DNA of 64,000 bases, from positions 62,001 through 126,000 of the forward strand of contig NZ_JAHDTH010000001.1 of NCBI RefSeq assembly GCF_018531445.1. The letters run 5' to 3'. The DNA comes from Pseudonocardia lacus (GTDB lineage Bacteria > Actinomycetota > Actinomycetes > Mycobacteriales > Pseudonocardiaceae). Position 1 is the stretch's first letter. Each line of letters opens with the position of its first letter. The notes under the pieces were generated by a model that was not told the DNA's origin, did no database searches, and saw only the letters and a program-made list of their open reading frames with translations. This document shows, in pieces, positions 1-64,000 of this stretch. A program made the translations under genes and the position numbers.

Positions 1-594
1 GGCGGGACGACCGCCACCGCCGAGGACTGGCTGCGCAAGCCCGGGACCGTCGGGCTGCCCTGGCCCGGCTCGGTGGTCAAGGTGCTCGACGAGCGGGGCG
101 AGGAGCTGCCGCCCGGCGAGCCCGGCCTGGTCTACCTGCGGATGGGCACCTCGACCTTCTCCTACCACCGCGACGAGGCCAAGACGCGCGCGGCCCGCGT
201 GGGCGACCTGTTCACCCTGGGCGACGTCGGCCACCTCGACACCGACGGCTACCTGTTCCTGCACGACCGCAAGGCCGACATGATCATCGTCAACGGGGTG
301 AACGTGTACCCGGCCGAGATCGAGGGCGAGTTGGCCGCGCACCCGAAGGTCGCCGACGTCGCGGTGTTCGGCGTGCCGCACCCGGAGCGCGGCGAGGAGA
401 TCAAGGCCGTCGTGCAGCCCGCCGACGGGGCCGAGCCGGGCGACGCGCTCACCGCCGAGCTGCTGGAGTTCGCCGGCACCCGGCTGGCCCGGTTCAAGCT
501 GCCGCGCAGCATCGACTACGTCGACGCGCTGCCCCGTGACCCCAACGGCAAGCTCTACAAGCGCAAGCTGCGCGAGCAGTACGTGCCGGCCTGA
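1..594 (+). CDS. Acyl-CoA synthetase, AMP-binding family (C-terminal part)
   Basis: The 5' end is cut off by the window edge; the reading frame is open from base 1 and ends at a TGA at 592-594. What remains is the C-terminal lobe of an adenylate-forming ligase. [18 protein letters not shown] segment carries the Asp/Arg hinge motif, [10 protein letters not shown] is the start of the mobile C-terminal domain, and [11 protein letters not shown] near the end holds the conserved catalytic lysine. Such enzymes activate a carboxylic acid as acyl-AMP and transfer it to CoA in the cytoplasm. The substrate cannot be told from this fragment. It ends 18 bases before cysD on the same strand, but no functional link is evident. 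Confidence 0.9.
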
Positions 595-612
595 CGGGGT
601 CGGATCCCCGCG

Positions 613-1518
613 GTGACCGGCACCCTCACGCACCTGGACCGGCTCGAGGCCGAGAGCATCGACATCCTGCGCGAGGGGGTGGCCGAGAGCGAACGCCCCG
701 TCCTGCTGTACTCGATCGGCAAGGACAGCTCGGTGCTGCTGCACCTGGCCCGCAAGGCGTTCCACCCGTCGCCGGTGCCGATGCCGCTGCTGCACGTGGA
801 CACCACGTGGAAGTTCCGCGAGATGATCGCCTTCCGCGACCGGACGGCCGCCGAGCTGGGCCTGGACCTGGTCGTGCACCGCAACCCCGAGTGCGTCGCG
901 CTGGGGATCAACCCGTTCGACCACGGCTCGGCCGCGCACACCGACCTGTGGAAGACCCAGGGCCTGCGCCAGGCGCTCGACGAGCACCGCTTCGACGTGG
1001 CGTTCGGCGGCGCGCGCCGCGACGAGGAGCGCTCGCGGGCCAAGGAGCGGGTGTTCTCCTTCCGGACCGCGCAGCACCGCTGGGACCCGCGCAGCCAGCG
1101 CCCGGAGCTGTGGCGGCTCTACAACACCCGGATCGGCCCCGGGGAGGGCATCCGGGTGTTCCCGCTGTCCAACTGGACCGAGCTGGACGTGTGGCGCTAC
1201 GTCGAGCGCGAGTCGATCCCCGTGGTCCCGCTCTACTTCGCCGCGCCGCGCCCGGTCGTGGACCGCGACGGCGCGCTGATCGTGGTCGACGACGACCGCA
1301 TGCGGCTGGAGCCGGGGGAGCGGCCCCGCGTCGAGTCGGTGCGCTTCCGCACGCTGGGCTGCTACCCGCTGACCGGCGCCGTCCGCAGCACGGCCGCGAC
1401 GCTGCCCGAGGTCATCGCGGAGATGGCGGCGGCCACCAGCTCCGAGCGCGCGGGCCGGGTCATCGACCACGACCGGTCGGGATCGATGGAGCGCAAGAAG
1501 GCGGAGGGCTACTTCTGA
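613..1518 (+). CDS. cysD: Sulfate adenylyltransferase subunit 2 (CysD)
   Basis: Small subunit of ATP sulfurylase, which with CysN makes adenosine 5'-phosphosulfate from sulfate and ATP. The 301-residue product has the PP-loop motif SIGKDSS near residues 34-40, the HVDTTWKF segment that follows it in CysD, and the [16 protein letters not shown] stretch. The C-terminus reads [12 protein letters not shown], as in typical CysD proteins, and the length is normal. The GTG at 613 is the start that gives the usual N-terminus. The stop overlaps the ATG of cysNC (TGATG at 1516-1520), so the two are probably translationally coupled. No cysH or sulfite reductase gene is adjacent, so here the pair may serve PAPS production as much as assimilation. 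Confidence 0.95.
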
Positions 1519-3374
1519 TGGCCCCGGTGCCGACGGAGCCGGACCTGCTGCGCTTCCTGACCTGCGGCAGCGTCGACGACGGCAAGAGCACGCTGATCGG
1601 GCGGCTGCTCTACGAGTCGGGGCGGCTGCCCGACGACCAGCTCGCCGCGCTGGAGGCCGACTCCAAGCGCGTCGGCACCCGCGGCGGCGACCTGGACTTC
1701 GCGCTGCTGGTCGACGGGCTCACCGCAGAGCGCGAGCAGGGCATCACCATCGACGTGGCCTACCGGCACTTCGGCACCGCCCGGCGCCGGTTCGTCGTCG
1801 CCGACACGCCGGGCCACGAGCAGTACACCCGCAACACGGTCACCGGGGCCTCCACCGCCGAGGCCGCGGTGCTGCTGGTGGACGCGCGCGCCGGTGTCGT
1901 GCGCCAGACCCGCCGCCACACCCACCTGGTCGGGCTGCTCGGCATCCGGCGGGTGGCGCTGGCGGTGAACAAGCTCGACCTGGTCGACTTCGCCCGGCCC
2001 GTCTTCGACCGGATCGCCGCCGAGTACCGCGCGGTCGCGGCGGGCGCGGGGATCACCGAGGTGAGCGCCGTGCCGGTGTGTGCGCTCGACGGCGACAACG
2101 TGGTCACCCCGAGCCCGCGCACCCCCTGGTACGCCGGGCCGACGCTGCTCGACTGGCTGGAGTCGGTCCCGGTCGACGACCAGGCGGCGGCGGGCCCGCT
2201 GCGCGTCGTCGTGCAGTGGGTGAACCGGCCGGGCCCGGACTTCCGCGGGTTCTCCGGGCGGGTCGTGGGCGGCTCCGTGCGCCCCGGCGACCGGGTCGTC
2301 GTGCTGCCCGCCGGCAAGCGGGCCACGGTGGCCCGACTGGTCACCTACGACGGCGAGCTGGACGTCGCCACGGCCGGGCAGTCGGTCACGGTGGTGCTCG
2401 CCGAGCCGGTGGACGTCGGCCGGGGCGACCTGCTGGCCGCCGTCGACGACGCGCCGGTCCCGGCCGACCGGTTCGAGGCCGACCTGATCTGGATGGACGA
2501 GCAGGACCTGCGCCCCGGCCGCCAGTACCTGGCCAAGATCGGCGCCCGGACGCTCGGGCTCACCGTCGACGCCGTCGCGCACCGCCTCGACGTCACCACC
2601 CGGGAGCGGGTCGCGGCGACCGGGCTGCGGCTCAACGAGATCGGGCTGGCCGAGGTCCGCTTCGCCGCCCCGGTGGCCGCCGACCCCTACACCCGCAACC
2701 GCGACACCGGCGGCTTCCTGCTGATCGACCGGCTGACCAACGCCACCGCCGGCGCCGGGCTGCTGCGCGGCGAGCTGCGCCGCCCCACGAACGTCCGCTG
2801 GCAGGCCCTCGACGTCGACCAGGCGATGCGCTCGGCCCTGAACGGCCACCGCCCCTGCGTGGTCTGGTTCACCGGGCTGTCCGGCGCCGGCAAGTCGACG
2901 ATCGCCAACGTCGTCGAGCGCAGGCTGCACGTCGAAGGCCGCCACACGATGCTGCTCGACGGCGACAACGTCCGCCACGGCCTCAACCGCGACCTGGGCT
3001 TCACCGCCACCGACCGCGTCGAGAACATCCGCCGCGTCGCCGAGGTCGCCGGGCTGATGGTGCAGGCCGGGCTGATCGTGCTGGTCGCGTTCATCTCCCC
3101 GTTCCGCGCCGAGCGCGAACTGGCCCGCGGCGTGGTCGGGTCGGAGGCCTTCCGCGAGGTCTTCGTGGACACGCCGCTGCCGGTGGCCGAGCAGCGCGAC
3201 CCCAAGGGCCTCTACGCGAAGGCGCGCCGCGGCGAGCTGCCCGACTTCACCGGCATCGACTCGCCCTACGAGCCGCCGCTGGACCCGGACCTGCGCATCG
3301 ACACGACGACCACGGACCCGGATGAGGCCGCCACCCTCGTCATCGACGCCCTGCGCGCCGCGGGCATCGTCTAG
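1518..3374 (+). CDS. cysNC: Bifunctional sulfate adenylyltransferase large subunit / APS kinase (CysN-CysC fusion)
   Basis: A 618-residue fusion. Residues about 1-430 are the CysN GTPase, which drives ATP sulfurylase. It shows GSVDDGKST near 17, [11 protein letters not shown] near 96 and NKLD near 151. Residues about 440-618 are the CysC APS kinase, with GLSGAGKST near 453. Together the protein yields PAPS, the sulfuryl donor for sulfotransferases. The frame is open well upstream of 1518, but that part overlaps cysD in another frame; the ATG at 1518, overlapping the cysD stop, gives the true CysN N-terminus. CysNC fusions are common in actinobacteria. A PAPS-dependent sulfotransferase lies 5 kb downstream at 8506-9657. 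Confidence 0.95.
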
Positions 3375-3478
3375 CCGGCTCGGCGGCTACCGACCCGGCG
3401 CACCGCGTATCACGACGTCCCCTTCTGCCATCTTCACGAGTCCGGCCAGTCAGAGCGGGCCGGCGCGGCGGCGACAGG

Positions 3479-6400
3479 ATGGGGCGAGTAGTGAGCGCGG
3501 TGGACTCGACAGCACAGTCGACGGCTCCTGCGGCGACCGTTCTCGGGCTCGTCGCGGAGTACGGCCACTCACCGGCGCCCGCGATGCAGGACTTCGTCGC
3601 TCTCGCGGCGGCAGCCCAGCGCATGCGGTCCGCCCGTCGTGCCAGCGCTGCCGACTCGGTCACCCGATCCACCGCCCTCTGGGCCGTGATGCACCTCGAC
3701 GCGGGCATCGCGACGATCTGTGCGGACGCGGGGGCGTCCGAGACCGGCTTCGGCCACCTGCTCGGGCTCGATGATCCGCCCGACCCGAGCGAGGTCTCCG
3801 ACGCCCAGGTGAACCACTCGTTCGCGCGGGCACTCGACTCCCACCTCGCCGCGCTTCCCCCGGCTCAGCGGGTGGGTCTGCGCGACATCTCGGTCGCGGT
3901 GCTGCGCGACGCACAGGACGAAGGCGGTGCGTTGCGCGAGCGACTCGCCGGGCTGTACATCGACGTCGGTGCCCTTCTCGCCCGACTGTCGCGGTCGGTC
4001 GCCGGGTCGACGGCGTCGGCGCAACACGAGGTGCTCAGCCCCGCTGCCGCGGTCCACCTCGGCCTCTACGAGGCCCTGCGGCAGGTGCACCCGGACGTTC
4101 CCGTGGGCGGTGACGCCGACGGGGCGCTGTGGGCGGCGCTCGGTCTGCTCGCCTGCCGGGCGGAGGGGCGGTTCACGCTGGCCCCGGTGCTCACCCGCGT
4201 GGTCCTGCGGCTGCAGGGCGAACGCGTGTCCCGGGTCGACATCGCCGCCGTGCGAAGGGCGTTCGGTGTGACCGGGGAGGTCGACCCGATCCCGGTCGAG
4301 CGCATTGCGGACCTGTCGAGCCACCCGTTGCTGGTGCAGGCGCGCCACGTGCGGGACCGGGTGGAGCCGGGCGAGAGCGTCCACCTCCGGCACCTCATCG
4401 CCGCCGGGTTCGAGCAGCGCTCCGGCCCCCGCGGAGCGCGGACCCGTGCGGAGGACGTCCGGACCCTGCAGCAGGCGTTCCTGCGGCAGATCGGGACCGA
4501 TGCAGAGCCGGACGTCGCCACGAGATGGCGGGCGCACTTCGCCGACGAGCCTGGTAGGAGACGCGCCGCGGTGGTGGCCACCGCCGGGCCTTCCGGTCGA
4601 GCGGTGGCGGGGCACCGCGTAGACCTGGTCGACGATCGCACCGTACTGGGCGACGAGTTGAACGTCGTCGACGACGTCGTGACGCTGTGCGACGTCCTGG
4701 CGGCCAAGGACGCGCCCCCACCGATCTCGGTGGGGCTGTTCGGGCGCTGGGGGAGTGGCAAGAGCTATTTCATGGCGCTGATGCGCCGCCGCATCGACGA
4801 GATCCGGCTCGCGGCGTCTCACGCGAAGGAGAACGGTGGGGAGACCGCCTACTGCACCGAGATCGTGCAGGTCACGTTCAACGCCTGGCACTACATGGAC
4901 GCCGACGACCTGTGGGCCACGCTTGCCGTCCACCTCTTCGGGGCCATCGCCCAGATCGATCCGGACGACGACAGCGCCCGCCCTCGCGCCGACGTCGTGC
5001 GAGAGCTCGAGCAGCGCGAGCGAGAGATGGAGACGGTCGACCGCAAGATCACCAGGGTGCTGGGCGATCGGCGGGTCGACGCGGTCGCCGAGCGCATGGG
5101 GGTCAGCGGCGCGCGGGCCGACATGCTCCGGCTGCTGCACGAGGTGGGCAGGTCGGCGGGCCTGGTGGCGGCGGTGCGCGTTCTGCTCACCGCGAGGGGG
5201 CGCTCGCGGGGTCGGCGCTGGTGGGGTGCCGGCCTCGGTGTGCTCCTGCTCGCGTTGGTCGTGCTCGGTGCGCTGATGATCTCCGGCGTCCTACCGGCCG
5301 GGGTACTGGTGGCCTGGGTGCCGGCCGCCGCGACGGTGCTCGCGACCGGGGCCACCTGGCTGCACCGGATCACCGAGGGACTGGAGCAGCTCAACCGCAT
5401 CGCCGCCGAGTCCGGGTTGGAGCCGGAGGACCTCACGGTGCAGCGCGTGGCGCGAGACGACGAGGTCCGCGCCCTGCGCGCCGAGCTGGAGGCACTCGAC
5501 CGGCTGTCGGGCATGCGCGAGTTCGTCCAGGCGCGTGCGCTGAGCGCCGACTACACACGGCACTTCGGTGTCATCTCGGTCCTGCGGGGCGACCTGGAGG
5601 CGTTGGTGGAGAAGCAGCGGCGCGACGCCCCCGACCGACGGATCATCCTCTACATCGACGACCTGGACCGCTGCGCGCCGGCACGGGTCGTGGAGGTGCT
5701 GCAGGCCGTGCACCTGCTGCTCGCTTTCCCACTGTTCGTCGTGGTCGTCGGGGTCGATCCCCGGTGGTTGCTCGGCTCCCTGGAGCGCCACTACCGCCGG
5801 GTTCTGTCGGTCTCCGACGGCGGGAGCGACCCGCTGACCGGGACGACCCCGCACGACTACCTGGAGAAGATCTTCCAGATCCCCTTCTCCCTGCGGCCGA
5901 TGCAACGCGAGGCGTTCGGTCGCCTGATCAGCTCCCTGACCGGACACACCGAACCGGCGCCTGGTTCCGCCGACGTCCCGGTGCCACCACCTGTCACCGA
6001 TGACCTCGTCGCCCCCGGCCCGCCGCCCTCCCGATCCGAGGATGACCCGGCTGGTCCGGCGGTGCCGGTCGACTCCTCGACCAGTACCCTCCCCGGCCCG
6101 GATGCCGGTCGAGGCTCGGGGTCGGAAGGCGAAGCGCAGGCTCTGGACGAGGTCGCATTGGTCTCGCCCAACCCGCCGCAACTGCAGATCACCGCGGAGG
6201 AGGTCGCGGCGCTGCGGCGGACGGCCCCGCTGATCGGCACGCCGCGGGCGGCGAAGCGGCTGGTGAACCTCTACCGCCTCATCCGCGCCGGCCTGGCCGA
6301 CGACGAGGTCGAGGCATTCGTGGCGCAGGCGGAGTTCCGGACGTTGTTGGTCGTGCTGGCCGCCCAGATCGGCTTCCCGCGAGCGGCGGCATCCCTCGTC

Positions 6401-6646
6401 GAGGAACTGGTGCTCACCGGCGAGGCGAACCTGGCCGCCGCGCTCGACGCGCTCGACGCGCAGCAGTCGCGCGTCGATCCGGCCGGATCCGACCGCGCCC
6501 GCCTCCGGGTGGCTCTGCGGGCGATCTGCGTCGACGACGAGGGCCGCCCGAGCGCCGAGTCCTCGACGCCCGTGCCCGAGCTGGGGACCAGAGCGCGGGA
6601 GCTGCGGCGCTACTCCTTCGACGGCGCGCTCGGCCGGTCGGTATGA
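3479..6646 (+). CDS. KAP-family P-loop NTPase with a Clp-N-like helical N-terminal region
   Basis: A 1055-residue protein. The KAP NTPase module starts with Walker A GRWGSGKS near residue 422, has two membrane segments near 580-602 and 608-628 inserted in the P-loop domain, and Walker B IILYIDDLDRC near 721. LEKIFQIPF and TPRAAKRLVNLYRLI (near 920) are further KAP hallmarks. A Pro/Ser-rich linker fills about 824-897. Residues 1-400 are helical and contain repeated segments resembling Clp N-terminal domains (for example VHLRHLIAAGF near 300); this is my reading and not certain. KAP proteins are membrane-anchored ATPases, some linked to phage defence. ATG 3479 was chosen; GTG 3491 is possible. 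The gene stands alone, with less extreme codon bias than its neighbours by eye. Confidence 0.8.
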   Translation: MGRVVSAVDSTAQSTAPAATVLGLVAEYGHSPAPAMQDFVALAAAAQRMRSARRASAADSVTRSTALWAVMHLDAGIATICADAGASETGFGHLLGLDDPPDPSEVSDAQVNHSFARALDSHLAALPPAQRVGLRDISVAVLRDAQDEGGALRERLAGLYIDVGALLARLSRSVAGSTASAQHEVLSPAAAVHLGLYEALRQVHPDVPVGGDADGALWAALGLLACRAEGRFTLAPVLTRVVLRLQGERVSRVDIAAVRRAFGVTGEVDPIPVERIADLSSHPLLVQARHVRDRVEPGESVHLRHLIAAGFEQRSGPRGARTRAEDVRTLQQAFLRQIGTDAEPDVATRWRAHFADEPGRRRAAVVATAGPSGRAVAGHRVDLVDDRTVLGDELNVVDDVVTLCDVLAAKDAPPPISVGLFGRWGSGKSYFMALMRRRIDEIRLAASHAKENGGETAYCTEIVQVTFNAWHYMDADDLWATLAVHLFGAIAQIDPDDDSARPRADVVRELEQREREMETVDRKITRVLGDRRVDAVAERMGVSGARADMLRLLHEVGRSAGLVAAVRVLLTARGRSRGRRWWGAGLGVLLLALVVLGALMISGVLPAGVLVAWVPAAATVLATGATWLHRITEGLEQLNRIAAESGLEPEDLTVQRVARDDEVRALRAELEALDRLSGMREFVQARALSADYTRHFGVISVLRGDLEALVEKQRRDAPDRRIILYIDDLDRCAPARVVEVLQAVHLLLAFPLFVVVVGVDPRWLLGSLERHYRRVLSVSDGGSDPLTGTTPHDYLEKIFQIPFSLRPMQREAFGRLISSLTGHTEPAPGSADVPVPPPVTDDLVAPGPPPSRSEDDPAGPAVPVDSSTSTLPGPDAGRGSGSEGEAQALDEVALVSPNPPQLQITAEEVAALRRTAPLIGTPRAAKRLVNLYRLIRAGLADDEVEAFVAQAEFRTLLVVLAAQIGFPRAAASLVEELVLTGEANLAAALDALDAQQSRVDPAGSDRARLRVALRAICVDDEGRPSAESSTPVPELGTRARELRRYSFDGALGRSV

Positions 6647-6728
6647 CCAACCTTCGGGGCCCGACGACGGCGCCGCTCGAACTCAGCAGAGCGCCTGCCG
6701 GTGGTGGAGGGGCCGGGGACTCCCGCGC

Positions 6729-7151
6729 TCAGGCCGACGGGGCGACCAGCTGCTCGTGCCCGGCGAGCAGGGCGTGGAACCGGCCGTGCGCCCGCCGCTC
6801 CAGCCGGTTGATCACGCACCCGCACTGCCCGCAGGTGACCAGCAGGCCCGGGTCGACCGTCTCGGCCGTGGCGATGTCGACCGGGAGGGCGAGGTAGCCC
6901 GCCGGGGTGGGCGGGGGCGGCGGGTCGAGCCGGAAGCCGGCCGTGCGGGCGGCGAGCATCCAGCGCCACGCCTCCCGGGTCGCCGCGACGCGCCGGCGGG
7001 CGCTGAACCCGTCCCAGCGCAGCCCGTCCGCGTCGGCGCGGGCCTGCGCCAACTCCTCGGCCGCGGCGGCGTCGGCGGGCTCGGGCGGGCGGGGTTCGGC
7101 GGTAGCCGTCCGGCGACGGAGCGGGTTGCGCATCTCCCCATGGTGCCGCAT
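6729..7151 (-). CDS. Hypothetical protein with a CxxC zinc-ribbon-like motif
   Basis: A product of up to 140 residues that I do not recognise as a named family. The N-terminal third is Ala/Glu/Arg-rich. The C-terminal half has a Pro-rich stretch (RLDPPPPPTPAGY), then VTCGQCGCVINRLERRAHGRFHALLAGH. The CGQCGC cysteines plus the two histidines could bind a metal, although a full zinc ribbon would need another cysteine pair. ATG 7133 is an alternative start, giving 134 residues. It lies between the KAP ATPase gene (convergent) and the terminator of the steroid operon, so it is probably transcribed on its own. Coding status is supported by the metal-like motif and codon bias only. Confidence 0.6.
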   Translation of the reverse strand: MRHHGEMRNPLRRRTATAEPRPPEPADAAAAEELAQARADADGLRWDGFSARRRVAATREAWRWMLAARTAGFRLDPPPPPTPAGYLALPVDIATAETVDPGLLVTCGQCGCVINRLERRAHGRFHALLAGHEQLVAPSA

Positions 7152-7167
7152 CCGCTCTGCACCCCAT

Positions 7168-7190
7168 CCGTCGAGAACGTCGTTCGACGG
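7168..7190 (-). terminator. Hairpin terminator after the 10.75-7.19 kb reverse operon
   Basis: The element reads CCGTCGAGAACG followed by TCGTTCGACGG. The arms pair with one bulged base and it abuts the stop codon of the SRPBCC gene at 7191. It sits where a reverse-strand terminator is expected. No U tract follows, as is common in high-GC actinomycetes. The same CCGTCGAGAACGA arm recurs in the hairpin at 28256-28320. Confidence 0.55.
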
Positions 7191-7730
7191 TCAGGGGGTG
7201 GGGCGGAGGGACTCGGCGCGGGCCTTGAGGGCGTGCGCCACCGCGTCGAAGCCCTGCTTCACCCACCGGCCGTGCGAGGCGAACAGCGACCCGGCGTACT
7301 TCCCGGAGAACGTGTCGGTGGTGCGGTACGCGCACCGGTCCGGGCCCAGCGGCTCGATGTGCTGGTCGCGGACGCCGTGGATGCCGGGGATCTCCTCGCC
7401 CGTGTCGTAGCGGAGGTGGCCCGGCCGCACGTCGGAGGGTGGCTCGACCACCCGGATGTACTCCCGGTTGACGAACGTGCCGGGGGAGCCGTCGGGGTTC
7501 GGCACGTCCAACTCGATCGGCGAACCGATGGCCAGCGTCGTACGGGCCGCGACGGTGTAGGGGTTCCACTCGGGGTAGCGCTCGTAGTCGACCAGCACCG
7601 CCCACACGAACCCGGCCGGCGCGTCGATCTCCACCGTCACCGACTCCACGACCAGCTCACTCACGGCGTCGGAGGGTTCGTTCGCGAGCTCACTCACGGC
7701 GTCGGATGGTTCGTTCGCGAGCTCACTCAC
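7191..7730 (-). CDS. SRPBCC (polyketide cyclase/START-like) family protein
   Basis: A 179-residue protein with the SRPBCC pattern: VTVEIDAPAGFVWAVLVDYERYPEWNPY near the N-terminus, then alternating strands and a long C-terminal helix (WVKQGFDAVAHALKARAE). The fold makes a deep hydrophobic pocket, so lipid or steroid-like ligand binding is plausible; no catalytic residue can be assigned. The GTG at 7730 overlaps the TGA of the upstream SDR gene (GTGA). The first 22 residues are two copies of VSELANEPSDA encoded by a 33-bp tandem repeat, and each copy begins with an in-frame GTG. Starts at 7730, 7697 or 7664 are therefore all possible; 7664 gives 157 residues and a typical family N-terminus. 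It is the last gene of the KstR-boxed reverse operon. Confidence 0.8.
   Translation of the reverse strand: MSELANEPSDAVSELANEPSDAVSELVVESVTVEIDAPAGFVWAVLVDYERYPEWNPYTVAARTTLAIGSPIELDVPNPDGSPGTFVNREYIRVVEPPSDVRPGHLRYDTGEEIPGIHGVRDQHIEPLGPDRCAYRTTDTFSGKYAGSLFASHGRWVKQGFDAVAHALKARAESLRPTP
7654..7730. repeat. 33-bp direct repeat (2.3 copies) spanning the SRPBCC start region
   Basis: The units at 7654-7686 and 7687-7719 differ at one base, followed by an 11-bp partial copy at 7720-7730. Read on the minus strand each unit begins GTGAGTGAGCTCGCG and encodes VSELANEPSDA in frame with the SRPBCC gene. The partial unit overlaps the SDR stop codon. The array duplicates a start codon and its downstream codons. 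Confidence 0.95.
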
Positions 7731-8509
7731 AGCGGCATGTACCCCCCTCCGTTCACGTCGAGGACCGCGCCGGTGACCTCGCTGGCGTAGCGGGAGAGCA
7801 GGAACAGGATGGGGCCGGTGCAGGCCTCGTCGGTGGGGATCCGGCCCAGCGCCAGGTCGGCGGCGATCTCGTCGTAGACCTGCTGCTCGGTGATCCCGCG
7901 CTGCGCGGCGGTCATCGACAGGTAGAGCCGCACGCCGGGGCCGTCCATCCAGCCGGGGGTGGCCTCGTTGACCCGGATCCCGTGCCCGCCCAGCTCCACG
8001 GCCAGGTACTTCGACGCGCAGGACATCGCGGCCTTGGTCAGCGCGTAGCCGGCTTCGCCGCGGGCGGGCCTGCGGGTGGCCATCGTGCCGATGTTGACGA
8101 TCGAGCCGCGGCCGGCGGCCTTCATGTGCGGCACGACGGCGCGGGTCATCGCCAGCGCGCCGTGCACGATGATGTCCATCGAGCGCCGGACGGCCTTCTC
8201 CGGGGTGTCGACCAGGTCGGCGAAGCCGGGGTGGCCGAAGGCGGAGTTGACCAGGCCGGTGACGGTGCCGAAGCGCTCGACCGCGGTGGCGACGACCCGC
8301 TGCACGTCTTCCGGGCGGCGCACGTCGCAGGCCACCCCGACGGCGTGGCCACCCGCCTCGGCCACCTCCTTCCCGACGCGGTCCATCACGTCGGTGGAGC
8401 GGGCCGCCATCACCACCTTCGCGCCCTCGGCGGCGGCGCGCGCGGCCAGCTTGGCGCCGAGCCCGGGGCCCACCCCGGTGATCACCACGACCTCGTCGGA
8501 CAGGATCAC
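7727..8509 (-). CDS. Short-chain dehydrogenase/reductase (Rv3530c-like)
   Basis: A 260-residue classical SDR. The cofactor motif is TGVGPGLG near residue 11, the NNAG position reads NSAFG, and the catalytic pair is YALTK. The chain ends with the usual GxxxxVNGG signature (DVNGGGYMPL). Family members oxidise or reduce hydroxyl/keto groups with NAD(P). The GTG at 8509 overlaps the sulfotransferase stop (GTGA). From memory, the gene set with a DUF1214 protein and a sulfotransferase matches mycobacterial Rv3531c-Rv3530c-Rv3529c in the KstR regulon, with a different internal order. A steroid-related hydroxyl substrate is therefore inferred, not shown. Confidence 0.88.
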   Translation of the reverse strand: MILSDEVVVITGVGPGLGAKLAARAAAEGAKVVMAARSTDVMDRVGKEVAEAGGHAVGVACDVRRPEDVQRVVATAVERFGTVTGLVNSAFGHPGFADLVDTPEKAVRRSMDIIVHGALAMTRAVVPHMKAAGRGSIVNIGTMATRRPARGEAGYALTKAAMSCASKYLAVELGGHGIRVNEATPGWMDGPGVRLYLSMTAAQRGITEQQVYDEIAADLALGRIPTDEACTGPILFLLSRYASEVTGAVLDVNGGGYMPL

Positions 8510-9657
8510 GGGCGGGCCTCCGCGTAGAAGGAGAAGTCGCGTTCGAGCTGGTCGGTGGACAGGCCGAAGTCGGCGGCGGTGTAGCGGTGGCCACCGCCGC
8601 GGCGCTCCCGGCGGTTCTGCTCCAGGTAGGCGGTGAACGCCGCGTCGTCGGCCGCGTCGGCCGGGGTGCCGAGCTCGTCGAGCACCCGGCGGGCCTGGCC
8701 GAGGGGGTCGTCCAGCAGGGCCCGGTAGCCGACGTCGACGACGCGGTCCGGGCGAGCCGCGCGCACGGCGTCGAAGCCGCGCAACGACTCCGCGAATCGC
8801 CGCGACCAGTACCGACCGGCCGCGACGGGGTCGACGTCGTCGCTGTACTGCCGGCTCATCGTGGTCACCATCGAGGCGTAGGAGGGCACGGCGTCGACCG
8901 GGGAGCGGTGGGTCATCACGATCCGCGCGCCGGGGAACGCGTCCAGCACGGTGTCGACCGCGGTGAGGTGGTGGGGCGACTTGAGCACCCACCGCGCGCC
9001 GGCCCGACCGGGGTCCTGCCACTGCAGGACCTGCAGCCACTCGCGCAGCTCCCGGTAGGCCGGGGCCTGGTCGAACGAACGCAGCCAGACGCCGTAGGTG
9101 GGCGCCCAGTAGAACGAGTCGAAGCTCATCGTGGTGAACGAGCGGTCGAGCAGGATCACGTCCTCCTCCGGCCCGTCCCAGATGACGGTGTGGATGGCGG
9201 CGAAGTCGGGCGACAGCGCCAGGAACGCCTCCATCTGCTCCTGCGCGCGGCGCTTGCGCAGCGGCGCCCCGGCCGGCTCGTCGGGGAAGGGCAGCGGGAA
9301 CGACGTCTCCCACGACAGCGTCGCGGTGAGCCGGGGCGAGGCGGCCAGCAGCCGGTGCACCAGGGTCGACCCGGTGCGGGGCAGCCCGCAGATCGCGGCG
9401 GCGACGCGGACCGGCTCGTCGAGCACCTCGGGGTGGCGGCGCTGGAACTCCCGCAGCCGCAGCCGGTCGGCCAGCAGCGCGATGAGCCGGCGGCGGGTCA
9501 GGTCGAGGCCCAGCGGCGACAGCCGGGCCTCGTCGTTCAGGCTGGCCACCAGCACGGAGAGCGGCTCGACGAACCAGCGGTCGCCGAACTCGGCGAGGCC
9601 GGTCTTGGCGCTGGCCGCGTCGAGCAGGTCGACGACGCGCAGCTCGCCGCTGCTCAT
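8506..9657 (-). CDS. PAPS-dependent sulfotransferase family protein (Rv3529c-like)
   Basis: A 383-residue protein with the 5'-phosphosulfate-binding loop GLPRTGSTLVHRLL near residues 90-103 and a second PAPS-contact region, ARIVMTHRSPVDAVPSY. WVLKSPHHL matches the conserved lysine/histidine region of bacterial sulfotransferase-3-like proteins. It would transfer sulfuryl groups to a hydroxyl, but the acceptor is unknown. ATG 9657 overlaps the DUF1214 stop as ATGA, so an upstream in-frame ATG at 9666 is less likely. It is coupled at both ends. The size and neighbours agree with mycobacterial Rv3529c, a KstR-regulated gene of unclear role. Confidence 0.85.
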   Translation of the reverse strand: MSSGELRVVDLLDAASAKTGLAEFGDRWFVEPLSVLVASLNDEARLSPLGLDLTRRRLIALLADRLRLREFQRRHPEVLDEPVRVAAAICGLPRTGSTLVHRLLAASPRLTATLSWETSFPLPFPDEPAGAPLRKRRAQEQMEAFLALSPDFAAIHTVIWDGPEEDVILLDRSFTTMSFDSFYWAPTYGVWLRSFDQAPAYRELREWLQVLQWQDPGRAGARWVLKSPHHLTAVDTVLDAFPGARIVMTHRSPVDAVPSYASMVTTMSRQYSDDVDPVAAGRYWSRRFAESLRGFDAVRAARPDRVVDVGYRALLDDPLGQARRVLDELGTPADAADDAAFTAYLEQNRRERRGGGHRYTAADFGLSTDQLERDFSFYAEARP

Positions 9658-10754
9658 CGGACCCACTCAAGCGCGCCCAGCTCGGACAGCGGCACCACCC
9701 GGCAGCGGGGGAGGGGGTGCTCGGTGGCGCCGAGCCAGCGCAGCAGCGCGGTGCCGCTGGTGTGCCCGGCGGTGTCGATCCAGTTGCCGTGCCCGGGATC
9801 GGTGTCGGCGACGACGATAGTGAGCCCGCCGTCCTCGTCCAGCGTCGCCGTGTGCTTGTTGACGGTGATGCGGCGTTCGTGGTCGAGCGACTCCATCCAC
9901 CAGTTGTCGAGCTGGAAGTTCCAGTACGGGCAGTCGGGCACCGCGGTCTCGATCACCCAGGCCTCGCCGGGGCGCAGGGTCCAGTAGCCGTGCAGGTAGA
10001 AGATCTCCGGGTCGCCGCCGGCGCGCTGGAACATGGCCTGGCCGAAGTCGGGCAGCTCGTTGGGCCTGGTCATGAACAGCTCGGTCCACCCGGCGAACGT
10101 CTCGGCGGTGCCGTGCACCCCGAGCGCGGCCCGCTGCAGGGCCGTGACCAGGGTGGCGGGGTCGAGCGGCGGGGGCGGGCCCGGCGGGTCGAGCCGCTCG
10201 ATCCGCCAGCTGCCCGGTTCCTCGGTGGCGCGGTCGAGGTAGGACTGGCGCACCACGAGCCCGGTGGAGTCCGGCGCGAGCGGCAGCCAGTTGTGGCCCT
10301 GCCGGGTGGCGCTGGCGATGATCTCGATGCGGCCGTCGGGCTCGACCACCAGCTCGGCGTCGGTGAGCTCGCCGGTGGAGGCCATGGTGCCGTCCTTGGC
10401 GTACCGGTTGGCCTTGGAGCCGATGGAGAAGTAGGCGATGCTGCCGCGCCGGCCGGTGATCCGGTAGCTGCGGTCGCCGCGGACCGGGGCCGAGAGGTAG
10501 ACGTTGTCGGGGTTGTCCGCGCCGATCTTGACCAGGTCGAGCTGGTGGAAGCGCGGCCGGTCGGGGTCGGCGTTGTCGACCGTGGAGTAGAGCATCTCGC
10601 GCAGCAGCCGGGTGAGGTAGCGGTAGCCCTCCGCCCGGTCGAGCGCGGTGGCCGGGGCGCTGTCGCGCAGCACCGCCCGCCCGGCCCGTTCCAGCGCCTG
10701 GCAGAACTCCGACCAGGCCCTTCCGCTCAGCACAGCCTCTTCGGCGTCGGCCAC
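9654..10754 (-). CDS. DUF1214 domain-containing protein (Rv3531c-like)
   Basis: A 366-residue protein whose C-terminal third is a recognisable DUF1214 domain: a NFQLDNWWMESLDH block, then NWIDTAGHTSGTALLRWLG. The N-terminal part (SEFCQALERAG, GYRYLTRLLREML) is typical of the long form found beside steroid catabolic genes. No enzymatic function is established that I can name. Start GTG 10754 is preceded by a GGGGGA Shine-Dalgarno run. An open frame extends to 10793 but crosses the operator. A perfect KstR-type palindrome lies 20 bases upstream, so this is probably the first gene of a steroid-induced operon continuing through the sulfotransferase, SDR and SRPBCC genes. Confidence 0.85.
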   Translation of the reverse strand: MADAEEAVLSGRAWSEFCQALERAGRAVLRDSAPATALDRAEGYRYLTRLLREMLYSTVDNADPDRPRFHQLDLVKIGADNPDNVYLSAPVRGDRSYRITGRRGSIAYFSIGSKANRYAKDGTMASTGELTDAELVVEPDGRIEIIASATRQGHNWLPLAPDSTGLVVRQSYLDRATEEPGSWRIERLDPPGPPPPLDPATLVTALQRAALGVHGTAETFAGWTELFMTRPNELPDFGQAMFQRAGGDPEIFYLHGYWTLRPGEAWVIETAVPDCPYWNFQLDNWWMESLDHERRITVNKHTATLDEDGGLTIVVADTDPGHGNWIDTAGHTSGTALLRWLGATEHPLPRCRVVPLSELGALEWVR

Positions 10755-10773
10755 GGGTCCCCCACCGCTCGTA

Positions 10774-10791
10774 GGTAGAACACGTTCTACC
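10774..10791. promoter_or_regulatory. KstR-type operator upstream of the DUF1214 operon
   Basis: GGTAGAACACGTTCTACC is an 18-bp perfect palindrome containing TAGAACACGTTCTA. This fits the published KstR consensus TNNAACNNGTTNNA exactly. It ends 20 bases upstream of the GTG at 10754, where a repressor would block the promoter or early elongation. Confidence 0.85.
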
Positions 10792-10821
10792 ACGGTGGTG
10801 CGCGGGCTGTGAACGCCTCGG

Positions 10822-11634
10822 TCAGCGGTCCTCGAACCGCGGGCGGCGCTTCTCGGCGAACGCCCGCGGCCCCTCCTTCGCGTCCGCGCTGCGGAACACC
10901 GCCGTGCCGATGCCGGCCTCGACGGCGAACGCGTCCTGCTCGGCCATGCCCTCGGTCTCCCGGATCGTGCGCAGGATCGCCCGCACGGCGACCGGACCGT
11001 TGGCCGCGACCAACCCGGCCAGCTCCATGGCCTTGGCCAGCGCCTCCCCGTCCGGGACGACGTGCCCGATCAGGCCGAACTCCAGCGCCTCGGCCGCGGT
11101 GATGTGGCGCCCGGTGAGCAGCAGGTCGGCGGCCACGGTGTAGGGGATCTGGCGGGGCAGCCGCACCGCCGAGCCGCCCAGCGGGAACAGCCCCCAGCGG
11201 GCCTCGGAGACGCCGAAGCGGGCGCTGCGCCCGGCCACCCGGATGTCGGTCGCCTGCAGGATCTCGGTGCCCCCGGCCACCGCGGGACCCTCGACGGCGG
11301 CGATCAGCGGCTTGGTCAGCCGCCTGCCCTTGAGCAGCGGTTCGATCACCCGCAGGCCGGCGCCGCCGTCGGTGAACGAGTCGCCCGGGTGGCTCGCGGT
11401 CATCGCCTTGAGGTCCGCGCCGGCGCAGAACGCCCCGCCCGCGCCGGTGAGCACGCAGGCCCGGACGCCCGGGTCGCGGTCCACCTCGTCCCAGGCCTCT
11501 TTCATGATCGCCATCATCTCGGCAGAGAGCGCGTTGCGGGCCTGCGGCCGGTTCATCGTGACGACCAGGACCGCGCCGTGCCGCTCGACCAGGCAGTGCG
11601 GTTGGGCGGCGGGGACGGCGGAAACTGAGCTCAC
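10822..11634 (-). CDS. echA19: Enoyl-CoA hydratase, EchA19-like
   Basis: A 270-residue crotonase. The oxyanion-hole segments are [15 protein letters not shown] and [20 protein letters not shown], and the region near [19 protein letters not shown] holds the catalytic side. It hydrates enoyl-CoA thioesters. EchA19 in Mycobacterium tuberculosis acts on the cholesterol C8 side chain. That assignment rests on the divergent arrangement with a FadD19-like gene, which matches Rv3515c/Rv3516, and on the KstR-type box between them. GTG 11634 has GGAGG about nine bases upstream; the ATG at 11638 is out of frame. A KstR box downstream at 10774 shows that the following gene has its own promoter. Confidence 0.85.
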
Positions 11635-11672
11635 CCATTACCTCCAGGACCAAGTGGCGGATTGTCGCGAAC

Positions 11673-11686
11673 GATAACAGGTTCTA
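11673..11686. promoter_or_regulatory. KstR-type operator between echA19 and fadD19
   Basis: GATAACAGGTTCTA matches TNNAACNNGTTNNA at all fixed positions except the first. It sits 10 bases before the fadD19 ATG and 38 bases before the echA19 start, so one site could repress both divergent genes. Its closeness to the fadD19 ATG suggests a very short or absent leader. Confidence 0.7.
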
Positions 11687-11696
11687 GTTTGTCCGG

Positions 11697-13331
11697 ATGG
11701 CGGCCAACATCGCGGATCTCGTTGAGCATGCTGTGGACCTGGTGCCGGAACGGGTCGCGATCATCTGCGGCGACCGGCGCGTCACCTACGCCGAGCTGGA
11801 GCAGCGGGCCAATCGACTGGCCCATCACCTGGCCGAACAGGGGGTGGGGCCGGGGGCGCACGTGGGCTTCCAGTGCCGCAACTCCGTCGAGGCCCTGGAA
11901 ACGATCGTCGCGGCGTACAAACTGCGCAGCGTCCCGGTGAACATCAACTACCGCTGGGTCGAGAACGAGTTGCACTACCTGTACGACAATGCCGATCTTG
12001 TCGCGCTGGTGCACGACCGAGCCTTCACCGACCGGGTGCGCGCCGTGCTGCCGCGGGTGCCGAAGCTGCGCCACGTGATCGTGCTCGACGACGGCGAGGG
12101 CCCCGAGGTCCCCGAGGGACACGGCGTCGACTACGAGCAGGCGCTGGACGGCTCCCGCCCCGAGCGCGACTTCGACGAGCGCAGCGGCGACGACATCTAC
12201 ATCCTCTACACCGGCGGCACCACCGGGCACCCCAAGGGCGTGATGTACCGCCACCACGACGTCTGGTGCGCGCTCGGCGGCGGCATCGACTTCTTCACCG
12301 GTGAGCCGCTGGCCGACGAGTGGGTGCAGTCGCGCACCGGCAAGGACTCCGCCCTGGTCCGGATGAGCCTGGCGCCGCTGATCCACGGCGCGGCCCAGTG
12401 GGCGGCGCTGCAGGCGCTGTTCACCTGCGCCACCTACGTGCAGATGCCTCGGTTCGACCCGCACGCGGTGTGGCGGGCCGTCGACCAGCACAAGGTCAAC
12501 ATGCTGACCCTGGTCGGCGACGCGATGGGCCGCCCGCTGATCGAGGCCTACCACGAGGGCGACTACGACGGCTCGTCGCTGTTCTCGATCTCCAGCCAGG
12601 CCGCGCTGTTCTCGCCGTCGGTGCAGCGCCAGTTCCTCGACGCCTTCCCCAACGCCGTGCTGACCGACGCGGTCGGCTCGTCGGAGGGCGGCTTCAACGG
12701 CATCCAGATGATCACCAAGGACGGCGCCTACACCGGTGGGCCGCGGATCACGATCGGTCCGGACGTCATCGTCATCGACGAGGACGGCCGGCCCGTCGCG
12801 CCCGGCTCCGGGGTGATCGGCAAGATCGGTCGCACCGGTCCGGTCCCGATCGGCTACTACAAGGACCCGGAGAAGACCGCGGCGCTGTTCGTCGAGGTCG
12901 ACGGCAAGCGCTACGTCGTCCCGGGCGACTTCGCCCGCGTCGAGGACGACGGCACGGTCACCCTGCTCGGCCGGGCCAACACCTCGATCAACACCGGCGG
13001 GGAGAAGGTCTTCCCCGAGGAGGTGGAGGGCGCGCTGAAGTCGCACCCGGACGTGTTCGACGCCCTGGTGATCGGGGTGCCCGACGAGCGCTTCGGCCAG
13101 CGCGTCGCCGCGGTGATCGCGCCCCGGCCAGGGGCGGTTCCCGACCCGGCGGCGCTGGACGCCCACGTCCGCGGCCTGATCGCCGGCTACAAGGTGCCGC
13201 GCACGCTGTGGCTGGTCGACGAGATCGGCCGCCTGCCCAGCGGCAAGCCCGACTACCGGTGGGCGCAGCGCCACGTCGCCGAGCACGACCCGGTCCCCGA
13301 GGCCGGCACCGCGGCGCCGGTGGAGGCCTGA
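11697..13331 (+). CDS. fadD19: Steroid-CoA ligase, FadD19-like
   Basis: A 544-residue ANL-superfamily ligase. The N-terminus NIADLVEHAVDLVPERVA closely resembles mycobacterial FadD19 as I remember it. The P-loop-like motif YTGGTTGHPKGV lies near 171-184, followed by SSEGGFNG, VPGDFARVEDDGTVTLLGR and the C-terminal catalytic lysine in LPSGKPDYRW near 515. FadD19 activates the C26 carboxylate of cholesterol catabolites as CoA thioesters. The KstR-type box just upstream, divergent echA19, and fadE26/fadE27/hsd4A within 6 kb support this over a generic fatty-acid ligase. Its TGA overlaps the next ATG (TGATG). Confidence 0.88.
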   Translation: MAANIADLVEHAVDLVPERVAIICGDRRVTYAELEQRANRLAHHLAEQGVGPGAHVGFQCRNSVEALETIVAAYKLRSVPVNINYRWVENELHYLYDNADLVALVHDRAFTDRVRAVLPRVPKLRHVIVLDDGEGPEVPEGHGVDYEQALDGSRPERDFDERSGDDIYILYTGGTTGHPKGVMYRHHDVWCALGGGIDFFTGEPLADEWVQSRTGKDSALVRMSLAPLIHGAAQWAALQALFTCATYVQMPRFDPHAVWRAVDQHKVNMLTLVGDAMGRPLIEAYHEGDYDGSSLFSISSQAALFSPSVQRQFLDAFPNAVLTDAVGSSEGGFNGIQMITKDGAYTGGPRITIGPDVIVIDEDGRPVAPGSGVIGKIGRTGPVPIGYYKDPEKTAALFVEVDGKRYVVPGDFARVEDDGTVTLLGRANTSINTGGEKVFPEEVEGALKSHPDVFDALVIGVPDERFGQRVAAVIAPRPGAVPDPAALDAHVRGLIAGYKVPRTLWLVDEIGRLPSGKPDYRWAQRHVAEHDPVPEAGTAAPVEA

Positions 13332-14449
13332 TGGTGCGCACCGAGCTGTGCGAGCGCTTCGGCATCGCGCACCCGATCGTCGGGTTCACGCCGTCGGCGC
13401 ACGTGGCGGCGGCGATCAGCCGGGCCGGCGGGCTCGGGGTGCTGGGGTGCGTGCGCTACAACGACCCCGCCGACCTCGACGCCGCGCTGAGCTGGATGGA
13501 CGCCAACACCGACGGCCGCCCCTACGGCGTGGACGTGGTGATGCCCTCGACCGTCCCGACCGAGGGCACCCAGCTCGACCTGTCCGAGCTCATCCCCGCC
13601 GAGCACCGCGCCTTCGTCGAGAGGATGCTGGCCGACCTCGGGGTGCCCCCGCTGCCGGAGGGCGGCGGGGCCGGTGGCGGCGTGCTGGGGTGGCTGCACT
13701 CGATCGCCCGCTCGCACGTCGACGTGGCGCTCAAGCACCCGGTGCGGCTGATCGCCAACGCCCTGGGCTCGCCGCCGCCGGACGTCATCGAGCAGGCCCA
13801 CCGCTGCGACGTGCCGGTGGCCGCGCTGGCCGGCACCGCCGAGCACGCCCGCCGCCACGTCGCCAAGGGCGTCGACGTGGTGGTGGCGCAGGGCTACGAG
13901 GCCGGCGGGCACACCGGCGAGATCGCCTCGATGGTGCTGCTGCCCGAGGTGGTCGACGCCGTCCGCGACGCCGCGGGCGACCGGGTCCCGGTGCTGGCCG
14001 CCGGCGGGATCGGCAGCGGGCGCCAGATCGCCGCGGCACTGGCGCTGGGCGCGCAGGGGGCCTGGATGGGGTCGATCTGGCTGACGACCGCCGAGTACAC
14101 CGAGGGGCTGGCCGCGTCGGCCACCCAGCAGGCGCTGCTCGCGGCCACCTCGGCCGACACGGTGCGCTCGCGCATCTACTCCGGCAAGCCCGCCCGGCTG
14201 CTCAGGACCCGCTGGACGCAGGCGTGGGCGGCGCCGGGCGCGCCGGAACCGCTGCCCATGCCGCTGCAGAACATCCTGGTCAGCGAGGCGCACGAGCGCA
14301 TCCAGCGCTCCGCCGACCCGGAGGTCGTGGCGATGCCCGTCGGGCAGGTCGTCGGGCGGCTGAACGAGATCCGCCCGGTCTCCGAGGTCGTGGCCGACCT
14401 GCTCGCCGAGCTCGACCGCACCCTCGACCGGCTGAGCACCCTGCGCTGA
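13331..14449 (+). CDS. Nitronate monooxygenase-like flavoprotein
   Basis: A 372-residue TIM-barrel FMN protein of the nitronate monooxygenase/2-nitropropane dioxygenase family. The flavin-binding AQGYEAGGHTGE motif lies near 190, followed by VLAAGGIGSGRQIAAALALGAQGAWMGS. Family members oxidise nitronates or act as FMN-dependent dehydrogenases. Similar proteins occur in steroid catabolic clusters where the substrate is unclear. ATG 13331 overlaps the fadD19 stop, so it shares that transcript and probably KstR control. A strong bidirectional hairpin follows at 14498-14550. Confidence 0.85.
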   Translation: MVRTELCERFGIAHPIVGFTPSAHVAAAISRAGGLGVLGCVRYNDPADLDAALSWMDANTDGRPYGVDVVMPSTVPTEGTQLDLSELIPAEHRAFVERMLADLGVPPLPEGGGAGGGVLGWLHSIARSHVDVALKHPVRLIANALGSPPPDVIEQAHRCDVPVAALAGTAEHARRHVAKGVDVVVAQGYEAGGHTGEIASMVLLPEVVDAVRDAAGDRVPVLAAGGIGSGRQIAAALALGAQGAWMGSIWLTTAEYTEGLAASATQQALLAATSADTVRSRIYSGKPARLLRTRWTQAWAAPGAPEPLPMPLQNILVSEAHERIQRSADPEVVAMPVGQVVGRLNEIRPVSEVVADLLAELDRTLDRLSTLR

Positions 14450-14455
14450 CCCCGC

Positions 14456-14495
14456 CGTCGGCCCCCTCCCCGTCGGCCCCCTCCCCGTCGGCCCC
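14456..14495. repeat. Short tandem repeat GTCGGCCCCCTCCCC
   Basis: About 2.5 copies of a 15-base unit fill the gap between the NMO stop codon and the terminator hairpin. It is non-coding, C-rich on the plus strand, and probably a slippage product. Confidence 0.75.
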
Positions 14496-14497
14496 GG

Positions 14498-14550
14498 TTC
14501 AGGAAAGCCACGTTCCTGCCCGCAGAGGGCAGGAACGTGGCTTTCCTGAA
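14498..14550. terminator. 23-bp perfect hairpin, bidirectional terminator
   Basis: The arms at 14498-14520 (beginning TTCAGGAAAGCCACG) and 14528-14550 are perfect reverse complements around a 7-base loop, CGCAGAG. The element lies between the convergent NMO and fadE27 genes. Because of the A/T-containing arms either strand ends with a short T-containing segment. Stem length is well above a usual intrinsic terminator, so it could also be a dispersed repeat. Confidence 0.8.
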
Positions 14551-14570
14551 CTCCGGGCCGACGGGTCAGG

Positions 14571-15686
14571 TCAGGCGCGGGCGGCGAGGAGGTCGCCGAG
14601 GGTGCGCAACTGCTCGGTGGCCCCGCCCAGGCCGAACTCGATGCGCTTGGCCGCCACGAAGTAGCGGTGGATGCCGTGGTCGAGGTCGATCCCGACCCCG
14701 CCGTGGACGTGCACGGCGGCGTGCGCGACGCGGTGCCCGCCGTCGGCCGCCCAGAACTTGGCGGTGGCGATCGCGGCGTCGGCCGGCCGGTCCGCGGACA
14801 GCAGCCACGCGGCCTGCCACAGCGTCAGCCGGATGGCCTGGACGTCGACGTAGGCGTCGGCCAGGCGCTGCGCCACGGCCTGGAACGCGCCGATCGGCCG
14901 GTCGAACTGCACGCGGGTGCGGGCGTACTCCGCGGTGAGCTCCAGGGCCCGCTCGGTCACCCCGAGCTGGGCGGCGCACAGCCCCACCGTGGCGTGCGCG
15001 GTCAGCCGGGCCGTGACGGCGTCGCCTGCGCCGACCCCGCCCAGGACGCGGTCGGCGTCGAGCTCGACCCCGGCCAGCTCGACCCAGCCGGCGTCGTCGC
15101 CGTCCACCATCGCCTGCCCGGTCACCGTCACGCCCGGATCGTCGGTGTCGACGACGAAGACGGTGCTGCCGGCGTCGGTCGACGCCGGCACCAGCACCGC
15201 GTCGGCGATCGTGCCGGCCGGGACCGTGGCCACGGTGCCGGTGAGCGACCAGCGTCCGTCGGCCCGCCGGGTGGCGGTGACCGGCTCGGCGCCGTGCGGG
15301 GTGCCGTCGAGGGCGGCGGTGAGCACGAGCTGCCCGGCCCCGGCCGGCGCCGCCCAGCGGGCCCGCTGCGCGGCGTCCCCGAAGTGGGCGACGGCCGAGG
15401 CGCCCACCAGGATCGAGGCGACGTAGGGCGCCGGCGCGACCGCGCGTCCGATCTCGACGGCGATGCTGCACCGCTCCAGGATCCCGAGGTCGTCGTCGCC
15501 GCCGGCGTCCGCGGGCAGCGCGGCGGCCAGCACGCCGGCCCCGGCCAGCGCCGACCACAGCGCCCGGTCGAACCGGCCCGGCGCCGCGTCGACCTCGCGC
15601 AGCCGTTCCGGGGTGACCCGGTCGGTCAGGATGGTGCGGGTCAGCGCGGCGAGGTCGGTCTGCGCCTCGGTGGGGGTGAAGTCCAT
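14571..15686 (-). CDS. fadE27: Acyl-CoA dehydrogenase, FadE27-like (ChsE5-type subunit)
   Basis: A 371-residue acyl-CoA dehydrogenase fold beginning MDFTPTEAQTDL. It carries EYARTRVQFDRPIGAFQAVAQ and the late HVHGGVGIDLDHGIHRYF segment. It is shorter and more divergent than a homotetrameric ACAD. In actinobacterial steroid catabolism such proteins pair with a second ACAD as alpha2beta2 enzymes; FadE26-FadE27 (ChsE4-ChsE5) dehydrogenates cholesterol side-chain CoA esters. It follows the fadE26-like gene by about 50 bases on the same strand, in the mycobacterial order. Start ATG 15686 gives the family N-terminus, although the frame is open far upstream. Confidence 0.87.
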   Translation of the reverse strand: MDFTPTEAQTDLAALTRTILTDRVTPERLREVDAAPGRFDRALWSALAGAGVLAAALPADAGGDDDLGILERCSIAVEIGRAVAPAPYVASILVGASAVAHFGDAAQRARWAAPAGAGQLVLTAALDGTPHGAEPVTATRRADGRWSLTGTVATVPAGTIADAVLVPASTDAGSTVFVVDTDDPGVTVTGQAMVDGDDAGWVELAGVELDADRVLGGVGAGDAVTARLTAHATVGLCAAQLGVTERALELTAEYARTRVQFDRPIGAFQAVAQRLADAYVDVQAIRLTLWQAAWLLSADRPADAAIATAKFWAADGGHRVAHAAVHVHGGVGIDLDHGIHRYFVAAKRIEFGLGGATEQLRTLGDLLAARA

Positions 15687-15736
15687 CGCGGTCCGTCCGT
15701 TCCCGGGGAGTCGGGGTGGGGTGGCGGGGAGCGGGG

Positions 15737-16894
15737 TCAGCGGCGGAACGGCAGGCCGAGCGCGGTGGCGGCGATCATGTCGCGCTGCACCTCGTTCGTG
15801 CCGCCGCCGAAGGTGAGGATCAGGGCGGAGCGCTGCATGCGCTCGATGCGCCCGCCCAGCACGGCGCCCGGCGAGCCGTCGCGCACGGTGGCGGCCGGCC
15901 CGAGGACCTCCATGAGCAGCCGGTAGGCCTCGGTGGACAGCTCGGTGCCGTAGAGCTTGGTGGCCGAGGCCTCGGCCGGGCCCGCGTCGGTCGCCGCGGC
16001 GGCGATCCGCCAGTTCATCAGCTTGAGCGCCTCGGCCTTGGCGTGCACCCGGGCCAGGTGCACGCGCACCCACTCCTGGTCGAGTGCGCCGGTCTCGCGG
16101 GCCCATTCCAGTACCGCGTGCAGGGCGCTGAACAGCGGGGCGGCCCCGGTGAGCGCGACCCGCTCGTGGTTGAGCTGGTTGGTGATCAGCCCCCAGCCGC
16201 GGTTCTCCTCGCCGACCAGCGCCGTGCGCGGCACCCGCACGTCGGAGTAGTAGGTGGCGCTGGTGGTGACCCCGGCCATGGTGCGCACCGGCGTCCAGGA
16301 GAACCCGGGGGCGTCGGTCGGCACGATGAGGATCGACAGGCCGCGGTGGCGGGCCGCGTCCGGGTCGGTGCGGCAGGCCAGCCAGACGTAGTCGGCGTGG
16401 TCGATGAGGCTGGTCCACATCTTCTGGCCGTTGATGACGTAGTCGTCGCCGTCGCGGACCGCGCGCGTGCGCAGCGCGGCCAGGTCGGTGCCGGCGTCGG
16501 GCTCGGAGTAGCCGATGGAGAAGTGCAGCTCGCCGGCGGCGATCCGGGGCAGGAAGAACGACTGCTGCTCTGGCGTGCCGAACCGCATGATCGTCGGGCC
16601 GATGGTGTTGAGGGTCAGGAACGGCACCGGCGCCCCGGCCACGGCGGCCTCCTCGGCGAAGACCAGCTGGTCGGCCGCCGAGCGCTGCTGCCCGCCGAAC
16701 TCCTTGGGCCAGCCCAGCACCAGCCAGCCGTCGGCGCCCATCTGCCGGACGACGTCGCGGTAGACCGAGCCGTCGCCGTACTCGCCCGAGCCGGAGCCGA
16801 GCGCGGCCCGCCGCTCGGGGGTCAGCAGCGCCGCGAAGTACCGGCGCAGCTCCGCGCGCAGGTCCTCCTGCTCCGGGGTGCTCGCGACGTGCAT
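15737..16894 (-). CDS. fadE26: Acyl-CoA dehydrogenase, FadE26-like (ChsE4-type subunit)
   Basis: A 385-residue ACAD. Recognisable segments are LGWPKEFGGQQRSAADQL, FSIGYSEPDAGTDLAALRT, NGQKMWTSLIDHADYVWLA, and the C-terminal LTFGGGTNEVQRDMIA. These match mycobacterial FadE26 closely as I remember it. With FadE27 it should form the heterotetramer that introduces the 2,3-double bond in the cholesterol side-chain thioester. A KstR-type box matching the consensus fully lies 19 bases upstream of ATG 16894. The gene is divergent from hsd4A, as in M. tuberculosis, but without a ferredoxin gene between them. Confidence 0.9.
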   Translation of the reverse strand: MHVASTPEQEDLRAELRRYFAALLTPERRAALGSGSGEYGDGSVYRDVVRQMGADGWLVLGWPKEFGGQQRSAADQLVFAEEAAVAGAPVPFLTLNTIGPTIMRFGTPEQQSFFLPRIAAGELHFSIGYSEPDAGTDLAALRTRAVRDGDDYVINGQKMWTSLIDHADYVWLACRTDPDAARHRGLSILIVPTDAPGFSWTPVRTMAGVTTSATYYSDVRVPRTALVGEENRGWGLITNQLNHERVALTGAAPLFSALHAVLEWARETGALDQEWVRVHLARVHAKAEALKLMNWRIAAAATDAGPAEASATKLYGTELSTEAYRLLMEVLGPAATVRDGSPGAVLGGRIERMQRSALILTFGGGTNEVQRDMIAATALGLPFRR

Positions 16895-16912
16895 CGGCCC
16901 TCCTCGAGGAGA

Positions 16913-16926
16913 TGGAACAGGTTCTA
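16913..16926. promoter_or_regulatory. KstR-type operator upstream of fadE26
   Basis: TGGAACAGGTTCTA fits TNNAACNNGTTNNA at every fixed position. It lies 19 bases upstream of the fadE26 ATG on the minus strand. Confidence 0.82.
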
Positions 16927-16979
16927 CTCACCATAGATCGGCGGGCGCTGGTGGTCGATGGGCGATCCTGGACGGCTAT

Positions 16980-16993
16980 GGGAACACGTTCTA
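16980..16993. promoter_or_regulatory. KstR-type operator upstream of hsd4A
   Basis: GGGAACACGTTCTA matches the KstR consensus except for the first base. It lies about 31 bases upstream of the hsd4A start and 67 bp, centre to centre, from the fadE26 box. The two divergent promoters therefore probably each have their own site. Confidence 0.75.
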
Positions 16994-17024
16994 GTGTGGG
17001 CCCGGGTCGGACGAGGGGGTGCAC

Positions 17025-17927
17025 GTGGACCGCACGCCGGGGCTGAGCCTGGAGGGCACGGTCGCGATCGTCACCGGGGCGGGGGCGGGCCTGGGCCGGG
17101 CCGAGGCGCTCGCGCTGGCCGCCGCCGGCGCCGACGTCGTGGTCAACGACGTCGATCCGGCCGCCGCGGCGGTGGTCGAGGAGATCGAGCGGATCGGCAC
17201 CAAGGCCGTCCTGGTGACCGGCGACGTGGGCGAGCGGGCCACCGCCGACGCCCTGCTCGCGACCGCGCTGGAGCGCTTCGGCGCCCTGCACATCGTGGTC
17301 AACAACGCCGGCGTGCTGCGCGACCGGATGCTGTTCAGCATGTCCGACGAGGAGTGGGACCTCGTGGTGCGGGTGCACCTGCGCGGGCACTTCCTGCTCT
17401 CGCGCAACGCCGCCGCGCACTGGCGGCAGCGGTCCAAGCAGCGCGGCCGGCCGGTCCACGGGCGCATCGTCAACAGCACCTCCGAGGCGTTCCTGCTCGG
17501 CTCGGTCGGCCAGCCCAACTACGCCGCGGCCAAGGGCGGCATCGCCGCGTTGACCGTGTCGTCCGCCCGCGCGCTGCGCCGCTACGGCGTCACGGTCAAC
17601 GCCATCTGCCCGCGCGCCCGCACGGCGATGACCGCCGAGGTGTTCGGGCCGCCCCCGACCGACGGGCCCGACCCGCTCTCGCCCGACCAGGTCGCCCCGT
17701 TCGTCGCCTACCTCGCCTCGCCCGCGGCCGGGTCGATCAGCGGTCAGGTGTTCGTCGTGCACAGCGGGGTGGTTGCGCTGCTCGCCCCGCCGACGGTGGA
17801 ACGGCGCTTCGACGCGACCGGCGACCTCTGGACCGCCGCCGACCTCGACGCCCAGGTCGGGGCGTTCTTCGCCGACCGGGACCCGGAGCGCACGTTCGCC
17901 AGCACGGACGTGCTCGACCTGCCCTAA
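17025..17927 (+). CDS. hsd4A: Hsd4A-like 17-beta-hydroxysteroid / hydroxyacyl-CoA dehydrogenase (SDR)
   Basis: A 300-residue SDR resembling the dehydrogenase half of peroxisomal multifunctional enzyme 2. It has TGAGAGLGRAEAL for cofactor binding, DVGERATADALL, VVNNAGVLRDRMLF, and the catalytic NYAAAKGG. The Rv3502c (hsd4A) homologue oxidises beta-hydroxyacyl-CoA in sterol side-chain beta-oxidation. Position opposite fadE26/fadE27 matches M. tuberculosis. GTG 17025 has a GAGGGGG ribosome site at suitable spacing; GTG 17019, six bases earlier, is too close to it. The KstR-type box at 16980 lies upstream. Confidence 0.87.
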   Translation: MDRTPGLSLEGTVAIVTGAGAGLGRAEALALAAAGADVVVNDVDPAAAAVVEEIERIGTKAVLVTGDVGERATADALLATALERFGALHIVVNNAGVLRDRMLFSMSDEEWDLVVRVHLRGHFLLSRNAAAHWRQRSKQRGRPVHGRIVNSTSEAFLLGSVGQPNYAAAKGGIAALTVSSARALRRYGVTVNAICPRARTAMTAEVFGPPPTDGPDPLSPDQVAPFVAYLASPAAGSISGQVFVVHSGVVALLAPPTVERRFDATGDLWTAADLDAQVGAFFADRDPERTFASTDVLDLP

Positions 17928-17953
17928 GGCCGGCGGACCGGGCTGCTGGTGCC

Positions 17954-19147
17954 CTACCGGGCCGACTCGATGCGCAGGGGCACCGACACGCAGCCGATCT
18001 CCGGCATGCGGGCGCCCTCGATCGGCCCGTCGACGTGGAACCGGGTCGTGGACGTGAGGAGCTCACCCAGCGCGACGCGCAGCGCCATGCGGGCCAGCGG
18101 CATCCCGGCGCAGGCGTGCCGGCCGCGCCCGAACGCCAGGTGCGCGGCGATGTTGGGGCGGTCGAGGACGAACCGGTCCGGGTCGGGGAAGACCGACTCG
18201 TCGCGGTTGGCCGAGGCGTAGACCAGCGTCACCGGCTCGCCGGGGCGGATGGTGCGCCCGTGCAGCCGCACGTCGTGCGCGGCGGTGCGGGCGAAACCGC
18301 GGTAGGGGGTGTGCAGCCGCAGGAACTCCTCGACCGCGGCCGGCAGCAGCGCCGGATCGGCGCGCAGCCGCCGCTGCAGGTCCTGGTCGTCGGACAGGTG
18401 CGCGCAGATCGAGCCGAGCAGGATCGGCGGCGCGACCATGCCGACCACCAGCGACTGGCGCAGCGCCCCGACGATGTGCTCCTCGTCCAGCGGCTCGCCG
18501 CCGGGGCGCTCGGCCAGCAGCGAGCTGGCCGGGTCCTGCTCGACGGGGCGGGGCGCGCGGCGCCGGTCGCGGACCAGGTCGCGGGCGATCCCGTACATCC
18601 GCTCGCTGGTCTCGTTGACGACGTCGCGGTCGAGTGCGCGCCAGGCGCGCACCCACGTGGCGGCGGTCTCGGCCAGCACCGGGGCGACCTCGGGCTCCAG
18701 GTTGAGCCACTCCGTGGTGACCCACGCCGGGAACCGGGCCCCGTACTCCTGGGCGATGTCGCCGCCGCCGCGTTCGAGCAGCGGCGCCAGCTCCCGGCCG
18801 GCGTGCGCGCGCAGCGCCGGTTCGAGGCGGGTCAGTCGGGCCCGTTGGAGCGTGCGGTCGAGGGCCCGCCGGTAGGGGGTGTGCGCGGGGGCGTCGTAGT
18901 TGAGCGGCGGGCGCCGCAGGCCGCGCGGGTCGCTGGGCACCACGGCGCGCACCGAGGAGATGAAGGTGGTGGAGTCGCCGGCCGCCGCCGCGACGTCGGC
19001 GTAGCGGGTCAGCGCCCAGAAGCCGCCGTGGGCGTCGCTGCGGGCCACCGGGCACTCGTGGCGCAGCCGCCGGTAGAGGGCGTGCGACTCGGCGGGGGAA
19101 GAGGCGGTCGCCGGGTCGAAGTCCGGTGTCGGGCGCTGCCCGGTCAC
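17954..19147 (-). CDS. Cytochrome P450 with atypical I-helix
   Basis: A 397-residue soluble P450. The heme loop FGRGRHACAG lies near 338-347, with its cysteine as thiolate ligand, and the ExxR motif (EFLR) near 275. The I-helix, which normally carries AGxET/DT, reads VVGMVAPPILLGS near 236, so the acid/alcohol pair used for proton delivery is missing. This argues against CYP125 or CYP142, the known steroid C26 hydroxylases. No ferredoxin or reductase gene is adjacent. The gene converges on hsd4A and diverges from the ABC importer operon. The substrate is unknown; the peptide-importer operon or steroid pathway are both possible contexts. Confidence 0.87.
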   Translation of the reverse strand: MTGQRPTPDFDPATASSPAESHALYRRLRHECPVARSDAHGGFWALTRYADVAAAAGDSTTFISSVRAVVPSDPRGLRRPPLNYDAPAHTPYRRALDRTLQRARLTRLEPALRAHAGRELAPLLERGGGDIAQEYGARFPAWVTTEWLNLEPEVAPVLAETAATWVRAWRALDRDVVNETSERMYGIARDLVRDRRRAPRPVEQDPASSLLAERPGGEPLDEEHIVGALRQSLVVGMVAPPILLGSICAHLSDDQDLQRRLRADPALLPAAVEEFLRLHTPYRGFARTAAHDVRLHGRTIRPGEPVTLVYASANRDESVFPDPDRFVLDRPNIAAHLAFGRGRHACAGMPLARMALRVALGELLTSTTRFHVDGPIEGARMPEIGCVSVPLRIESAR

Positions 19148-19369
19148 CGGCGACCGACCGTCGAATTGCCACCAGGAGTAGCGACGACAGGACGTCTGTT
19201 CGTCGTGTGACTCTGGTCCCGCGCCGACGCGGCTGGCAACCTCCGGTCAGAGGTTACCCGCATTGACCAGTGTCCGACCGTGCAACGGCGCATCATGTGG
19301 CAGAAGTGTTGACGGTCGACGTGTCATGTGCAAGCTTTGCGTCCACTTCTTTCCCGACGAGGAGCGACG

Positions 19370-20953
19370 ATGACGTCAGCCGTTCGCAGGTCCCCCGCTC
19401 GCCGGATCGCCGTGGCCGCCCTCGCGGTGGGGACCGCGGCGGTGCTCGTCGCCTGCGGGTCGCGCGGCCCCGCCGCCGTCGAGGAAGCCGGCCCGCCCCA
19501 GCGCGGCGGCGACGCCACGATCGTGTTGGGCGTCGAAGCCGTGCGCGGGCTCGACCCGGCGATGCTGTTCAACCTGACCCCGTCCGGCGACGCCAACCGG
19601 ATGTCGGCGATCTACGGCACGCTGCTGTGGGCCGACGCGGCCACCGGCGCGGTCTCGCCCGGGCTGGCCGAGAGCCTCACCCCGAGCGCCGACGGCGCGC
19701 AGTGGACGCTGGTGCTGCGCCCCGCCCTGACGTTCTCCGACGGCACCCCGCTCGACGCCGAGGCCGTGCGGTTCAACTACGCCCGCATCGCCGACCCGGC
19801 CACCCGCTCGCCGCTGGCACCGCTGCTGGCCGGCGTCACCACGACCGTGCGCGACGCCCGCACGCTGCAGATCGACCTGGCCACCCCGAACTTCAGCTTC
19901 GACCGGGTGCTGGCCACCAACCTGACCTTCATCGGCTCGCCGACGGCCATCGCGGCCGACCCCGCGGGCTTCGCGAACGAGCCCGTCGGAGCCGGGCCGT
20001 TCGTGCTGCGGGAGTGGGTCCGCGACGACCACATGACGCTGGAGCGCAACCCCACCTACGCCGGGCCCGACGAGCCGCTGCTGGACACGGTCACCTTCAC
20101 CGTCATCGCCGACCCCACCCAGCGCATCAACACCGTCGCCTCCGGGCAGGCCCAGGCCGCGGTGCCCGGCTCGGACCTGTCCTTCCGCGACGCTGCGGCG
20201 CAGCGCCGGCTCGCCGTCACCGAGGCGCCCGCCGGCGGCGGCCCGACGTTCCTGTTCAACACCGCCCGCGCCCCGTTCGACGACGTCCGGGCCCGGCGGG
20301 CCGTGGCGATGGCGCTCGACCTGGCCGACCTCGACTCGGTGATCGACCCGGGGTCGGCCGCTCCGGAGGGCCTGTTCGGGCCGGGATCGCCGTTCGGCTC
20401 GCCCGGCCCGCTGGTCGAGCACGACGCCGCCGGGGCGCAGCAGCTGCTCTCCCAGCTGGCCGCGGAAGGCAAGCCGGTCGAGTTCACCGTCACCCTGACC
20501 CCCAGCGGGCTGTTCAAGCGGACCGCGGAGTACGTGCAGAGCAGGCTGAGCACGTTCCGCGACATCGCGGTGACCATCGACATCGTCGACAACGCCACGA
20601 TCGACCAGCGGGTGTTCCGCGACCGCGACTACGACATGTCCGCCCAGATCGTCCCGGTGCCCGACCCCGAGCCCAACCTCTACAAGCTGCTGCACTCCAC
20701 CGGGCAGACCAACTACACCGGCTTCGCCGACCCCGCGCTGGACGCCGCGCTCGACGCCGCCCGCTCCACGCAGGACACGGCCGCTCGCGAGGCGGCCTAC
20801 GCCACCGTGCAGCGGATCGTCGCCGACCAGGTGCCGATCCTGCCCTTCCGCGAGCAGGTGGCCTACACCGTGCACCGCCCCGAGCTGACGGGCCTCGTTC
20901 TGCACGGCGACGGCGCGCTGCTCTACGACCGGCTCGGCCTGGCCGCGTCGTGA
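19370..20953 (+). CDS. ABC transporter substrate-binding lipoprotein, peptide/nickel family (SBP_bac_5)
   Basis: A 527-residue family-5 solute-binding protein. A basic N-terminus and hydrophobic helix end in the lipobox LVACG, so it should be anchored outside the membrane. The mature part has GGDATIVLGVEAVRGLDP and a WTLVLRPALTFSDGTPLDAEAVRFNY segment, both typical of DppA/OppA/NikA proteins. Ligand type cannot be read from the sequence. ATG 19370 has GAGGAG seven bases upstream and the frame upstream lacks a better signal. It is the first gene of a six- or seven-gene run in which successive genes overlap by four bases. Confidence 0.9.
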   Translation: MTSAVRRSPARRIAVAALAVGTAAVLVACGSRGPAAVEEAGPPQRGGDATIVLGVEAVRGLDPAMLFNLTPSGDANRMSAIYGTLLWADAATGAVSPGLAESLTPSADGAQWTLVLRPALTFSDGTPLDAEAVRFNYARIADPATRSPLAPLLAGVTTTVRDARTLQIDLATPNFSFDRVLATNLTFIGSPTAIAADPAGFANEPVGAGPFVLREWVRDDHMTLERNPTYAGPDEPLLDTVTFTVIADPTQRINTVASGQAQAAVPGSDLSFRDAAAQRRLAVTEAPAGGGPTFLFNTARAPFDDVRARRAVAMALDLADLDSVIDPGSAAPEGLFGPGSPFGSPGPLVEHDAAGAQQLLSQLAAEGKPVEFTVTLTPSGLFKRTAEYVQSRLSTFRDIAVTIDIVDNATIDQRVFRDRDYDMSAQIVPVPDPEPNLYKLLHSTGQTNYTGFADPALDAALDAARSTQDTAAREAAYATVQRIVADQVPILPFREQVAYTVHRPELTGLVLHGDGALLYDRLGLAAS

Positions 20954-21960
20954 CCCCAGCCGCACCGACCGTCCCGGCCACGACCGCCGCGGCCGAGCGC
21001 CCCACCCGGCGCCGGCGGCACGGCCGCCTCCTGGCCCGGCTCGCCCACCTGGTCGGCGTGCTGGTGCTGGTGACCCTGGCCGCCACCGCGCTGGTCGACC
21101 TGCTGCCGGGCTCGCCGGCGGCGACCATCCTCGGCCCGACGGCCACCGCGGAGGCGATCGCCGAGCTGGAGGCCGAGACCGGCTACGACCGGCCGCTGCC
21201 CGAGCGCTACGCCACCTGGCTGGGCAACGCGCTGACCGGCGACCTGGGCAGCTCGGTGCAGTCCAACCGGCCGGTGCTGGAGCAGATCCTGGACCGGGTT
21301 CCGGTCACCCTGGAGCTCACCGTGCTGGCGCTGGTCATGGCGCTGGCCGCGGCCGTGCCGGCGGCGCTGCTGGCCGCGCACCGGGAGGGCGGGCCGGCCG
21401 ACCGGGCCGCCACCGGGCTGGCCTCGGGGCTGCTGTCGGTCCCGGTGTTCGTGGCCGGGGTGCTGCTGATCTACGCCTTCGCGGTGGTGACCGGGTGGTT
21501 CCCGGTGTCGGGGTGGTCGCCGCTGTCGGACGGGCTGGTCGACAACCTGGCCTTCGCGTTCCTGCCCGCGCTGGCGCTGGCGATCGGGGAGGCGCCCGGT
21601 TTCTACCGGCTGCTGCGCGGCGACCTCGTGCACACGCTGCACCAGGACTTCGTGCGCACCGCCGAGGTGCGCGGGCTGCCCCGGCGCTACGTGCTGCTGC
21701 GCCACGCGCTGCGGCCCTCGTCGTTCTCGCTGCTCACCGTGGCCGCGATGACCTTCGGGCGGCTGCTGGCCGGCTCGGTGGTCGTGGAGAGCCTGTTCGC
21801 GCTGCCCGGGCTGGGCGCGCTGGCCCTGCAGGCCATCCCGGCCCGCGACCTGCCGCTGATCCAGGGGATCGTGGCGCTGGTCGCGGTGGTCTACGTGGTG
21901 GTCAACATGGTGGTGGACGCGGCGTACGCGGTGCTGGACCCGCGGGTGCGGGCCGCATGA
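20950..21960 (+). CDS. ABC transporter permease, DppB-type
   Basis: A 336-residue inner-membrane permease of the dipeptide/oligopeptide/nickel family. It has one N-terminal membrane segment, an extracytoplasmic region with YDRPLPERYATWLGNALTGDLGSS, then about five more segments. The cytoplasmic EAA loop reads FVRTAEVRGLPRRYVLLRHALRP. The GTG at 20950 overlaps the SBP stop codon as GTGA. It pairs with the next gene to form the channel. Confidence 0.9.
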   Translation: MTPAAPTVPATTAAAERPTRRRRHGRLLARLAHLVGVLVLVTLAATALVDLLPGSPAATILGPTATAEAIAELEAETGYDRPLPERYATWLGNALTGDLGSSVQSNRPVLEQILDRVPVTLELTVLALVMALAAAVPAALLAAHREGGPADRAATGLASGLLSVPVFVAGVLLIYAFAVVTGWFPVSGWSPLSDGLVDNLAFAFLPALALAIGEAPGFYRLLRGDLVHTLHQDFVRTAEVRGLPRRYVLLRHALRPSSFSLLTVAAMTFGRLLAGSVVVESLFALPGLGALALQAIPARDLPLIQGIVALVAVVYVVVNMVVDAAYAVLDPRVRAA

Positions 21961-22805
21961 GCACCGGCACCGGCACCGCCGTCGCGACGCCGGTCGCGAA
22001 GCGCCGTCCCGCGCTCTGGCTCGCCCTGGGCTGGCTCGGGCTGGTCGTGCTGCTCGCGCTGACCGCCGACCTGCTGCCGCTGCCGGCGCCCGACGAGCCG
22101 GTCGGCGCGCCCAGCCTGGCGCCGTTCGCCCCGGACGGCCCGCTGCTGGGCACCGACCCGATCGGCCGCTCGGTGGCGTCCCGGCTGGTGCACGGCGCCC
22201 GGCTGTCGCTGCTGGTCGGCCTGTCGGCCACGCTGATCGCCGCGGTGGTCGGCACCGCGCTGGGGCTGTGCGCGGCGTACCTGCGCGGGGCGGCGGAGCG
22301 GGTGATCGCGCTGGTCACCGACTCGCTGCTGGCGTTCCCGCCGCTGCTGGTGCTGCTCGCGCTGGCGGCGGTCGTCCGGCCGGGGCTGACCACCCTGGCC
22401 GTCAGCCTCGGGCTGTTGTTCGTGCCGGCGTTCACCCGGCTCAGCAAGGCGCTGGCGGTGGTGGAGATGGGCCGGGAGTACGTGCTGGCCGCGCGCGTGC
22501 TGGGGGCGTCCGGGCCGCGGATGCTCACCCGCGAGCTGCTGCCGGTGTGCCTGGCTCCGGTGGCCGCGTACGCGGTCGTGGTGCTGGCCACGATCATGGT
22601 GATCGAGGGGTCGCTGAGCTTCCTGGGCGTCGGCATCCCGCCGCCCGCGGCCAGCTGGGGCTCGATGATCGCCGGCGGGAAGGACTTCCTGTTCGACGCG
22701 CCGTACCTGATCGCGCTGCCCTGCCTGGCCATCTTCGCCACGGTGTTCGCGCTGAACACCGCGGGTGATTGGTTCCGCGGGCTGACCGCGCGGGGCGAAC
22801 GGTGA
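21957..22805 (+). CDS. ABC transporter permease, DppC-type
   Basis: A 282-residue second permease. GPLLGTDPIGRSVASRLVHGARLSL is the DppC signature after the first membrane helix, and the EAA loop is EYVLAARVLGASGPRMLTRELLP. About six membrane segments are visible. The ATG at 21957 overlaps the dppB-type stop as ATGA, and its own stop overlaps the next GTG. Confidence 0.9.
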   Translation: MSTGTGTAVATPVAKRRPALWLALGWLGLVVLLALTADLLPLPAPDEPVGAPSLAPFAPDGPLLGTDPIGRSVASRLVHGARLSLLVGLSATLIAAVVGTALGLCAAYLRGAAERVIALVTDSLLAFPPLLVLLALAAVVRPGLTTLAVSLGLLFVPAFTRLSKALAVVEMGREYVLAARVLGASGPRMLTRELLPVCLAPVAAYAVVVLATIMVIEGSLSFLGVGIPPPAASWGSMIAGGKDFLFDAPYLIALPCLAIFATVFALNTAGDWFRGLTARGER

Positions 22806-23812
22806 CCGCCGCGACCCGCCGCGGCGGCGACGCGGCCACCGACCTCGCCACGCCCGTGCTGGAGGTCGTCGACCTGGGCTGCGCGTTCCCCAGCGCCCGC
22901 GGCCCGGTCCGGGCGCTGTCCGGGGTGTCGCTGCGGGTGCCCCGCGGCCGGGTGCTCGGGATCGTGGGCGAGTCCGGCTCCGGCAAGTCCACGCTGGCCA
23001 GGGCGGTCGTCGGGGCCACGCCGGCGACGGCCGAGCTGACCGGCGGCATCCGGGTCGGGGGCGCCGACCTGGCCGAGCTGCCCCCGGCGCGGCGCCGCGA
23101 GCTGCGCGGGCGCCGGATCGGGATGGTGTTCCAGGACCCGATGATGGCGCTCAACCCGGTCGTCCCGGTGGGCCGCCAGGTCGCCGAGGCCGCGCGCCAC
23201 CACCTGGGGCTCTCGCGCCGTGATGCGACCGAGCGGGCGGTCTCGCTGCTGGAGCAGGTGGGCGTGCCGGCGGCGCGCTCGCGGCTGCGGTCCTACCCGC
23301 ACCAGTTCTCCGGCGGGCTGCGCCAGCGGGTGACGATCGCGATGGCGCTGTCCTGCGATCCCGACCTGCTCATCGCCGACGAGGCCACCACCGCGCTGGA
23401 CGTCACCGTGCAGCGCCAGATCCTCGACCTGCTCGCCGCGCTGGTCGCCGAGCGGTCCATGAGCATGGTCCTGATCAGCCACGACCTGGGCGTGGTCGCC
23501 GGGCGCACCGACGAGGTGGCCGTCATGTACGGCGGGCGGGTCGTCGAGCACGGCCCGACCCGCGAGGTCTTCCACCGCCCGCGCCACCGCTACACGCGGG
23601 CGCTGCTGGACAGCGTGCCCCGGCTCGACCGGGTGCCCGACCGGCTCTCGGCCATCCCCGGCCAGCCGCCGGACCCGGCGGCGCTGCCGCCTGGCTGCGC
23701 CTTCGGCCCGCGCTGCCCCGCCACCGCCGAGGACTGCCGGTCCGCGCCGCCCCGGATGGTGGCGGTCGACGGGCACCGGGCCGCCTGCCTGCACCCACCG
23801 GAGGAGCCGTGA
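22802..23812 (+). CDS. ABC transporter ATP-binding protein, DppD-type
   Basis: A 336-residue ATPase with Walker [10 protein letters not shown], the signature FSGGLRQR, Walker [13 protein letters not shown] and the switch histidine in ISHDLG. The C-terminal oligopeptide-transporter extension contains [10 protein letters not shown] and two further cysteines, the cluster-binding motif of DppD/OppD proteins. The GTG at 22802 overlaps the previous stop (GTGA). It works as a heterodimer with the next gene product. Confidence 0.92.
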
Positions 23813-24759
23813 GCGCCCTGCTGGAGGTCCGCGACCTCGTCAAGACCCACCGGGTCGCCGCCGGCACCGTGCACGCGGTGTCCGGGGTGAGCCTGCGTCT
23901 GGACGCGGCGGAGACGCTGGCCCTGGTCGGCGAGTCCGGCTGCGGGAAGTCCACGGTGGGTCGGGCGATCCTGCAGCTGCCCCCGCCCGACAGCGGCCGG
24001 GTCGCGTTCGACGGCACCGAGCTGACGACGCTGAGCCGGCGCCGCATGCGGGCGCTGCGCCCCGGGCTGCAGATGGTCCTGCAGGACCCGCGGGCCGCGC
24101 TGCACCCGCGCCGCCGGGTCCGCGGGATCGTGGCCGAGGGCCTGGTGAACGCGCGCCGCCCGAAGGGCGAGACCGCGGCGACCGTCGACGCCGTGCTCAC
24201 CGCCGTGGGCCTGGACCCGGCGCAGGTGGCGGACCGCAGGCCCGAGGAGTTCTCCGGCGGGCAGTGCCAGCGCATCGCCATCGCCCGCGCGCTGGCCGTG
24301 CAGCCGCGGCTGCTGGTGTGCGACGAGCCGGTGGCCTCGCTGGACGTCTCGGTGCAGGCCCAGGTGATCAACCTGCTGGCCGACCTGCGGGCCGAGCGGG
24401 GGCTGGCGATGCTGTTCATCTCCCACGACCTCGCCGTCGTGCGCACCATCGCCGACCGGGTCGCGGTCATGTACCTGGGTCGGGTCGTGGAGACCGGCCC
24501 GGTGGCCGAGGTCTACGCCCGGCCGCGCCACCCGTACACCCGCGCGCTGCTGGACTCCAGCCCGGTGCCCGACCCGGACGCCCCGCCGCTGGGACCGGCG
24601 CTGAGCGGGGAGGTGCCCTCGCCGCTGGACCCGCCGTCGGGCTGCCGGTTCCGCACCCGCTGCCCGCTGGCCGAGGCCCGGTGCGCGGCCGAGGTGCCCG
24701 CGCTCGCCGAGGTCGGGGCCGGGCACCGGTCGGCCTGCCACTTCGCGGCGGACCTGTGA
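23809..24759 (+). CDS. ABC transporter ATP-binding protein, DppF-type
   Basis: A 316-residue partner ATPase with Walker A GESGCGKST, signature FSGGQCQR, Walker B LLVCDEPVASLD and switch ISHDLA. The C-terminal SGCRFRTRCPLAEARC again carries the oligopeptide-type cysteine motif. It begins with GTG overlapping the DppD-type stop and ends with a GTGA overlap into the MmgE/PrpD gene, so that enzyme is translated with the importer. Confidence 0.92.
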   Translation: MSALLEVRDLVKTHRVAAGTVHAVSGVSLRLDAAETLALVGESGCGKSTVGRAILQLPPPDSGRVAFDGTELTTLSRRRMRALRPGLQMVLQDPRAALHPRRRVRGIVAEGLVNARRPKGETAATVDAVLTAVGLDPAQVADRRPEEFSGGQCQRIAIARALAVQPRLLVCDEPVASLDVSVQAQVINLLADLRAERGLAMLFISHDLAVVRTIADRVAVMYLGRVVETGPVAEVYARPRHPYTRALLDSSPVPDPDAPPLGPALSGEVPSPLDPPSGCRFRTRCPLAEARCAAEVPALAEVGAGHRSACHFAADL

Positions 24760-26153
24760 CGGCGGACCCGACAGCGAACCTGACAGCGGACCTCACGGCG
24801 GCGCTGGCCGGTTTCGCCGCCGGCACCACGGCCGACCTGCCCGAGCCCGTGCGCGAGCGGATCGCCGTGCACACCGTCGACGCGCTGACCGCAACCGTGG
24901 TCGGCGCGGCGATGCCGTGGACGGCGGCGGTGCGCGGGTACGCGGTCGAGGAGTCCGCGCCCGGGCCCAGCTCGGCGGTCGGTACCGCGCGGCGGCTGCG
25001 CCCGGAGCTCGCCGCGCTGGTCACCGCGACCGCCGCGCACGGCATGGAGATCGACGACTACGCGCTGCCCGCGCTGTCGCACCCCGGCTGCGTGGTCGTG
25101 CCGGTGGCGCTGGCCGTCGCCGAGGACGTGGGCGCGGGCCCGGCCGAGGTCACCGCCGCGCTCGCCGCCGGGTTCGAGACGGCGCTGCGCATCGCGGAGG
25201 CGGTCACCCCGTCGCTGACCAGCGACCGCGCCTTCCACGTCACCAGCGCGATCGGCGTGCTCGCCGCGGCCGCCACCGCCGGGCGGCTGCACCGGCTCCC
25301 GCCGCCGGTCATGGCGCACGCGCTCGGGCTGGCCGCGGCGCACGCCGGGGGCACCGCGGAGTTCTCCCGCACGGGCGGCGACGTCAAGCGCGCGCACGCC
25401 GGATTCGCGGCGGCGGCCGGGATCCGGGCCGTGCGCCTCGCCGGGCACGGGCTCACCGCGCCCCGCCGGGCCCTCGACGGCGAGCGCGGGTTCCTGACCG
25501 CGTTCTCGGCCGGGGTGGGCGCCGCGGCCCGCGAGCGCCTGGCCGACCGGCTCGGCGTCGAGTGGCGCACGGCCGCGCTGGCGGTCAAGGCGTACTGCGC
25601 CTGCGCCGGGCTGCAGGCCCCGATCGCCGCCGCCGAGGCGCTGCGCGCCGACGGCTGGCGCGCCGCGGACGTCGACCGGCTGGTCGTCGGCCTGGACCGG
25701 GCCACGCTCGCGCACGTCGGCACGATCGGGCCGCGCCCACCGGACCTCACCGCCGCACAGCTCAGCGCCCACCACGCGGTCGCCACCCGGCTGGTGCTCG
25801 GCGGCAACGACCCCCGTCACCTGCGGCGCACACCGCCGGAGGTGACGGCGCTGGCCGAGCGGGTCGACGTCGAGCTCGACCCGTTGGCCGAGGAGCTGTT
25901 CCCGCACAGGCTGGTCGCCTCGCTGCGGCTGCGGGCGCGCGACGGCCGACAGGTCGCGCTCGCCGTCGAGGCGCCCGGCTCGCCAGGGCGCCCGCTCGAC
26001 CGGGCCGCGGTGACGGCCAAGGCGGCCCGGCTGGCCGGTCCGCTGATCGGGGCGGACGGCACCGCCGCCCTGGTGGCCGCCGCCGATGCCCTCGATGTCC
26101 CCGCCGTCGCCGCTGTGCTGCGCGGCGTCCCCGCCCGTCCCGGACAGGAGTGA
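24756..26153 (+). CDS. MmgE/PrpD family protein
   Basis: A 465-residue member of the 2-methylcitrate dehydratase superfamily. The helical N-terminal half has HTVDALTATVVGAAMPW and the conserved GMEIDDY segment. The centre has KRAHAGFAAAAGIRAVRLA and DGERGFLTAF, and later the VKAYCACAGLQAPIAAAE cysteine region. Known members include PrpD, cis-aconitate decarboxylase and iminodisuccinate epimerase; all act on small polycarboxylates, so such a substrate is a reasonable inference. No citrate synthase or PrpB/PrpC gene is nearby, which argues against the methylcitrate cycle. The GTG start overlaps the importer ATPase stop. Confidence 0.85.
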   Translation: MTADPTANLTADLTAALAGFAAGTTADLPEPVRERIAVHTVDALTATVVGAAMPWTAAVRGYAVEESAPGPSSAVGTARRLRPELAALVTATAAHGMEIDDYALPALSHPGCVVVPVALAVAEDVGAGPAEVTAALAAGFETALRIAEAVTPSLTSDRAFHVTSAIGVLAAAATAGRLHRLPPPVMAHALGLAAAHAGGTAEFSRTGGDVKRAHAGFAAAAGIRAVRLAGHGLTAPRRALDGERGFLTAFSAGVGAAARERLADRLGVEWRTAALAVKAYCACAGLQAPIAAAEALRADGWRAADVDRLVVGLDRATLAHVGTIGPRPPDLTAAQLSAHHAVATRLVLGGNDPRHLRRTPPEVTALAERVDVELDPLAEELFPHRLVASLRLRARDGRQVALAVEAPGSPGRPLDRAAVTAKAARLAGPLIGADGTAALVAAADALDVPAVAAVLRGVPARPGQE

Positions 26154-26158
26154 AGCCC

Positions 26159-27298
26159 GTGCTGCTGCGCGCCGTCGGCGACATCGGCCCCGAGCGGGCC
26201 GACCCGGACACGCTGTTCGACCGCGTCCGCGACCACCTCCGGGGGGCCGACATCACCTTCGGCCAGCTGGAGGTCACCCTCACCGAGCGCGGCACGCCCG
26301 TCCCGCAGGTCCGCCACACCGCCCGCAGCGCACCGGCCGCGGCGCACGCCCTGCGCCGCGCCGGGTTCGACGTGATCTCCTGGGCCGGCAACCACTGCCT
26401 GGACTGGGGCAGCGACGGCTTCCTCGACACCATCGACGCGCTGGAGTCGGCCGGGCTGACCCCGCTCGGGGTGGGCGTCGACATCGCCGCCGCGCGCCGG
26501 CCGCGGATCGTCGAGCGCGACGGCGTGCGGGTCGCGTTCCTGGCACTGTGCAGCATCCTGCCCGCCGACTACTGGGCCACCGAGCGCAGGCCCGGCTGCG
26601 CCCCGATGCGCGCGCACACCGTCTACCAGCCGCTGGAACCCGACCAGCCGGGCACCGGGTGCCGCATCCTGACCTTCCCCGACGGCGCCGACCTGGCCGC
26701 GCTGCTGGCCGGGATCCGCGAGGCCCGCGCGCAGGCCGACGCGGTCGTCGTGTCGCTGCACTGGGGCATCCACTTCGTGCCCGCCGTGCTCGCCGACTAC
26801 CAGCGGGCCGTCGCGCACGCCGCGATCGACGCCGGGGCCGACCTCATCCTCGGCCACCACGCGCACATCCTGAAGCCGATCGAGGTCCACCGCGGCCGGG
26901 CGATCTTCTACAGCCTCGGCAACTTCGCGATGGACCTGCCGATGACCTCCGAGCACGCGCAGCGCCCGACCTTCCGGATGCTGCAGTCGCTGCACCCCGG
27001 CTGGGAGGTCGACCTGGCCAGCAGCTACAACTTCCCGCCCGACTCGCGCCGCACGGTCGTCGCCGAGGCGGAGATCACCGCGGCCGGGGTGGGCCGGGTC
27101 GGGCTGCGCCCGGCCCTCATCGGCGTGCACAACGGCACAGACTCCGTGCCCGCGCTGCTCGACGCCGCCGACCCGCGCCACGGCGAGGTCGTCGACTACC
27201 TGCGCGAGATCGGCGCGGACCAGGGCATCGACACCGAGTTCGGCACCGGGTCCGCCGCCGACGGCGACCTGGTGGTGCTGCCCGCGACCGCGTCCTGA
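26159..27298 (+). CDS. CapA-family metallophosphoesterase-like protein
   Basis: A 379-residue PGA_cap/CapA-type protein with the calcineurin-like metal motifs: AVGDIG at the N-terminus, WAGNHCLDWG, SLHWGIHF, LGHHAHILKP and YSLGNFAMD. No signal peptide or membrane anchor is visible, unlike the secreted CapA proteins of polyglutamate capsule synthesis, so it is probably cytoplasmic. GTG 26159 has AGGAG eight bases upstream; GTG 26150, overlapping the previous stop, is the alternative. The reaction is unknown. Cotranscription with a peptide-type importer and an MmgE/PrpD protein suggests breakdown of an imported compound. Confidence 0.85.
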   Translation: MLLRAVGDIGPERADPDTLFDRVRDHLRGADITFGQLEVTLTERGTPVPQVRHTARSAPAAAHALRRAGFDVISWAGNHCLDWGSDGFLDTIDALESAGLTPLGVGVDIAAARRPRIVERDGVRVAFLALCSILPADYWATERRPGCAPMRAHTVYQPLEPDQPGTGCRILTFPDGADLAALLAGIREARAQADAVVVSLHWGIHFVPAVLADYQRAVAHAAIDAGADLILGHHAHILKPIEVHRGRAIFYSLGNFAMDLPMTSEHAQRPTFRMLQSLHPGWEVDLASSYNFPPDSRRTVVAEAEITAAGVGRVGLRPALIGVHNGTDSVPALLDAADPRHGEVVDYLREIGADQGIDTEFGTGSAADGDLVVLPATAS

Positions 27299-27340
27299 GC
27301 GGCTGCGATCCTTGCCGGTGACAGGCATGGAGGTCAGCAG

Positions 27341-28255
27341 GTGAGCCCGCAGGACAGCGCCACCGCCCTGCCCCGCCGGCAGGCCGGGGCCAGCCCGCAG
27401 CACCTGCTGGCGACGTTGCTGGGCGAGTACTTCGACCCCGCGGGCGACGCGGTGCCCTCGGCCGCGCTCGTCGCCCTGATGGGGGAGTTCTCGGTGTCGG
27501 AGGCCAGCGCGCGCACCGCGTTGAGCCGCGTCGCCCGCCGCGGCCTGCTGCAGGCCGTGCGCCACGGCCGGGCGTCGGCCTACCGGCTCACGCCGGAGGC
27601 GTCGTCCAAGCACAAGCAGCGGATGCAGCACTTCCTGACCTTCGGCGCGGCCGGGTCGGCGGGGGCGTCGTTCTCGGGGGAGTGGACCGTCGTCGCGTTC
27701 TCGGTGGCCGAGGAGCAGCGCTCGGTGCGCGCCACCCTGCGCCGCGAACTGCAGGCGCTGCGCTTCGGCCGGCTGTTCGACAGCGTCTGGGTCCGCCCCG
27801 GCGACCACACCGACGCGGTCCGCGCGGTCGTCGCCGACGTCTCGCGCGGCGGCGCGGACGTCGGCGCCTCGGTGATGCTGTCGCGCTTCGCCGCCGGCCG
27901 CGGCGTCGTCGACCCGCTCTCGGCCTTCGACCTCGCCGGCCTCGGCGCGGACTACGCGGCGTTCACCGCCCGGTTCGCGCCACTGCGGGCGCGCACGCGC
28001 GACGGCGCCGTGCCCCCGGCCGAGGCGCTGGTCGCCCGGACCGAGCTGATGGACACCTGGCGCGCCTTCACCGACACCGACCCCGACCTGCCGGCCGAGC
28101 TGCTCCCGGCCGGTTGGGAGCGCGACGGGGCGCGCCGGACGTTCCTGGAGATCCACACCGGGCTGGGCCCGCTGGCCGAGCAGCGGCTGCGCCAGATCGT
28201 GGCGCGGTACTCGGCGGAGGCGGCCGAGGCGGTGCGCCACTACTCGGCCGACTGA
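27341..28255 (+). CDS. PaaX-family transcriptional regulator
   Basis: A 304-residue protein with the three-part PaaX layout. An N-terminal winged helix contains LATLLGEYF, ARTALSRVARRGLLQAVRHGR and YRLTPEA. A central domain has the WTVVAFSVAE and LRRELQALRFGRLFDSVWVRP segments, and the C-terminal PaaX domain contains a LVARTELMDTWRAF region. PaaX controls phenylacetyl-CoA genes in enterobacteria; actinobacterial relatives control diverse catabolic genes. GTG 27341 has GGAGG upstream. Lying 43 bases after the CapA-like gene on the same strand, it is the likely regulator of the importer operon, with an unknown acyl-CoA or acid effector. Confidence 0.88.
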   Translation: MSPQDSATALPRRQAGASPQHLLATLLGEYFDPAGDAVPSAALVALMGEFSVSEASARTALSRVARRGLLQAVRHGRASAYRLTPEASSKHKQRMQHFLTFGAAGSAGASFSGEWTVVAFSVAEEQRSVRATLRRELQALRFGRLFDSVWVRPGDHTDAVRAVVADVSRGGADVGASVMLSRFAAGRGVVDPLSAFDLAGLGADYAAFTARFAPLRARTRDGAVPPAEALVARTELMDTWRAFTDTDPDLPAELLPAGWERDGARRTFLEIHTGLGPLAEQRLRQIVARYSAEAAEAVRHYSAD

Positions 28256-28320
28256 CCGTCGAGAACGACGTTGCGGTGATTGTGGACCGGTCCAATCGAC
28301 AGCAGCTTCGTTCTCGACGG
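28256..28320. terminator. Nested bidirectional hairpin between paaX-like and gntR genes
   Basis: The outer arms CCGTCGAGAACGA (28256-28268) and TCGTTCTCGACGG (28308-28320) are perfect 13-bp complements. Inside them lies GGACCGGTCC, itself a palindrome flanked by ATT and AAT. The element starts directly after the paaX-like stop and ends seven bases before the gntR stop, as expected for a shared terminator of convergent genes. Confidence 0.7.
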
Positions 28321-28327
28321 GGCGGGG

Positions 28328-29062
28328 CTAGTTGGTGCGCAGCACCACGAACTGGAAGCGGCCCTCGACGAAGTAGGTGCGGCTGTGCGCCACGGCGGTG
28401 CCCCGCCGGCTGAAGTGCACCTGGTCGAGCAGCACGTACAGGCCGGGCACCGGCTTCTGGGGGCCCCACCCGATGGTCTCGTCGCTGATCGCGTGCACCT
28501 CGGCGAGGGCGCGGGCCGGCATCAGGCCGGCCCGGTCGAGCGTGGCGAACAGGCTGCCCGCGCCGAGCTGCTCGACCAGCTCGGCCGGGAAGCCGGCCAG
28601 CGGCACCACGTCGTAGGAGTAGGCCACGGCCTGGTCGTCGGCCAGGATCATCCGCTCGACCGCGAGCACGTCCTCGCCCGCGGCGATGCCGAGCTTGCCG
28701 GCCTCGGCCGCGGTCGCCGGGCGGCGCACGCGGGCGTGGCGCTCCATGCGCGGCTCGTGGCCCATCTCCCGGATGGTGTCGCTGATCGAGCGCAGCTCCT
28801 GCAGGCCGGCGCGGATCCCGGCGCCGAAGTCGCTGACGAACGAGCCCGAGCCGTGCCGGACGTCGACCAGGCCCTGGGCCTCCAGCGTGCGCAGCGCGGT
28901 GCGCACCGTGACCCGGGAGACCTCGTAGTGGCGCACGAGTTCGGCCTCGCTGGGCAAGCGCTCTCCGGGTGCGTACTCCCCGGACATGATCCGGGAGCGC
29001 ACGTCCTCGGCGAGCCGGCGCGCCAGCGAGGTGCGGGCACCCAACGATGTCGACACGGGCAC
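28328..29062 (-). CDS. GntR-family (HutC-type) transcriptional regulator
   Basis: A regulator of about 244 residues with an N-terminal GntR winged helix: EYAPGERLPSEAELVRHYEVSRVTVRTALRTLEAQGLV, then GSGSFV. The C-terminal UTRA effector domain contains AVERMILADDQAVAYSYDVVP and the GRFQF segment near the end. HutC-type repressors release DNA on binding a small ligand, often a sugar phosphate. GTG 29062 or 29056 are possible starts; neither has a clear ribosome site, so the message may be nearly leaderless. It diverges from mtnA across an inverted repeat (29077-29131) that is probably its own operator. Confidence 0.88.
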   Translation of the reverse strand: MPVSTSLGARTSLARRLAEDVRSRIMSGEYAPGERLPSEAELVRHYEVSRVTVRTALRTLEAQGLVDVRHGSGSFVSDFGAGIRAGLQELRSISDTIREMGHEPRMERHARVRRPATAAEAGKLGIAAGEDVLAVERMILADDQAVAYSYDVVPLAGFPAELVEQLGAGSLFATLDRAGLMPARALAEVHAISDETIGWGPQKPVPGLYVLLDQVHFSRRGTAVAHSRTYFVEGRFQFVVLRTN

Positions 29063-29076
29063 ACAGTAACGGTTGA

Positions 29077-29131
29077 CAGTCGTCCTACATCTCCTTAGCG
29101 TGCGGTTTCCGCACGAGTTGTAGGACGACTG
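29077..29131. promoter_or_regulatory. Inverted-repeat operator pair in the gntR-mtnA intergenic region
   Basis: CAGTCGTCCTACA (29077-29089) and TGTAGGACGACTG (29119-29131) are perfect 13-bp complements 29 bases apart. A TTGACA at 29073-29078 overlaps the left arm and could be a -35 element for mtnA, with a weak TAGCGT 17 bases on. A small hairpin, GTGCGG-TTT-CCGCAC, lies between the arms at 29100-29114. The arrangement fits two half-sites or two operators bound by the adjacent GntR protein, controlling both directions. Confidence 0.7.
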
Positions 29132-29149
29132 ACAGATCCGGGAGGCAGC

Positions 29150-30187
<1,038 letters not shown>

Positions 30188-30247
30188 CTCCACGCCGCAA
30201 CTCCACGCCGCGACGAAGGCGCCTCACCCCGAAGGAATCTGTCTGCC

Positions 30248-31387
30248 ATGTCAAAGTCGTCAACGTCGACCCACCTGACACGCGGCCGTGCCACCGTCCG
30301 CGCCGGCGCCGCGCTGCTGGGCTCGGCCCTGCTGCTCGCCGGCTGCTCGCAGGACCTGGGCCCGACCGGGTCGGCGGCCCCGCCCCCGGAAACGGCCACG
30401 GTCGGCGAGGCCACCGGGCAGAAGCCGGCCCCCTTCGACGGCGCCGAGCCGGTGAAGATCGCGCTCGTGCAGAACAGCGGCGCCGGCGACTACTTCCAGC
30501 AGTGGACCAACGGCGCCCGCCAGCAGGCCGAGGCGCTGGGCATCGAGATCCAGGTCTACGACGCGCAGGCCGACAACGCGCGCCAGGCCACCGACATGCA
30601 GACCGCGATCGGCTCCGGCGTCGACGCCATCATCGTCGACCACGGCCAGTCCGACACCATGTGCCCGCTGATCAACGACGGGCTCGACGCCGGGCTGCCG
30701 GTCGTCATCTACGACGTCGAGATCACCGCCTGCGCGCCGAAGGCCGTGGAGACGGCCCAGGACGACGCGAGCCTGGCGAGCCTGATCCTGGACAAGATGA
30801 CCGAGGACATCGCCCCGGGCTCGCCGGTCGGCTACGTCAACGTGCTCGGCATCGCCCCGCTCGACCGGCGCAACGCGGTCTGGGACGAGGTCCGGGCGAA
30901 GAACACCTGGGACCAGAAGTTCTTCGTCGGCGAGTTCACCAACTCGGTGGCCACCGACAACGCCCAGCTGGTCGACGCGGCGCTGAAGGCCAACCCCGGC
31001 GTGGCCGGCATCTTCGCGCCCTACGACGAGCTGACCAAGGGCACCGTCTCGGCGGTCCAGCAGAACAACCTGCAGTCCCAGGTCAAGGTCTACGGCGTGG
31101 ACATCTCCACCGCCGACATCGAGGTCATGACGGCCGAGGGCAGCCCGTGGGTCGCCACCGCGACCACCGACCCCAACGCCATCGGCGCCGCCGTGGTCCG
31201 GGTGACCGCGCTGGAGCTGGCCGAGCAGCTGGACTCCCGCGAGGTCGTCTTCCCCGGCACGCTGGTCACCCAGGAGCTGCTCAAGCAGAACAGCATCCAG
31301 AACCTCGACCAGCTGCGCGCCGAGCTGCCGGAGCTGAACATGACCGAGGTCGCCACGGCGGACTGGATCCCGGTCGTCTCCTTCTGA
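30248..31387 (+). CDS. ABC transporter substrate-binding lipoprotein, ribose/sugar type
   Basis: A 379-residue Peripla_BP_4 protein. The signal ends in the lipobox LLAGC, followed by a Pro/Ala linker. The mature domain begins VKIALVQNSGAGDYFQQWTNGARQQAEALG and includes AIGSGVDAIIVDHGQSD, typical of ribose- and autoinducer-2-binding proteins. Placed between mtnA and the remaining transporter genes, its likely ligand is methylthioribose or 5-deoxyribose; this is inferred from the operon only. ATG 30248 has a GAAGGA site about a dozen bases upstream. Confidence 0.9.
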   Translation: MSKSSTSTHLTRGRATVRAGAALLGSALLLAGCSQDLGPTGSAAPPPETATVGEATGQKPAPFDGAEPVKIALVQNSGAGDYFQQWTNGARQQAEALGIEIQVYDAQADNARQATDMQTAIGSGVDAIIVDHGQSDTMCPLINDGLDAGLPVVIYDVEITACAPKAVETAQDDASLASLILDKMTEDIAPGSPVGYVNVLGIAPLDRRNAVWDEVRAKNTWDQKFFVGEFTNSVATDNAQLVDAALKANPGVAGIFAPYDELTKGTVSAVQQNNLQSQVKVYGVDISTADIEVMTAEGSPWVATATTDPNAIGAAVVRVTALELAEQLDSREVVFPGTLVTQELLKQNSIQNLDQLRAELPELNMTEVATADWIPVVSF

Positions 31388-31436
31388 CCGGGCGCACCCG
31401 GCCCTCGTACTGACCGACCACCTCGGAGTCGAACTC

Positions 31437-32957
31437 GTGGCGATGATCGAGCTGCACGACGTGCGGCACGCGTTCAGCGGCAACCCCGTGCTGCGCGGCG
31501 TCAGCCTGTCCTGGGACGCCGGCGAGGTGATGGGCCTGATGGGGGCCAACGGCGCGGGCAAGTCCACGCTGATCAAGGTGCTGGCCGGGGTGCACCCCCT
31601 GCAGCACGGCCGGATCAGCGTGGACGGCGCCTCGCCCGACGCCGCCGACGGCCCGCTCGCCGCCCGCAGGCTGGGAATCGAGACGGTGCACCAGCGGATC
31701 GACGAGGGCGTGGTCCCCGGCCTGTCGGTGGCCGAGAACCTGCTGTTCGAGCGGATCGCGCAGGGCGAGCTACCGGCGGTCGGCTCGCTTCGGGGCCTGT
31801 TGCCGGCGGCGCGGGGGGTCGCCGCCGGCCTCGGGCTCGACTGGGGCGACGCGGTCCTGCGCCGCGACGTCCACGAGCTGGGCATCGCCGACCAGCAGCT
31901 CGTGCTGCTGGCCAGGGCGCTGTCGCGGCGCCCGAAGCTGCTGGTGCTCGACGAGCCGACCTCGGCGCTGTCTGCCGCGGAGACCGAACGGCTCTTCGGC
32001 GTCGTGGAGGACATGCGCCGCGGCGGCGTCGCCGTCCTCTACGTCTCCCACCACATCAACGAGGTCGACCGGCTGGCCGACCGGATCGCCGTACTGCGCG
32101 ACGGCAGCATCCGCTCCGAGCAGACCCAGCCGTTCGACTGGTCGGTCGCGGTGCGCGACATGCTCGGTGAGCGCGGCGTCCGGGAGCTGGCCGAGAAGAA
32201 CGACCAGCGCGGCGAGGACACCGTGCTGGAGCTGCGCGGGGTGCAGCTGTTCGCCGGCAGCGCGCCCTTCGACCTCGACCTGCGCCGCGGCGAGGTCACC
32301 GGGGTCGTCGGGCTGCTCGGGGCGGGCAAGAGCGAGCTGGCGCTGGGCGTGTTCGGAGCCCAGCCCTTCCAGGCGGGCACGATGCGCCTGGACGGTGCGC
32401 CATATGCGCCGAAGTCGCCGGCGAAGGCGGTCGCCGAGGAGGTCTACCTCGTCCCGGAGGACCGCGCCGCCCAGGCGATGCTGCCCGGCTGGTCGATCGC
32501 GCGCACGGCGTCGCTGCCGTTCCTGCGGGCGCTCTCGCCCAGCGGTGTGCTGCAGCGCCGCAAGGAACGCGCCGACGGGCGCGCCGTCATCGACCGCTTC
32601 GGCGTCGTGGCCTCCTCGGAGGCCCAGGGCGTGGACTCGCTGTCGGGCGGCAACCAGCAGAAGGTCGTCGTGGGTCGGTGGCTGCGCGGGCGACCGCGGG
32701 TGATGCTGCTCGACGAGCCGTTCCGCGGCATCGACATCGGCGCCCGCCACGACCTGTCCGCGCGGGTGCGGGAGCTGGCCGCGGGCGGGTCGGCGGTCGT
32801 CGTGCTCGCCTCGGACGTCGACGAGGTGCTGGAGGTGGCCGACCGGGTCATCGTGCTGGTCGAGGGGGTGCCGCGGCTGGACTCCTACGCCGTCGACGTG
32901 ACCCGGGATCGGATCGTCGCCCGGACGGCGGCGCTCAACGGAGAGGACGTGGCCTGA
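31437..32957 (+). CDS. Sugar ABC transporter ATP-binding protein (RbsA-type, two domains)
   Basis: A 506-residue tandem ATPase. The first domain has Walker A GANGAGKST, and Walker B LLVLDEPTSALS, with ISHH-type switch reading VSHHIN. Its LSGG signature is replaced by VHELGIADQQ, as in RbsA-like proteins. The second domain has a degenerate loop GLLGAGKSELA, the signature LSGGNQQK and Walker B VMLLDEPFRGID. Such proteins energise the homodimeric RbsC-type permease encoded next. GTG 31437 and ATG 31443 are both possible starts. The stop lies directly against the next gene's GTG. Confidence 0.92.
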   Translation: MAMIELHDVRHAFSGNPVLRGVSLSWDAGEVMGLMGANGAGKSTLIKVLAGVHPLQHGRISVDGASPDAADGPLAARRLGIETVHQRIDEGVVPGLSVAENLLFERIAQGELPAVGSLRGLLPAARGVAAGLGLDWGDAVLRRDVHELGIADQQLVLLARALSRRPKLLVLDEPTSALSAAETERLFGVVEDMRRGGVAVLYVSHHINEVDRLADRIAVLRDGSIRSEQTQPFDWSVAVRDMLGERGVRELAEKNDQRGEDTVLELRGVQLFAGSAPFDLDLRRGEVTGVVGLLGAGKSELALGVFGAQPFQAGTMRLDGAPYAPKSPAKAVAEEVYLVPEDRAAQAMLPGWSIARTASLPFLRALSPSGVLQRRKERADGRAVIDRFGVVASSEAQGVDSLSGGNQQKVVVGRWLRGRPRVMLLDEPFRGIDIGARHDLSARVRELAAGGSAVVVLASDVDEVLEVADRVIVLVEGVPRLDSYAVDVTRDRIVARTAALNGEDVA

Positions 32958-34055
32958 GTGGCTGTGCCGGAGGTCAAAGGGCCGCAGGTGGACGGGGACG
33001 GCGCGAAGGCCGACCCCGCGGAGAAGGTGACCGCGACGGCACCGTCGCCGCGGACGGGCGTGCGAGAACTCGCCGTCCGCTACGGGTTCATCGCGATCAC
33101 GGTGGTGCTCTTCGTCTACTTCGCCGTGGCCGAGGAGAGCTTCCGCCAGCCGAGCACGCTGTTCTCGATGCTGAAGTTCGCCTCCGTCGTCGCCGTGGTC
33201 GGGCTCGGGGTGACCCTGACGATGGTGGTGGGCGGGCTCGACCTGTCGGTCGGGTCGGTCGCCGGCATGTCGGTGACGATCTCGGCGATGGCGATGGTGT
33301 TCTACGCCCAGGTCGGCGGTGTGGCCATCGCGGTCGTGCTGCTCGCCGGTGCGCTCGTCGGGGCGGTGAACGCGCTGCTCATCGTGGTGCTTCGGATCCC
33401 CGACCTGCTGGCCACGCTGGCCTCGATGTTCGTGATCATGGGCCTGAAGCTGGTGCCGGTGGACGGCCAGTCGGTGTCCTCGGGCATGGTGCTGCGCGAC
33501 GGCAGCGTGGCGCCGGGCAAGTTCACCCCGGACTTCCTGGCCATCGACCGCGCGTTCATCGGCCCGGTGCCGCTGCCGGTCGTGATCGTCGGCCTGCTCG
33601 CCGTGGGCACCTGGTTCTTCCTCACCCGCACCCGCTGGGGCCGGCTGATGTACGCCGTCGGCGCCAACCCCGAGGCCGCCCGGCTGGCCGGCGTCCGGGT
33701 CGGGCGCTACCGCGCGCTGGCCTACGTGCTGTCGGGGGTGTTCGCCTCCATCGGCGGGCTCATCCTGTCCTCGCGCATCGGCCAGGGCGACATCAGCGCG
33801 GGCAACTCCCTGCTGCTCGACGCCGTCGCCGTGGCGCTGGTCGGCACGTCGGTGCTCGGTCTGGGCCGCCCCAACGCGTGGGGCACGATCCTGGGCGCGG
33901 TCCTCATCGGCATCCTGATCACCGGGCTGACCATCACCGGGTTCCCGTACTACGGCCAGGACATCGTCAAGGGGATCGTCCTGCTGCTGGCCCTGCTGTT
34001 CTCGTTCACGCTGTCGCGGCGCCGCTCCCGGTACGCGCCCGCCGCGGTCATCTGA
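32958..34055 (+). CDS. Sugar ABC transporter permease (RbsC-type)
   Basis: A 365-residue inner-membrane protein with a charged cytoplasmic N-terminus of about 35 residues and about nine to ten hydrophobic segments. Branched-chain/ribose permease hallmarks are VVGGLDLSVGSVAGMS early on and YAVGANPEAARLAGVRV in the cytoplasmic loop. It starts at GTG 32958, immediately after the ATPase stop. Only one permease gene is present, as for RbsC homodimers. Confidence 0.9.
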   Translation: MAVPEVKGPQVDGDGAKADPAEKVTATAPSPRTGVRELAVRYGFIAITVVLFVYFAVAEESFRQPSTLFSMLKFASVVAVVGLGVTLTMVVGGLDLSVGSVAGMSVTISAMAMVFYAQVGGVAIAVVLLAGALVGAVNALLIVVLRIPDLLATLASMFVIMGLKLVPVDGQSVSSGMVLRDGSVAPGKFTPDFLAIDRAFIGPVPLPVVIVGLLAVGTWFFLTRTRWGRLMYAVGANPEAARLAGVRVGRYRALAYVLSGVFASIGGLILSSRIGQGDISAGNSLLLDAVAVALVGTSVLGLGRPNAWGTILGAVLIGILITGLTITGFPYYGQDIVKGIVLLLALLFSFTLSRRRSRYAPAAVI

Positions 34056-34064
34056 GGGAGTGAC

Positions 34065-35318
34065 ATGACGACCGACGCGGCGCTCGACGCGCCCTACGAG
34101 CTGCTCACCCCGGACACCGCGGCCGCCTTCCTGCGCTCGCGCCCGGCACTGGCCGGCCGGATCGACGCCGACGACCTGCGCTCGGTGCGCGAGATCGGCG
34201 ACGGCAACCTCAACCTCGTGTTCATCCTGGCCGACGGGGCCGGGCGCGGGCTGGTGCTCAAGCAGGCGCTGCCCTACGTGCGGCTGGTGGGCCCGAGCTG
34301 GCCGCTGGGGCCGGACCGGGCGCGCCACGAGGCCGAGGCGCTGAGCCTGCACGGCCGGCTCGCCCCCGACCTGGTGCCGGCGCTGCTCGACTACGACCCC
34401 GACCGCTACGTGCTGGCGATCGAGGACCTGTCCGACCACTCGGTGTGGCGCACCGCGCTCAACGACGGCCTGCGCCACGACGGCGCCGCCGAGGCGATGG
34501 GCCGCTACGTCGCCGCCGTCGCCTTCGGCACCTCCGTGCTCGGCATGGACGCCGCCGAGCGGGCGCGCACCCTGGCCAGCAGCGTGAACCCCGAGCTGTG
34601 CCTCATCACCGAGGACCTCGTGTTCACCGAGCCCTACGTCGACGCGGGGCGCAACAGCGTGCTGGCGGCCAACGAGCCCGACGCCGCCGAGCTGGCTGCC
34701 GACCGCACCATGGTCGAGGCGATGGGCCGGGCGAAGTGGACGTTCATGACGCGGGCCGAGGCGCTGGTGCACGGCGACCTGCACACCGGCTCGGTCATGG
34801 TGCGCGCCACCGACGGTGCGCAGGGTCCGGTGGACTCGGCGAAGGCCTTCGACCCCGAGTTCGCGTTCTACGGCCCGGTGGCCTTCGACCTGGGCGCCCT
34901 GTGGGGCAACTACGTCATCGCCGCGGCCCGCGCCACCGCCCTCGGCGACGACGACCGCGCCGCGTGGGCGCTGGGGCTGTGCACCCGCACCTGGGACGCC
35001 TTCGAGGCCGAGTTCCGCCGGGTGTGGACCGACGGCCGGGTCGATCCCCGCATGTTCGGCGACGACCTGCGCGAGCACCTGCTCGCCACGTGGCGGTCGG
35101 AGGCGTGGCTGTTCGGCGCGGCGAAGATGACCCGGCGCATCGTCGGGCTGGCCAAGACCACCGACATCGAGTCGCTCCCGCCCGAGCTGCGCGAGGGTGC
35201 GGCCCGGGGGGTGCTGCGCACGGCGCGCCGGTGGGTCCGGGAGCACGAGGGCGACAGCACCCCTCGGCGTGCGGAGGAGGTCGCGGGGCAGTTGCTGGGG
35301 GAGTCGGCGACGCGCTGA
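34065..35318 (+). CDS. mtnK: S-methyl-5-thioribose kinase
   Basis: A 417-residue kinase of the MtnK family within the APH-like fold. Near 45-53 is EIGDGNLNLVF, then LKQALPYVRLVGPSWPL, both strong MtnK signatures. The Brenner-type catalytic motif is HGDLHTGSVM near 236 and the metal-binding part is FDPEFAFYGPVAFDLG near 262. It phosphorylates methylthioribose at C1, giving the MtnA substrate. It is the last gene of the operon, nine bases after the permease. With the importer it implies uptake of free MTR or a close analogue rather than recycling of internal methylthioadenosine alone. Confidence 0.93.
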   Translation: MTTDAALDAPYELLTPDTAAAFLRSRPALAGRIDADDLRSVREIGDGNLNLVFILADGAGRGLVLKQALPYVRLVGPSWPLGPDRARHEAEALSLHGRLAPDLVPALLDYDPDRYVLAIEDLSDHSVWRTALNDGLRHDGAAEAMGRYVAAVAFGTSVLGMDAAERARTLASSVNPELCLITEDLVFTEPYVDAGRNSVLAANEPDAAELAADRTMVEAMGRAKWTFMTRAEALVHGDLHTGSVMVRATDGAQGPVDSAKAFDPEFAFYGPVAFDLGALWGNYVIAAARATALGDDDRAAWALGLCTRTWDAFEAEFRRVWTDGRVDPRMFGDDLREHLLATWRSEAWLFGAAKMTRRIVGLAKTTDIESLPPELREGAARGVLRTARRWVREHEGDSTPRRAEEVAGQLLGESATR

Positions 35319-35333
35319 CGCGGGCGCGTCACC

Positions 35334-35951
35334 TCAGCCGCGCTGCGGCAGGCGGGGCGGCAGCGGGGCGTCCCACCCGCGCAGCAGCGCGACGACGCGG
35401 ATGACGAGCACGGCACCGGCCGCGCAGAGGGTCGTGGGCCCGGGCGGCAGGCCGCTCTCGTGGCCCACGACCACCAGCGCGGCGCCGACCAACGCCGGGA
35501 CGGCGTAGATCTCGCGGCGCAGCACGTGCGGCACCTCCCCGACGAGGAGGTCGCGCAGCACGCCGCCCCCGATCGCGGTGATCAGGCCGACGACGACGGC
35601 GGTGACGGCGGGGGCGCCGGTGGCCAGCGCGGTGCCCGCGCCTGCGGTGGCGAACAGCGCCAGGCCGAACGCGTCGGCCCACTGCACGGCCCGGCGCAGC
35701 TTGCTCACCAGGGGGTGGAAGGCGAACACGGCGATCCCGACGACGACCGGCACGAGCAGGTAGGGCCACTGGCGCAGGCTGGTCGGGGGAGTGATCCCGA
35801 GCAGGACGTCGCGGACGACACCGCCGCCCAGCCCGGTCAGCGCCGCGACGGTGACGACGCCGAAGACGTCCATCCGGGCGGCGACGGCGGCCAACGCGCC
35901 CGACACGGCGAACACGGCGATGCCGGCCAGGTCGAGGACGATCAGCAGCAC
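35334..35951 (-). CDS. TRIC-type cation channel / YadS-like membrane protein (UPF0126)
   Basis: A 205-residue protein with about seven membrane segments and two internally related halves. Each half carries the glycine motif seen in prokaryotic TRIC channels: TGLGGGVVRDVLLG in the first and TAIGGGVLRDLLVGEVP in the second. Bacterial homologues form trimeric cation channels. It converges on mtnK with 15 bases between stops and diverges from the YggT gene. Confidence 0.9.
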   Translation of the reverse strand: MLLIVLDLAGIAVFAVSGALAAVAARMDVFGVVTVAALTGLGGGVVRDVLLGITPPTSLRQWPYLLVPVVVGIAVFAFHPLVSKLRRAVQWADAFGLALFATAGAGTALATGAPAVTAVVVGLITAIGGGVLRDLLVGEVPHVLRREIYAVPALVGAALVVVGHESGLPPGPTTLCAAGAVLVIRVVALLRGWDAPLPPRLPQRG

Positions 35952-35972
35952 GTCACGACTCGCGTCGAGGAC

Positions 35973-35982
35973 TGATATATCA
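35973..35982. promoter_or_regulatory. AT-rich palindrome TGATATATCA in the TRIC-yggT intergenic region
   Basis: TGATATATCA is a perfect 10-bp palindrome and one of the few AT-rich stretches in a very GC-rich window. It lies 22 bases upstream of the TRIC start. It could be an operator or a promoter -10 region; no regulator is adjacent to assign it to. Confidence 0.4.
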
Positions 35983-36165
35983 CTGCCGCCACGGTAGTGC
36001 GTGCCGACGGCGCCGTCAAAGCGAGCCTGGCCACCCGCACCGGATCTGCTGCCGCGGTGGACGGGCAGCGGTCGGACCTCTCAGACGCGCCTCAGCCGCG
36101 GTGGCGCAAGATGGAGGTGCCGGTTCCGGGCGGATGCTCCGGTTCGGCCCCCGAGGAGGACCTGG

Positions 36166-36444
36166 ATGTCGGCGATCGGCTCGTTGCTGGGTGTGCTGCT
36201 GCTGCTGTTCGGGCTGGTCATGGTGGCCCGGTTGGTCGTCGACTGGGTGGGGGTGCTGGGCGACTCGCGGGCGAGCTGGCTGCCCCCCGCCCGCCGGGTC
36301 ACCCACGGGATCACCGAGCCGGTCATCGCGCCGGTGCGGCGCGTGCTGCCGGCGATCCGGACCGGGTCGGTGGCGATCGACCTGGCGTTCACGGTGGTGT
36401 TCGTCGCCGTGTGGATCCTGCAGTCGATCGCGTTCTCGCTCTGA
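36166..36444 (+). CDS. YggT family membrane protein
   Basis: A 92-residue protein with two hydrophobic segments (LLGVLLLLFGLVMVARLVVDWV and the C-terminal AFTVVFVAVWILQ) and the conserved loop THGITEPVIAPVRRVLP between them, which defines the YggT family. In actinobacteria a relative sits with division genes; others are linked to osmotic shock. ATG 36166 has GAGGAGGA five bases upstream, so the open frame before it (from 36001) is not translated. It converges on the response regulator gene with seven bases between stops. Confidence 0.88.
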   Translation: MSAIGSLLGVLLLLFGLVMVARLVVDWVGVLGDSRASWLPPARRVTHGITEPVIAPVRRVLPAIRTGSVAIDLAFTVVFVAVWILQSIAFSL

Positions 36445-36451
36445 ACCGGGC

Positions 36452-37105
36452 TCAGTCCGGGCGCCCGCCGCGGCGGCGGTCGGCGGCGTAGACGGCGGCC
36501 TCGGTGCGCCGCGCCATGCCCAGCTTGTGCAGCAGGGAGGAGACGTAGTTCTTGACGGTCTTCTCGGCGAGGAAGAGCTCGGCGCCGATCTGGCGGTTGG
36601 TGAGCCCGTCGGCGATGTGGTTGAGGATGCGGCGCTCCTGGGGGCTGAGCGAGGCGTAGCGCGGGTCCTCGGGTTCGTTGCCCTTGCGCAGCCGCTCCAG
36701 CACGGCGGCGGTGGCGCGGGGGTCGAGCAGCGAGCCGCCGGCGGCGATGGTGCGCACGGCGCCGACGAGGTCGGTGCCGGTGACCTGTTTGAGCAGGTAG
36801 CCCGCGGCGCCGGCCATGATGGCGCCGAAGAGGGCCTCGTCGTCGGAGTACGAGGTGAGCATCAGGCAGGCCGGTGGGGGGTCGATCGCGGCGCGGACGT
36901 CGCGGCAGACGGATATGCCCTCGCCGTCGGGGAGGCGGACGTCGAGGATGGCGACGTCGGGGCGCAGGGCGGGGATGCGGGCGAGGGCCTGGGCGGCGGT
37001 GCCGGCCTCACCGATCACCTCGATGTCGTCCTCGCTCTCCAGGAGCTGGGCGATGCCGCGCCGGACGATCTCGTGGTCGTCGAGCAGGAACACGGTGATG
37101 GCCAC
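36452..37105 (-). CDS. NarL/FixJ-family response regulator, DevR/DosR-like
   Basis: A 217-residue two-domain regulator. The receiver has LLDDHEIVRRG, the phospho-acceptor Asp55 in AILDVRLPDG, and GAAGYLLKQV. The LuxR-type helix-turn-helix reads LSPQERRILNHIADGLTNRQIGAELFLAEKTVKNYVSSLL. The spacing and AEKTVKNYVS core strongly resemble mycobacterial DevR/DosR. DosR responds to hypoxia and nitric oxide through heme kinases, but no histidine kinase is encoded here, so it is an orphan in this window. GTG 37105 gives the proper N-terminus; that start codon lies inside a 13-bp hairpin. Confidence 0.9.
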   Translation of the reverse strand: MAITVFLLDDHEIVRRGIAQLLESEDDIEVIGEAGTAAQALARIPALRPDVAILDVRLPDGEGISVCRDVRAAIDPPPACLMLTSYSDDEALFGAIMAGAAGYLLKQVTGTDLVGAVRTIAAGGSLLDPRATAAVLERLRKGNEPEDPRYASLSPQERRILNHIADGLTNRQIGAELFLAEKTVKNYVSSLLHKLGMARRTEAAVYAADRRRGGRPD

Positions 37106-37133
37106 GGGTCCACGGTAGGGCCGTGGACCCGTG
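37103..37133. promoter_or_regulatory. Inverted repeat covering the start codon of the DevR-like gene
   Basis: CACGGGTCCACGG (37103-37115) and CCGTGGACCCGTG (37121-37133) are perfect complements around the 5-base loop TAGGG. The first three bases are the complement of the GTG start codon. As RNA the start codon and the region where a Shine-Dalgarno would lie are both locked in the stem. As DNA it could be a protein-binding palindrome. Confidence 0.75.
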
Positions 37134-37161
37134 CCGCGCAGGAGCCCGCCGGCCTAGGCGC

Positions 37162-37181
37162 GACGGGACTTCGGTCCCGTC
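37162..37181. promoter_or_regulatory. DosR-box-like palindrome upstream of the DevR-like gene
   Basis: GACGGGACTTCGGTCCCGTC is a 20-bp palindrome with a central TTCG. Its core GGGACTTCGGTCCC agrees with the DosR consensus GGGACTWWAGTCCC at 12 of 14 positions. It sits about 57-76 bases upstream of the regulator start, suggesting autoregulation. The UUCG loop would also make it a good terminator hairpin. Confidence 0.5.
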
Positions 37182-37230
37182 CCGCCCGCCGATGGTCCCG
37201 GCGGGGGCGACGGGTCGAGCCGCGCCCTCC

Positions 37231-37366
37231 CGGCTGGGCGGCGGGCAGGCGTCCTCGGTGAACACGACCCGCCCGACCGCCGTCTTCGCGAGCAGGCGCA
37301 GGCACTCGACCGGTCGAGCTCGACGAACTCGGCGGCGGCGCCGTCGGAGTCGGTCGGGACGCGCAT
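37231..37366 (-). pseudogene. Remnant of a pyridoxamine 5'-phosphate oxidase-like (PPOX/FMN-binding) gene
   Basis: From ATG 37366 the frame reads MRVPTDSDGAAAEFVELDR, then breaks near 37310. In the next frame it continues VECLRLLAKTAVGRVVFTEDA, breaks again near 37250, and in the third frame reads LPAAQP. Joined, these give ELDR-VECLRLLA-VGRVVFTEDA-LPAAQP, the start of actinobacterial PPOX-fold proteins, which often lie in DosR-type regulons. Everything after about 45 residues (normally 120-150) is missing. It lies upstream of the DevR-like gene in the same direction. The surrounding 37106-37534 interval otherwise holds only the two palindromes, and I see no other gene in it. Confidence 0.65.
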
Positions 37367-37534
37367 CCGGTGATCATCGCGCTTGGCGGAGCCGGCGCGC
37401 GGACGCAAACGCTGGGCGCGCTCGCAGCGCCGGGTGTGTGGTTGCAGCTCGCCGGCGCGCTGCGACGACCCAGCCAGCGCTGCGAAGTCTCCCGTCAGCG
37501 CTCGACGACCCGACCCGACCGGCGCTCCGACCAC

Positions 37535-37984
37535 CTAGGCGGGTTCGAGGACGACCACGGGGATCCGGCGCTCGGTGTAGCTCTGGTAGGTGGCGTAGGG
37601 CCGGTAGACCTCGACCAGGCGCGGCCAGAGCGCGTCGCGCTCGGCGCCCTCGGCGACGCGTGGGCGCACCTTCCGGCGCAGGCCGCCGGGCAGTTCGACC
37701 TCGGCTGTGTCGGCGGCCATGAGGTTGTGGAACCAGGCGGGGTGCGCGTCGGTGCCCCCCTTCGACGCGACGATCACCAGGTCGGGGGCGTCGTCGAGGT
37801 AGATCAGCGGGCTGGTCCTCGCCTGGCCGCTGCGGCGGCCGACGTGGTCGAGCAGCAGCACCGGCGAGCCCCGGAAGCCGGCGCCGAACCTGCCCCTCGT
37901 CGCGCGGAACACCGCCGTGTTCAGCCGGGCGAACTGGCGGTGCAGGGTCCAGTAGGGGGAATCGGGACGAGGTGCTTTCGGCAT
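37535..37984 (-). CDS. F420-dependent nitroreductase-family protein (Ddn-like)
   Basis: A 149-residue split-beta-barrel protein of the deazaflavin-dependent nitroreductase family. It starts MPKAPRPDS, like Ddn of M. tuberculosis. It has LLLDHVGRRSGQARTSPLIYL, then VIVASKGGTDAHPAWFHNLMA, and ends with the YATYQSYTERRIPVVVLEP block, all aligning with Ddn. Members use reduced F420 to reduce quinones and nitro compounds near the membrane. ATG 37984 was preferred to an in-frame ATG at 38011 because of that N-terminal match. It is divergent from a TetR gene with 104 bases between starts. Confidence 0.9.
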   Translation of the reverse strand: MPKAPRPDSPYWTLHRQFARLNTAVFRATRGRFGAGFRGSPVLLLDHVGRRSGQARTSPLIYLDDAPDLVIVASKGGTDAHPAWFHNLMAADTAEVELPGGLRRKVRPRVAEGAERDALWPRLVEVYRPYATYQSYTERRIPVVVLEPA

Positions 37985-38012
37985 GCCGACGATTCTGTCG
38001 GTGTATGACAAA

Positions 38013-38027
38013 TGGCAGCAAGTGCCA
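38013..38027. promoter_or_regulatory. Possible TetR operator between the Ddn-like and tetR genes
   Basis: TGGCAGCAAGTGCCA has 5-bp perfect arms around a 5-base centre, flanked by AAA and GAT. It lies in the divergent promoter region of the Ddn-like and TetR genes. Short arms make the assignment tentative. Confidence 0.35.
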
Positions 38028-38088
38028 GATCATGGACGTGGCGGTCGTCGCACCCCGACCGCGGGCCAGCGGCGCATAGGCTCGGGCG

Positions 38089-38715
38089 ATGAGCACACCC
38101 GGTCTCCGGGAGCGGAAGAAGCAGCGCACGCGCGACGCCCTCACCGATGCCGCCTACGCGCTGTTCCGCGAGAAGGGCTTCGACGCCACGACCGTCGACG
38201 AGATCGCCGCGGCCGTCGAGGTCTCCCCGCGCACGTTCTTCCGGTACTTCGCCTCCAAGGAGGACCTCGCACTGGCGCCGCTGAACCAGCAGCTCGCGGC
38301 GATGCTGACGGCGCTGGCCGCCCGGCCGGCCGGCGAGTCGGTGCTCACCGCGCTGCGCGCGGCGACCGTCGAGGTGCTCGAGGCGTGCGAGGCGGGGATC
38401 GGCGGGTTCGACGGCGAGCGCTTCCGCGCCATGCAGGCGCTGCTCGCCGAGAACCCCACCCTGCGCGCCGCCGGCCCCGAGTACAACGCCGCCGTCTTCG
38501 ACGAACTGGCGGAACTGGTCGGCGCCCGGATGGGGGTCGACCCGACCGGCGACCCGCGGCCCTACCTGGTGGCCTCGGTGACGCTCGGCGCGGTCCGCAC
38601 GGCGGGCGACGCCTGGCGCGTCCACCACCCGGAGGTCCCCGCGTCCCGGCTGTTCGCGGGCATGATCGACCTGCTGGCCGCCGGCGTGGACTACCCGTCG
38701 GCCGCCGGCAGCTGA
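38089..38715 (+). CDS. TetR-family transcriptional regulator
   Basis: A 208-residue regulator. The N-terminal domain reads KQRTRDALTDAAYALFREKGFDATTVDEIAAAVEVSPRTFFRYFASKEDL, a canonical TetR helix-turn-helix. The C-terminal helical ligand domain has no recognisable signature (QALLAENPTLRAAGPEYNAA is common in this actinobacterial subgroup). It is divergent from the Ddn-like gene and 54 bases upstream of the MBL-fold gene, so either or both may be targets. Confidence 0.9.
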   Translation: MSTPGLRERKKQRTRDALTDAAYALFREKGFDATTVDEIAAAVEVSPRTFFRYFASKEDLALAPLNQQLAAMLTALAARPAGESVLTALRAATVEVLEACEAGIGGFDGERFRAMQALLAENPTLRAAGPEYNAAVFDELAELVGARMGVDPTGDPRPYLVASVTLGAVRTAGDAWRVHHPEVPASRLFAGMIDLLAAGVDYPSAAGS

Positions 38716-38769
38716 AGCACCGGGCAGAACAACACCGGCAGAACAACGACGTCGAACCGGGAGCGATCG

Positions 38770-39663
38770 ATGGCGCAGGGCTGGGAACAGATCGACCACG
38801 GCGCGGTGGCCGTGCTGCGGGCGGCCAACGGCGGCGGCTACCCGTACGGGAACTCGCTCGTGGTGCGCGGGTCGGGCGGGTCGCTGCTGGTCGACCCGTC
38901 CCTGGCGCTGGGCGGCGCGGAGGAGCTGCCCCCGGTGGACGCGGTCGTGGTCAGCCACGCCCACGAGGACCACGTCGTGGGCCTGGGCGAGATCGACCGG
39001 CCGGTCCACGTGCACGAGGCCGACCTCGCCGCGGTGCGCTCGACGCGGGCGCTGCTGGACGGCTACGGGCTGCCGCCCGCCGCGGCCGCGGACATGGAGC
39101 AGAGCCTGGTCGCGGAGTTCCGGGTCGGCTCCCGGCCCGACGCCCTCCCCGTCCCGGACGGCCACGTGTTCGACCTCGGCGACCGCACGGCGACCGTCGT
39201 GCACCTGCCCGGGCACACCGCCGGGCACAGCGGGTTGCTGGTCGAGCCAGACGGCTTCTTCTACATCGCCGACATCGACCTGACCTCGTTCGGTCCGTAC
39301 TACGGCGACGTCGGCAGCGACCTGGAGGCCTTCGAACGCTCCATCCGCGCCTGCGCCGAGGTCGACGCCCGCTGGTACGGCACCTTCCACCAGAAGGGCG
39401 TGGTCGAGGGGGCCGAGGAGTTCCGCACGCGACTGCAGGCCTACCGGGCGGTGATCGCCCGCCGCGACGCCGCGCTGACCGCGTTCCTGGCCGAACCGCG
39501 CACACTGGCCGACGTCGTCGCGCACCGCCTGGTGTACCGGCCGCACGTCGACACGGCCTACGTCGACACGGTCGAGGAGCGCACGGCCGAACTGCACATC
39601 GACCGGCTGGTCCGCGCGGGCTCGGTCGCCGAGGTCGGGCCGGGGACGTACCGGGCGGTCTGA
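38770..39663 (+). CDS. MBL-fold metallo-hydrolase
   Basis: A 297-residue metallo-beta-lactamase-fold protein. Metal ligands are visible in VVSHAHEDHVVG near 62-67, LPGHTAGHSGLL near 155 and FYIADIDL near 172, with a late YGTFHQKG histidine. The C-terminal 60 residues form a helical winged-helix-like extension ending AGSVAEVGPGTYRAV, as in MBL proteins related to glyoxalase II or LACTB2. The substrate is unknown. It is probably cotranscribed with the tetR gene. Confidence 0.88.
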   Translation: MAQGWEQIDHGAVAVLRAANGGGYPYGNSLVVRGSGGSLLVDPSLALGGAEELPPVDAVVVSHAHEDHVVGLGEIDRPVHVHEADLAAVRSTRALLDGYGLPPAAAADMEQSLVAEFRVGSRPDALPVPDGHVFDLGDRTATVVHLPGHTAGHSGLLVEPDGFFYIADIDLTSFGPYYGDVGSDLEAFERSIRACAEVDARWYGTFHQKGVVEGAEEFRTRLQAYRAVIARRDAALTAFLAEPRTLADVVAHRLVYRPHVDTAYVDTVEERTAELHIDRLVRAGSVAEVGPGTYRAV

Positions 39664-39676
39664 GCGCGAACCGTCC

Positions 39677-39862
39677 TCAGTGGACGGCCGGGGGGAGCGT
39701 GTACTCGAACTCGTCGTCGTGCACCTGCGGCCTGCCCTGCCCGCCCAGCGCCACCGTCACCGGCGCCAGCGCGTCCGCGTCGGTCCTCGACCAGCCGACG
39801 ACGAGGTGCTGGGCCTCGTCGATCGTGACGATGAGCGGGTAGCCCTGCGGGATCATGTCCAT
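39677..39862 (-). CDS. Small conserved-looking hypothetical protein (61 aa)
   Basis: A 61-residue acidic protein: MDMIPQGYPLIVTIDEAQHLVVGWS, then DALAPVTVALGGQGRPQVHDDEFEYTLPP. It looks like a small beta-rich domain; I do not recognise a family. ATG 39862 has GGAGGG seven bases upstream, which favours it over the longer open frame to 39976. It converges on the MBL gene and its upstream side faces the iron box at 39987. Confidence 0.6.
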   Translation of the reverse strand: MDMIPQGYPLIVTIDEAQHLVVGWSRTDADALAPVTVALGGQGRPQVHDDEFEYTLPPAVH

Positions 39863-39986
39863 GCCCGTGCCCTCCCGGCCGGCGTCGCTGGGACCGGCCG
39901 CGCCCATCATCACCCGATCCGGTGGACCCGGCTCGGCGGCGGCATCGGGGTGCGCCAGGTCACGCCCTCTAGCCAAGAGCCACAGC

Positions 39987-40005
39987 TCTGGTTAGCCTCC
40001 CCTAA
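39987..40005. promoter_or_regulatory. Iron box (IdeR/DmdR type) before the siderophore importer
   Basis: TCTGGTTAGCCTCCCCTAA agrees with the IdeR/DmdR consensus TTAGGTTAGGCTAACCTAA at 14 of 19 positions. It lies 50 bases upstream of the siderophore-binding lipoprotein start. This predicts repression by Fe(II)-loaded IdeR-type protein and induction in iron limitation. Confidence 0.75.
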
Positions 40006-40055
40006 CTGAGGGCCGCCTCGGCTCACCTCGTCGACGTGAGAACGGAAGACCCAGC

Positions 40056-41066
40056 ATGCGCGTGTGGCGTTCGGTCCTGGCCGTGGCCGCTCTGGGCGTG
40101 GCGCTCGCCGGTTGCGGCGCCGAAGCCCCCTCCTCCGGCGGCGCCGCCCCGGAGGCGTCCGGACCGTGGTCGTTCACCAGCGGGAGCGGCGAGGTGGTGA
40201 CGGCGGAGCGGGTCCCGACCCGGATCATCGCGCACGCCGGCGAGGCGGCCGCGCTGATGTCGTTCGGCATCCGGCCCGTCGGCATCTACGCCGACGAGGC
40301 CGTCACGACCGACCCCAACCTCAAGGACCTCGACCTGAGCGGGATCGAGATCCTCGGCGAGGAGTGGGGCAAGATCGACGTGGAGAAGGCGGCCTCGCTG
40401 CGGCCGGACCTGATCGTCGGCGACTGGTGGCCGGCCGAGAAGGCCTACAGCGGCCTGGAGGAGGGCGTCGACGAGAAGAGCAAGAAGCTCGCCGAGCTCG
40501 CCCCCGTCGTCGGGGTCTCGCAGGGCAAGTCGATCGTCGAGCTGGCCGAGGGCTACGAGGACCTGGCCGAGAGCCTGGGCGCGAAGGTCGACGACCCGCG
40601 GATCGCGGCCAACAAGCAGCGGTTCGAGGAGTCGGTCGCGCGGTTCAAGGAGGCGGTCGCGGCCAAGCCCGGCCTCACGGTGCTGGCGATGTCGCCGGCC
40701 GACGACATGGTCTACGTGGCCAACCCCGAGTACGCGCCCGAGCTGCTGGACCTGCAGAGCTGGGGCCTGCAGGTCATCAACCCGGACAGCCCCGACCCCG
40801 GCTTCCCGTACTGGGAGAACCTCAGCTGGGAGAACGCCGACAAGTACCAGCCCGACCTGATCCTGTGGGACGGCCGCTCGTTCACCCCCACCGCCAACGC
40901 CGAGTGGGGCGCCAAGCAGCCCACCTGGTTCCAGATCTCGGCGGCCGGCGCCGGCGCGGTGGCGGCCTGGCCGGCGTACTGGCTGCACACCTACGGCCAC
41001 TTCGCCACCGAGCTGGACAAGCTCAGCGAGGCCGTCACGGCCGCGAACGCGGACATCGGCACCTGA
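40056..41066 (+). CDS. Iron-siderophore ABC transporter substrate-binding lipoprotein
   Basis: A 336-residue FepB/FhuD-type (TroA fold) protein. The signal ends in the lipobox LAGCG. The mature domain has VPTRIIAHAGEAAALMSFGIRPVGIYAD and EKAASLRPDLIVGDWW, standard for class III siderophore-binding proteins with a long backbone helix. Several lysine- and glutamate-rich helices follow. The siderophore is unknown and no biosynthetic gene is in the window. The iron box upstream and the permease/ATPase genes downstream define the system. Confidence 0.92.
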   Translation: MRVWRSVLAVAALGVALAGCGAEAPSSGGAAPEASGPWSFTSGSGEVVTAERVPTRIIAHAGEAAALMSFGIRPVGIYADEAVTTDPNLKDLDLSGIEILGEEWGKIDVEKAASLRPDLIVGDWWPAEKAYSGLEEGVDEKSKKLAELAPVVGVSQGKSIVELAEGYEDLAESLGAKVDDPRIAANKQRFEESVARFKEAVAAKPGLTVLAMSPADDMVYVANPEYAPELLDLQSWGLQVINPDSPDPGFPYWENLSWENADKYQPDLILWDGRSFTPTANAEWGAKQPTWFQISAAGAGAVAAWPAYWLHTYGHFATELDKLSEAVTAANADIGT

Positions 41067-41073
41067 CCCCCGC

Positions 41074-42105
41074 GTGAAGACCACCTCCACCCGCACGGCA
41101 CGGCGCGCGTCGGCACTCGGGCCGGGGCTCGTCGTGCTGGGCGCGGTGCTGGCGCTGGTCGCCTTCCTCAGCATCACCCAGGGCTCGCGCTCCATCGGCC
41201 TGGGGGAGGTGCTCGCCGCGCTGGGCAGCATGCACGGCGACGGGACGATCACCAGCACGGTGACCCTCGACCTGCGCGTGCCCCGCACGCTGCTCGGCGT
41301 CCTGGTCGGTGCCGCGCTCGGCGTCGCGGGCGCCGTCCTGCAGGGCGTCACCCGCAACCCCCTCGCCGACGCCGGGATCATGGGCGTCAACGCGGGCGCG
41401 GCCGCGTTCGTCGTCCTCGCCGTCACCGTGCTGGGCGTGCGCGGAGTGGGCGTCTCGGTCTGGTTCGCCTTCGCCGGCGCCATCGTGGCGATCGTGCTGG
41501 TCTACGCGGTCGCGTCGATGGGCCGGGAGGGCGCCACGCCGGTGAAGCTGGCGCTGGCCGGGGCGGCCGCCACCGCCGGCTTCGGCTCGGTCACCACCGG
41601 GATCGTGATGACGAACATCGACGCGCTCAACGAGCTGCGCTTCTGGCAGGTGGGCTCGCTCGCCGGGCGCTACGCCCCGGTCCTGCTCGGGGTCGCCCCG
41701 TTCCTGGTCGTCGCGCTGGTCGTCGCGCTGGGCTTCGGGCGCGCCCTCAACGGGCTGGCGCTGGGCGAGGACACCGCCCGCGGGCTCGGCCTGCGGGTCG
41801 CCCGCACCCGGGCCGCCGCGTTCGTCGTGGTCGCGGTGCTGGCCGGCGCGGCCACCGCCGCCTGCGGGCCGATCGTGTTCGTCGGGCTCGTCGTGCCGCA
41901 CGTCGCCCGGTTCCTCTGCGGGCCCGACTACCGCTGGGTCCTGCCGTACTCGATGCTGCTGGGCCCGGTCGTGCTGCTGCTGGCCGACGTGCTCGGACGG
42001 GTGGCAGGGGCGCCGGGGGAGCTGCAGGTCGGTGTCGTCCTCGGAGTGCTCGGGGCGCCCGCGTTCATCGGCATCGTCCGTCGCGGCCGGCTGTCGGAGG
42101 TGTGA
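41074..42105 (+). CDS. Iron-siderophore ABC transporter permease (FecCD family)
   Basis: A 343-residue FecCD permease with about nine or ten membrane segments. Family signatures are LRVPRTLLGVLVGAALGVAGAVLQGVTRNPLADAGIMGVNAGA, and late GPIVFVGLVVPHVARFLCG. It starts at GTG 41074, seven bases after the lipoprotein stop. It forms a heterodimer with the next gene product. Confidence 0.93.
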   Translation: MKTTSTRTARRASALGPGLVVLGAVLALVAFLSITQGSRSIGLGEVLAALGSMHGDGTITSTVTLDLRVPRTLLGVLVGAALGVAGAVLQGVTRNPLADAGIMGVNAGAAAFVVLAVTVLGVRGVGVSVWFAFAGAIVAIVLVYAVASMGREGATPVKLALAGAAATAGFGSVTTGIVMTNIDALNELRFWQVGSLAGRYAPVLLGVAPFLVVALVVALGFGRALNGLALGEDTARGLGLRVARTRAAAFVVVAVLAGAATAACGPIVFVGLVVPHVARFLCGPDYRWVLPYSMLLGPVVLLLADVLGRVAGAPGELQVGVVLGVLGAPAFIGIVRRGRLSEV

Positions 42106-42110
42106 GCGCG

Positions 42111-43169
42111 ATGTCGGTGATCACCGCCGCTGGGCCGGCCGCCGTGGACGGCGCGCTGCGCGCCGGCCGGCGCCGCCGGACGACGCGCGCCGCCCTGGTG
42201 ATCGGTGGGCTGGCCGCCGTCGCGGCGGGCCTGTTCGTGGTGACGATGATGGTGGGCAGCTTCGCGCTCACCGCCGTCGAGGTCGTCGGCTCGCTGCTGG
42301 GCCTGCGCGACGACCCGAGCGTCGACTTCATCGTCCTGGGGCTGCGGCTGCCCACCGCGACCGCGGCGTTGGCGGTCGGGCTGGCGCTCGGCGCCTCCGG
42401 CACGATCTTCCAGCAGCTGCTGCGCAACCCGCTGGCCTCGCCCGACTTCGTCGGCATCACCTCCGGGGCCGGGCTCGCCGCGGTGAGCGGGATCGTGTTC
42501 CTGCAGGTCGGTGGGATCGTGATCAGCGGTTTCGCGCTCGGCGGGGCGCTGCTGGCGGCCGTGCTCATGTACGCGCTCGCCTGGCGGGGCGGGGTCAGCG
42601 GCTACCGGTTCATCCTGATCGGGATCGGCGTCCTGGTCTTCTTCGACGGCCTGATCGGCTACGTGATCAGCCGGGCCCAGCTCACCGAGGCCCGCCAGGC
42701 CATGCACTGGCTGACCGGGTCGATCGGGCAGGCCGGCCCCGACGAGCTGCGCCTGCTGCTGGGCGCGCTCGTCGTCATGCTGCCGCTCGCCGTGCTGCTG
42801 CAGCGCCAGCTGCGGGCGCTGGAGCTCGGCGACGACGCCGCCGCGGCGCTGGGCAGCCGCACCGAGCTCAGCCGGGCCGGACTGCTCGCGACGGCGGTGG
42901 TGCTGGTGGCGCTGGCCGTGGCCGTGGCGGGCCCGCTGCTCTTCGTCGCGTTCGTCGCGGGCCCGGTCGCCGACCGGCTGCTGGGCCCCGCGACCGGGGG
43001 CATCCTCGCGGCGGCGCTGGTGGGTGCATCCCTGCTGCTGACCGCCGACCTCGCCGCCGTGCACCTGATGCCCACCCCGCTGCCGACCGGTGTGGTGACC
43101 GGCGCCGTCGGGGCCCCGTACCTGCTGTGGCTGCTGGCCACCACGAACCGGCGAGGAGCGGGCGGATGA
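42111..43169 (+). CDS. Iron-siderophore ABC transporter permease, second subunit (FecCD family)
   Basis: A 352-residue FecCD permease: LRLPTATAALAVGLALGASGTIFQQLLRNPLASPDFVGITSGAG near the N-terminus, and GPLLFVAFVAGPVADRLLG late. ATG 42111 has GGAGG ten bases upstream. GTG 42102, which overlaps the preceding stop, is in frame but lies one base from that site, so 42111 is preferred. Its stop overlaps the ATPase ATG (ATGA). Confidence 0.92.
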   Translation: MSVITAAGPAAVDGALRAGRRRRTTRAALVIGGLAAVAAGLFVVTMMVGSFALTAVEVVGSLLGLRDDPSVDFIVLGLRLPTATAALAVGLALGASGTIFQQLLRNPLASPDFVGITSGAGLAAVSGIVFLQVGGIVISGFALGGALLAAVLMYALAWRGGVSGYRFILIGIGVLVFFDGLIGYVISRAQLTEARQAMHWLTGSIGQAGPDELRLLLGALVVMLPLAVLLQRQLRALELGDDAAAALGSRTELSRAGLLATAVVLVALAVAVAGPLLFVAFVAGPVADRLLGPATGGILAAALVGASLLLTADLAAVHLMPTPLPTGVVTGAVGAPYLLWLLATTNRRGAGG

Positions 43170-43939
43170 CCCGGTTGAACGCGCGCGGCCTGACCCTGGG
43201 CTACGACGACCGCGCCGTCGTGCAGGGCCTCGACATCGACGTGCTCGACGGCAAGGTGACCGCGATCGTGGGCGCCAACGCCTGCGGCAAGTCGACGCTG
43301 CTGCGCGGGCTGGCCCGGCTGCTGGCACCCCGCGAGGGCGCCGTGCACCTCGACGGGACGGCGCTGGCCGAGCTGCGCACCCTCGACATCGCCAAGGTCC
43401 TCGGGCTGCTCCCGCAGACGCCCGTCGCCCCGGACGGGATCACCGTCGCCGACCTGGTCTCCCGGGGGCGCTACCCCCACCAGGGCTGGTTCCGGCGCTG
43501 GACCGACGACGACCAGGACGCCGTGGCCCGCGCGCTGGAGGCCACCGGCACCGCCGACCTGATCGACCGCCCCATCCGCGAGCTGTCCGGCGGCCAGCGC
43601 CAGCGGGTCTGGGTGGCCATGGCGCTGGCCCAGGACACCGACCTGCTGCTGCTCGACGAGCCCACCACCTACCTCGACATCAACCACCAGGTGGAGCTGC
43701 TGCGGCTGCTGCGCCGGCTCAACGCCGACTCGGCCAGGACGATCGTCGTGGTCATGCACGACCTGAACCTCGCCTGCCGGTACTGCGACCACCTGGTGGC
43801 GATGGCCGACGGCGCGATCGTCGCCGAAGGCGCGCCGACCGAGGTCGTCACGGCCGAGCTGGTGGAGAAGGTCTTCGGGCTGTCCTGCGTCGTGGTGGCG
43901 GACCCGGTCGCCGGGACCCCGATGGTCGTGCCGGCCTGA
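43166..43939 (+). CDS. Iron-siderophore ABC transporter ATP-binding protein (FecE type)
   Basis: A 257-residue ATPase with Walker A GANACGKST, the Q-loop region LLPQTPVAPDGITVADLVSRGR typical of FecE/FepC, signature LSGGQRQR, Walker B LLLLDEPTTYLD and switch VMHDLN. ATG 43166 overlaps the permease stop. The stop TGA at 43937-43939 abuts the stop of the MerR-HEAT gene on the other strand, forming TGATCA. No intergenic terminator is therefore possible between them. Confidence 0.93.
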   Translation: MTRLNARGLTLGYDDRAVVQGLDIDVLDGKVTAIVGANACGKSTLLRGLARLLAPREGAVHLDGTALAELRTLDIAKVLGLLPQTPVAPDGITVADLVSRGRYPHQGWFRRWTDDDQDAVARALEATGTADLIDRPIRELSGGQRQRVWVAMALAQDTDLLLLDEPTTYLDINHQVELLRLLRRLNADSARTIVVVMHDLNLACRYCDHLVAMADGAIVAEGAPTEVVTAELVEKVFGLSCVVVADPVAGTPMVVPA

Positions 43940-44944
43940 TCAGCCCGCGTCGCGCAGCCGGAGCAGGTAGGTCGCGGTGAGCGCCACGGCGCGGTCCGCG
44001 TCGTGCGTGAGGTCGGCGAGGGCGCGCGACGCCGTGGGCCCGGGGATGTCGGCGAACGCCTGCGCCAGCCGTCGACGCGCGGGCTGGTCGGTGGTGGCGT
44101 CGGCGAGGCGCTCGACGAGCCGGGCGGCGCTCGCCTCCGCCACCGCGGCGTCGCCGGCCAGTGCGCCGAGCGCATCGGCGGCGTCGGTGTCGTTGGTCCC
44201 CTCGACGACCACGTCGACGAGCGCCGGCACCGCGTCGGTCGAGCCGCGCGCCCCGAGCGCCAGCGCCGCCTGCCGGCGGACCACGGCGTCGGCGTGTGTG
44301 AGGGCGTCGCGCAGCAGCGCGGTGGCCGCATCGCCCGGGATCTCGACGACCGACCGGACGGCGCGCTCGCGCACCTCGGGCCGCGGCGAGGCCAAGGCCT
44401 CGGCCAGCGGTTCGAGGCCGCCGCCGTCCGAGCGCGCCAACGCCCACCGCAGGGCCCCGGCGACGTTCGGGTCCGCCTCGCCCAGCACGGCCTCGACCAG
44501 CGCCTCGGCCGGCACCTCGACCTCCTCGGCGGCCGACAGCGCCGCCCGCTGGCGCTTCCCGGCGCTCTCCGACCCCAGGCCGTGCAGCAGCGCCACCACC
44601 TTCAGGACGTCCTCCCAGCCGGCGGGCTCGGCCGCGTCGATCCGCCGCAGCCTGGTGAGCAGCTCGGTCTCGGCCGCGATGCGCTCCCGCGTCCGCCGGA
44701 CGAGGTCCTCGACCAGCGCCGACGGCGCGAAGCCGGGGTCGTCGAGCGCGCGCCCGACCTCGCGCAGCGACAGCCCCAGCGACCGCAGGCTCTCGATGTG
44801 GAAGATCCGCCGGATGTCGTCGGCGGAGTACTCGCGGTAGCCGGCCGCGGTGCGGCCGGTGGGCCGCACCAGGCCGAGCGAGTCGTAGTGCCGGAGCATG
44901 CGGGCACTGACCCCGGAGCGCCGCGCCACGTCGCCGATCAGCAT
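43940..44944 (-). CDS. MerR-family regulator fused to HEAT repeats
   Basis: A 334-residue protein. Residues 1-70 are a MerR DNA-binding domain (LIGDVARRSGVSARMLRHYDSLGLVRPTGRTAAGYREY), followed by the dimerisation helix. From about 120 on, the usual short effector domain is replaced by HEAT-like helical repeats: EVRERAVRSVVEIPGDAATALLRDALTHADAVVRRQAALALGARG and following. HEAT arrays bind proteins or peptides, so the regulator may sense a partner protein rather than a small molecule. It lies 14 bases after a separate HEAT-repeat protein gene in the same direction. A MerR-type operator precedes the pair. Confidence 0.88.
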   Translation of the reverse strand: MLIGDVARRSGVSARMLRHYDSLGLVRPTGRTAAGYREYSADDIRRIFHIESLRSLGLSLREVGRALDDPGFAPSALVEDLVRRTRERIAAETELLTRLRRIDAAEPAGWEDVLKVVALLHGLGSESAGKRQRAALSAAEEVEVPAEALVEAVLGEADPNVAGALRWALARSDGGGLEPLAEALASPRPEVRERAVRSVVEIPGDAATALLRDALTHADAVVRRQAALALGARGSTDAVPALVDVVVEGTNDTDAADALGALAGDAAVAEASAARLVERLADATTDQPARRRLAQAFADIPGPTASRALADLTHDADRAVALTATYLLRLRDAG

Positions 44945-44958
44945 GGCACCAGCATGGA

Positions 44959-45621
44959 TCAACCCCTTCCGTCGCCGAGGGCCACGATCCGCTTCGCCTC
45001 CTCGACCGCGAACTCGAAGCCGGCGTCCGGGTCGCGCAGCAGCAGTTCCACGACCACCGCGTGCCGGCGGACGTGGGGGTCGGCGTGCGAGGTCGCGGCG
45101 TGCAGGGCCGGCACGGCCGCCTCGCCGAGCGCCACCAGCGCCCGACCGAGGCTCAGCTGCACCTCGCGCCCGCCGCGCCCGAGCTGCGTCGCCAGCGCGG
45201 CGGCCAGCTCGGTCCGCGCGCCGTCGGGCACGAGCACCACCGCGGCCCGCCACGCGCTGCGCGCCACCTCGTCGTCGGCGTCGGTGAGCAGCGCCCGGGT
45301 GATCGCCGGCCAGGCCCGCCGGTCGCCGATCTTGGACAGCGTGTGCAGCGCCTGGCCGCGGGCCTGCGCGATCCGCGAGCCCAGCTCGGCGACGAGCGCC
45401 GGGACCGTCGTCGAGGCCGGGTGGCGGGTGAGCGCCCAGGTCAGCATCTCGCGCACCGAGAAGTCGGGCTCGACCGCGCACCGCGCGACGAGCGCCTCGA
45501 CGGTCCGCGGGTCCGGGGCCGTGCCGATGGCCAGGGCCGCCCGCAGCCGCACCGACGCGCTGTCGGCCTCCAGCGCCCGCAGTGCCTGCGGCGTGTTCGT
45601 GTCCTCGTCCGTCACGGTCAT
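44959..45621 (-). CDS. HEAT-repeat protein
   Basis: A 220-residue protein made almost wholly of HEAT/PBS-lyase-like helical pairs, for example DSASVRLRAALAIGTAPDPRTVEALVARCAVE, FSVREMLTWALTRHP and VALGEAAVPALHAATSHADPHVRRHAVVVELLL. It resembles the HEAT half of the MerR fusion encoded just downstream, suggesting the two interact or arose by duplication. ATG 45621 has GGAGG eight bases upstream. It is probably cotranscribed with the MerR-HEAT gene from the promoter carrying the 45649-45669 palindrome. No enzymatic role is visible. Confidence 0.85.
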   Translation of the reverse strand: MTVTDEDTNTPQALRALEADSASVRLRAALAIGTAPDPRTVEALVARCAVEPDFSVREMLTWALTRHPASTTVPALVAELGSRIAQARGQALHTLSKIGDRRAWPAITRALLTDADDEVARSAWRAAVVLVPDGARTELAAALATQLGRGGREVQLSLGRALVALGEAAVPALHAATSHADPHVRRHAVVVELLLRDPDAGFEFAVEEAKRIVALGDGRG

Positions 45622-45648
45622 CGCGACCACCTCCGGGAGGCAGTCCAG

Positions 45649-45669
45649 ACCTTGTCACCGTGTCAAGGT
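45649..45669. promoter_or_regulatory. MerR-type operator upstream of the HEAT/MerR-HEAT pair
   Basis: Read on the minus strand, ACCTTGACACGGTGACAAGGT is a near-perfect palindrome with 9 of 10 arm pairs. It matches the CTTGACAC-GTGTCAAG style of actinobacterial MerR operators. TTGACC precedes it as a possible -35, placing the palindrome in the spacer as MerR activators require. It lies 28 bases upstream of the HEAT gene start. Confidence 0.75.
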
Positions 45670-45722
45670 CAAGCGGTGTCGCGGTCGAGCACACTCGGCC
45701 GGGCCCGCCCGCGGGTGGTGGG

Positions 45723-46505
45723 CTACTTGCCGAGCCGGCGTTCCCGGCGGCCGTAGTCGCGCAGCGCCCGCAGGAAGTCGACCTTGCGGAAGGCGGGCCA
45801 GAAGGTGTCGCAGAAGTACAGCTCGGCGTGTGCCGACTGCCACAGCAGGAACCCGGACAGCCGCTCCTCGCCGCTGGTCCGGATGATCAGGTCGGGCTCC
45901 GGGCGCCCGGCCGTGTACAGGTGCGCGGCGATGGCCTCGTCGGTGATCCGGGAGGCGACCTCGGCCAGGTCGGCCCCGGCGCGGGCCTCGGCCTCCAGCA
46001 GCGAGCGCAGCGCGTCGACCACCTCGACGCGGCCGTCGTAGCCGACCGCGATGGTGGCGTGGGCCCCGGTGGCGCGGTCGCGGGTGCTCTCCTCGGCGAG
46101 CTTGAGCGCGTGCGCCGTCGAGTCGGGCAGCACGTCGAGCCGGCCGGCCAGGTGGACCTGCCACGGGCTGGCCGGGCCGGCCAGGCGCTCGGTGACGACC
46201 TCCTCGATGACCTCGAGCAGGTGCGCGACCTCGTCGCCGTGGCGCTTGTGCAGGTTGTCGATGGAGGCGACGTAGACGGTGACGTGGTCGATGCCCATCT
46301 CCCGGCACCAGCCCAGGACCTCGTGCACGTGCTCGGCGCCGTAGCGGTGCCCGAGGCGGCCGTCGATGCCGCGCTGGCGGGCCCAGCGGCGGTTGCCGTC
46401 CATGACCAGGGCGACGTGGCGGGGCAGGTTGCCGGCCGACACGCGCTCGGCGAGCCTGCGCTCGTAGAGCCGGTAGATCGGTGAGGACGCCCGGCCGTGT
46501 CGCAC
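45723..46505 (-). CDS. uppS: cis-Prenyltransferase (isoprenyl/decaprenyl diphosphate synthase)
   Basis: A 260-residue UPP-synthase-family enzyme. HVALVMDGNRRWARQRG carries the catalytic Asp36 and diphosphate-binding residues. VTVYVASIDN, the PEPDLIIRTSGEERLSGFLLWQSAHAELYF block and FCDTFWPAF are family signatures. These enzymes condense isopentenyl diphosphate in cis onto an allylic primer for lipid carriers. Actinobacteria carry a short-chain Z-farnesyl (Rv1086-like) and a long-chain (Rv2361c-like) form; the VTVYVASIDNLHKR segment resembles the former, but I cannot decide from sequence alone. GTG 46505 is the start. Confidence 0.92.
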   Translation of the reverse strand: MRHGRASSPIYRLYERRLAERVSAGNLPRHVALVMDGNRRWARQRGIDGRLGHRYGAEHVHEVLGWCREMGIDHVTVYVASIDNLHKRHGDEVAHLLEVIEEVVTERLAGPASPWQVHLAGRLDVLPDSTAHALKLAEESTRDRATGAHATIAVGYDGRVEVVDALRSLLEAEARAGADLAEVASRITDEAIAAHLYTAGRPEPDLIIRTSGEERLSGFLLWQSAHAELYFCDTFWPAFRKVDFLRALRDYGRRERRLGK

Positions 46506-46569
46506 CGTGGGAGGCTACCGGTGCCGCCGCCGGCCGCGGACGAGGTGGTCGAACCCGCCGCGCTCGGTC

Positions 46570-47493
46570 TCAGGCGTCGGCGCGGATGTTCTCGCGCGCC
46601 CAGGTCTCGAAGCTGGTGAGCGGGATCCCGAGCTCCCGCGCGTACTGCGGCCGCCCCGGCTGCTCGGCCACGTTCATCCAGTCGTGCCCGGCGCCCATCG
46701 GCGGCATCCCGGCGGCGACGGCCTCGTCCAGGGTCATGTCCGGTGCGGACAGCGGTGTGCCCAGTGCCCGGGAGAGCACGTCGGCGATCCCGGTCATCGA
46801 CAGGTGGTCGCTGGCGAACTCCAGCTCGACCCGGTCGAAGCGCTCCGGCTCGGCGATGGCGGCGGCGGCCGCGCGACCCACGTCGGCCACGTCGACCAGG
46901 GCCAGCCGGGTCCGCGGCTTGAGGACGCTGACCAGGCCCCCTTCGATGCCGCGCGGGAACAGGAACCGCATCGAGGGCAGGAAGTTCACCATGAAGAAGC
47001 CGGGCTTGATGATCGTCCAGTGCTCGAAGTCCGCCTCGCGGACGCTGTCCTGCACGGCGCTCTTGGCGCTCATGGTCGGCTCCAACGGCGCCCAGCGGCC
47101 CTCCGCCCAGCCGGGGGTCTCGGTGTGCTGCCCGGCGCCGGTCACGGAGGTGTGCACGAACTGCGCCACGCCGGCGGACTTCGCGCCCTCGACGAGGTTG
47201 ATCCCCTGGGTGGCCTCCCCGGCGAAGTCGAAGCCGTCGCCGGTGAAGGCCGGCATCTGCACGGAGAAGACGGCGCGGGCGCCCTTGGCGGCCCGCACGA
47301 TCGAGTCCCGGTCGTGCAGGTCACCGGTGACCAGTTCGGCGCCGAGCGCCTCGACCGCCCGGGCGCGCTCGGTGGTCGTGTCGCGCAGCAGCGCGCGGAC
47401 GGGGACGCCGGCCGCGAGCAGGGCGCGGGCGGTGGCGCCGCCCTGGCGGCCGGTGGCGCCGGTGACCAGGACGGGTGCGGGATCTGCTGACAT
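46570..47493 (-). CDS. NmrA/HSCARG-like NAD(P)-binding protein
   Basis: A 307-residue atypical SDR. The nucleotide-binding motif is VLVTGATGRQGGATARALL near residue 9, followed by GDLHDRDSIVRAAKGARAVF, and an HTSVTGAGQHT segment replaces the active-site Ser/Tyr/Lys triad. Such proteins act as redox sensors or as quinone/isoflavone-type reductases. ATG 47493 has GAGGAGC upstream. It is divergent from a TetR gene across two operator palindromes, a typical regulator-target pair. Confidence 0.87.
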   Translation of the reverse strand: MSADPAPVLVTGATGRQGGATARALLAAGVPVRALLRDTTTERARAVEALGAELVTGDLHDRDSIVRAAKGARAVFSVQMPAFTGDGFDFAGEATQGINLVEGAKSAGVAQFVHTSVTGAGQHTETPGWAEGRWAPLEPTMSAKSAVQDSVREADFEHWTIIKPGFFMVNFLPSMRFLFPRGIEGGLVSVLKPRTRLALVDVADVGRAAAAAIAEPERFDRVELEFASDHLSMTGIADVLSRALGTPLSAPDMTLDEAVAAGMPPMGAGHDWMNVAEQPGRPQYARELGIPLTSFETWARENIRADA

Positions 47494-47520
47494 GGTGCTC
47501 CTCGACCGTGCGGCAAGAAA

Positions 47521-47569
47521 TGGCGGGGTCCGCCAGTTATGCTGCCGGACGATATGGCGGACCCCGCCA
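47521..47569. promoter_or_regulatory. Paired TetR operators between the NmrA-like and tetR genes
   Basis: TGGCGGGGTCCGCCA (47521-47535) and TGGCGGACCCCGCCA (47555-47569) are each palindromes with 6-bp arms and are exact reverse complements of each other. Their centres are 34 bp apart. Both are flanked on the right by a TTAT (AGTTAT, ACTTAT). They lie in the divergent promoter region and are the likely binding sites of the adjacent TetR protein. Confidence 0.8.
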
Positions 47570-47615
47570 CTTATCAAGCCCGTCCGCCGCGGCGGGCCGA
47601 TCGGAGGACGACGCC

Positions 47616-48182
47616 GTGCCCGACCGCCAGCGCGCCGACGCCCGGCGCAACTACGCGCGCGTGCTCGCCGTCGCCGAGCGGGAGGTCGCCGCCCACGGCG
47701 CCGGCGCCTCCCTGGAGCAGATCGCCCGCACCGCCGGGGTCGGCTCGGCGACGGTGCGCCGGCACTTCCCCACCCGCCGCGCGCTGCTGGAGGCGGTCTC
47801 CCACGGCCGGATCGAGGCGCTGTGCGCGCGCGCCCGTGAGCTGACCGGGGTCGGGGACAGCCGCGACGCCCTGCTGGAGTGGCTCGACGACGTCGTCGAC
47901 TACTGCGTCGCGGCCCGCGGGCTGGCCGAGGCGCTGGCCTACGACCCCGCCGGCGCCGACCCGGTGCGCGGGAACAGTTGCGCCACGACCCTCCAGGACG
48001 CCGGTGAGCCGCTGCTGCGCGCCGCCGTGCGCGACGGCGCCGTCGCAGCGGACGTCACGGTGGAGGAGTTGATCACGCTGATCGTCGGCATCGTGCTGGC
48101 CACCGAGCACCACCCCGGCCCGTCCGCCGCGGCGACCCGGTTGTTCCGGTTGGCCGTGGCCGGGGTGAGCCCGCGCGATTGA
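47616..48182 (+). CDS. TetR-family transcriptional regulator
   Basis: A 188-residue regulator. The DNA-binding region is ARVLAVAEREVAAHGAGASLEQIARTAGVGSATVRRHFPTRRALLEAV, with HF in place of the more usual YYHF. The C-terminal part is a helical SbtR-like domain (ITLIVGIVLATEHHPGPSAAATRLFRLAV). GTG 47616 has GGAGG nine bases upstream; the frame upstream crosses the operators and is not likely translated. It should repress the divergent NmrA-like gene and itself. Confidence 0.9.
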   Translation: MPDRQRADARRNYARVLAVAEREVAAHGAGASLEQIARTAGVGSATVRRHFPTRRALLEAVSHGRIEALCARARELTGVGDSRDALLEWLDDVVDYCVAARGLAEALAYDPAGADPVRGNSCATTLQDAGEPLLRAAVRDGAVAADVTVEELITLIVGIVLATEHHPGPSAAATRLFRLAVAGVSPRD

Positions 48183-48334
48183 CACCGCGACCCGCGATGG
48201 CGCCGGTCGGACCATTGCCCGTCGGACAGCAAATGCTGCCGCTGCCGGCAGGCATCACATCCGCCATCGACCCTGTCCGGCGACCCCGCGCCGTGATGTG
48301 CTCTCCCCGCACGATTCGATTCATGGGGGGAACA

Positions 48335-50602
48335 ATGGGACTTGTCACCACCGATGCCGGGCGGCGTTGGCCGCGCGGCGTCATTCCGTTCGAGATCGAC
48401 GAGATCGCGTTCCCGGAGGGGACGCCGCAGCGCCGGCTCGTCGAGGCCGGAATCACGCTGTGGAACAACGGGCAGCAGTTCGTCCGGCTGGTGCCGCGCG
48501 ACGGGCAGAGCGACCACGTGCAGTTCCGGGAGAGCCCGACGGACTTCGCGAGCCCGGTCGGGCGCCAGGGCGGTCGCCAGCCGCTGTGGTGCGACGTCGG
48601 CTCCAGCAACGAGGTGCGCATCCCCGGCCAGCAGAGCAAGGCGACCCCCGCGCTCGCCGCGTTCGGGGGCCAGCTGCACATCGTGCACCTCGGCGACGCC
48701 TCGAACGACATCTGGCACTCGGTGTTCGACGGCAGCACCTGGACCGCGAACGTGACGATCCCGGATCAGCAGAGCAAGGCGACCCCGGCCCTCGCCGCAT
48801 TCGGGGGCGTGCTGCACATGGTGCACCTGGGAAACACCTCGAACGACATCTGGCACTCGGTTTTCGATGGCACCGCGTGGTCGTCGAACGTGCGGATTCC
48901 CGGGCAGCAGAGCAAGGCCGCGCCGGCGCTGGCGGTGCTGGACGACCGGCTGCACATGGTGCACCTCGGGGACGGCTCGAACGACATCTGGCACTCGGTT
49001 TTCGACGGCAGCGGGTGGTCGTCGAACGTGCGGATTCCCGGGCAGCAGAGCAAGGCCGCGCCGGCGCTGGCGGTGCTGGACGACCGGCTGCACATGGTGC
49101 ACCTCGGGGACGGCTCGAACGACATCTGGCACTCGGTTCTCGACGGCACCGGGTGGACGCCGAACGTGAAGGTCCCCGACCAGCGCAGCTGGGCCACTCC
49201 GGGCCTGGCCGCGCTGAACGGCCGGCTGCACATGGTGCACCGGAGCGAGAGCTCCAGCGCCCTGTGGCACTCCACCTGCGACGGCACCACCTGGACCGCC
49301 GCCGTCGAGGTGGCGGGGGAGAAGAGTTCCGCCGGTCCGGCGCTGGCCGCGTTCGCCGGCCGCGTGCACACGGTGCACCTGGGCGAGAGCTCGACCGACC
49401 TGTGGCACTCCCGCGTCGACCAGGGCGTGTCCGGCTCGGCGACCACGATCGTGCACGAGATCGGGCACGCGGCCGGGCTGCACCACGAGCAGTGCCGCGA
49501 GGACCGCGACGAGTTCGTCCTGGTCGACGAGGACCGCATCAGGGACGGGTACGCGAAGGCCTACCGCAAGCACACCGACGACGCCGACGACAGCGGCCCC
49601 TACGACTACGGCTCGGCCATGCACTACTCGGCGATCGGCTTCGCGAAGGACCCGAGCCTGCCGGTCATGTCGCCCGGCCCGGCGACCGGCGGGTTCCTCA
49701 GCTCGTTCCCGAACATCGGCCAGAGCTTCGGCCTGTCCGCGGGCGACGGCGAGACGCTCTACGCGCTCTACCCGGCCTGGACCGCCACCACCCGCACCGT
49801 CGGGAAGACCAGCCGGCTGGCCCCGGCCGTAGCGGCGCTCGACGACCAACTGCACCTCGTGCACGTCGGCGAGGGTGGCAACCAGCTCTGGCACGCCCGG
49901 TTCGACGGCTCGACCTGGACCGTCGACGTGGTCGTCCCCGGCCAGTCCAGCAAGGCCACCCCGGCGCTCGCGGCGTTCGGCGGCGAGCTGCACATGGTCC
50001 ACCTCGGCGACACCGAGAACGACCTGTGGCACTCCCGGCTCACCGCCTCCGGGTGGACGCCGAACGTGCGCATCCCCGGGCAGCAGAGCCGGGCCACGCC
50101 CGCGCTGGCCGAGTTCGACGGGGCGCTGCACCTGGTCCACCTGGGCGACGACTCGACCACCCTGTGGCACTCGTCGACCACCGACGGCAGCACGTGGACG
50201 CCGAACGTGCGGATCGAGGACCGGGCCAGCGGCGCGCCGCCGGCGCTGGCCGCCCTCCCGGGCGGGCTGCACATGGTGCACGTGGCGGAATCATCGACCG
50301 AGCTGCGGCACTCGGTGTTCGACGGCGCCGGGTGGTCGCCCGCCGAGCGCATCCCCCACCAGAGCACCCGGGCAGCGCCGGCCCTCGCGGCCTACCGGGG
50401 CCGGCTGCACCTGGTCCACCTCGGGGAGAGCGCGACCACCGTGTGGCACTCGGTCTTCGACGGCAGGTGGCGGCCGAACGTGCCGATCGAGGGGCACTCC
50501 AGCACGACCCCGGTGGCGCTGGCCGCGCACCTGGACCGGCTCGCGATGCTGCACCGCGGGGCGGGCTCGGCGAACCTCTGGATGAGCCACCACGACCGCT
50601 GA
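48335..50602 (+). CDS. Astacin-type zinc metalloprotease interrupted by six propeller-like repeats, with six more at the C-terminus
   Basis: A 755-residue protein. Residues 1-91 are the N-terminal lobe of an astacin domain (RRWPRGVIPFEID, then VGRQGGRQPLWC near 76-87). Residues about 92-362 are six 46-residue repeats of the form VRIPGQQSKAxPALA, LHMVHLGD, IWHSVFDG, W. The astacin domain then resumes with ATTIVHEIGHAAGLHHEQ near 374, DRDEFV, the Met-turn SAMHY near 428 and IGQSFGLSAGD. Residues about 486-755 are six further repeats. Zinc ligands and Met-turn are intact. No signal peptide or propeptide is visible from ATG 48335 or ATG 48323. Six blades per set fits two six-bladed beta-propellers, perhaps lectin-like; that fold call is inference. 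Confidence 0.85.
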   Translation: MGLVTTDAGRRWPRGVIPFEIDEIAFPEGTPQRRLVEAGITLWNNGQQFVRLVPRDGQSDHVQFRESPTDFASPVGRQGGRQPLWCDVGSSNEVRIPGQQSKATPALAAFGGQLHIVHLGDASNDIWHSVFDGSTWTANVTIPDQQSKATPALAAFGGVLHMVHLGNTSNDIWHSVFDGTAWSSNVRIPGQQSKAAPALAVLDDRLHMVHLGDGSNDIWHSVFDGSGWSSNVRIPGQQSKAAPALAVLDDRLHMVHLGDGSNDIWHSVLDGTGWTPNVKVPDQRSWATPGLAALNGRLHMVHRSESSSALWHSTCDGTTWTAAVEVAGEKSSAGPALAAFAGRVHTVHLGESSTDLWHSRVDQGVSGSATTIVHEIGHAAGLHHEQCREDRDEFVLVDEDRIRDGYAKAYRKHTDDADDSGPYDYGSAMHYSAIGFAKDPSLPVMSPGPATGGFLSSFPNIGQSFGLSAGDGETLYALYPAWTATTRTVGKTSRLAPAVAALDDQLHLVHVGEGGNQLWHARFDGSTWTVDVVVPGQSSKATPALAAFGGELHMVHLGDTENDLWHSRLTASGWTPNVRIPGQQSRATPALAEFDGALHLVHLGDDSTTLWHSSTTDGSTWTPNVRIEDRASGAPPALAALPGGLHMVHVAESSTELRHSVFDGAGWSPAERIPHQSTRAAPALAAYRGRLHLVHLGESATTVWHSVFDGRWRPNVPIEGHSSTTPVALAAHLDRLAMLHRGAGSANLWMSHHDR
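48877..49138 (+). repeat. 138-bp coding tandem duplication (blades 3 and 4)
   Basis: Bases 48877-49000 and 49015-49138 are identical over 124 bp at a period of 138 bp, exactly one 46-residue blade. The other blades differ at many bases. This pair is therefore a recent duplication or conversion inside the first repeat set of the astacin-like gene. Confidence 0.93.
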
Positions 50603-50608
50603 ACCCGG

Positions 50609-50642
50609 CCGGTGGGTCGCGGCACCGCCCGCGGCCCACCGG
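50609..50642. terminator. Hairpin terminator between the astacin-like and glsB-like genes
   Basis: The arms CCGGTGGGTCGCGG (50609-50622) and CCGCGGCCCACCGG (50629-50642) pair over 14 bp with one T-G wobble around a 6-base loop. It starts seven bases after the astacin-like stop and lies between convergent genes, so it can serve both. Confidence 0.75.
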
Positions 50643-50667
50643 ACGTCGCGCTGCCGGCGGGCGCGGG

Positions 50668-50934
50668 TCAGGCGCGGGACTTGCGCCCGGTCACCTTGTT
50701 GTAGATCACCAGCACGATCACCGCGCCGATGACCGAGCCGATCCAGCCGGCCGGCTGGAAGCCGCGGAACCCGACGGTGAGCAGCCCGAACACGAAGCCG
50801 CCCACGACCGAGCCGACGACGCCGAGCAGGATCGTGCGCACCAGGCCGATGTCGTCCTTGCCGGGCACGATCGCGCGGGCGATGAAGCCGGCGATCAGTC
50901 CGAACAGGATCCAGCCCAGGATGGTCAGCAGCAT
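50668..50934 (-). CDS. GlsB/YeaQ/YmgE family stress-response membrane protein
   Basis: An 88-residue protein with three hydrophobic segments. The family pattern is ILGWILFGLIAGFIARAIVPGKD, then TILLGVVGSVVGGFVFG and IGSVIGAVIVLVIYNK. Also called transglycosylase-associated proteins, they are small membrane proteins induced by stress and of unknown mechanism. It begins five bases after the MgtA-type ATPase stop on the same strand, so it is the second gene of that operon. Confidence 0.9.
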   Translation of the reverse strand: MLLTILGWILFGLIAGFIARAIVPGKDDIGLVRTILLGVVGSVVGGFVFGLLTVGFRGFQPAGWIGSVIGAVIVLVIYNKVTGRKSRA

Positions 50935-50938
50935 GTCG

Positions 50939-53611
50939 CTACTCCTTCTCTCGTGATGGTGGGACGGTCGGACGGGTGCACCGCTCGTATGCGGGCACGA
51001 GCGCGCGGACGGCGAGCAGGTAGCCGGCGACGATGACGGCCAGCCAGGCCAGCGCGGCCGGCGGGATCGCGGTCATGTCGACCGCGGCGGCGAGGGGGGT
51101 CGCCGGCAGGGCCAGCGCGAGCACGGCGACGGCGGTGGCGACCACGGTGAGCGCCGTGGACGGGCCCGGGGCGCGGCGCGGGCGCAGCACCAGCAGGACC
51201 AGTATCTGCGACAGGATGCCCTCGATGAACCAGACCGCCTGGAACACCTGCTGCTCGGCGGGGGTGTCCATGCCCAGCACGCTCCACACCACCAGGAACG
51301 TGAGCAGGTCGAACGCGGTGCTCAGGCCGCCGAGCAGGAGCATGAACCGCAGCAATCCGCGGTGCTGCCAGCGGTGCGGGTGGCGCAGCCGGTCCGGGTC
51401 GGCCCGGTCGTGCGGGATGGCCAGGGCCACCGCGTTGTAGAGCAGGTTCTGCAGGATCAGCTGGACCGGCAGCAGCGGAAGGAACGGCAGGAACGTGCCC
51501 GCCAGCGTCATCGACGCCGCGTTGCCCAGGTTGAGCCCGGCGGTGATGGTGCTGTAGCGGGTGGCCGCGGTGAGGGTGCGCCTGCCCTCCTCGATGCCGG
51601 TCGCGACGACGCCGAGGTCGCCGCGCAGCACGACGAGGTCGGCCGCGGCCCTGGCCGCCTCGGCGCCGTCGGCCAGTCCGATGCCGACGTCGGCGGTGCG
51701 CAGTGCGTCGACGTCGTTGACGCCGTCGCCGAGGAAGCCGACCGAGCGCCCCTGGCGGCGCAGCGCCGCGACGAGGCGGGCCTTGTGGTGCGGGCGCAGG
51801 CCCGCGAACAGCGCGGCGTCGCGGACGACCGCGTCCAGTTCGTCGTCGTCGAGGGCGTCGACGTCGTCGCCGAGCACCGCCCGCCGCGCGGAGCCGCGGG
51901 CCGGCAGCGGGATCCCGGCCGCGAGGCAGACCCGCTCGGCGACCTGGGGCGCGTCGCCGGTGAGCACCTTGACCGCCACACCGAGTTCGGCGGCTCGCGC
52001 GACGGCCGCGGCGGCGCCGTCGCGGACGGGGTCGACGAAGCCCACGAAGCCCAGCAGCGTGAGGTCGCGCTCCAACTCGCGCACCGGGCCTGCGGGCCGG
52101 CCGACGCGCCGGGTGGCCACGGCCAGCACCCGCATGCCCTGGCCGCGGTGCTCGTCCAGGCAGCTCGCCGCCCGCTCGCGCAGGTCGGCGTCGAAGGCGA
52201 CGGTGGCGCCGTCGGAGACCACCGTGGCGCACAGCGGCAGCAGGGCGTCCGGGTCGCCCTTGGTGACCAGTAGCAGCGGCGCCCCGTCGCCGTTGAGGGT
52301 GGCGCGCAGGACCAGGGTGCTGCGGCGGCGCCCGTGGTCGAAGGGCAGCTCGTCGACCAGGTCGTACACGGCGTCGCTGAGCAGGGTGTCGGCGTCGGAG
52401 ACCAGCTCGGCCAGCGCCTCGTCGAGCGGGTCGGCCGGCACGGTCTGGAAGTGCGCGGCCAGGAACGCGTGCCGGGCCACGCCGGCGTCGGGGCGCGAGC
52501 GGATGTCGACGGCGTGGGTGTAGACGACGCGGCCCTCGGTGAGGGTGCCGGTCTTGTCCAGGCAGAGCACGTCGACGCCGCCGAGGTCGTGGATGGCGTC
52601 CAGGCGCGAGACGAGCACGCCCGCCTCGCGCAGCCGGCGCGCGCCGCGCGCGAGGGTGGTGGTGACGATGATGGGCAGCAGTTCGGGGGTGAGCCCCACG
52701 GCGACGGCGACGGCGAAGGTGGCCGCGGTGGCCCAGTCGCCGGTGAGGGTGCCGTTGACCAGCAGCACCACCGGCACCAGCACGAGCATGAACCGCAGCA
52801 GGTCCCACGTGGTGGCGCGCACCGCGGACTCGGCGGCGCTGCGCGGGCGGGGCCGGGGGAGCGCCGTGGCGTGCAGGCGGGTCCGGTCGCCGGTGGCGAC
52901 GACGACCGCCGTGGCGGTGCCGCGGACGACGGTGGTTCCGGCGAAGCCGATGGTGGGCGGCTCGTCGGTGGGCCCGGTTGCGCCCGCCGGTCCGGGCGGG
53001 GTCGGGTGGGGTGCGTGCTTGGCCACCGGCAGTAGCTCGCCGGTCAGCACCGACTGGTCGATCAGCAGGTCGGTGCAGCTCAGCAGGCGCACGTCGGCGG
53101 GGACGAGGTCGCCGGCGGCGAGTTGCACGACGTCGCCGGGAACCAGGTCGGCGACGGGGATCTCGCGCTGGTGGGTCGGCCCGTCGCCGATGCGGCGGCG
53201 CACCAGCGCGGTGGTCGTGGTGTGCGAGCGCAGGGTCCGCAGCACGCGCCGCGCGCGCAGCTGCTCGGCCAGCCGCAGCGCGATGCCGCACGCGGCGATG
53301 GCCAGCACCATGGCCGCGCCTGCGGCGTTGCCGACGGCGAGCAGGATCGCGCCCAGCACCAGCAGCATCCCCGCGAACGGGCTGCCCACCGCCGTGCGCA
53401 GGTGGGTGGCGAGCCCTGGGTCGCGGGCGGGGGTGGGCGCGTTGTCGCCGTGACCGGCCAGGCGCCGCGCGGCGTCGGCCTCGTCCAGGCCGTTGAGCGA
53501 GCTGCGCGTGCGGCGCAGGACCACCAGCGGCGGGGCCTGGGCCAGGTCCTCGGGAGCCGTGCCCGCGCGGGGGGCCGGCCGGGTCGTCGTCGGCTCGTGC
53601 CGCTCGTCCAT
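50939..53611 (-). CDS. mgtA: Magnesium-importing P-type ATPase (MgtA/MgtB type)
   Basis: An 890-residue P3B-type ATPase. VLTGELLPV is the actuator TGE motif, the phosphorylated aspartate is in LCLDKTGTLTEG, the nucleotide-domain KGDPDALLP is present, and the hinge is FLGDGVNDVDALRTADVGIG. About ten membrane segments are visible, including GLTPELLPIIVT before the phosphorylation domain and the C-terminal QLILQNLLYN region, both typical of MgtA. It would import Mg2+ at the cytoplasmic membrane. ATG 53611 has GGGAGG upstream; ATG 53635 is possible. It is divergent from an ArsR-type regulator, unlike the PhoP or riboswitch control known in enterobacteria. Confidence 0.9.
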   Translation of the reverse strand: MDERHEPTTTRPAPRAGTAPEDLAQAPPLVVLRRTRSSLNGLDEADAARRLAGHGDNAPTPARDPGLATHLRTAVGSPFAGMLLVLGAILLAVGNAAGAAMVLAIAACGIALRLAEQLRARRVLRTLRSHTTTTALVRRRIGDGPTHQREIPVADLVPGDVVQLAAGDLVPADVRLLSCTDLLIDQSVLTGELLPVAKHAPHPTPPGPAGATGPTDEPPTIGFAGTTVVRGTATAVVVATGDRTRLHATALPRPRPRSAAESAVRATTWDLLRFMLVLVPVVLLVNGTLTGDWATAATFAVAVAVGLTPELLPIIVTTTLARGARRLREAGVLVSRLDAIHDLGGVDVLCLDKTGTLTEGRVVYTHAVDIRSRPDAGVARHAFLAAHFQTVPADPLDEALAELVSDADTLLSDAVYDLVDELPFDHGRRRSTLVLRATLNGDGAPLLLVTKGDPDALLPLCATVVSDGATVAFDADLRERAASCLDEHRGQGMRVLAVATRRVGRPAGPVRELERDLTLLGFVGFVDPVRDGAAAAVARAAELGVAVKVLTGDAPQVAERVCLAAGIPLPARGSARRAVLGDDVDALDDDELDAVVRDAALFAGLRPHHKARLVAALRRQGRSVGFLGDGVNDVDALRTADVGIGLADGAEAARAAADLVVLRGDLGVVATGIEEGRRTLTAATRYSTITAGLNLGNAASMTLAGTFLPFLPLLPVQLILQNLLYNAVALAIPHDRADPDRLRHPHRWQHRGLLRFMLLLGGLSTAFDLLTFLVVWSVLGMDTPAEQQVFQAVWFIEGILSQILVLLVLRPRRAPGPSTALTVVATAVAVLALALPATPLAAAVDMTAIPPAALAWLAVIVAGYLLAVRALVPAYERCTRPTVPPSREKE

Positions 53612-53676
53612 CCGCCTCCCGCCAGCGCTTTCCATGGGACACCCCGGATGGGCCTCCGCCCGACCGACGGTATCAT

Positions 53677-53693
53677 TTGCGCAAGTGACGCAA
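53677..53693. promoter_or_regulatory. ArsR/SmtB-type operator between mgtA and the arsR-like gene
   Basis: TTGCGCAAGTGACGCAA has TTGCG/CGCAA arms separated by 7 bases, within a GCAAGTGACGCAAGTG direct repeat. It overlaps a TATCAT at 53671-53676. The position between the divergent genes suggests binding by the adjacent ArsR-type protein. Confidence 0.65.
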
Positions 53694-53729
53694 GTGTTGG
53701 AAGCTGCACAGGCACCCGGAAGGAGCGCC

Positions 53730-54083
53730 GTGCCCGAACTCGAACCGGTGGCGGTGCCGGTGCTGGAGCCGCACCTGCTGCACGACGTCGCCTCGGTGTT
53801 CGGCCTGTTGAGCGCCACCGCCCGGCTGCAGATCATGTGGCTGCTGTCGGCGGGCCCGCGCGACGTCGGCACCCTCGCCGCCGACCTGGGCCAACCGGTG
53901 GCCGCGGTCAGCCAGCACCTGGCCAAGCTCAAGCTGGGCGGGCTGGTGCGCGCCCGTCGCCAGGGCAGGCGCCGGATCTACGCCGTGGACGACGAGGTCA
54001 TGGGCGAGGTGGTGCGCATGGTCGTCGCACGCCTCGACGGCGGCGGCGCGGCCGGCGCCGCCCGGCGGGTCGGACCGGCCTGA
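53730..54083 (+). CDS. ArsR/SmtB-family transcriptional regulator
   Basis: A 117-residue winged-helix repressor: VFGLLSATARLQIMWLLSAGPRDVGTLAADLGQPVAAVSQHLAKLKLGGLVRARRQGRRRIYAVDD. No cysteines are present, so the thiol-based ArsR and CmtR sites are absent. An alpha-5 type metal site using Asp/His could be made by the DDEVM region, but only weakly. GTG 53730 has AAGGAG upstream, which excludes the longer frame running back across the operator. It is divergent from the magnesium ATPase and may control it in response to a metal. Confidence 0.88.
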   Translation: MPELEPVAVPVLEPHLLHDVASVFGLLSATARLQIMWLLSAGPRDVGTLAADLGQPVAAVSQHLAKLKLGGLVRARRQGRRRIYAVDDEVMGEVVRMVVARLDGGGAAGAARRVGPA

Positions 54084-54165
54084 GAGTGGTCAGGGAGTGC
54101 GCCGTGGGCGCGTTGGGACGCCCCCGGCAGTGCCCGGGGCGTGGCGGGAAGGGCGTGGAGCTCAG

Positions 54166-54492
54166 GTGAGGACCGTGCGCGTCACCGAGGTCGTCGGGAT
54201 CAGTGCGGAGTCGTGGGACGCGGCGGGTCGCGCGGCGGTGGCCGAGGCCACCAGGACGGTGCGCGGGCTGCAGGCCGCGGAGGTCGTCAAGCAGGACCTG
54301 GTCATCGAGGACGGCGTGGTGGTCGGCTACCGGGTGCGGCTGGCGATCGCCTTCGACCCCAGCCTGCCCGCCCCCGCCCCTACCGCCACCTCTACCGGGG
54401 CCCGGACCGGTGGCGCAGCCCTCGCCGCGTCCGGCGCACCCAGGGTCGCGATCGTGCAGGGCCCTCCCGCGCCGTCGGCGCTCAGAATGTGA
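54166..54492 (+). CDS. Dodecin family protein with C-terminal extension
   Basis: A 108-residue protein. Residues 1-70 are a dodecin: VRVTEVVGISAESWDAAGRAAVAEATRTVRGLQAAEVVKQDLVIEDG, then VGYRVRLAIAFDPS. Dodecins assemble into 12-mer shells that store flavin or CoA. The family is normally 65-75 residues; here about 38 extra residues rich in Pro, Ala and Thr follow. The last 11 bases overlap the 3' end of the convergent oxidoreductase gene. GTG 54166 has GGAG five bases upstream. Confidence 0.82.
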   Translation: MRTVRVTEVVGISAESWDAAGRAAVAEATRTVRGLQAAEVVKQDLVIEDGVVVGYRVRLAIAFDPSLPAPAPTATSTGARTGGAALAASGAPRVAIVQGPPAPSALRM

Positions 54493-55435
54493 GCACCAGC
54501 CGCCCGCGCACCCCGCCGGCCTCCAGCCGGCGGTGCGCCTCGGCGGCCCGCTCGGCGGGCACCGTGTCGGCCACGCGCAGGGTCAGCTGACCGGCCAGCA
54601 CCAGCTCGGCGAGGCGCGCGATGCCGGCGCCGTCGCGCAGGTGGTCGCGCACCTTCACCGGGTGGACCCGGACGCCGCGCTCGGAGGGCCCCGACCAGAA
54701 CCGCACGGTGGCCAGCACCCCGCCGTCGCACACGATGCCCAGCGCGGCGGCGTCCAGCACGGCCGCGTCGATCAGCCCGTCGACGCCGTCGGGCACGGCG
54801 TCGCGGAACGCCGCCACCTCGGCCGCGGCGTCGCGGGAGGACGGCACCACAACGTCGGCGCCCAGCCGGGTGACCAGATCGTGGTCGCGTTCGGAGGTGT
54901 CGGCGACGACCCGCAGCCCGGCGACCTTGCCCAGCTGGATGGCGTATCCGCCCACCGCGCCCGCCGCCCCGGTGACGCCGAGCGTCGCGCCAGGGGCGAG
55001 CGCCATGTGGTGCAGCGCGGAGGCCACGGTCAGGCCGTTCATCGGCAGTGTCGCGGCCTCGGCGTCGGAGATCGCGTCGGGCACGGCGGCCACGGCGTCG
55101 GCCGCCACCACGACCCGCTCGGCGTAGGAACCGCCCTGCGCGCGCCGGGGCGTGACGATCGCCATGACCCGCTGCCCGGGCTCCCACGCGACCCCCTGGC
55201 CGGCGGCGTCGACGACGCCGGCCAGCTCCATGCCGGGGATCCACGGCGGCGCCAGCCCCTCGTCGGCAGCGGGGCCGACCTGGCGGAACACGGTGTCGGT
55301 AGGGTTGACCGCGGCGGCGGTGGTGCGGATGCGGACCTCACCGGGACCCGGCTCGGGCACCGGCAGCTCGACGGTCTCGAGCGCCTCCGGGCCGCCGGGG
55401 GAGCGGACGCCGATCGCGTGCATGGTGGTCGTCAT
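54482..55435 (-). CDS. NADP-dependent medium-chain oxidoreductase (quinone reductase-like)
   Basis: A 317-residue zinc-free MDR protein. AAAVNPTDTVFR is at the catalytic-domain start, the Rossmann motif is GVTGAAGAVGGYAIQLGK near 150, and the C-terminus reads AEAHRRLEAGGVRGRLVLTF. No zinc-binding cysteines are present. Members reduce quinones or enones with NADPH. ATG 55435 gives MTTTMHAIG; an upstream in-frame ATG at 55444 is less typical. It is the last of a reverse-strand run that begins with the nitroreductase but is separated from the TetR gene by 52 bases. Confidence 0.88.
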   Translation of the reverse strand: MTTTMHAIGVRSPGGPEALETVELPVPEPGPGEVRIRTTAAAVNPTDTVFRQVGPAADEGLAPPWIPGMELAGVVDAAGQGVAWEPGQRVMAIVTPRRAQGGSYAERVVVAADAVAAVPDAISDAEAATLPMNGLTVASALHHMALAPGATLGVTGAAGAVGGYAIQLGKVAGLRVVADTSERDHDLVTRLGADVVVPSSRDAAAEVAAFRDAVPDGVDGLIDAAVLDAAALGIVCDGGVLATVRFWSGPSERGVRVHPVKVRDHLRDGAGIARLAELVLAGQLTLRVADTVPAERAAEAHRRLEAGGVRGRLVLTF

Positions 55436-55487
55436 GCCCCACACCTACCGTGATCCACCGGTCGGGGCAGGGTGGGCGGCGGACGCC

Positions 55488-56123
55488 TCACCCGCCCGCG
55501 GTGCGCGCCGCGCCGAGCATCCGCCCCACGACCAGGTCGACGTAGCCGACCACCACCGCCTCCAGATCGAGCTCGCCGTCGTCGTGGAACCAGTTGCTGA
55601 TGCCGTTGAGCGCGTCGCACATCGCGAACGCGGCCAGCCGGGCGTCGGGCACGTCGAACTCGCCGGTGCGCATCCCCGCCACCACGACGTCGCGGACCCG
55701 GCGCTGGTAGTAGCGCCTGTGGTCGTCGACGACCGCCCGGTGCCGCGGGGTCAGCGAGGCCAGCTCGTGCAGGCCGACGAGGTGCTCGACCCGCCTGCGG
55801 TGCAGGTGCTCCAGGTGCGCGCGCACGAGGGCGGACATCCGCTGCGCCGGCGTGCCCGGCGCGTCGAGCAGCGGCAGGTTCAGCTCGTTGGGCTCCTCGG
55901 TGACGGTCAGGCAGATCGCGTAGAGGATCTCCTCCTTCGAGGCGAAGTGGTGGTAGAGGCTCGCGCCGCGGATGCCGACGGCCTCGGCGACGTCGCGCAT
56001 GCCCACGGCGGCGTAGCCGTCGCGGGCGAACGTGCGCGCCGCGGCGCGCACGATCTCCTCGCGCCTGCCTGTGCCGGCCCGGCGCGAGGAGATCGGTCCC
56101 GGTGTGCCCCGTGCCTGGCTCAT
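55488..56123 (-). CDS. TetR-family transcriptional regulator
   Basis: A 211-residue regulator: REEIVRAAARTFARDGYAAVGMRDVAEAVGIRGASLYHHFASKEEILYAI is a canonical TetR DNA-binding domain. The C-terminal TetR_C-type ligand domain has RRYYQRRVRDVVVAGMRTGEF, common in KstR2/FadR-like acyl-CoA responsive regulators. ATG 56123 overlaps the ligase stop as ATGA. It is the third gene of nitroreductase-ligase-tetR and probably binds the GTTAG palindrome at 58421, making the system self-regulated, perhaps by a CoA ester from the ligase. Confidence 0.9.
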   Translation of the reverse strand: MSQARGTPGPISSRRAGTGRREEIVRAAARTFARDGYAAVGMRDVAEAVGIRGASLYHHFASKEEILYAICLTVTEEPNELNLPLLDAPGTPAQRMSALVRAHLEHLHRRRVEHLVGLHELASLTPRHRAVVDDHRRYYQRRVRDVVVAGMRTGEFDVPDARLAAFAMCDALNGISNWFHDDGELDLEAVVVGYVDLVVGRMLGAARTAGG

Positions 56124-57676
56124 GCGGGCAGCTCGACCACCCGCAGCTCGCGCTTGAGGACCTTGCCCTGCGCGTCGACCGGAAGCTCGGCGACGACGTG
56201 CACCGCTTTGGGCGCCTTGAACACGGCCAGGTGCTCGCGGCAGAACGCGATGAGGGCGGGCGGGTCCGGGTCGGCGCCCGGGCGGGGGATGACGAACGCG
56301 GTGACCGCCTCGGACCAGTAGTCGGCCCGGCGGCCCACCACCGCGGCCCGCAGCACGTCGGGGTGGGAGTGCAGGACCCGCTCGACCTCCTGCGAGGACA
56401 CGTTCATCCCCCCGGACTTGATCATGTCGGTGAGCCGGTCGTGGAAGAACAGGTTGCCCTCGGCGTCGACGCGCACGATGTCGCCGGTGTGCAGCCACCC
56501 GTCGCGCAGCACCGCGGCGGTCTTGTCGGGGTCGCGGTGGTAGCCCAGCATCACCGACGGCGACCGGCACACCAGCTCGCCGACCTCGGCGTCGCGGCCC
56601 TCGTCGTCGACCACCCGGACCTCCAGGTGGGTGACCGGCTTGCCGATCCAGGACGGGTCGCCGCCGGGGATGTCGTCGAGCGTGGCGAACCAGCCGACCG
56701 TGCCCAGCTGCGACAGCTCCGACTGCCCCCAGTAGGTGCCCCAGCGCGCGTCCGGCGCGGCCGCCGCCCACGCCTCGATCGCCGCGGGCGCCACCTGCCC
56801 GCCGTAGGTCATGCACCGGCGCACCGCGCCCACGGCATCGGCGCCGAAGCCCGGCTGCGCGGCCAGCCCCAGGTAGAACGTCGGGGTCTGGGCGATCACC
56901 GTGACCCGCTCGCGGGCGATGATCTCCAGCGCGGTGGCCGGCTCGACCGTCGAGGGCAGCACCAGGGTGGCGCCCATCAGGGTCAGGGTGGTCATGGAGC
57001 CGAGCCCGGCGATGGTGAAGAACGGCATCACGAACAGCCAGGTGTCGTCCGGGCCGGTCTGCAGGCCCCAGCTCCACGCCGGCGCGGTGGAGATGAGGTA
57101 GTTGCGGTGCGGGATGAGCACGCCCTTGGCCGCGGCCTCGGTGCCGCTGGTGTAGACCAGCATCGCCACGTCGTCCTCGTCGACGTCGGCGTCGGGCTCG
57201 GTGTCGGGCAGCCCGGCCAGCTCGGCGTCCATGCCCGGGCCGAGCAGCACCGGCTCCGCGCCCGCCCCGGCGAGCCGCTCGGCGAACTCGGCGTCGCCGA
57301 GCACCAGCGCGGGCCGGGCGTGGGCGAGCTGCTCGCCGATCTCGCGCGCCCCCAGCAGCACGTTCACCGCGCTGAACGCGGCGCCGACCTTCAGCGCCCC
57401 GTAGTAGGCGGCGATCATCGCGACGCTGTTGCGGCCCATCGCCGAGACGACGTCGCCCCGCCCGACGCCGCGGGCCCGCAGCAGGTGCGCGTAGCGGTTG
57501 GCCAGCCGGTCGAGCTCGCCGTAGGTGACCTCGGACCGCTCGGGCGCGTAGGCCACGACGGCGAGCTCGTCGGGCTGCGTGCGGGCGTGGCGGCGCAGCT
57601 GGTCGCCGATCGTGGCGCGACCGACCCGCGTCCGGTACTGGGCGCGGTCGAGGCCCGCCCAGCCGTCGTGGCCCAT
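56120..57676 (-). CDS. AMP-dependent acyl-CoA synthetase
   Basis: A 518-residue ANL ligase. The phosphate loop is YTSGTEAAAKGVLIPH near 175, then TYWGQSELSQLG, LHTGDIVRVDAEGNLFFHDR, and the C-terminal lysine region LPVDAQGKVLKRELR. It activates an organic acid as its CoA thioester. Its substrate may be the acid released after Baeyer-Villiger oxidation by the neighbouring enzymes, but this is inference. It starts at ATG 57676, three bases after the nitroreductase stop. Confidence 0.92.
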   Translation of the reverse strand: MGHDGWAGLDRAQYRTRVGRATIGDQLRRHARTQPDELAVVAYAPERSEVTYGELDRLANRYAHLLRARGVGRGDVVSAMGRNSVAMIAAYYGALKVGAAFSAVNVLLGAREIGEQLAHARPALVLGDAEFAERLAGAGAEPVLLGPGMDAELAGLPDTEPDADVDEDDVAMLVYTSGTEAAAKGVLIPHRNYLISTAPAWSWGLQTGPDDTWLFVMPFFTIAGLGSMTTLTLMGATLVLPSTVEPATALEIIARERVTVIAQTPTFYLGLAAQPGFGADAVGAVRRCMTYGGQVAPAAIEAWAAAAPDARWGTYWGQSELSQLGTVGWFATLDDIPGGDPSWIGKPVTHLEVRVVDDEGRDAEVGELVCRSPSVMLGYHRDPDKTAAVLRDGWLHTGDIVRVDAEGNLFFHDRLTDMIKSGGMNVSSQEVERVLHSHPDVLRAAVVGRRADYWSEAVTAFVIPRPGADPDPPALIAFCREHLAVFKAPKAVHVVAELPVDAQGKVLKRELRVVELPA

Positions 57677-57679
57677 CGG

Positions 57680-58333
57680 TCAGGCCTCCGCGGGGGTGGG
57701 GAAGCAGGGGCGGCCGAAGGTCTCGGCGAACACGATCTCCTCGACCGGGGAGCGGGAGAGCTTGCGCGGGAACGGCCGCTCCGGGTACCCGACGGCGATG
57801 TGGCCCGCGGTGATGAAGTCGTCCGGGATGGCCAGCAGCTCGCGGACGGCGGGCTCGGTGATGCAGAGCAGCGTGGTGAACGCCGTGCCGACGCCCTCGG
57901 CGCGCAGCGCGAGGCACAGGTTCTGCACGGTCGGGTAGATCGACCCGCCGCCCACCACGGACAGCCTGCCCAGCTCGGTGTCGGTGGGGTGCAGCCCGGC
58001 CAGCTCCGCGCAGGCCACCACGATCGCCGGGACCTCGGCCAGGTGCTCGGCGAAGTGGTCGGCGTCGAGCACCGTCTGCGGCAGCGCCCCCACGTTGACG
58101 TCGCCGGAGGAGATGCCGTCGAAGTAGGCCTTCCACAGCGGGAGGTAGAGGTCGGCGAGCGCCTGCTTGGTGGCGGGCTCGCGCACGACGACCCAGCGCA
58201 CCGGCTGGCGGTTGCCGCCCTGCGGGCCGAACCGGGCGACCTCGAACGCGCGGTGCAGCACCTCGTCGGGAACGGGGTCCGGGCAGAAGTACCGGCAGGT
58301 CCCCGTGGTGCGCATGGCCTCGGTCAGCTCCAT
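57680..58333 (-). CDS. Nitroreductase-family FMN protein
   Basis: A 217-residue nitroreductase-fold protein: MRTTGTCRYFCPDPVPDEVLHRAFEVARFGPQGGNRQPVRWVVV contains the FMN-binding Arg and the NxQP motif. Later GGGSIYPTVQNLCLALRAEGVGTAFTT is typical of the NfsA/BluB-like group. Electron acceptor unknown. It is the first gene of the reverse operon, divergent from the Baeyer-Villiger monooxygenase gene, with GTTAGG-type motifs in its promoter region. Confidence 0.9.
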   Translation of the reverse strand: MELTEAMRTTGTCRYFCPDPVPDEVLHRAFEVARFGPQGGNRQPVRWVVVREPATKQALADLYLPLWKAYFDGISSGDVNVGALPQTVLDADHFAEHLAEVPAIVVACAELAGLHPTDTELGRLSVVGGGSIYPTVQNLCLALRAEGVGTAFTTLLCITEPAVRELLAIPDDFITAGHIAVGYPERPFPRKLSRSPVEEIVFAETFGRPCFPTPAEA

Positions 58334-58353
58334 TGCTGTCCTCCCTGTCCGCG

Positions 58354-58434
58354 GTTAGGTCGGGCCCGGGAAGGATGGCGGTGATCGCCGCGGGTCGTCA
58401 ACCACTGCTTTCGTCCGGACCTAACGGCGGTTAG
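58354..58434. promoter_or_regulatory. GTTAG/CTAAC operator sites between the nitroreductase and BVMO genes
   Basis: CTAACGGCGGTTAG (58421-58434) has perfect CTAAC/GTTAG arms and ends 9 bases before the monooxygenase ATG. GACCTAAC (58418-58425) is also mirrored by GTTAGGTC at 58354-58361, near the nitroreductase start. The layout suggests one regulator, probably the TetR protein at 55488-56123, controlling both directions. Confidence 0.65.
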
Positions 58435-58443
58435 CTTGGGGGG

Positions 58444-60360
58444 ATGAGCGCCGACCCCCTGACCGAGCCCGTCCCCGGGACCCCGCCGGACCGCGACGCG
58501 CTCGCCGCGGCGCTGGAGCACGCCAACTTGCCCTCGCTGGTCCCGGTCCTGCACCAGCTCACCGGCGAGCGCCGCTGGCTCGCCGAGCCCTACCGGCCCG
58601 AGCGCAGCCGGGGCATGGACGACAACGACGACGGCGGGTTCGCGCCCGAGGTGCGCGCCGAGATCAGGGCGGCCGCCCTGGAGGCCGTGCTCGCCTGGTC
58701 GGCGGGGCGCCCGCCCGCCGTGCCGGCCCCGACCGGCGAGGCGCTCGTCGAGCTGATGGGCCTGGCCGTGGGCGAGCCGGTGCCCGCCGAGTACGCCGCG
58801 ATGACCGCCGAGGACATGGGCTTCGCGCCGCCCGAGCCGGTCCGCGTGGTGCCCGGCTCGGACCTGCGGGTGGTCGTGATCGGCGCGGGCGTCTCCGGGA
58901 TGCTCGCCGCGATCCGGCTGCACGAGGCCGGGATCTCCCACGTCGTGCTGGAGAAGAACGACGACGTCGGGGGCACCTGGCTGGAGAACGCCTATCCCGG
59001 GGCGGGGGTCGACACCCCGAGCCACCTGTACTCCTACTCATTCGCGCCGCGGCGGTGGTCCACCCACTTCGGCAAGCGCGACGAGGTGCTGGCGTACCTG
59101 CGCGAGGTGGCCGACCGCTACGACCTGCGCTCGCGCATCCGGTTCGGCGTCGAGGCCGCCGGCGCCGACTACGACGCCGACCGCCGCCGCTGGACGGTGC
59201 GCACCACCGACGGCGAGCGCATCGAGGCGCACGCCGTGATCACCGCCGTCGGCCAGCTGAACCGGCCCAAGGTGCCCGACCTGCCCGGCATGGGGGAGTT
59301 CCGCGGGCGGCTGTTCCACTCGGCGCGCTGGCCGGCCGACCTCGACCTGACCGGCAAGCGGCTGGCCGTGATCGGCACCGGGGCCAGCGCGATGCAGATC
59401 GTGCCCGCCGTCGCCGGCACCGCCGCGCACGTGACGATCTTCCAGCGGTCGCCGCAGTGGGCCGCGCCCAACGGCGTCTACTTCAGCCCGATCGACGAGC
59501 ACGTCCAACTGCTGATGGACGCCGTGCCGTTCTACCGGCGCTGGTACCGCACCCGGCTGGCCTGGAACTTCAACGACCGGGTCCACCCGTCGCTGCAGAT
59601 CGACCCCGAGTGGGAGCACCCGCGGCGCTCGGTCAACGCGGTCAACGACGCCCACCGCCGCGTCTTCACCCGCTACCTGCAGTCCGAGCTGGCCGGCCGC
59701 GACGACCTGGTGGCCAAGGCGCTGCCGGACTACCCGCCCTTCGGCAAGCGGATGCTGCTGGACAACGGCTGGTACGCCGCGCTGCGCCGCGACGACGTCA
59801 CCCTGCTCACCGAGCCCGTCGCGGCGATCACCCCGACCGGGGTCCGGGGCGCCGACGGCACCGAGGTCGAGGCCGACGTCGTCGTGCTGTGCACCGGCTT
59901 CGAGACGCACAAGCAGTTGCACCCGCTCGACATCCGCGGCCGCGACGGCGCCTTGCTGCGCGAGCTGTGGGGCCCCGACGACGCCGACGCGCACCTGGGG
60001 ATCACCGTGGCCGGCTTCCCGAACCTGTTCCTGACCTGCGGCCCGGGCACGGTCCTCGGGCACGGCGGCAGCTACATCACCATCGCCGAGTTCCAGGTGC
60101 GCTACATCGTCGAGGCGCTGGTGACGATGGCCGAGCGGGGGATCGGTGCCGTCGAGTGCCGCCCGGAGGCGCACGCCGACTACGCCGCCCGCCAGGACGC
60201 CGCCCACGAGCGGATGATCTGGACGCACCCGGGAATGGGCAACTGGTACCGCAACCCCGCCGGGCGGGTGGTCTGCACGCTGCCCTGGCGGATCGTCGAC
60301 TACTGGGCGATGACCCGCCACGTCGACTGGGACGACTTCAGCACCGAGCCGGCGCGGTGA
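58444..60360 (+). CDS. Flavin-containing Baeyer-Villiger monooxygenase
   Basis: A 638-residue class B flavoprotein. An N-terminal extension of about 135 helical residues precedes the FAD fold, as in 4-hydroxyacetophenone monooxygenase. The FAD motif is VVIGAGVSGMLAA near 144, NDDVGGTWLENAYPG follows, the BVMO fingerprint is FRGRLFHSARWP near 286, and the NADPH motif is VIGTGASAMQ near 310. It inserts oxygen next to a ketone to form an ester or lactone. It is divergent from the nitroreductase operon and converges on an MFS gene; a second monooxygenase and an alcohol dehydrogenase lie within 4 kb. Confidence 0.92.
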   Translation: MSADPLTEPVPGTPPDRDALAAALEHANLPSLVPVLHQLTGERRWLAEPYRPERSRGMDDNDDGGFAPEVRAEIRAAALEAVLAWSAGRPPAVPAPTGEALVELMGLAVGEPVPAEYAAMTAEDMGFAPPEPVRVVPGSDLRVVVIGAGVSGMLAAIRLHEAGISHVVLEKNDDVGGTWLENAYPGAGVDTPSHLYSYSFAPRRWSTHFGKRDEVLAYLREVADRYDLRSRIRFGVEAAGADYDADRRRWTVRTTDGERIEAHAVITAVGQLNRPKVPDLPGMGEFRGRLFHSARWPADLDLTGKRLAVIGTGASAMQIVPAVAGTAAHVTIFQRSPQWAAPNGVYFSPIDEHVQLLMDAVPFYRRWYRTRLAWNFNDRVHPSLQIDPEWEHPRRSVNAVNDAHRRVFTRYLQSELAGRDDLVAKALPDYPPFGKRMLLDNGWYAALRRDDVTLLTEPVAAITPTGVRGADGTEVEADVVVLCTGFETHKQLHPLDIRGRDGALLRELWGPDDADAHLGITVAGFPNLFLTCGPGTVLGHGGSYITIAEFQVRYIVEALVTMAERGIGAVECRPEAHADYAARQDAAHERMIWTHPGMGNWYRNPAGRVVCTLPWRIVDYWAMTRHVDWDDFSTEPAR

Positions 60361-60370
60361 GCCGCGGGCC

Positions 60371-61879
60371 TCAGCGGCCGGTGGAGCTCGCGACCGGCTC
60401 CGGCGCGCCCACCGCCACCGGGGCGTTGCGGCCGGTCCGTGCGGAGCGCCGGGCGCCGAGCACCGCCAGGATCGACAGCGCCGAGACGACCGCCATGCCG
60501 GCGAGGGTGACCCGGTAGCCCAGCACCAGCTGCTCGACCGCGGCGGGCGCCACGTCGGCGAGCGTGCCGGCGAACACGGCGGGGCGCAGCGCCGCGGGCA
60601 GCGCGGCGGTCACCGAGGTCAGCGCCAGCGCCGTGGTCACCACGATCGCGGTGTTGATCACCATCAGCCGCATGGCGTTGACGATGCCCACCCGGTTGGC
60701 CGGCAGCTCGTCGAGCAGGGCGGTGGTGTTGGCCGGCACGAACAGCCCCGAGCCGACGCCCAGCAGGACCAGCGCGACGCAGACCGTCGCGTAGCCGCCC
60801 GTCGCCGAGATGCTCGCGGTCAGCAGCAGCAGGCCCGCGGTGCTGACCGCGTTGCCCAGCACGGCGACGCGGCGCGCGTCGAGCCAGCGGTGCAGCAGCC
60901 CCGAGCTCGCGGAGAAGACCATCATGGCCGCCGACATCGGCAGCACCCGCAGCCCGGCGGTGATCGGGTCCTCGCCGTGCGCTGCCTGGTAGAACAGCGC
61001 GACCAGCAGGACGACGGCCATCCGCGACGACGTGCTGAGGAACGACGCGGTCAGCCCGAGGCTGAAGACGCGGTCGGTGAACAGTCCCATGTCCACGACC
61101 GGGTTCGCGCTGCGCCGCTCCACCACCACGAACACCGGCAGCAGCACCACGAACAGGGCGATCCCGATCAGCACGACGGGGGCGGTCCAACCGTGGTCGG
61201 ACACCTGCGACAGCCCGATGAGCAGCCCGCCCAGCGACACCAGCACCAGCAGGTTGCCCGGCAGGTCCAGGCCCCGCTCCCCGGTGGTGGGGGGCGCCCG
61301 GCGCAGGGCGACGATCCCCCACACCAGGCAGACCAGCCCCAGCGGCACGCTGAACCAGAACACCCACTGCCAGCCGAACCGGTGCGACAGGAACCCGCCC
61401 AGCGTCGGCCCGACCACCTGGGCCACCGAGAACGAGGCGATGTAGACGCCCATGCCGCGCCCGAGCAGGTGGCGCGGGAAGGCGTCGGTCAACAGCGCGG
61501 CGCTGTTGGCCAGCAGCATCGCCCCACCGGCCGCCTGCACGACCCGCAGCCCGACGATCCACCACTCGTCGGGCGCGAAGCCCAGCGCCAGGCTGGCGGC
61601 GGTGTAGGTGGCCAGGCCCCACAGGTACATCGAGCGCCTGCCGAACATGTCGGCCAGCCGCCCGAAGACCACCATCAGCACGGTGTTGGCCAGCATGAAC
61701 GACAGCAGCATCCAGCTCGCGGCCGCCGCGCTCGCGTCGAAGGCCCGCACGACGTCGGGCAGGGCGACGTTGAGCGAGCTGGTGCCCAGCGCGAAGGCGA
61801 TGCTGGCCATGCTGACCACCGACAGCACCCGCCACGCGTAGCGCGTCCGGTCCCGATCGGTCGGGTCGGGCGCCACCAC
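60371..61879 (-). CDS. MFS transporter, DHA2 (14-TM) drug:proton antiporter family
   Basis: A 502-residue membrane protein with about 14 hydrophobic segments. Motif A is FGRLADMFGRRSMY near 75, motif C-like RVVQAAGGAMLLANSAALLTDAFP and GPTLGGFLSHRFGWQWVFWFSVP follow, all standard for EmrB/QacA-type exporters. GTG 61879 or GTG 61876 are the best starts (GGAGG just upstream); the frame to 61972 is open but lacks a signal. It follows the alcohol dehydrogenase gene on the same strand by about 110 bases and may export a pathway compound. Confidence 0.9.
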   Translation of the reverse strand: MVAPDPTDRDRTRYAWRVLSVVSMASIAFALGTSSLNVALPDVVRAFDASAAAASWMLLSFMLANTVLMVVFGRLADMFGRRSMYLWGLATYTAASLALGFAPDEWWIVGLRVVQAAGGAMLLANSAALLTDAFPRHLLGRGMGVYIASFSVAQVVGPTLGGFLSHRFGWQWVFWFSVPLGLVCLVWGIVALRRAPPTTGERGLDLPGNLLVLVSLGGLLIGLSQVSDHGWTAPVVLIGIALFVVLLPVFVVVERRSANPVVDMGLFTDRVFSLGLTASFLSTSSRMAVVLLVALFYQAAHGEDPITAGLRVLPMSAAMMVFSASSGLLHRWLDARRVAVLGNAVSTAGLLLLTASISATGGYATVCVALVLLGVGSGLFVPANTTALLDELPANRVGIVNAMRLMVINTAIVVTTALALTSVTAALPAALRPAVFAGTLADVAPAAVEQLVLGYRVTLAGMAVVSALSILAVLGARRSARTGRNAPVAVGAPEPVASSTGR

Positions 61880-61989
61880 AGCCTCCAGCCGCCCGGGGGC
61901 CGGGCGTCGACGGTCGAAAAACTTGTTCGATGCTAAGTGTTGATCCGGGGGTCGGGGAGTGGCCTTCCTCACCGCTGGTCAGACGTGGA

Positions 61990-63087
61990 TCACCCGCGGA
62001 AGTCGATGACGCTGCGCACGACGTCGCCGCCGTCCATCGCGGCGAACGCCCCGTCGATGCCGTCGAGGGTGATCCGCCGGGAGACCAGACCGGTCAGGTC
62101 GAGCCGCCCGGCCCGCCACAGCGCCAGCACCCGGTGGAAGTCGGTGCGGACGTCCGCCGAGCCGTACAGGCAGCCGAGCAGCCTGCGCTCGGCGGAGAAC
62201 AGCTCGCCCACGCTGAACGAGACCATGTCGGTGCGGCTGCCCGCGCCGACCACCACCGTCGTCCCGCCCCGGCGGGTGGCGTCCCACGCCGCGCGCACGG
62301 TCTCCGAGCGCCCGACGACCTCGAACGCGTAGTCGAAGCCGTCGCCGCCGGTCAGGTCGTCGGTGGCGGCGCGCAGCCCGTCGGGCGCGACCGCGTGCGT
62401 CGCCCCGAACCGCCGGGCGATCTCCAGCTTCCCGGGCGCGCGGTCGACGGCCAGCACCGTCGCGGCCCCGGCCAGCCGGGCGCCCTGCACGACGTTGACG
62501 CCGACCCCGCCGCAGCCCACCACGACCACCGACGAACCCGGCACGACCCGCGCCGTGTTGATGACCGCGCCGACCCCGGTCATGACCCCGCAGCCGACGA
62601 GCGCGGCCACGTCGAACGGCACGGCCCGGTCGATCGGCACCACCGACTCCACCGGCACCACGGTCTGCTCCGCGAACGTGCCCACGCCCAGCGCCGAGGC
62701 CACCGGGCCGTCGGCGGTCGACAGTGCCGGCTCGCGCTCCGCCCTGGCCAGCCGCCCGGCGGTGCACAGCTGCGGCTGGGCGCCCAGGCAGAACCGGCAG
62801 CGCCCGCACGGCGGGATCCACACCAGGATCACGTGGTCGCCCTCGGCCGCGCCGCGCACGCCGGGGCCGACCTCCACCACCACGCCCGCGCCCTCGTGGC
62901 CGAGCACGGCCGGCACGACGCCGGCCAGCGTCCCGTTCTGGATCGACAGGTCCGAATGGCACACCCCGCTGGCCCGCAACGCCACCCGGACCTCGCCCGG
63001 GCCCGGCGCGCGCAGCCGCAGGTCGTCGCGGACCACCAGCGGCTCGCCGATCCCGGTCAGCACCGCGCCGCGCACGGTGGTGCTCAC
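61990..63087 (-). CDS. Zinc-dependent alcohol dehydrogenase
   Basis: A 365-residue class III-like medium-chain dehydrogenase. Catalytic zinc ligands are in ASGVCHSD and GHEGAGVVVEVG; the structural zinc loop is CGRCRFCLGAQPQLC. The NAD motif is VVVVGCGGVGVNVVQGARLAGA. Family members oxidise primary or secondary alcohols with NAD or a carrier thiol cofactor. GTG 63087 overlaps the monooxygenase stop as GTGA, so the two are co-translated. Alcohol to ketone (this enzyme), then ketone to ester (the monooxygenase), is a natural pair. Confidence 0.92.
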   Translation of the reverse strand: MSTTVRGAVLTGIGEPLVVRDDLRLRAPGPGEVRVALRASGVCHSDLSIQNGTLAGVVPAVLGHEGAGVVVEVGPGVRGAAEGDHVILVWIPPCGRCRFCLGAQPQLCTAGRLARAEREPALSTADGPVASALGVGTFAEQTVVPVESVVPIDRAVPFDVAALVGCGVMTGVGAVINTARVVPGSSVVVVGCGGVGVNVVQGARLAGAATVLAVDRAPGKLEIARRFGATHAVAPDGLRAATDDLTGGDGFDYAFEVVGRSETVRAAWDATRRGGTTVVVGAGSRTDMVSFSVGELFSAERRLLGCLYGSADVRTDFHRVLALWRAGRLDLTGLVSRRITLDGIDGAFAAMDGGDVVRSVIDFRG

Positions 63088-64000
63088 CGGTAGACCAGGC
63101 CGTCGTCGAGGTCGGCCACCGGGAGCGTGGTGCGCTCCTCGTGGAACTCTCGCATGTGCGTCCACGGCTCCCGGTCGCCCTGGCGGAACATCCGGTGCTG
63201 CGAGCGCAGGACGTAGCCGGCGTTGAAGTTCTCCGGGTCGGCCCAGGGCAGCAGCGCCATGTCGGCGTCCTCGGGCCGCAGCGTCGGGACGACGCTGCGC
63301 GCGCCGCGCTCCTTCATCCGCACCATCAGCCGGCAGACCACCTCGCTGACCAGGTCGGCGCGCAGGGTCCAGCTGGAGCGGAAGTAGCCGAACACGTAGG
63401 CCATGTTCGGCACCCCGCTGACCATGAACCCGCGGTAGGTGACCCGCTCGGTGAAGTCGACCGGCTCGCCGTCCACGGCGAAGGCGATCTCGCCGAACAG
63501 CGACAGGTCGAAGCCGGTCGCGGTGACCACGACGTCGGCCGCAAGGAAGTGCCCGGAGCTCGTGCGGATGCCGTCATCGGTGAACTCCTCGATCGTGTCG
63601 GTGACCACCGAGGCCCGCCCGTCACGGATCGCGGTGAACAGGTCGCCCTCGGGCACCACCGCGATCCGCTGCTGCCACGGCCGGTAGGCCGGGTTGAAGT
63701 GGCGCTCGACGTCGAAGCCCTCCGGCAGCAGCTTGCGCATCTCCTCCAGCAGGAACGCGCGCAGCTTCTCCGGCTCCTCGAACGACATCCGGGTGACTTC
63801 CTCACCCTGCTTGAAGTAGGCGCGCCGGACGATCTCGTGGGTCCACTCCTCGGGCACGTCGAGCTCGCGCAGCGTCGTGGCCAGCTCGTGGGTGCGCGGC
63901 CGGGCGATGAAGAACGTGGGCGTGCGCTGCAGCATCGTCACGTGCTCGGCCGTCTCGGCCAGCGCCGGGATCAGCGTGGCCGCCGTCGCGCCGGAGCCGA
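63084..64000 (-). CDS. Flavin-containing monooxygenase, EthA/BVMO-like (5' end beyond the window)
   Basis: The frame is open to the window end, so the N-terminal FAD domain is missing. The visible 305 residues begin in the NADPH-binding region (GATAATLIPALAETAEHVTMLQR) and continue with the EthA-like TPTFFIARP. The second-half ATG motif is VVVTATGFDLSLFGEIAFAVDGEPVDF, then SGVPNMAYVFGYFRSSWTLRAD. These features match EthA-type Baeyer-Villiger monooxygenases, which oxidise ketones and thioamides. It is the upstream partner of the alcohol dehydrogenase (GTGA overlap). Confidence 0.88.
   Translation of the reverse strand, partial: GSGATAATLIPALAETAEHVTMLQRTPTFFIARPRTHELATTLRELDVPEEWTHEIVRRAYFKQGEEVTRMSFEEPEKLRAFLLEEMRKLLPEGFDVERHFNPAYRPWQQRIAVVPEGDLFTAIRDGRASVVTDTIEEFTDDGIRTSSGHFLAADVVVTATGFDLSLFGEIAFAVDGEPVDFTERVTYRGFMVSGVPNMAYVFGYFRSSWTLRADLVSEVVCRLMVRMKERGARSVVPTLRPEDADMALLPWADPENFNAGYVLRSQHRMFRQGDREPWTHMREFHEERTTLPVADLDDGLVYR

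Follow-up and report, generated by a model that had tools for sequence, protein, structure and literature searches.

The window, by which we mean the whole 64,000-nucleotide stretch of DNA analysed here, encodes an astacin protease whose catalytic domain is interrupted by a repeat propeller, with a second propeller following at the C-terminus (Table 1). Computation shows the protein, P0001, as one predicted astacin fold assembled from two separated segments, together with two predicted closed propellers, an intact active site, and no prosegment. It is the product of a 755-codon open frame (48335–50602, forward strand), of which both extent and translation were confirmed. The lobe boundary and the late active-site helix lie where the initial annotation had put them, with GRQGGRQPLWC ending the N-terminal lobe at residue 86 and HEIGHAAGLHHEQ starting at residue 374. 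Its count of six 46-residue repeats in the gap and six more after the Met-turn lobe was likewise borne out, with repeat anchors at 114–344 (46-residue spacing) and 506–736 (spacing 45–47).

Table 1. Features of the P0001 gene, in window positions.
Feature	Positions	Strand	Remarks
Possible ribosome-binding site, GGGGGG	48325..48330	+	4 nt upstream of the ATG at 48335; putative, read from the sequence
Astacin N-terminal lobe, residues 1–89	48335..48601	+	Positions 13–95 of the relatives' profile; starts at the mature N-terminus, without prosegment
Inserted six-bladed propeller (predicted), residues 90–363, six 46-residue repeats	48602..49423	+	
Insert blades 3 and 4, possible recent tandem duplication	48881..49156	+	98% amino acid and 99% nucleotide identity over the 40 codons compared
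Astacin C-terminal lobe, residues 364–486	49424..49792	+	Positions 98–213 of the relatives' profile; PF01400 positions 78–186
Contents of the C-terminal lobe: active-site helix, Met-turn, C-terminal helix	49424..49792	+	
HEIGHAAGLHHEQ: H374, H378, H384, E375, E385	49454..49492	+	Invariant columns of the relatives' alignment
Met-turn SAMHY, residues 427–431, M429 and Y431	49613..49627	+	Invariant columns of the relatives' alignment
C-terminal six-bladed propeller (predicted), residues 487–755, and stop codon	49793..50602	+	

Profile searches assign the two segments to a single domain. Pfam Astacin (PF01400, MEROPS M12A) matched P0001 in two stretches, as the split-domain reading had implied, at 92 bits against a curated cut-off of 22.5. 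Contiguous bacterial astacins, 68 after removal of near-duplicates from a set of 88, yielded a profile that aligned residues 2–86 with profile positions 13–95 (30.7 bits) and residues 366–488 with positions 98–213 (116.1 bits); the profile breaks off at position 95 and picks up at 98, across the insert. The distance from GxxGG to HExxH is 298 residues in P0001 versus 20–23 in the 71 of 90 relatives measurable by this pattern, and the remaining 19, in which the pattern found no match, were contiguous by eye in alignment strips. The N-terminal lobe is present, and a search of the rest of the window's genome returned no other P0001 match and no other Astacin match, hence no separate intact protease domain of the kind that would speak against a split.

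Structure prediction points the same way. Modeled from alignments of contiguous astacins, which steers the fold in both of our models, P0001 without its insert superposes on astacin over 196 of 202 residues (model range 3–486) and on BMP-1 over 199 of 201 (model range 3–483), consistent with the initial proposal that residues 1–91 and 363–485 form one astacin fold. In the full-length predicted model, each of the two repeat sets matches a closed six-bladed propeller along its full length, the closure having been anticipated from the repeats. The first model places the last strand of the N-terminal subdomain at residues 81–87 and the active-site helix at 369–379, with the insertion between them. 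In the second model, pLDDT falls below 50 at the junctions (80–94 and 354–366), and blade 6 is also broken. Because junction pLDDT is low and pTM only 0.50 (first model) and 0.64 (second model), the models do not fix where the propeller lies with respect to the cleft. On the profiles and the predicted structure, with a second case in support, P0001 is a true domain insertion. By its HExxHxxGxxHE zinc motif (374–385), its SxMHY Met-turn (427–431), and a single predicted fold of ~200 residues with both subdomains, it belongs to the astacin family.

The active site is preserved, as the initial annotation had stated for the zinc ligands and SAMHY: H374, H378, H384, E375, M429, and Y431 all occupy invariant columns. 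We take H374, H378, and H384 to be the zinc ligands, E375 the catalytic residue, and E385 the family glutamate. The near-identity of insert blades 3 and 4 may reflect a very recent tandem duplication, or else a miscount of blades from short reads. In the same genus, three other genomes have loci (L003 in G037, L004 in G032, and L005 in G010) for a different metzincin, HEMGHALGLTHSG, with repeats of the P0001 kind after it; this kind also stands at the C-terminus of a CAP-domain protein (L008:904–2289). The genes neighboring P0001 (NmrA-like, TetR, transglycosylase-associated protein, and P-type ATPase) were examined and gave no functional hint; a soil habitat for the host is our assumption, drawn from its kin.

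To place P0001 among its relatives, we drew on a scan of a contig collection, from which the best 80 of 294 confirmed relatives were retained. Seventy-nine of the 80 loci, together with loci from the genome searches, entered a count of 91 ORFs with HExxHxxGxxHE, a number that includes the window and several cases of one gene fetched twice (Lentzea). L088, which has Ser for Gly in the zinc motif, was left out and is contiguous by eye; the other astacin ORFs were contiguous in alignment strips without exception (90 of 90). By-eye counts of matches covering nearly the whole astacin profile in one place, in sets that overlap in part, gave at least 58 (E 3.2e-28 or better) in 126 genomes of Archangium's phylum, at least 14 in 386 genomes of the window's family (two with an internal stop), at least 12 in 343 genomes of the Streptomyces-type genus (one beginning at profile position 26, one with an internal stop), and at least 3 in 394 genomes of the class. 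Up to 25 candidates per genome were scored for the Archangium phylum, up to 8 for the window's family, up to 3 for the Streptomyces-type genus, and up to 2 or 21 in the other searches. Genomes of the Archangium phylum are astacin-rich, with up to several per genome.

A C-terminal module of 273–274 residues is found in the contiguous relatives L033 (Archangium), L037 (Fibrella), and L039 (a Gemmatimonadetes MAG), and other kinds of C-terminal repeat module were recognized by eye in L034, L055, L101, L106, L110, and L111. Pfam was run on L034 and L055 of these and named DUF346, in seven stretches, in L034. The C-terminal modules of L033, L034, L055, L101, L106, and L111 are of several kinds, propeller-like by eye. 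A C-terminal repeat module alone is thus a common addition in contiguous relatives, and the insertion is the rare part.

The initial annotation knew of no described astacin with this layout. P0001 is not unique in it: a second split astacin has the same break point and carries a different, seven-repeat module that is doubled at the C-terminus. In the search of the Streptomyces-type genus, genome G971 gave two astacin rows 1.07 kb apart in one 948-codon frame. The locus, L172, whose host is probably Streptomyces, to judge from a 662-residue ORF that is alike in L142 and L034, encodes P0002, a protein of 894 residues whose ATG is preceded by GAGG at a distance of 8 nt. The relatives' profile aligns with P0002 at positions 7–98 and 99–209, with 357 residues between; seven repeats lie in the gap and seven after the C-terminal lobe. 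Pfam reported Astacin in two stretches and FG-GAP_3, and HELGHAIGLHHE and SIMHY are intact. Among 124 profile-matching sequences, this kind of split is confined to P0001 and to the gene of P0002, which occurs in the set as both L156 and L172; in the weak metzincins L134 and L137, two profile stretches are 14 residues apart. The contig scan had required [WH]HEQ[SC]R[EA]D or DD[VSF]G[PA]YDY, both of which are absent from L172; it could not have found proteins of this kind, and thus sets no bound on the total of split astacins.

P0001 and P0002 agree in several details outside the break point. Both have a Trp at residue 12, the same 5-residue lengthening of the N-terminal lobe, and GLHHE, which occurs in none of the 90 relatives (86 have GLWHE). 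Within either protein, the insert resembles the C-terminal module, end to end, more closely than it does any ORF listed from the loci retrieved, and the reverse also holds. For P0001 the two agree at 52.8% over 271 residues, the closest among the matches listed for ORFs of these loci; the next by score reach 36.9% and 33.3%, with none listed above 40.5%. For P0002 the figure is 53.4% over 348 residues, against 23.9–27.6% for the other matches listed. The modules of neither protein appear among the matches listed for those of the other.

Both split astacins begin directly with the mature N-terminus: the alignment opens at residue 3 in P0001 versus 1 in the astacin and BMP-1 chains. The prosegment motif is absent from the 864-residue open frame around P0001 and from the whole open frame of P0002. 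The motif stands at the expected distance in 86 of 90 relatives (73 with Asp, 13 with Cys); in the four without it, namely L017 and L089 (the same gene, carrying an in-frame stop), L049, and L093, the frame read upstream is cut or a different one. A crude hydrophobicity test detected a signal peptide in 3 to 6 of the 86, depending on the threshold, which suggests that its absence is usual in these bacterial astacins. The initial annotation had called both absences odd; this holds for the prosegment and not for the signal peptide. According to PMC9629494, the motif FEGDI carries a zinc-blocking aspartate, and the mature N-terminus is anchored to a family glutamate. Cys replaces Asp in the motif of 13 of the 90 ORFs, as FEGC-type in L045, L053, L058, L064, L065, L071, L082, L085, L090, L091, and L100 and as YQGC in L029 and L030; judged from these motifs, this looks like a natural aspartate-to-cysteine switch change within the same motif.

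The explanation that probably fits best is an astacin with an inserted propeller and a like C-terminal one, limited by recruitment and free of a zymogen stage. The inserted six-bladed propeller would occupy the loop that leads from the final strand of the N-terminal subdomain to the active-site helix. The C-terminal propeller may have come first, as in many relatives, a whole copy then being placed in the loop. P0001 would be made directly as a competent enzyme that needs no activating cleavage; its two propellers may bind a common partner, repeated or glycosylated, from both sides of the cleft, such that recruitment, by analogy with the gelatinases, and not zymogen activation would limit what it cuts. 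From this analogy we infer that the propellers recruit substrate, and the different module in the same slot of P0002 suggests that binding modules in general can dock there; a role of the propeller in stability or dimerization could also be imagined. That an assembly error joined a propeller gene or its repeats to an ordinary astacin gene is extremely improbable. The assembly does run to 501 contigs, and two blades are 99% identical in DNA, such that the blade count could be misassembled. However, the genome has no other P0001 match or astacin, the frame is uniform, GC3 is 0.966 for the gene and 0.92–1.00 for its four segments (0.88–0.99 for nine other window genes), and in a second genome the domain is broken at this point by another module. 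A decaying protease with an inactive peptidase, its propellers serving as a working lectin-like binder, is also improbable, though less so. The full-length protein matches in 1 of 62 genomes of the genus, namely the window's own, its branches are long in both lobe trees, and one of the two usual cysteines before HExxH is missing (C86 stays). Against decay, the zinc ligands, the catalytic Glu, the Met and Tyr of the Met-turn, and other invariant columns are kept in an intact frame with normal codon use, and 6 of 90 relatives likewise lack the cysteine pair.

The shared lack of a prosegment motif bears on another possibility, that the inserted propeller is a latency device in place of the prosegment, keeping the cleft covered or deformed as long as no ligand is bound to it. 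We consider this doubtful. Both split astacins start at the mature N-terminus without the motif that 86 of 90 others have, and the insert attaches directly beside the active-site helix; the model, however, leaves the propeller unfixed over the cleft with both junctions of low confidence, and two cases, possibly of one descent, make a weak correlation. Moreover, the gelatinase insert at this place recruits substrate, and latency is still provided by the propeptide. Similarly tentative, and in our estimate unlikely, is an undescribed class in which twin like propellers, one in the slot and one at the end, replace the prosegment in controlling the enzyme, the loop being an exchangeable slot for lineage-specific families whose copies are kept alike. 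P0001 and P0002 may descend from one split ancestor or have arisen by independent insertions at one permissive loop, and to the latter we give somewhat less than even weight. Their module kinds, repeat numbers (6+6 versus 7+7), and hosts differ, and their loci have no neighbor gene in common in the stretches compared. A FastTree of the C-terminal lobe grouped P0001 with L056, at a support of 0.83, in preference to L172, and rare residues common to P0001 and L056 outnumber those common to P0001 and L172 at the 5% limit (7 versus 6) and at the 10% limit (12 versus 9). GLHHE, the start, and the N-lobe lengthening instead favor one ancestor. At the 3% limit, L172 has most rare residues in common with P0001 (5; next best 2), and P0001 ties between L172 and L056 with 5 each; in separate lobe trees, with long branches and weak support, a sister grouping of P0001 and L172 is not rejected for the C-terminal lobe (p-AU 0.79) and appears for the N-terminal lobe, with support 0 and a long-branch warning.

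Compared with known systems, the propellers of P0001 share, at fold level in the predicted model, the six-bladed architecture of the fucose lectins from Aleuria aurantia (AAL) and Aspergillus fumigatus (AFL), at 12–15% identity; Pfam Fungal_lectin is not among the matches listed for P0001 or its two modules, and the likeness to sialidase is a fold match only. The LegP-like astacins L033, L037, L039, L055 (Mycobacterium), L106 (Nocardia), and L034 (Streptomyces) align with both lobes over the whole domain and carry a C-terminal module, of a fold kind judged by eye except for DUF346 in L034, but their domain is contiguous and their prosegment carries the FEGD motif. As a candidate LegP (NCBIfam equivalog NF045530), P0001 scored 115.2 bits against a cut-off of 300 and is not classed as such. 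LegP of Legionella is itself described, in PMC6617341, as type II secreted and type IV translocated. Myroilysin, a bacterial astacin with solved structures, is a family mate of P0001 but differs in its contiguous domain and, according to PMC9629494, in being a zymogen that relies on a cysteine switch and lacks the PP motif; the PP-motif prosegment is thus a usual, not universal, astacin feature. P0002 is like P0001 in break point, slot and C-terminal module, GLHHE, and want of a prosegment, and unlike it in having seven repeats per module, assigned to FG-GAP_3 by Pfam. As these two cases carry different modules, the loop appears to be a permissive site for large-domain insertion, which may be useful for engineering targeted proteases, and the loss of the prosegment in both raises the question of how a zymogen-less astacin is kept in check.

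By analogy, the nearest known design to P0001 is that of the gelatinases MMP-2 and MMP-9, where the insertion after the fifth strand lies just before the active-site helix. P0001 is not itself a gelatinase: Peptidase_M10 scored 13.9 bits, below its cut-off of 24, and no fibronectin type II domain was among the matches listed. In MMP-2 and MMP-9, three fibronectin type II domains follow the fifth strand (PMC10702220); these domains bind gelatin, and a hemopexin propeller stands at the C-terminus (PMC7290392). Metzincin domain, modules inserted after the fifth strand, and terminal propeller are what the two have in common, suggesting that bacterial astacins have reached a gelatinase-like plan that uses the same metzincin loop and an end propeller. 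The gelatinases, however, are matrixins with a propeptide, three small fibronectin type II modules, and a four-bladed hemopexin domain, whereas P0001 has an astacin fold, no propeptide, and, in the slot, a whole six-bladed propeller like its terminal one.
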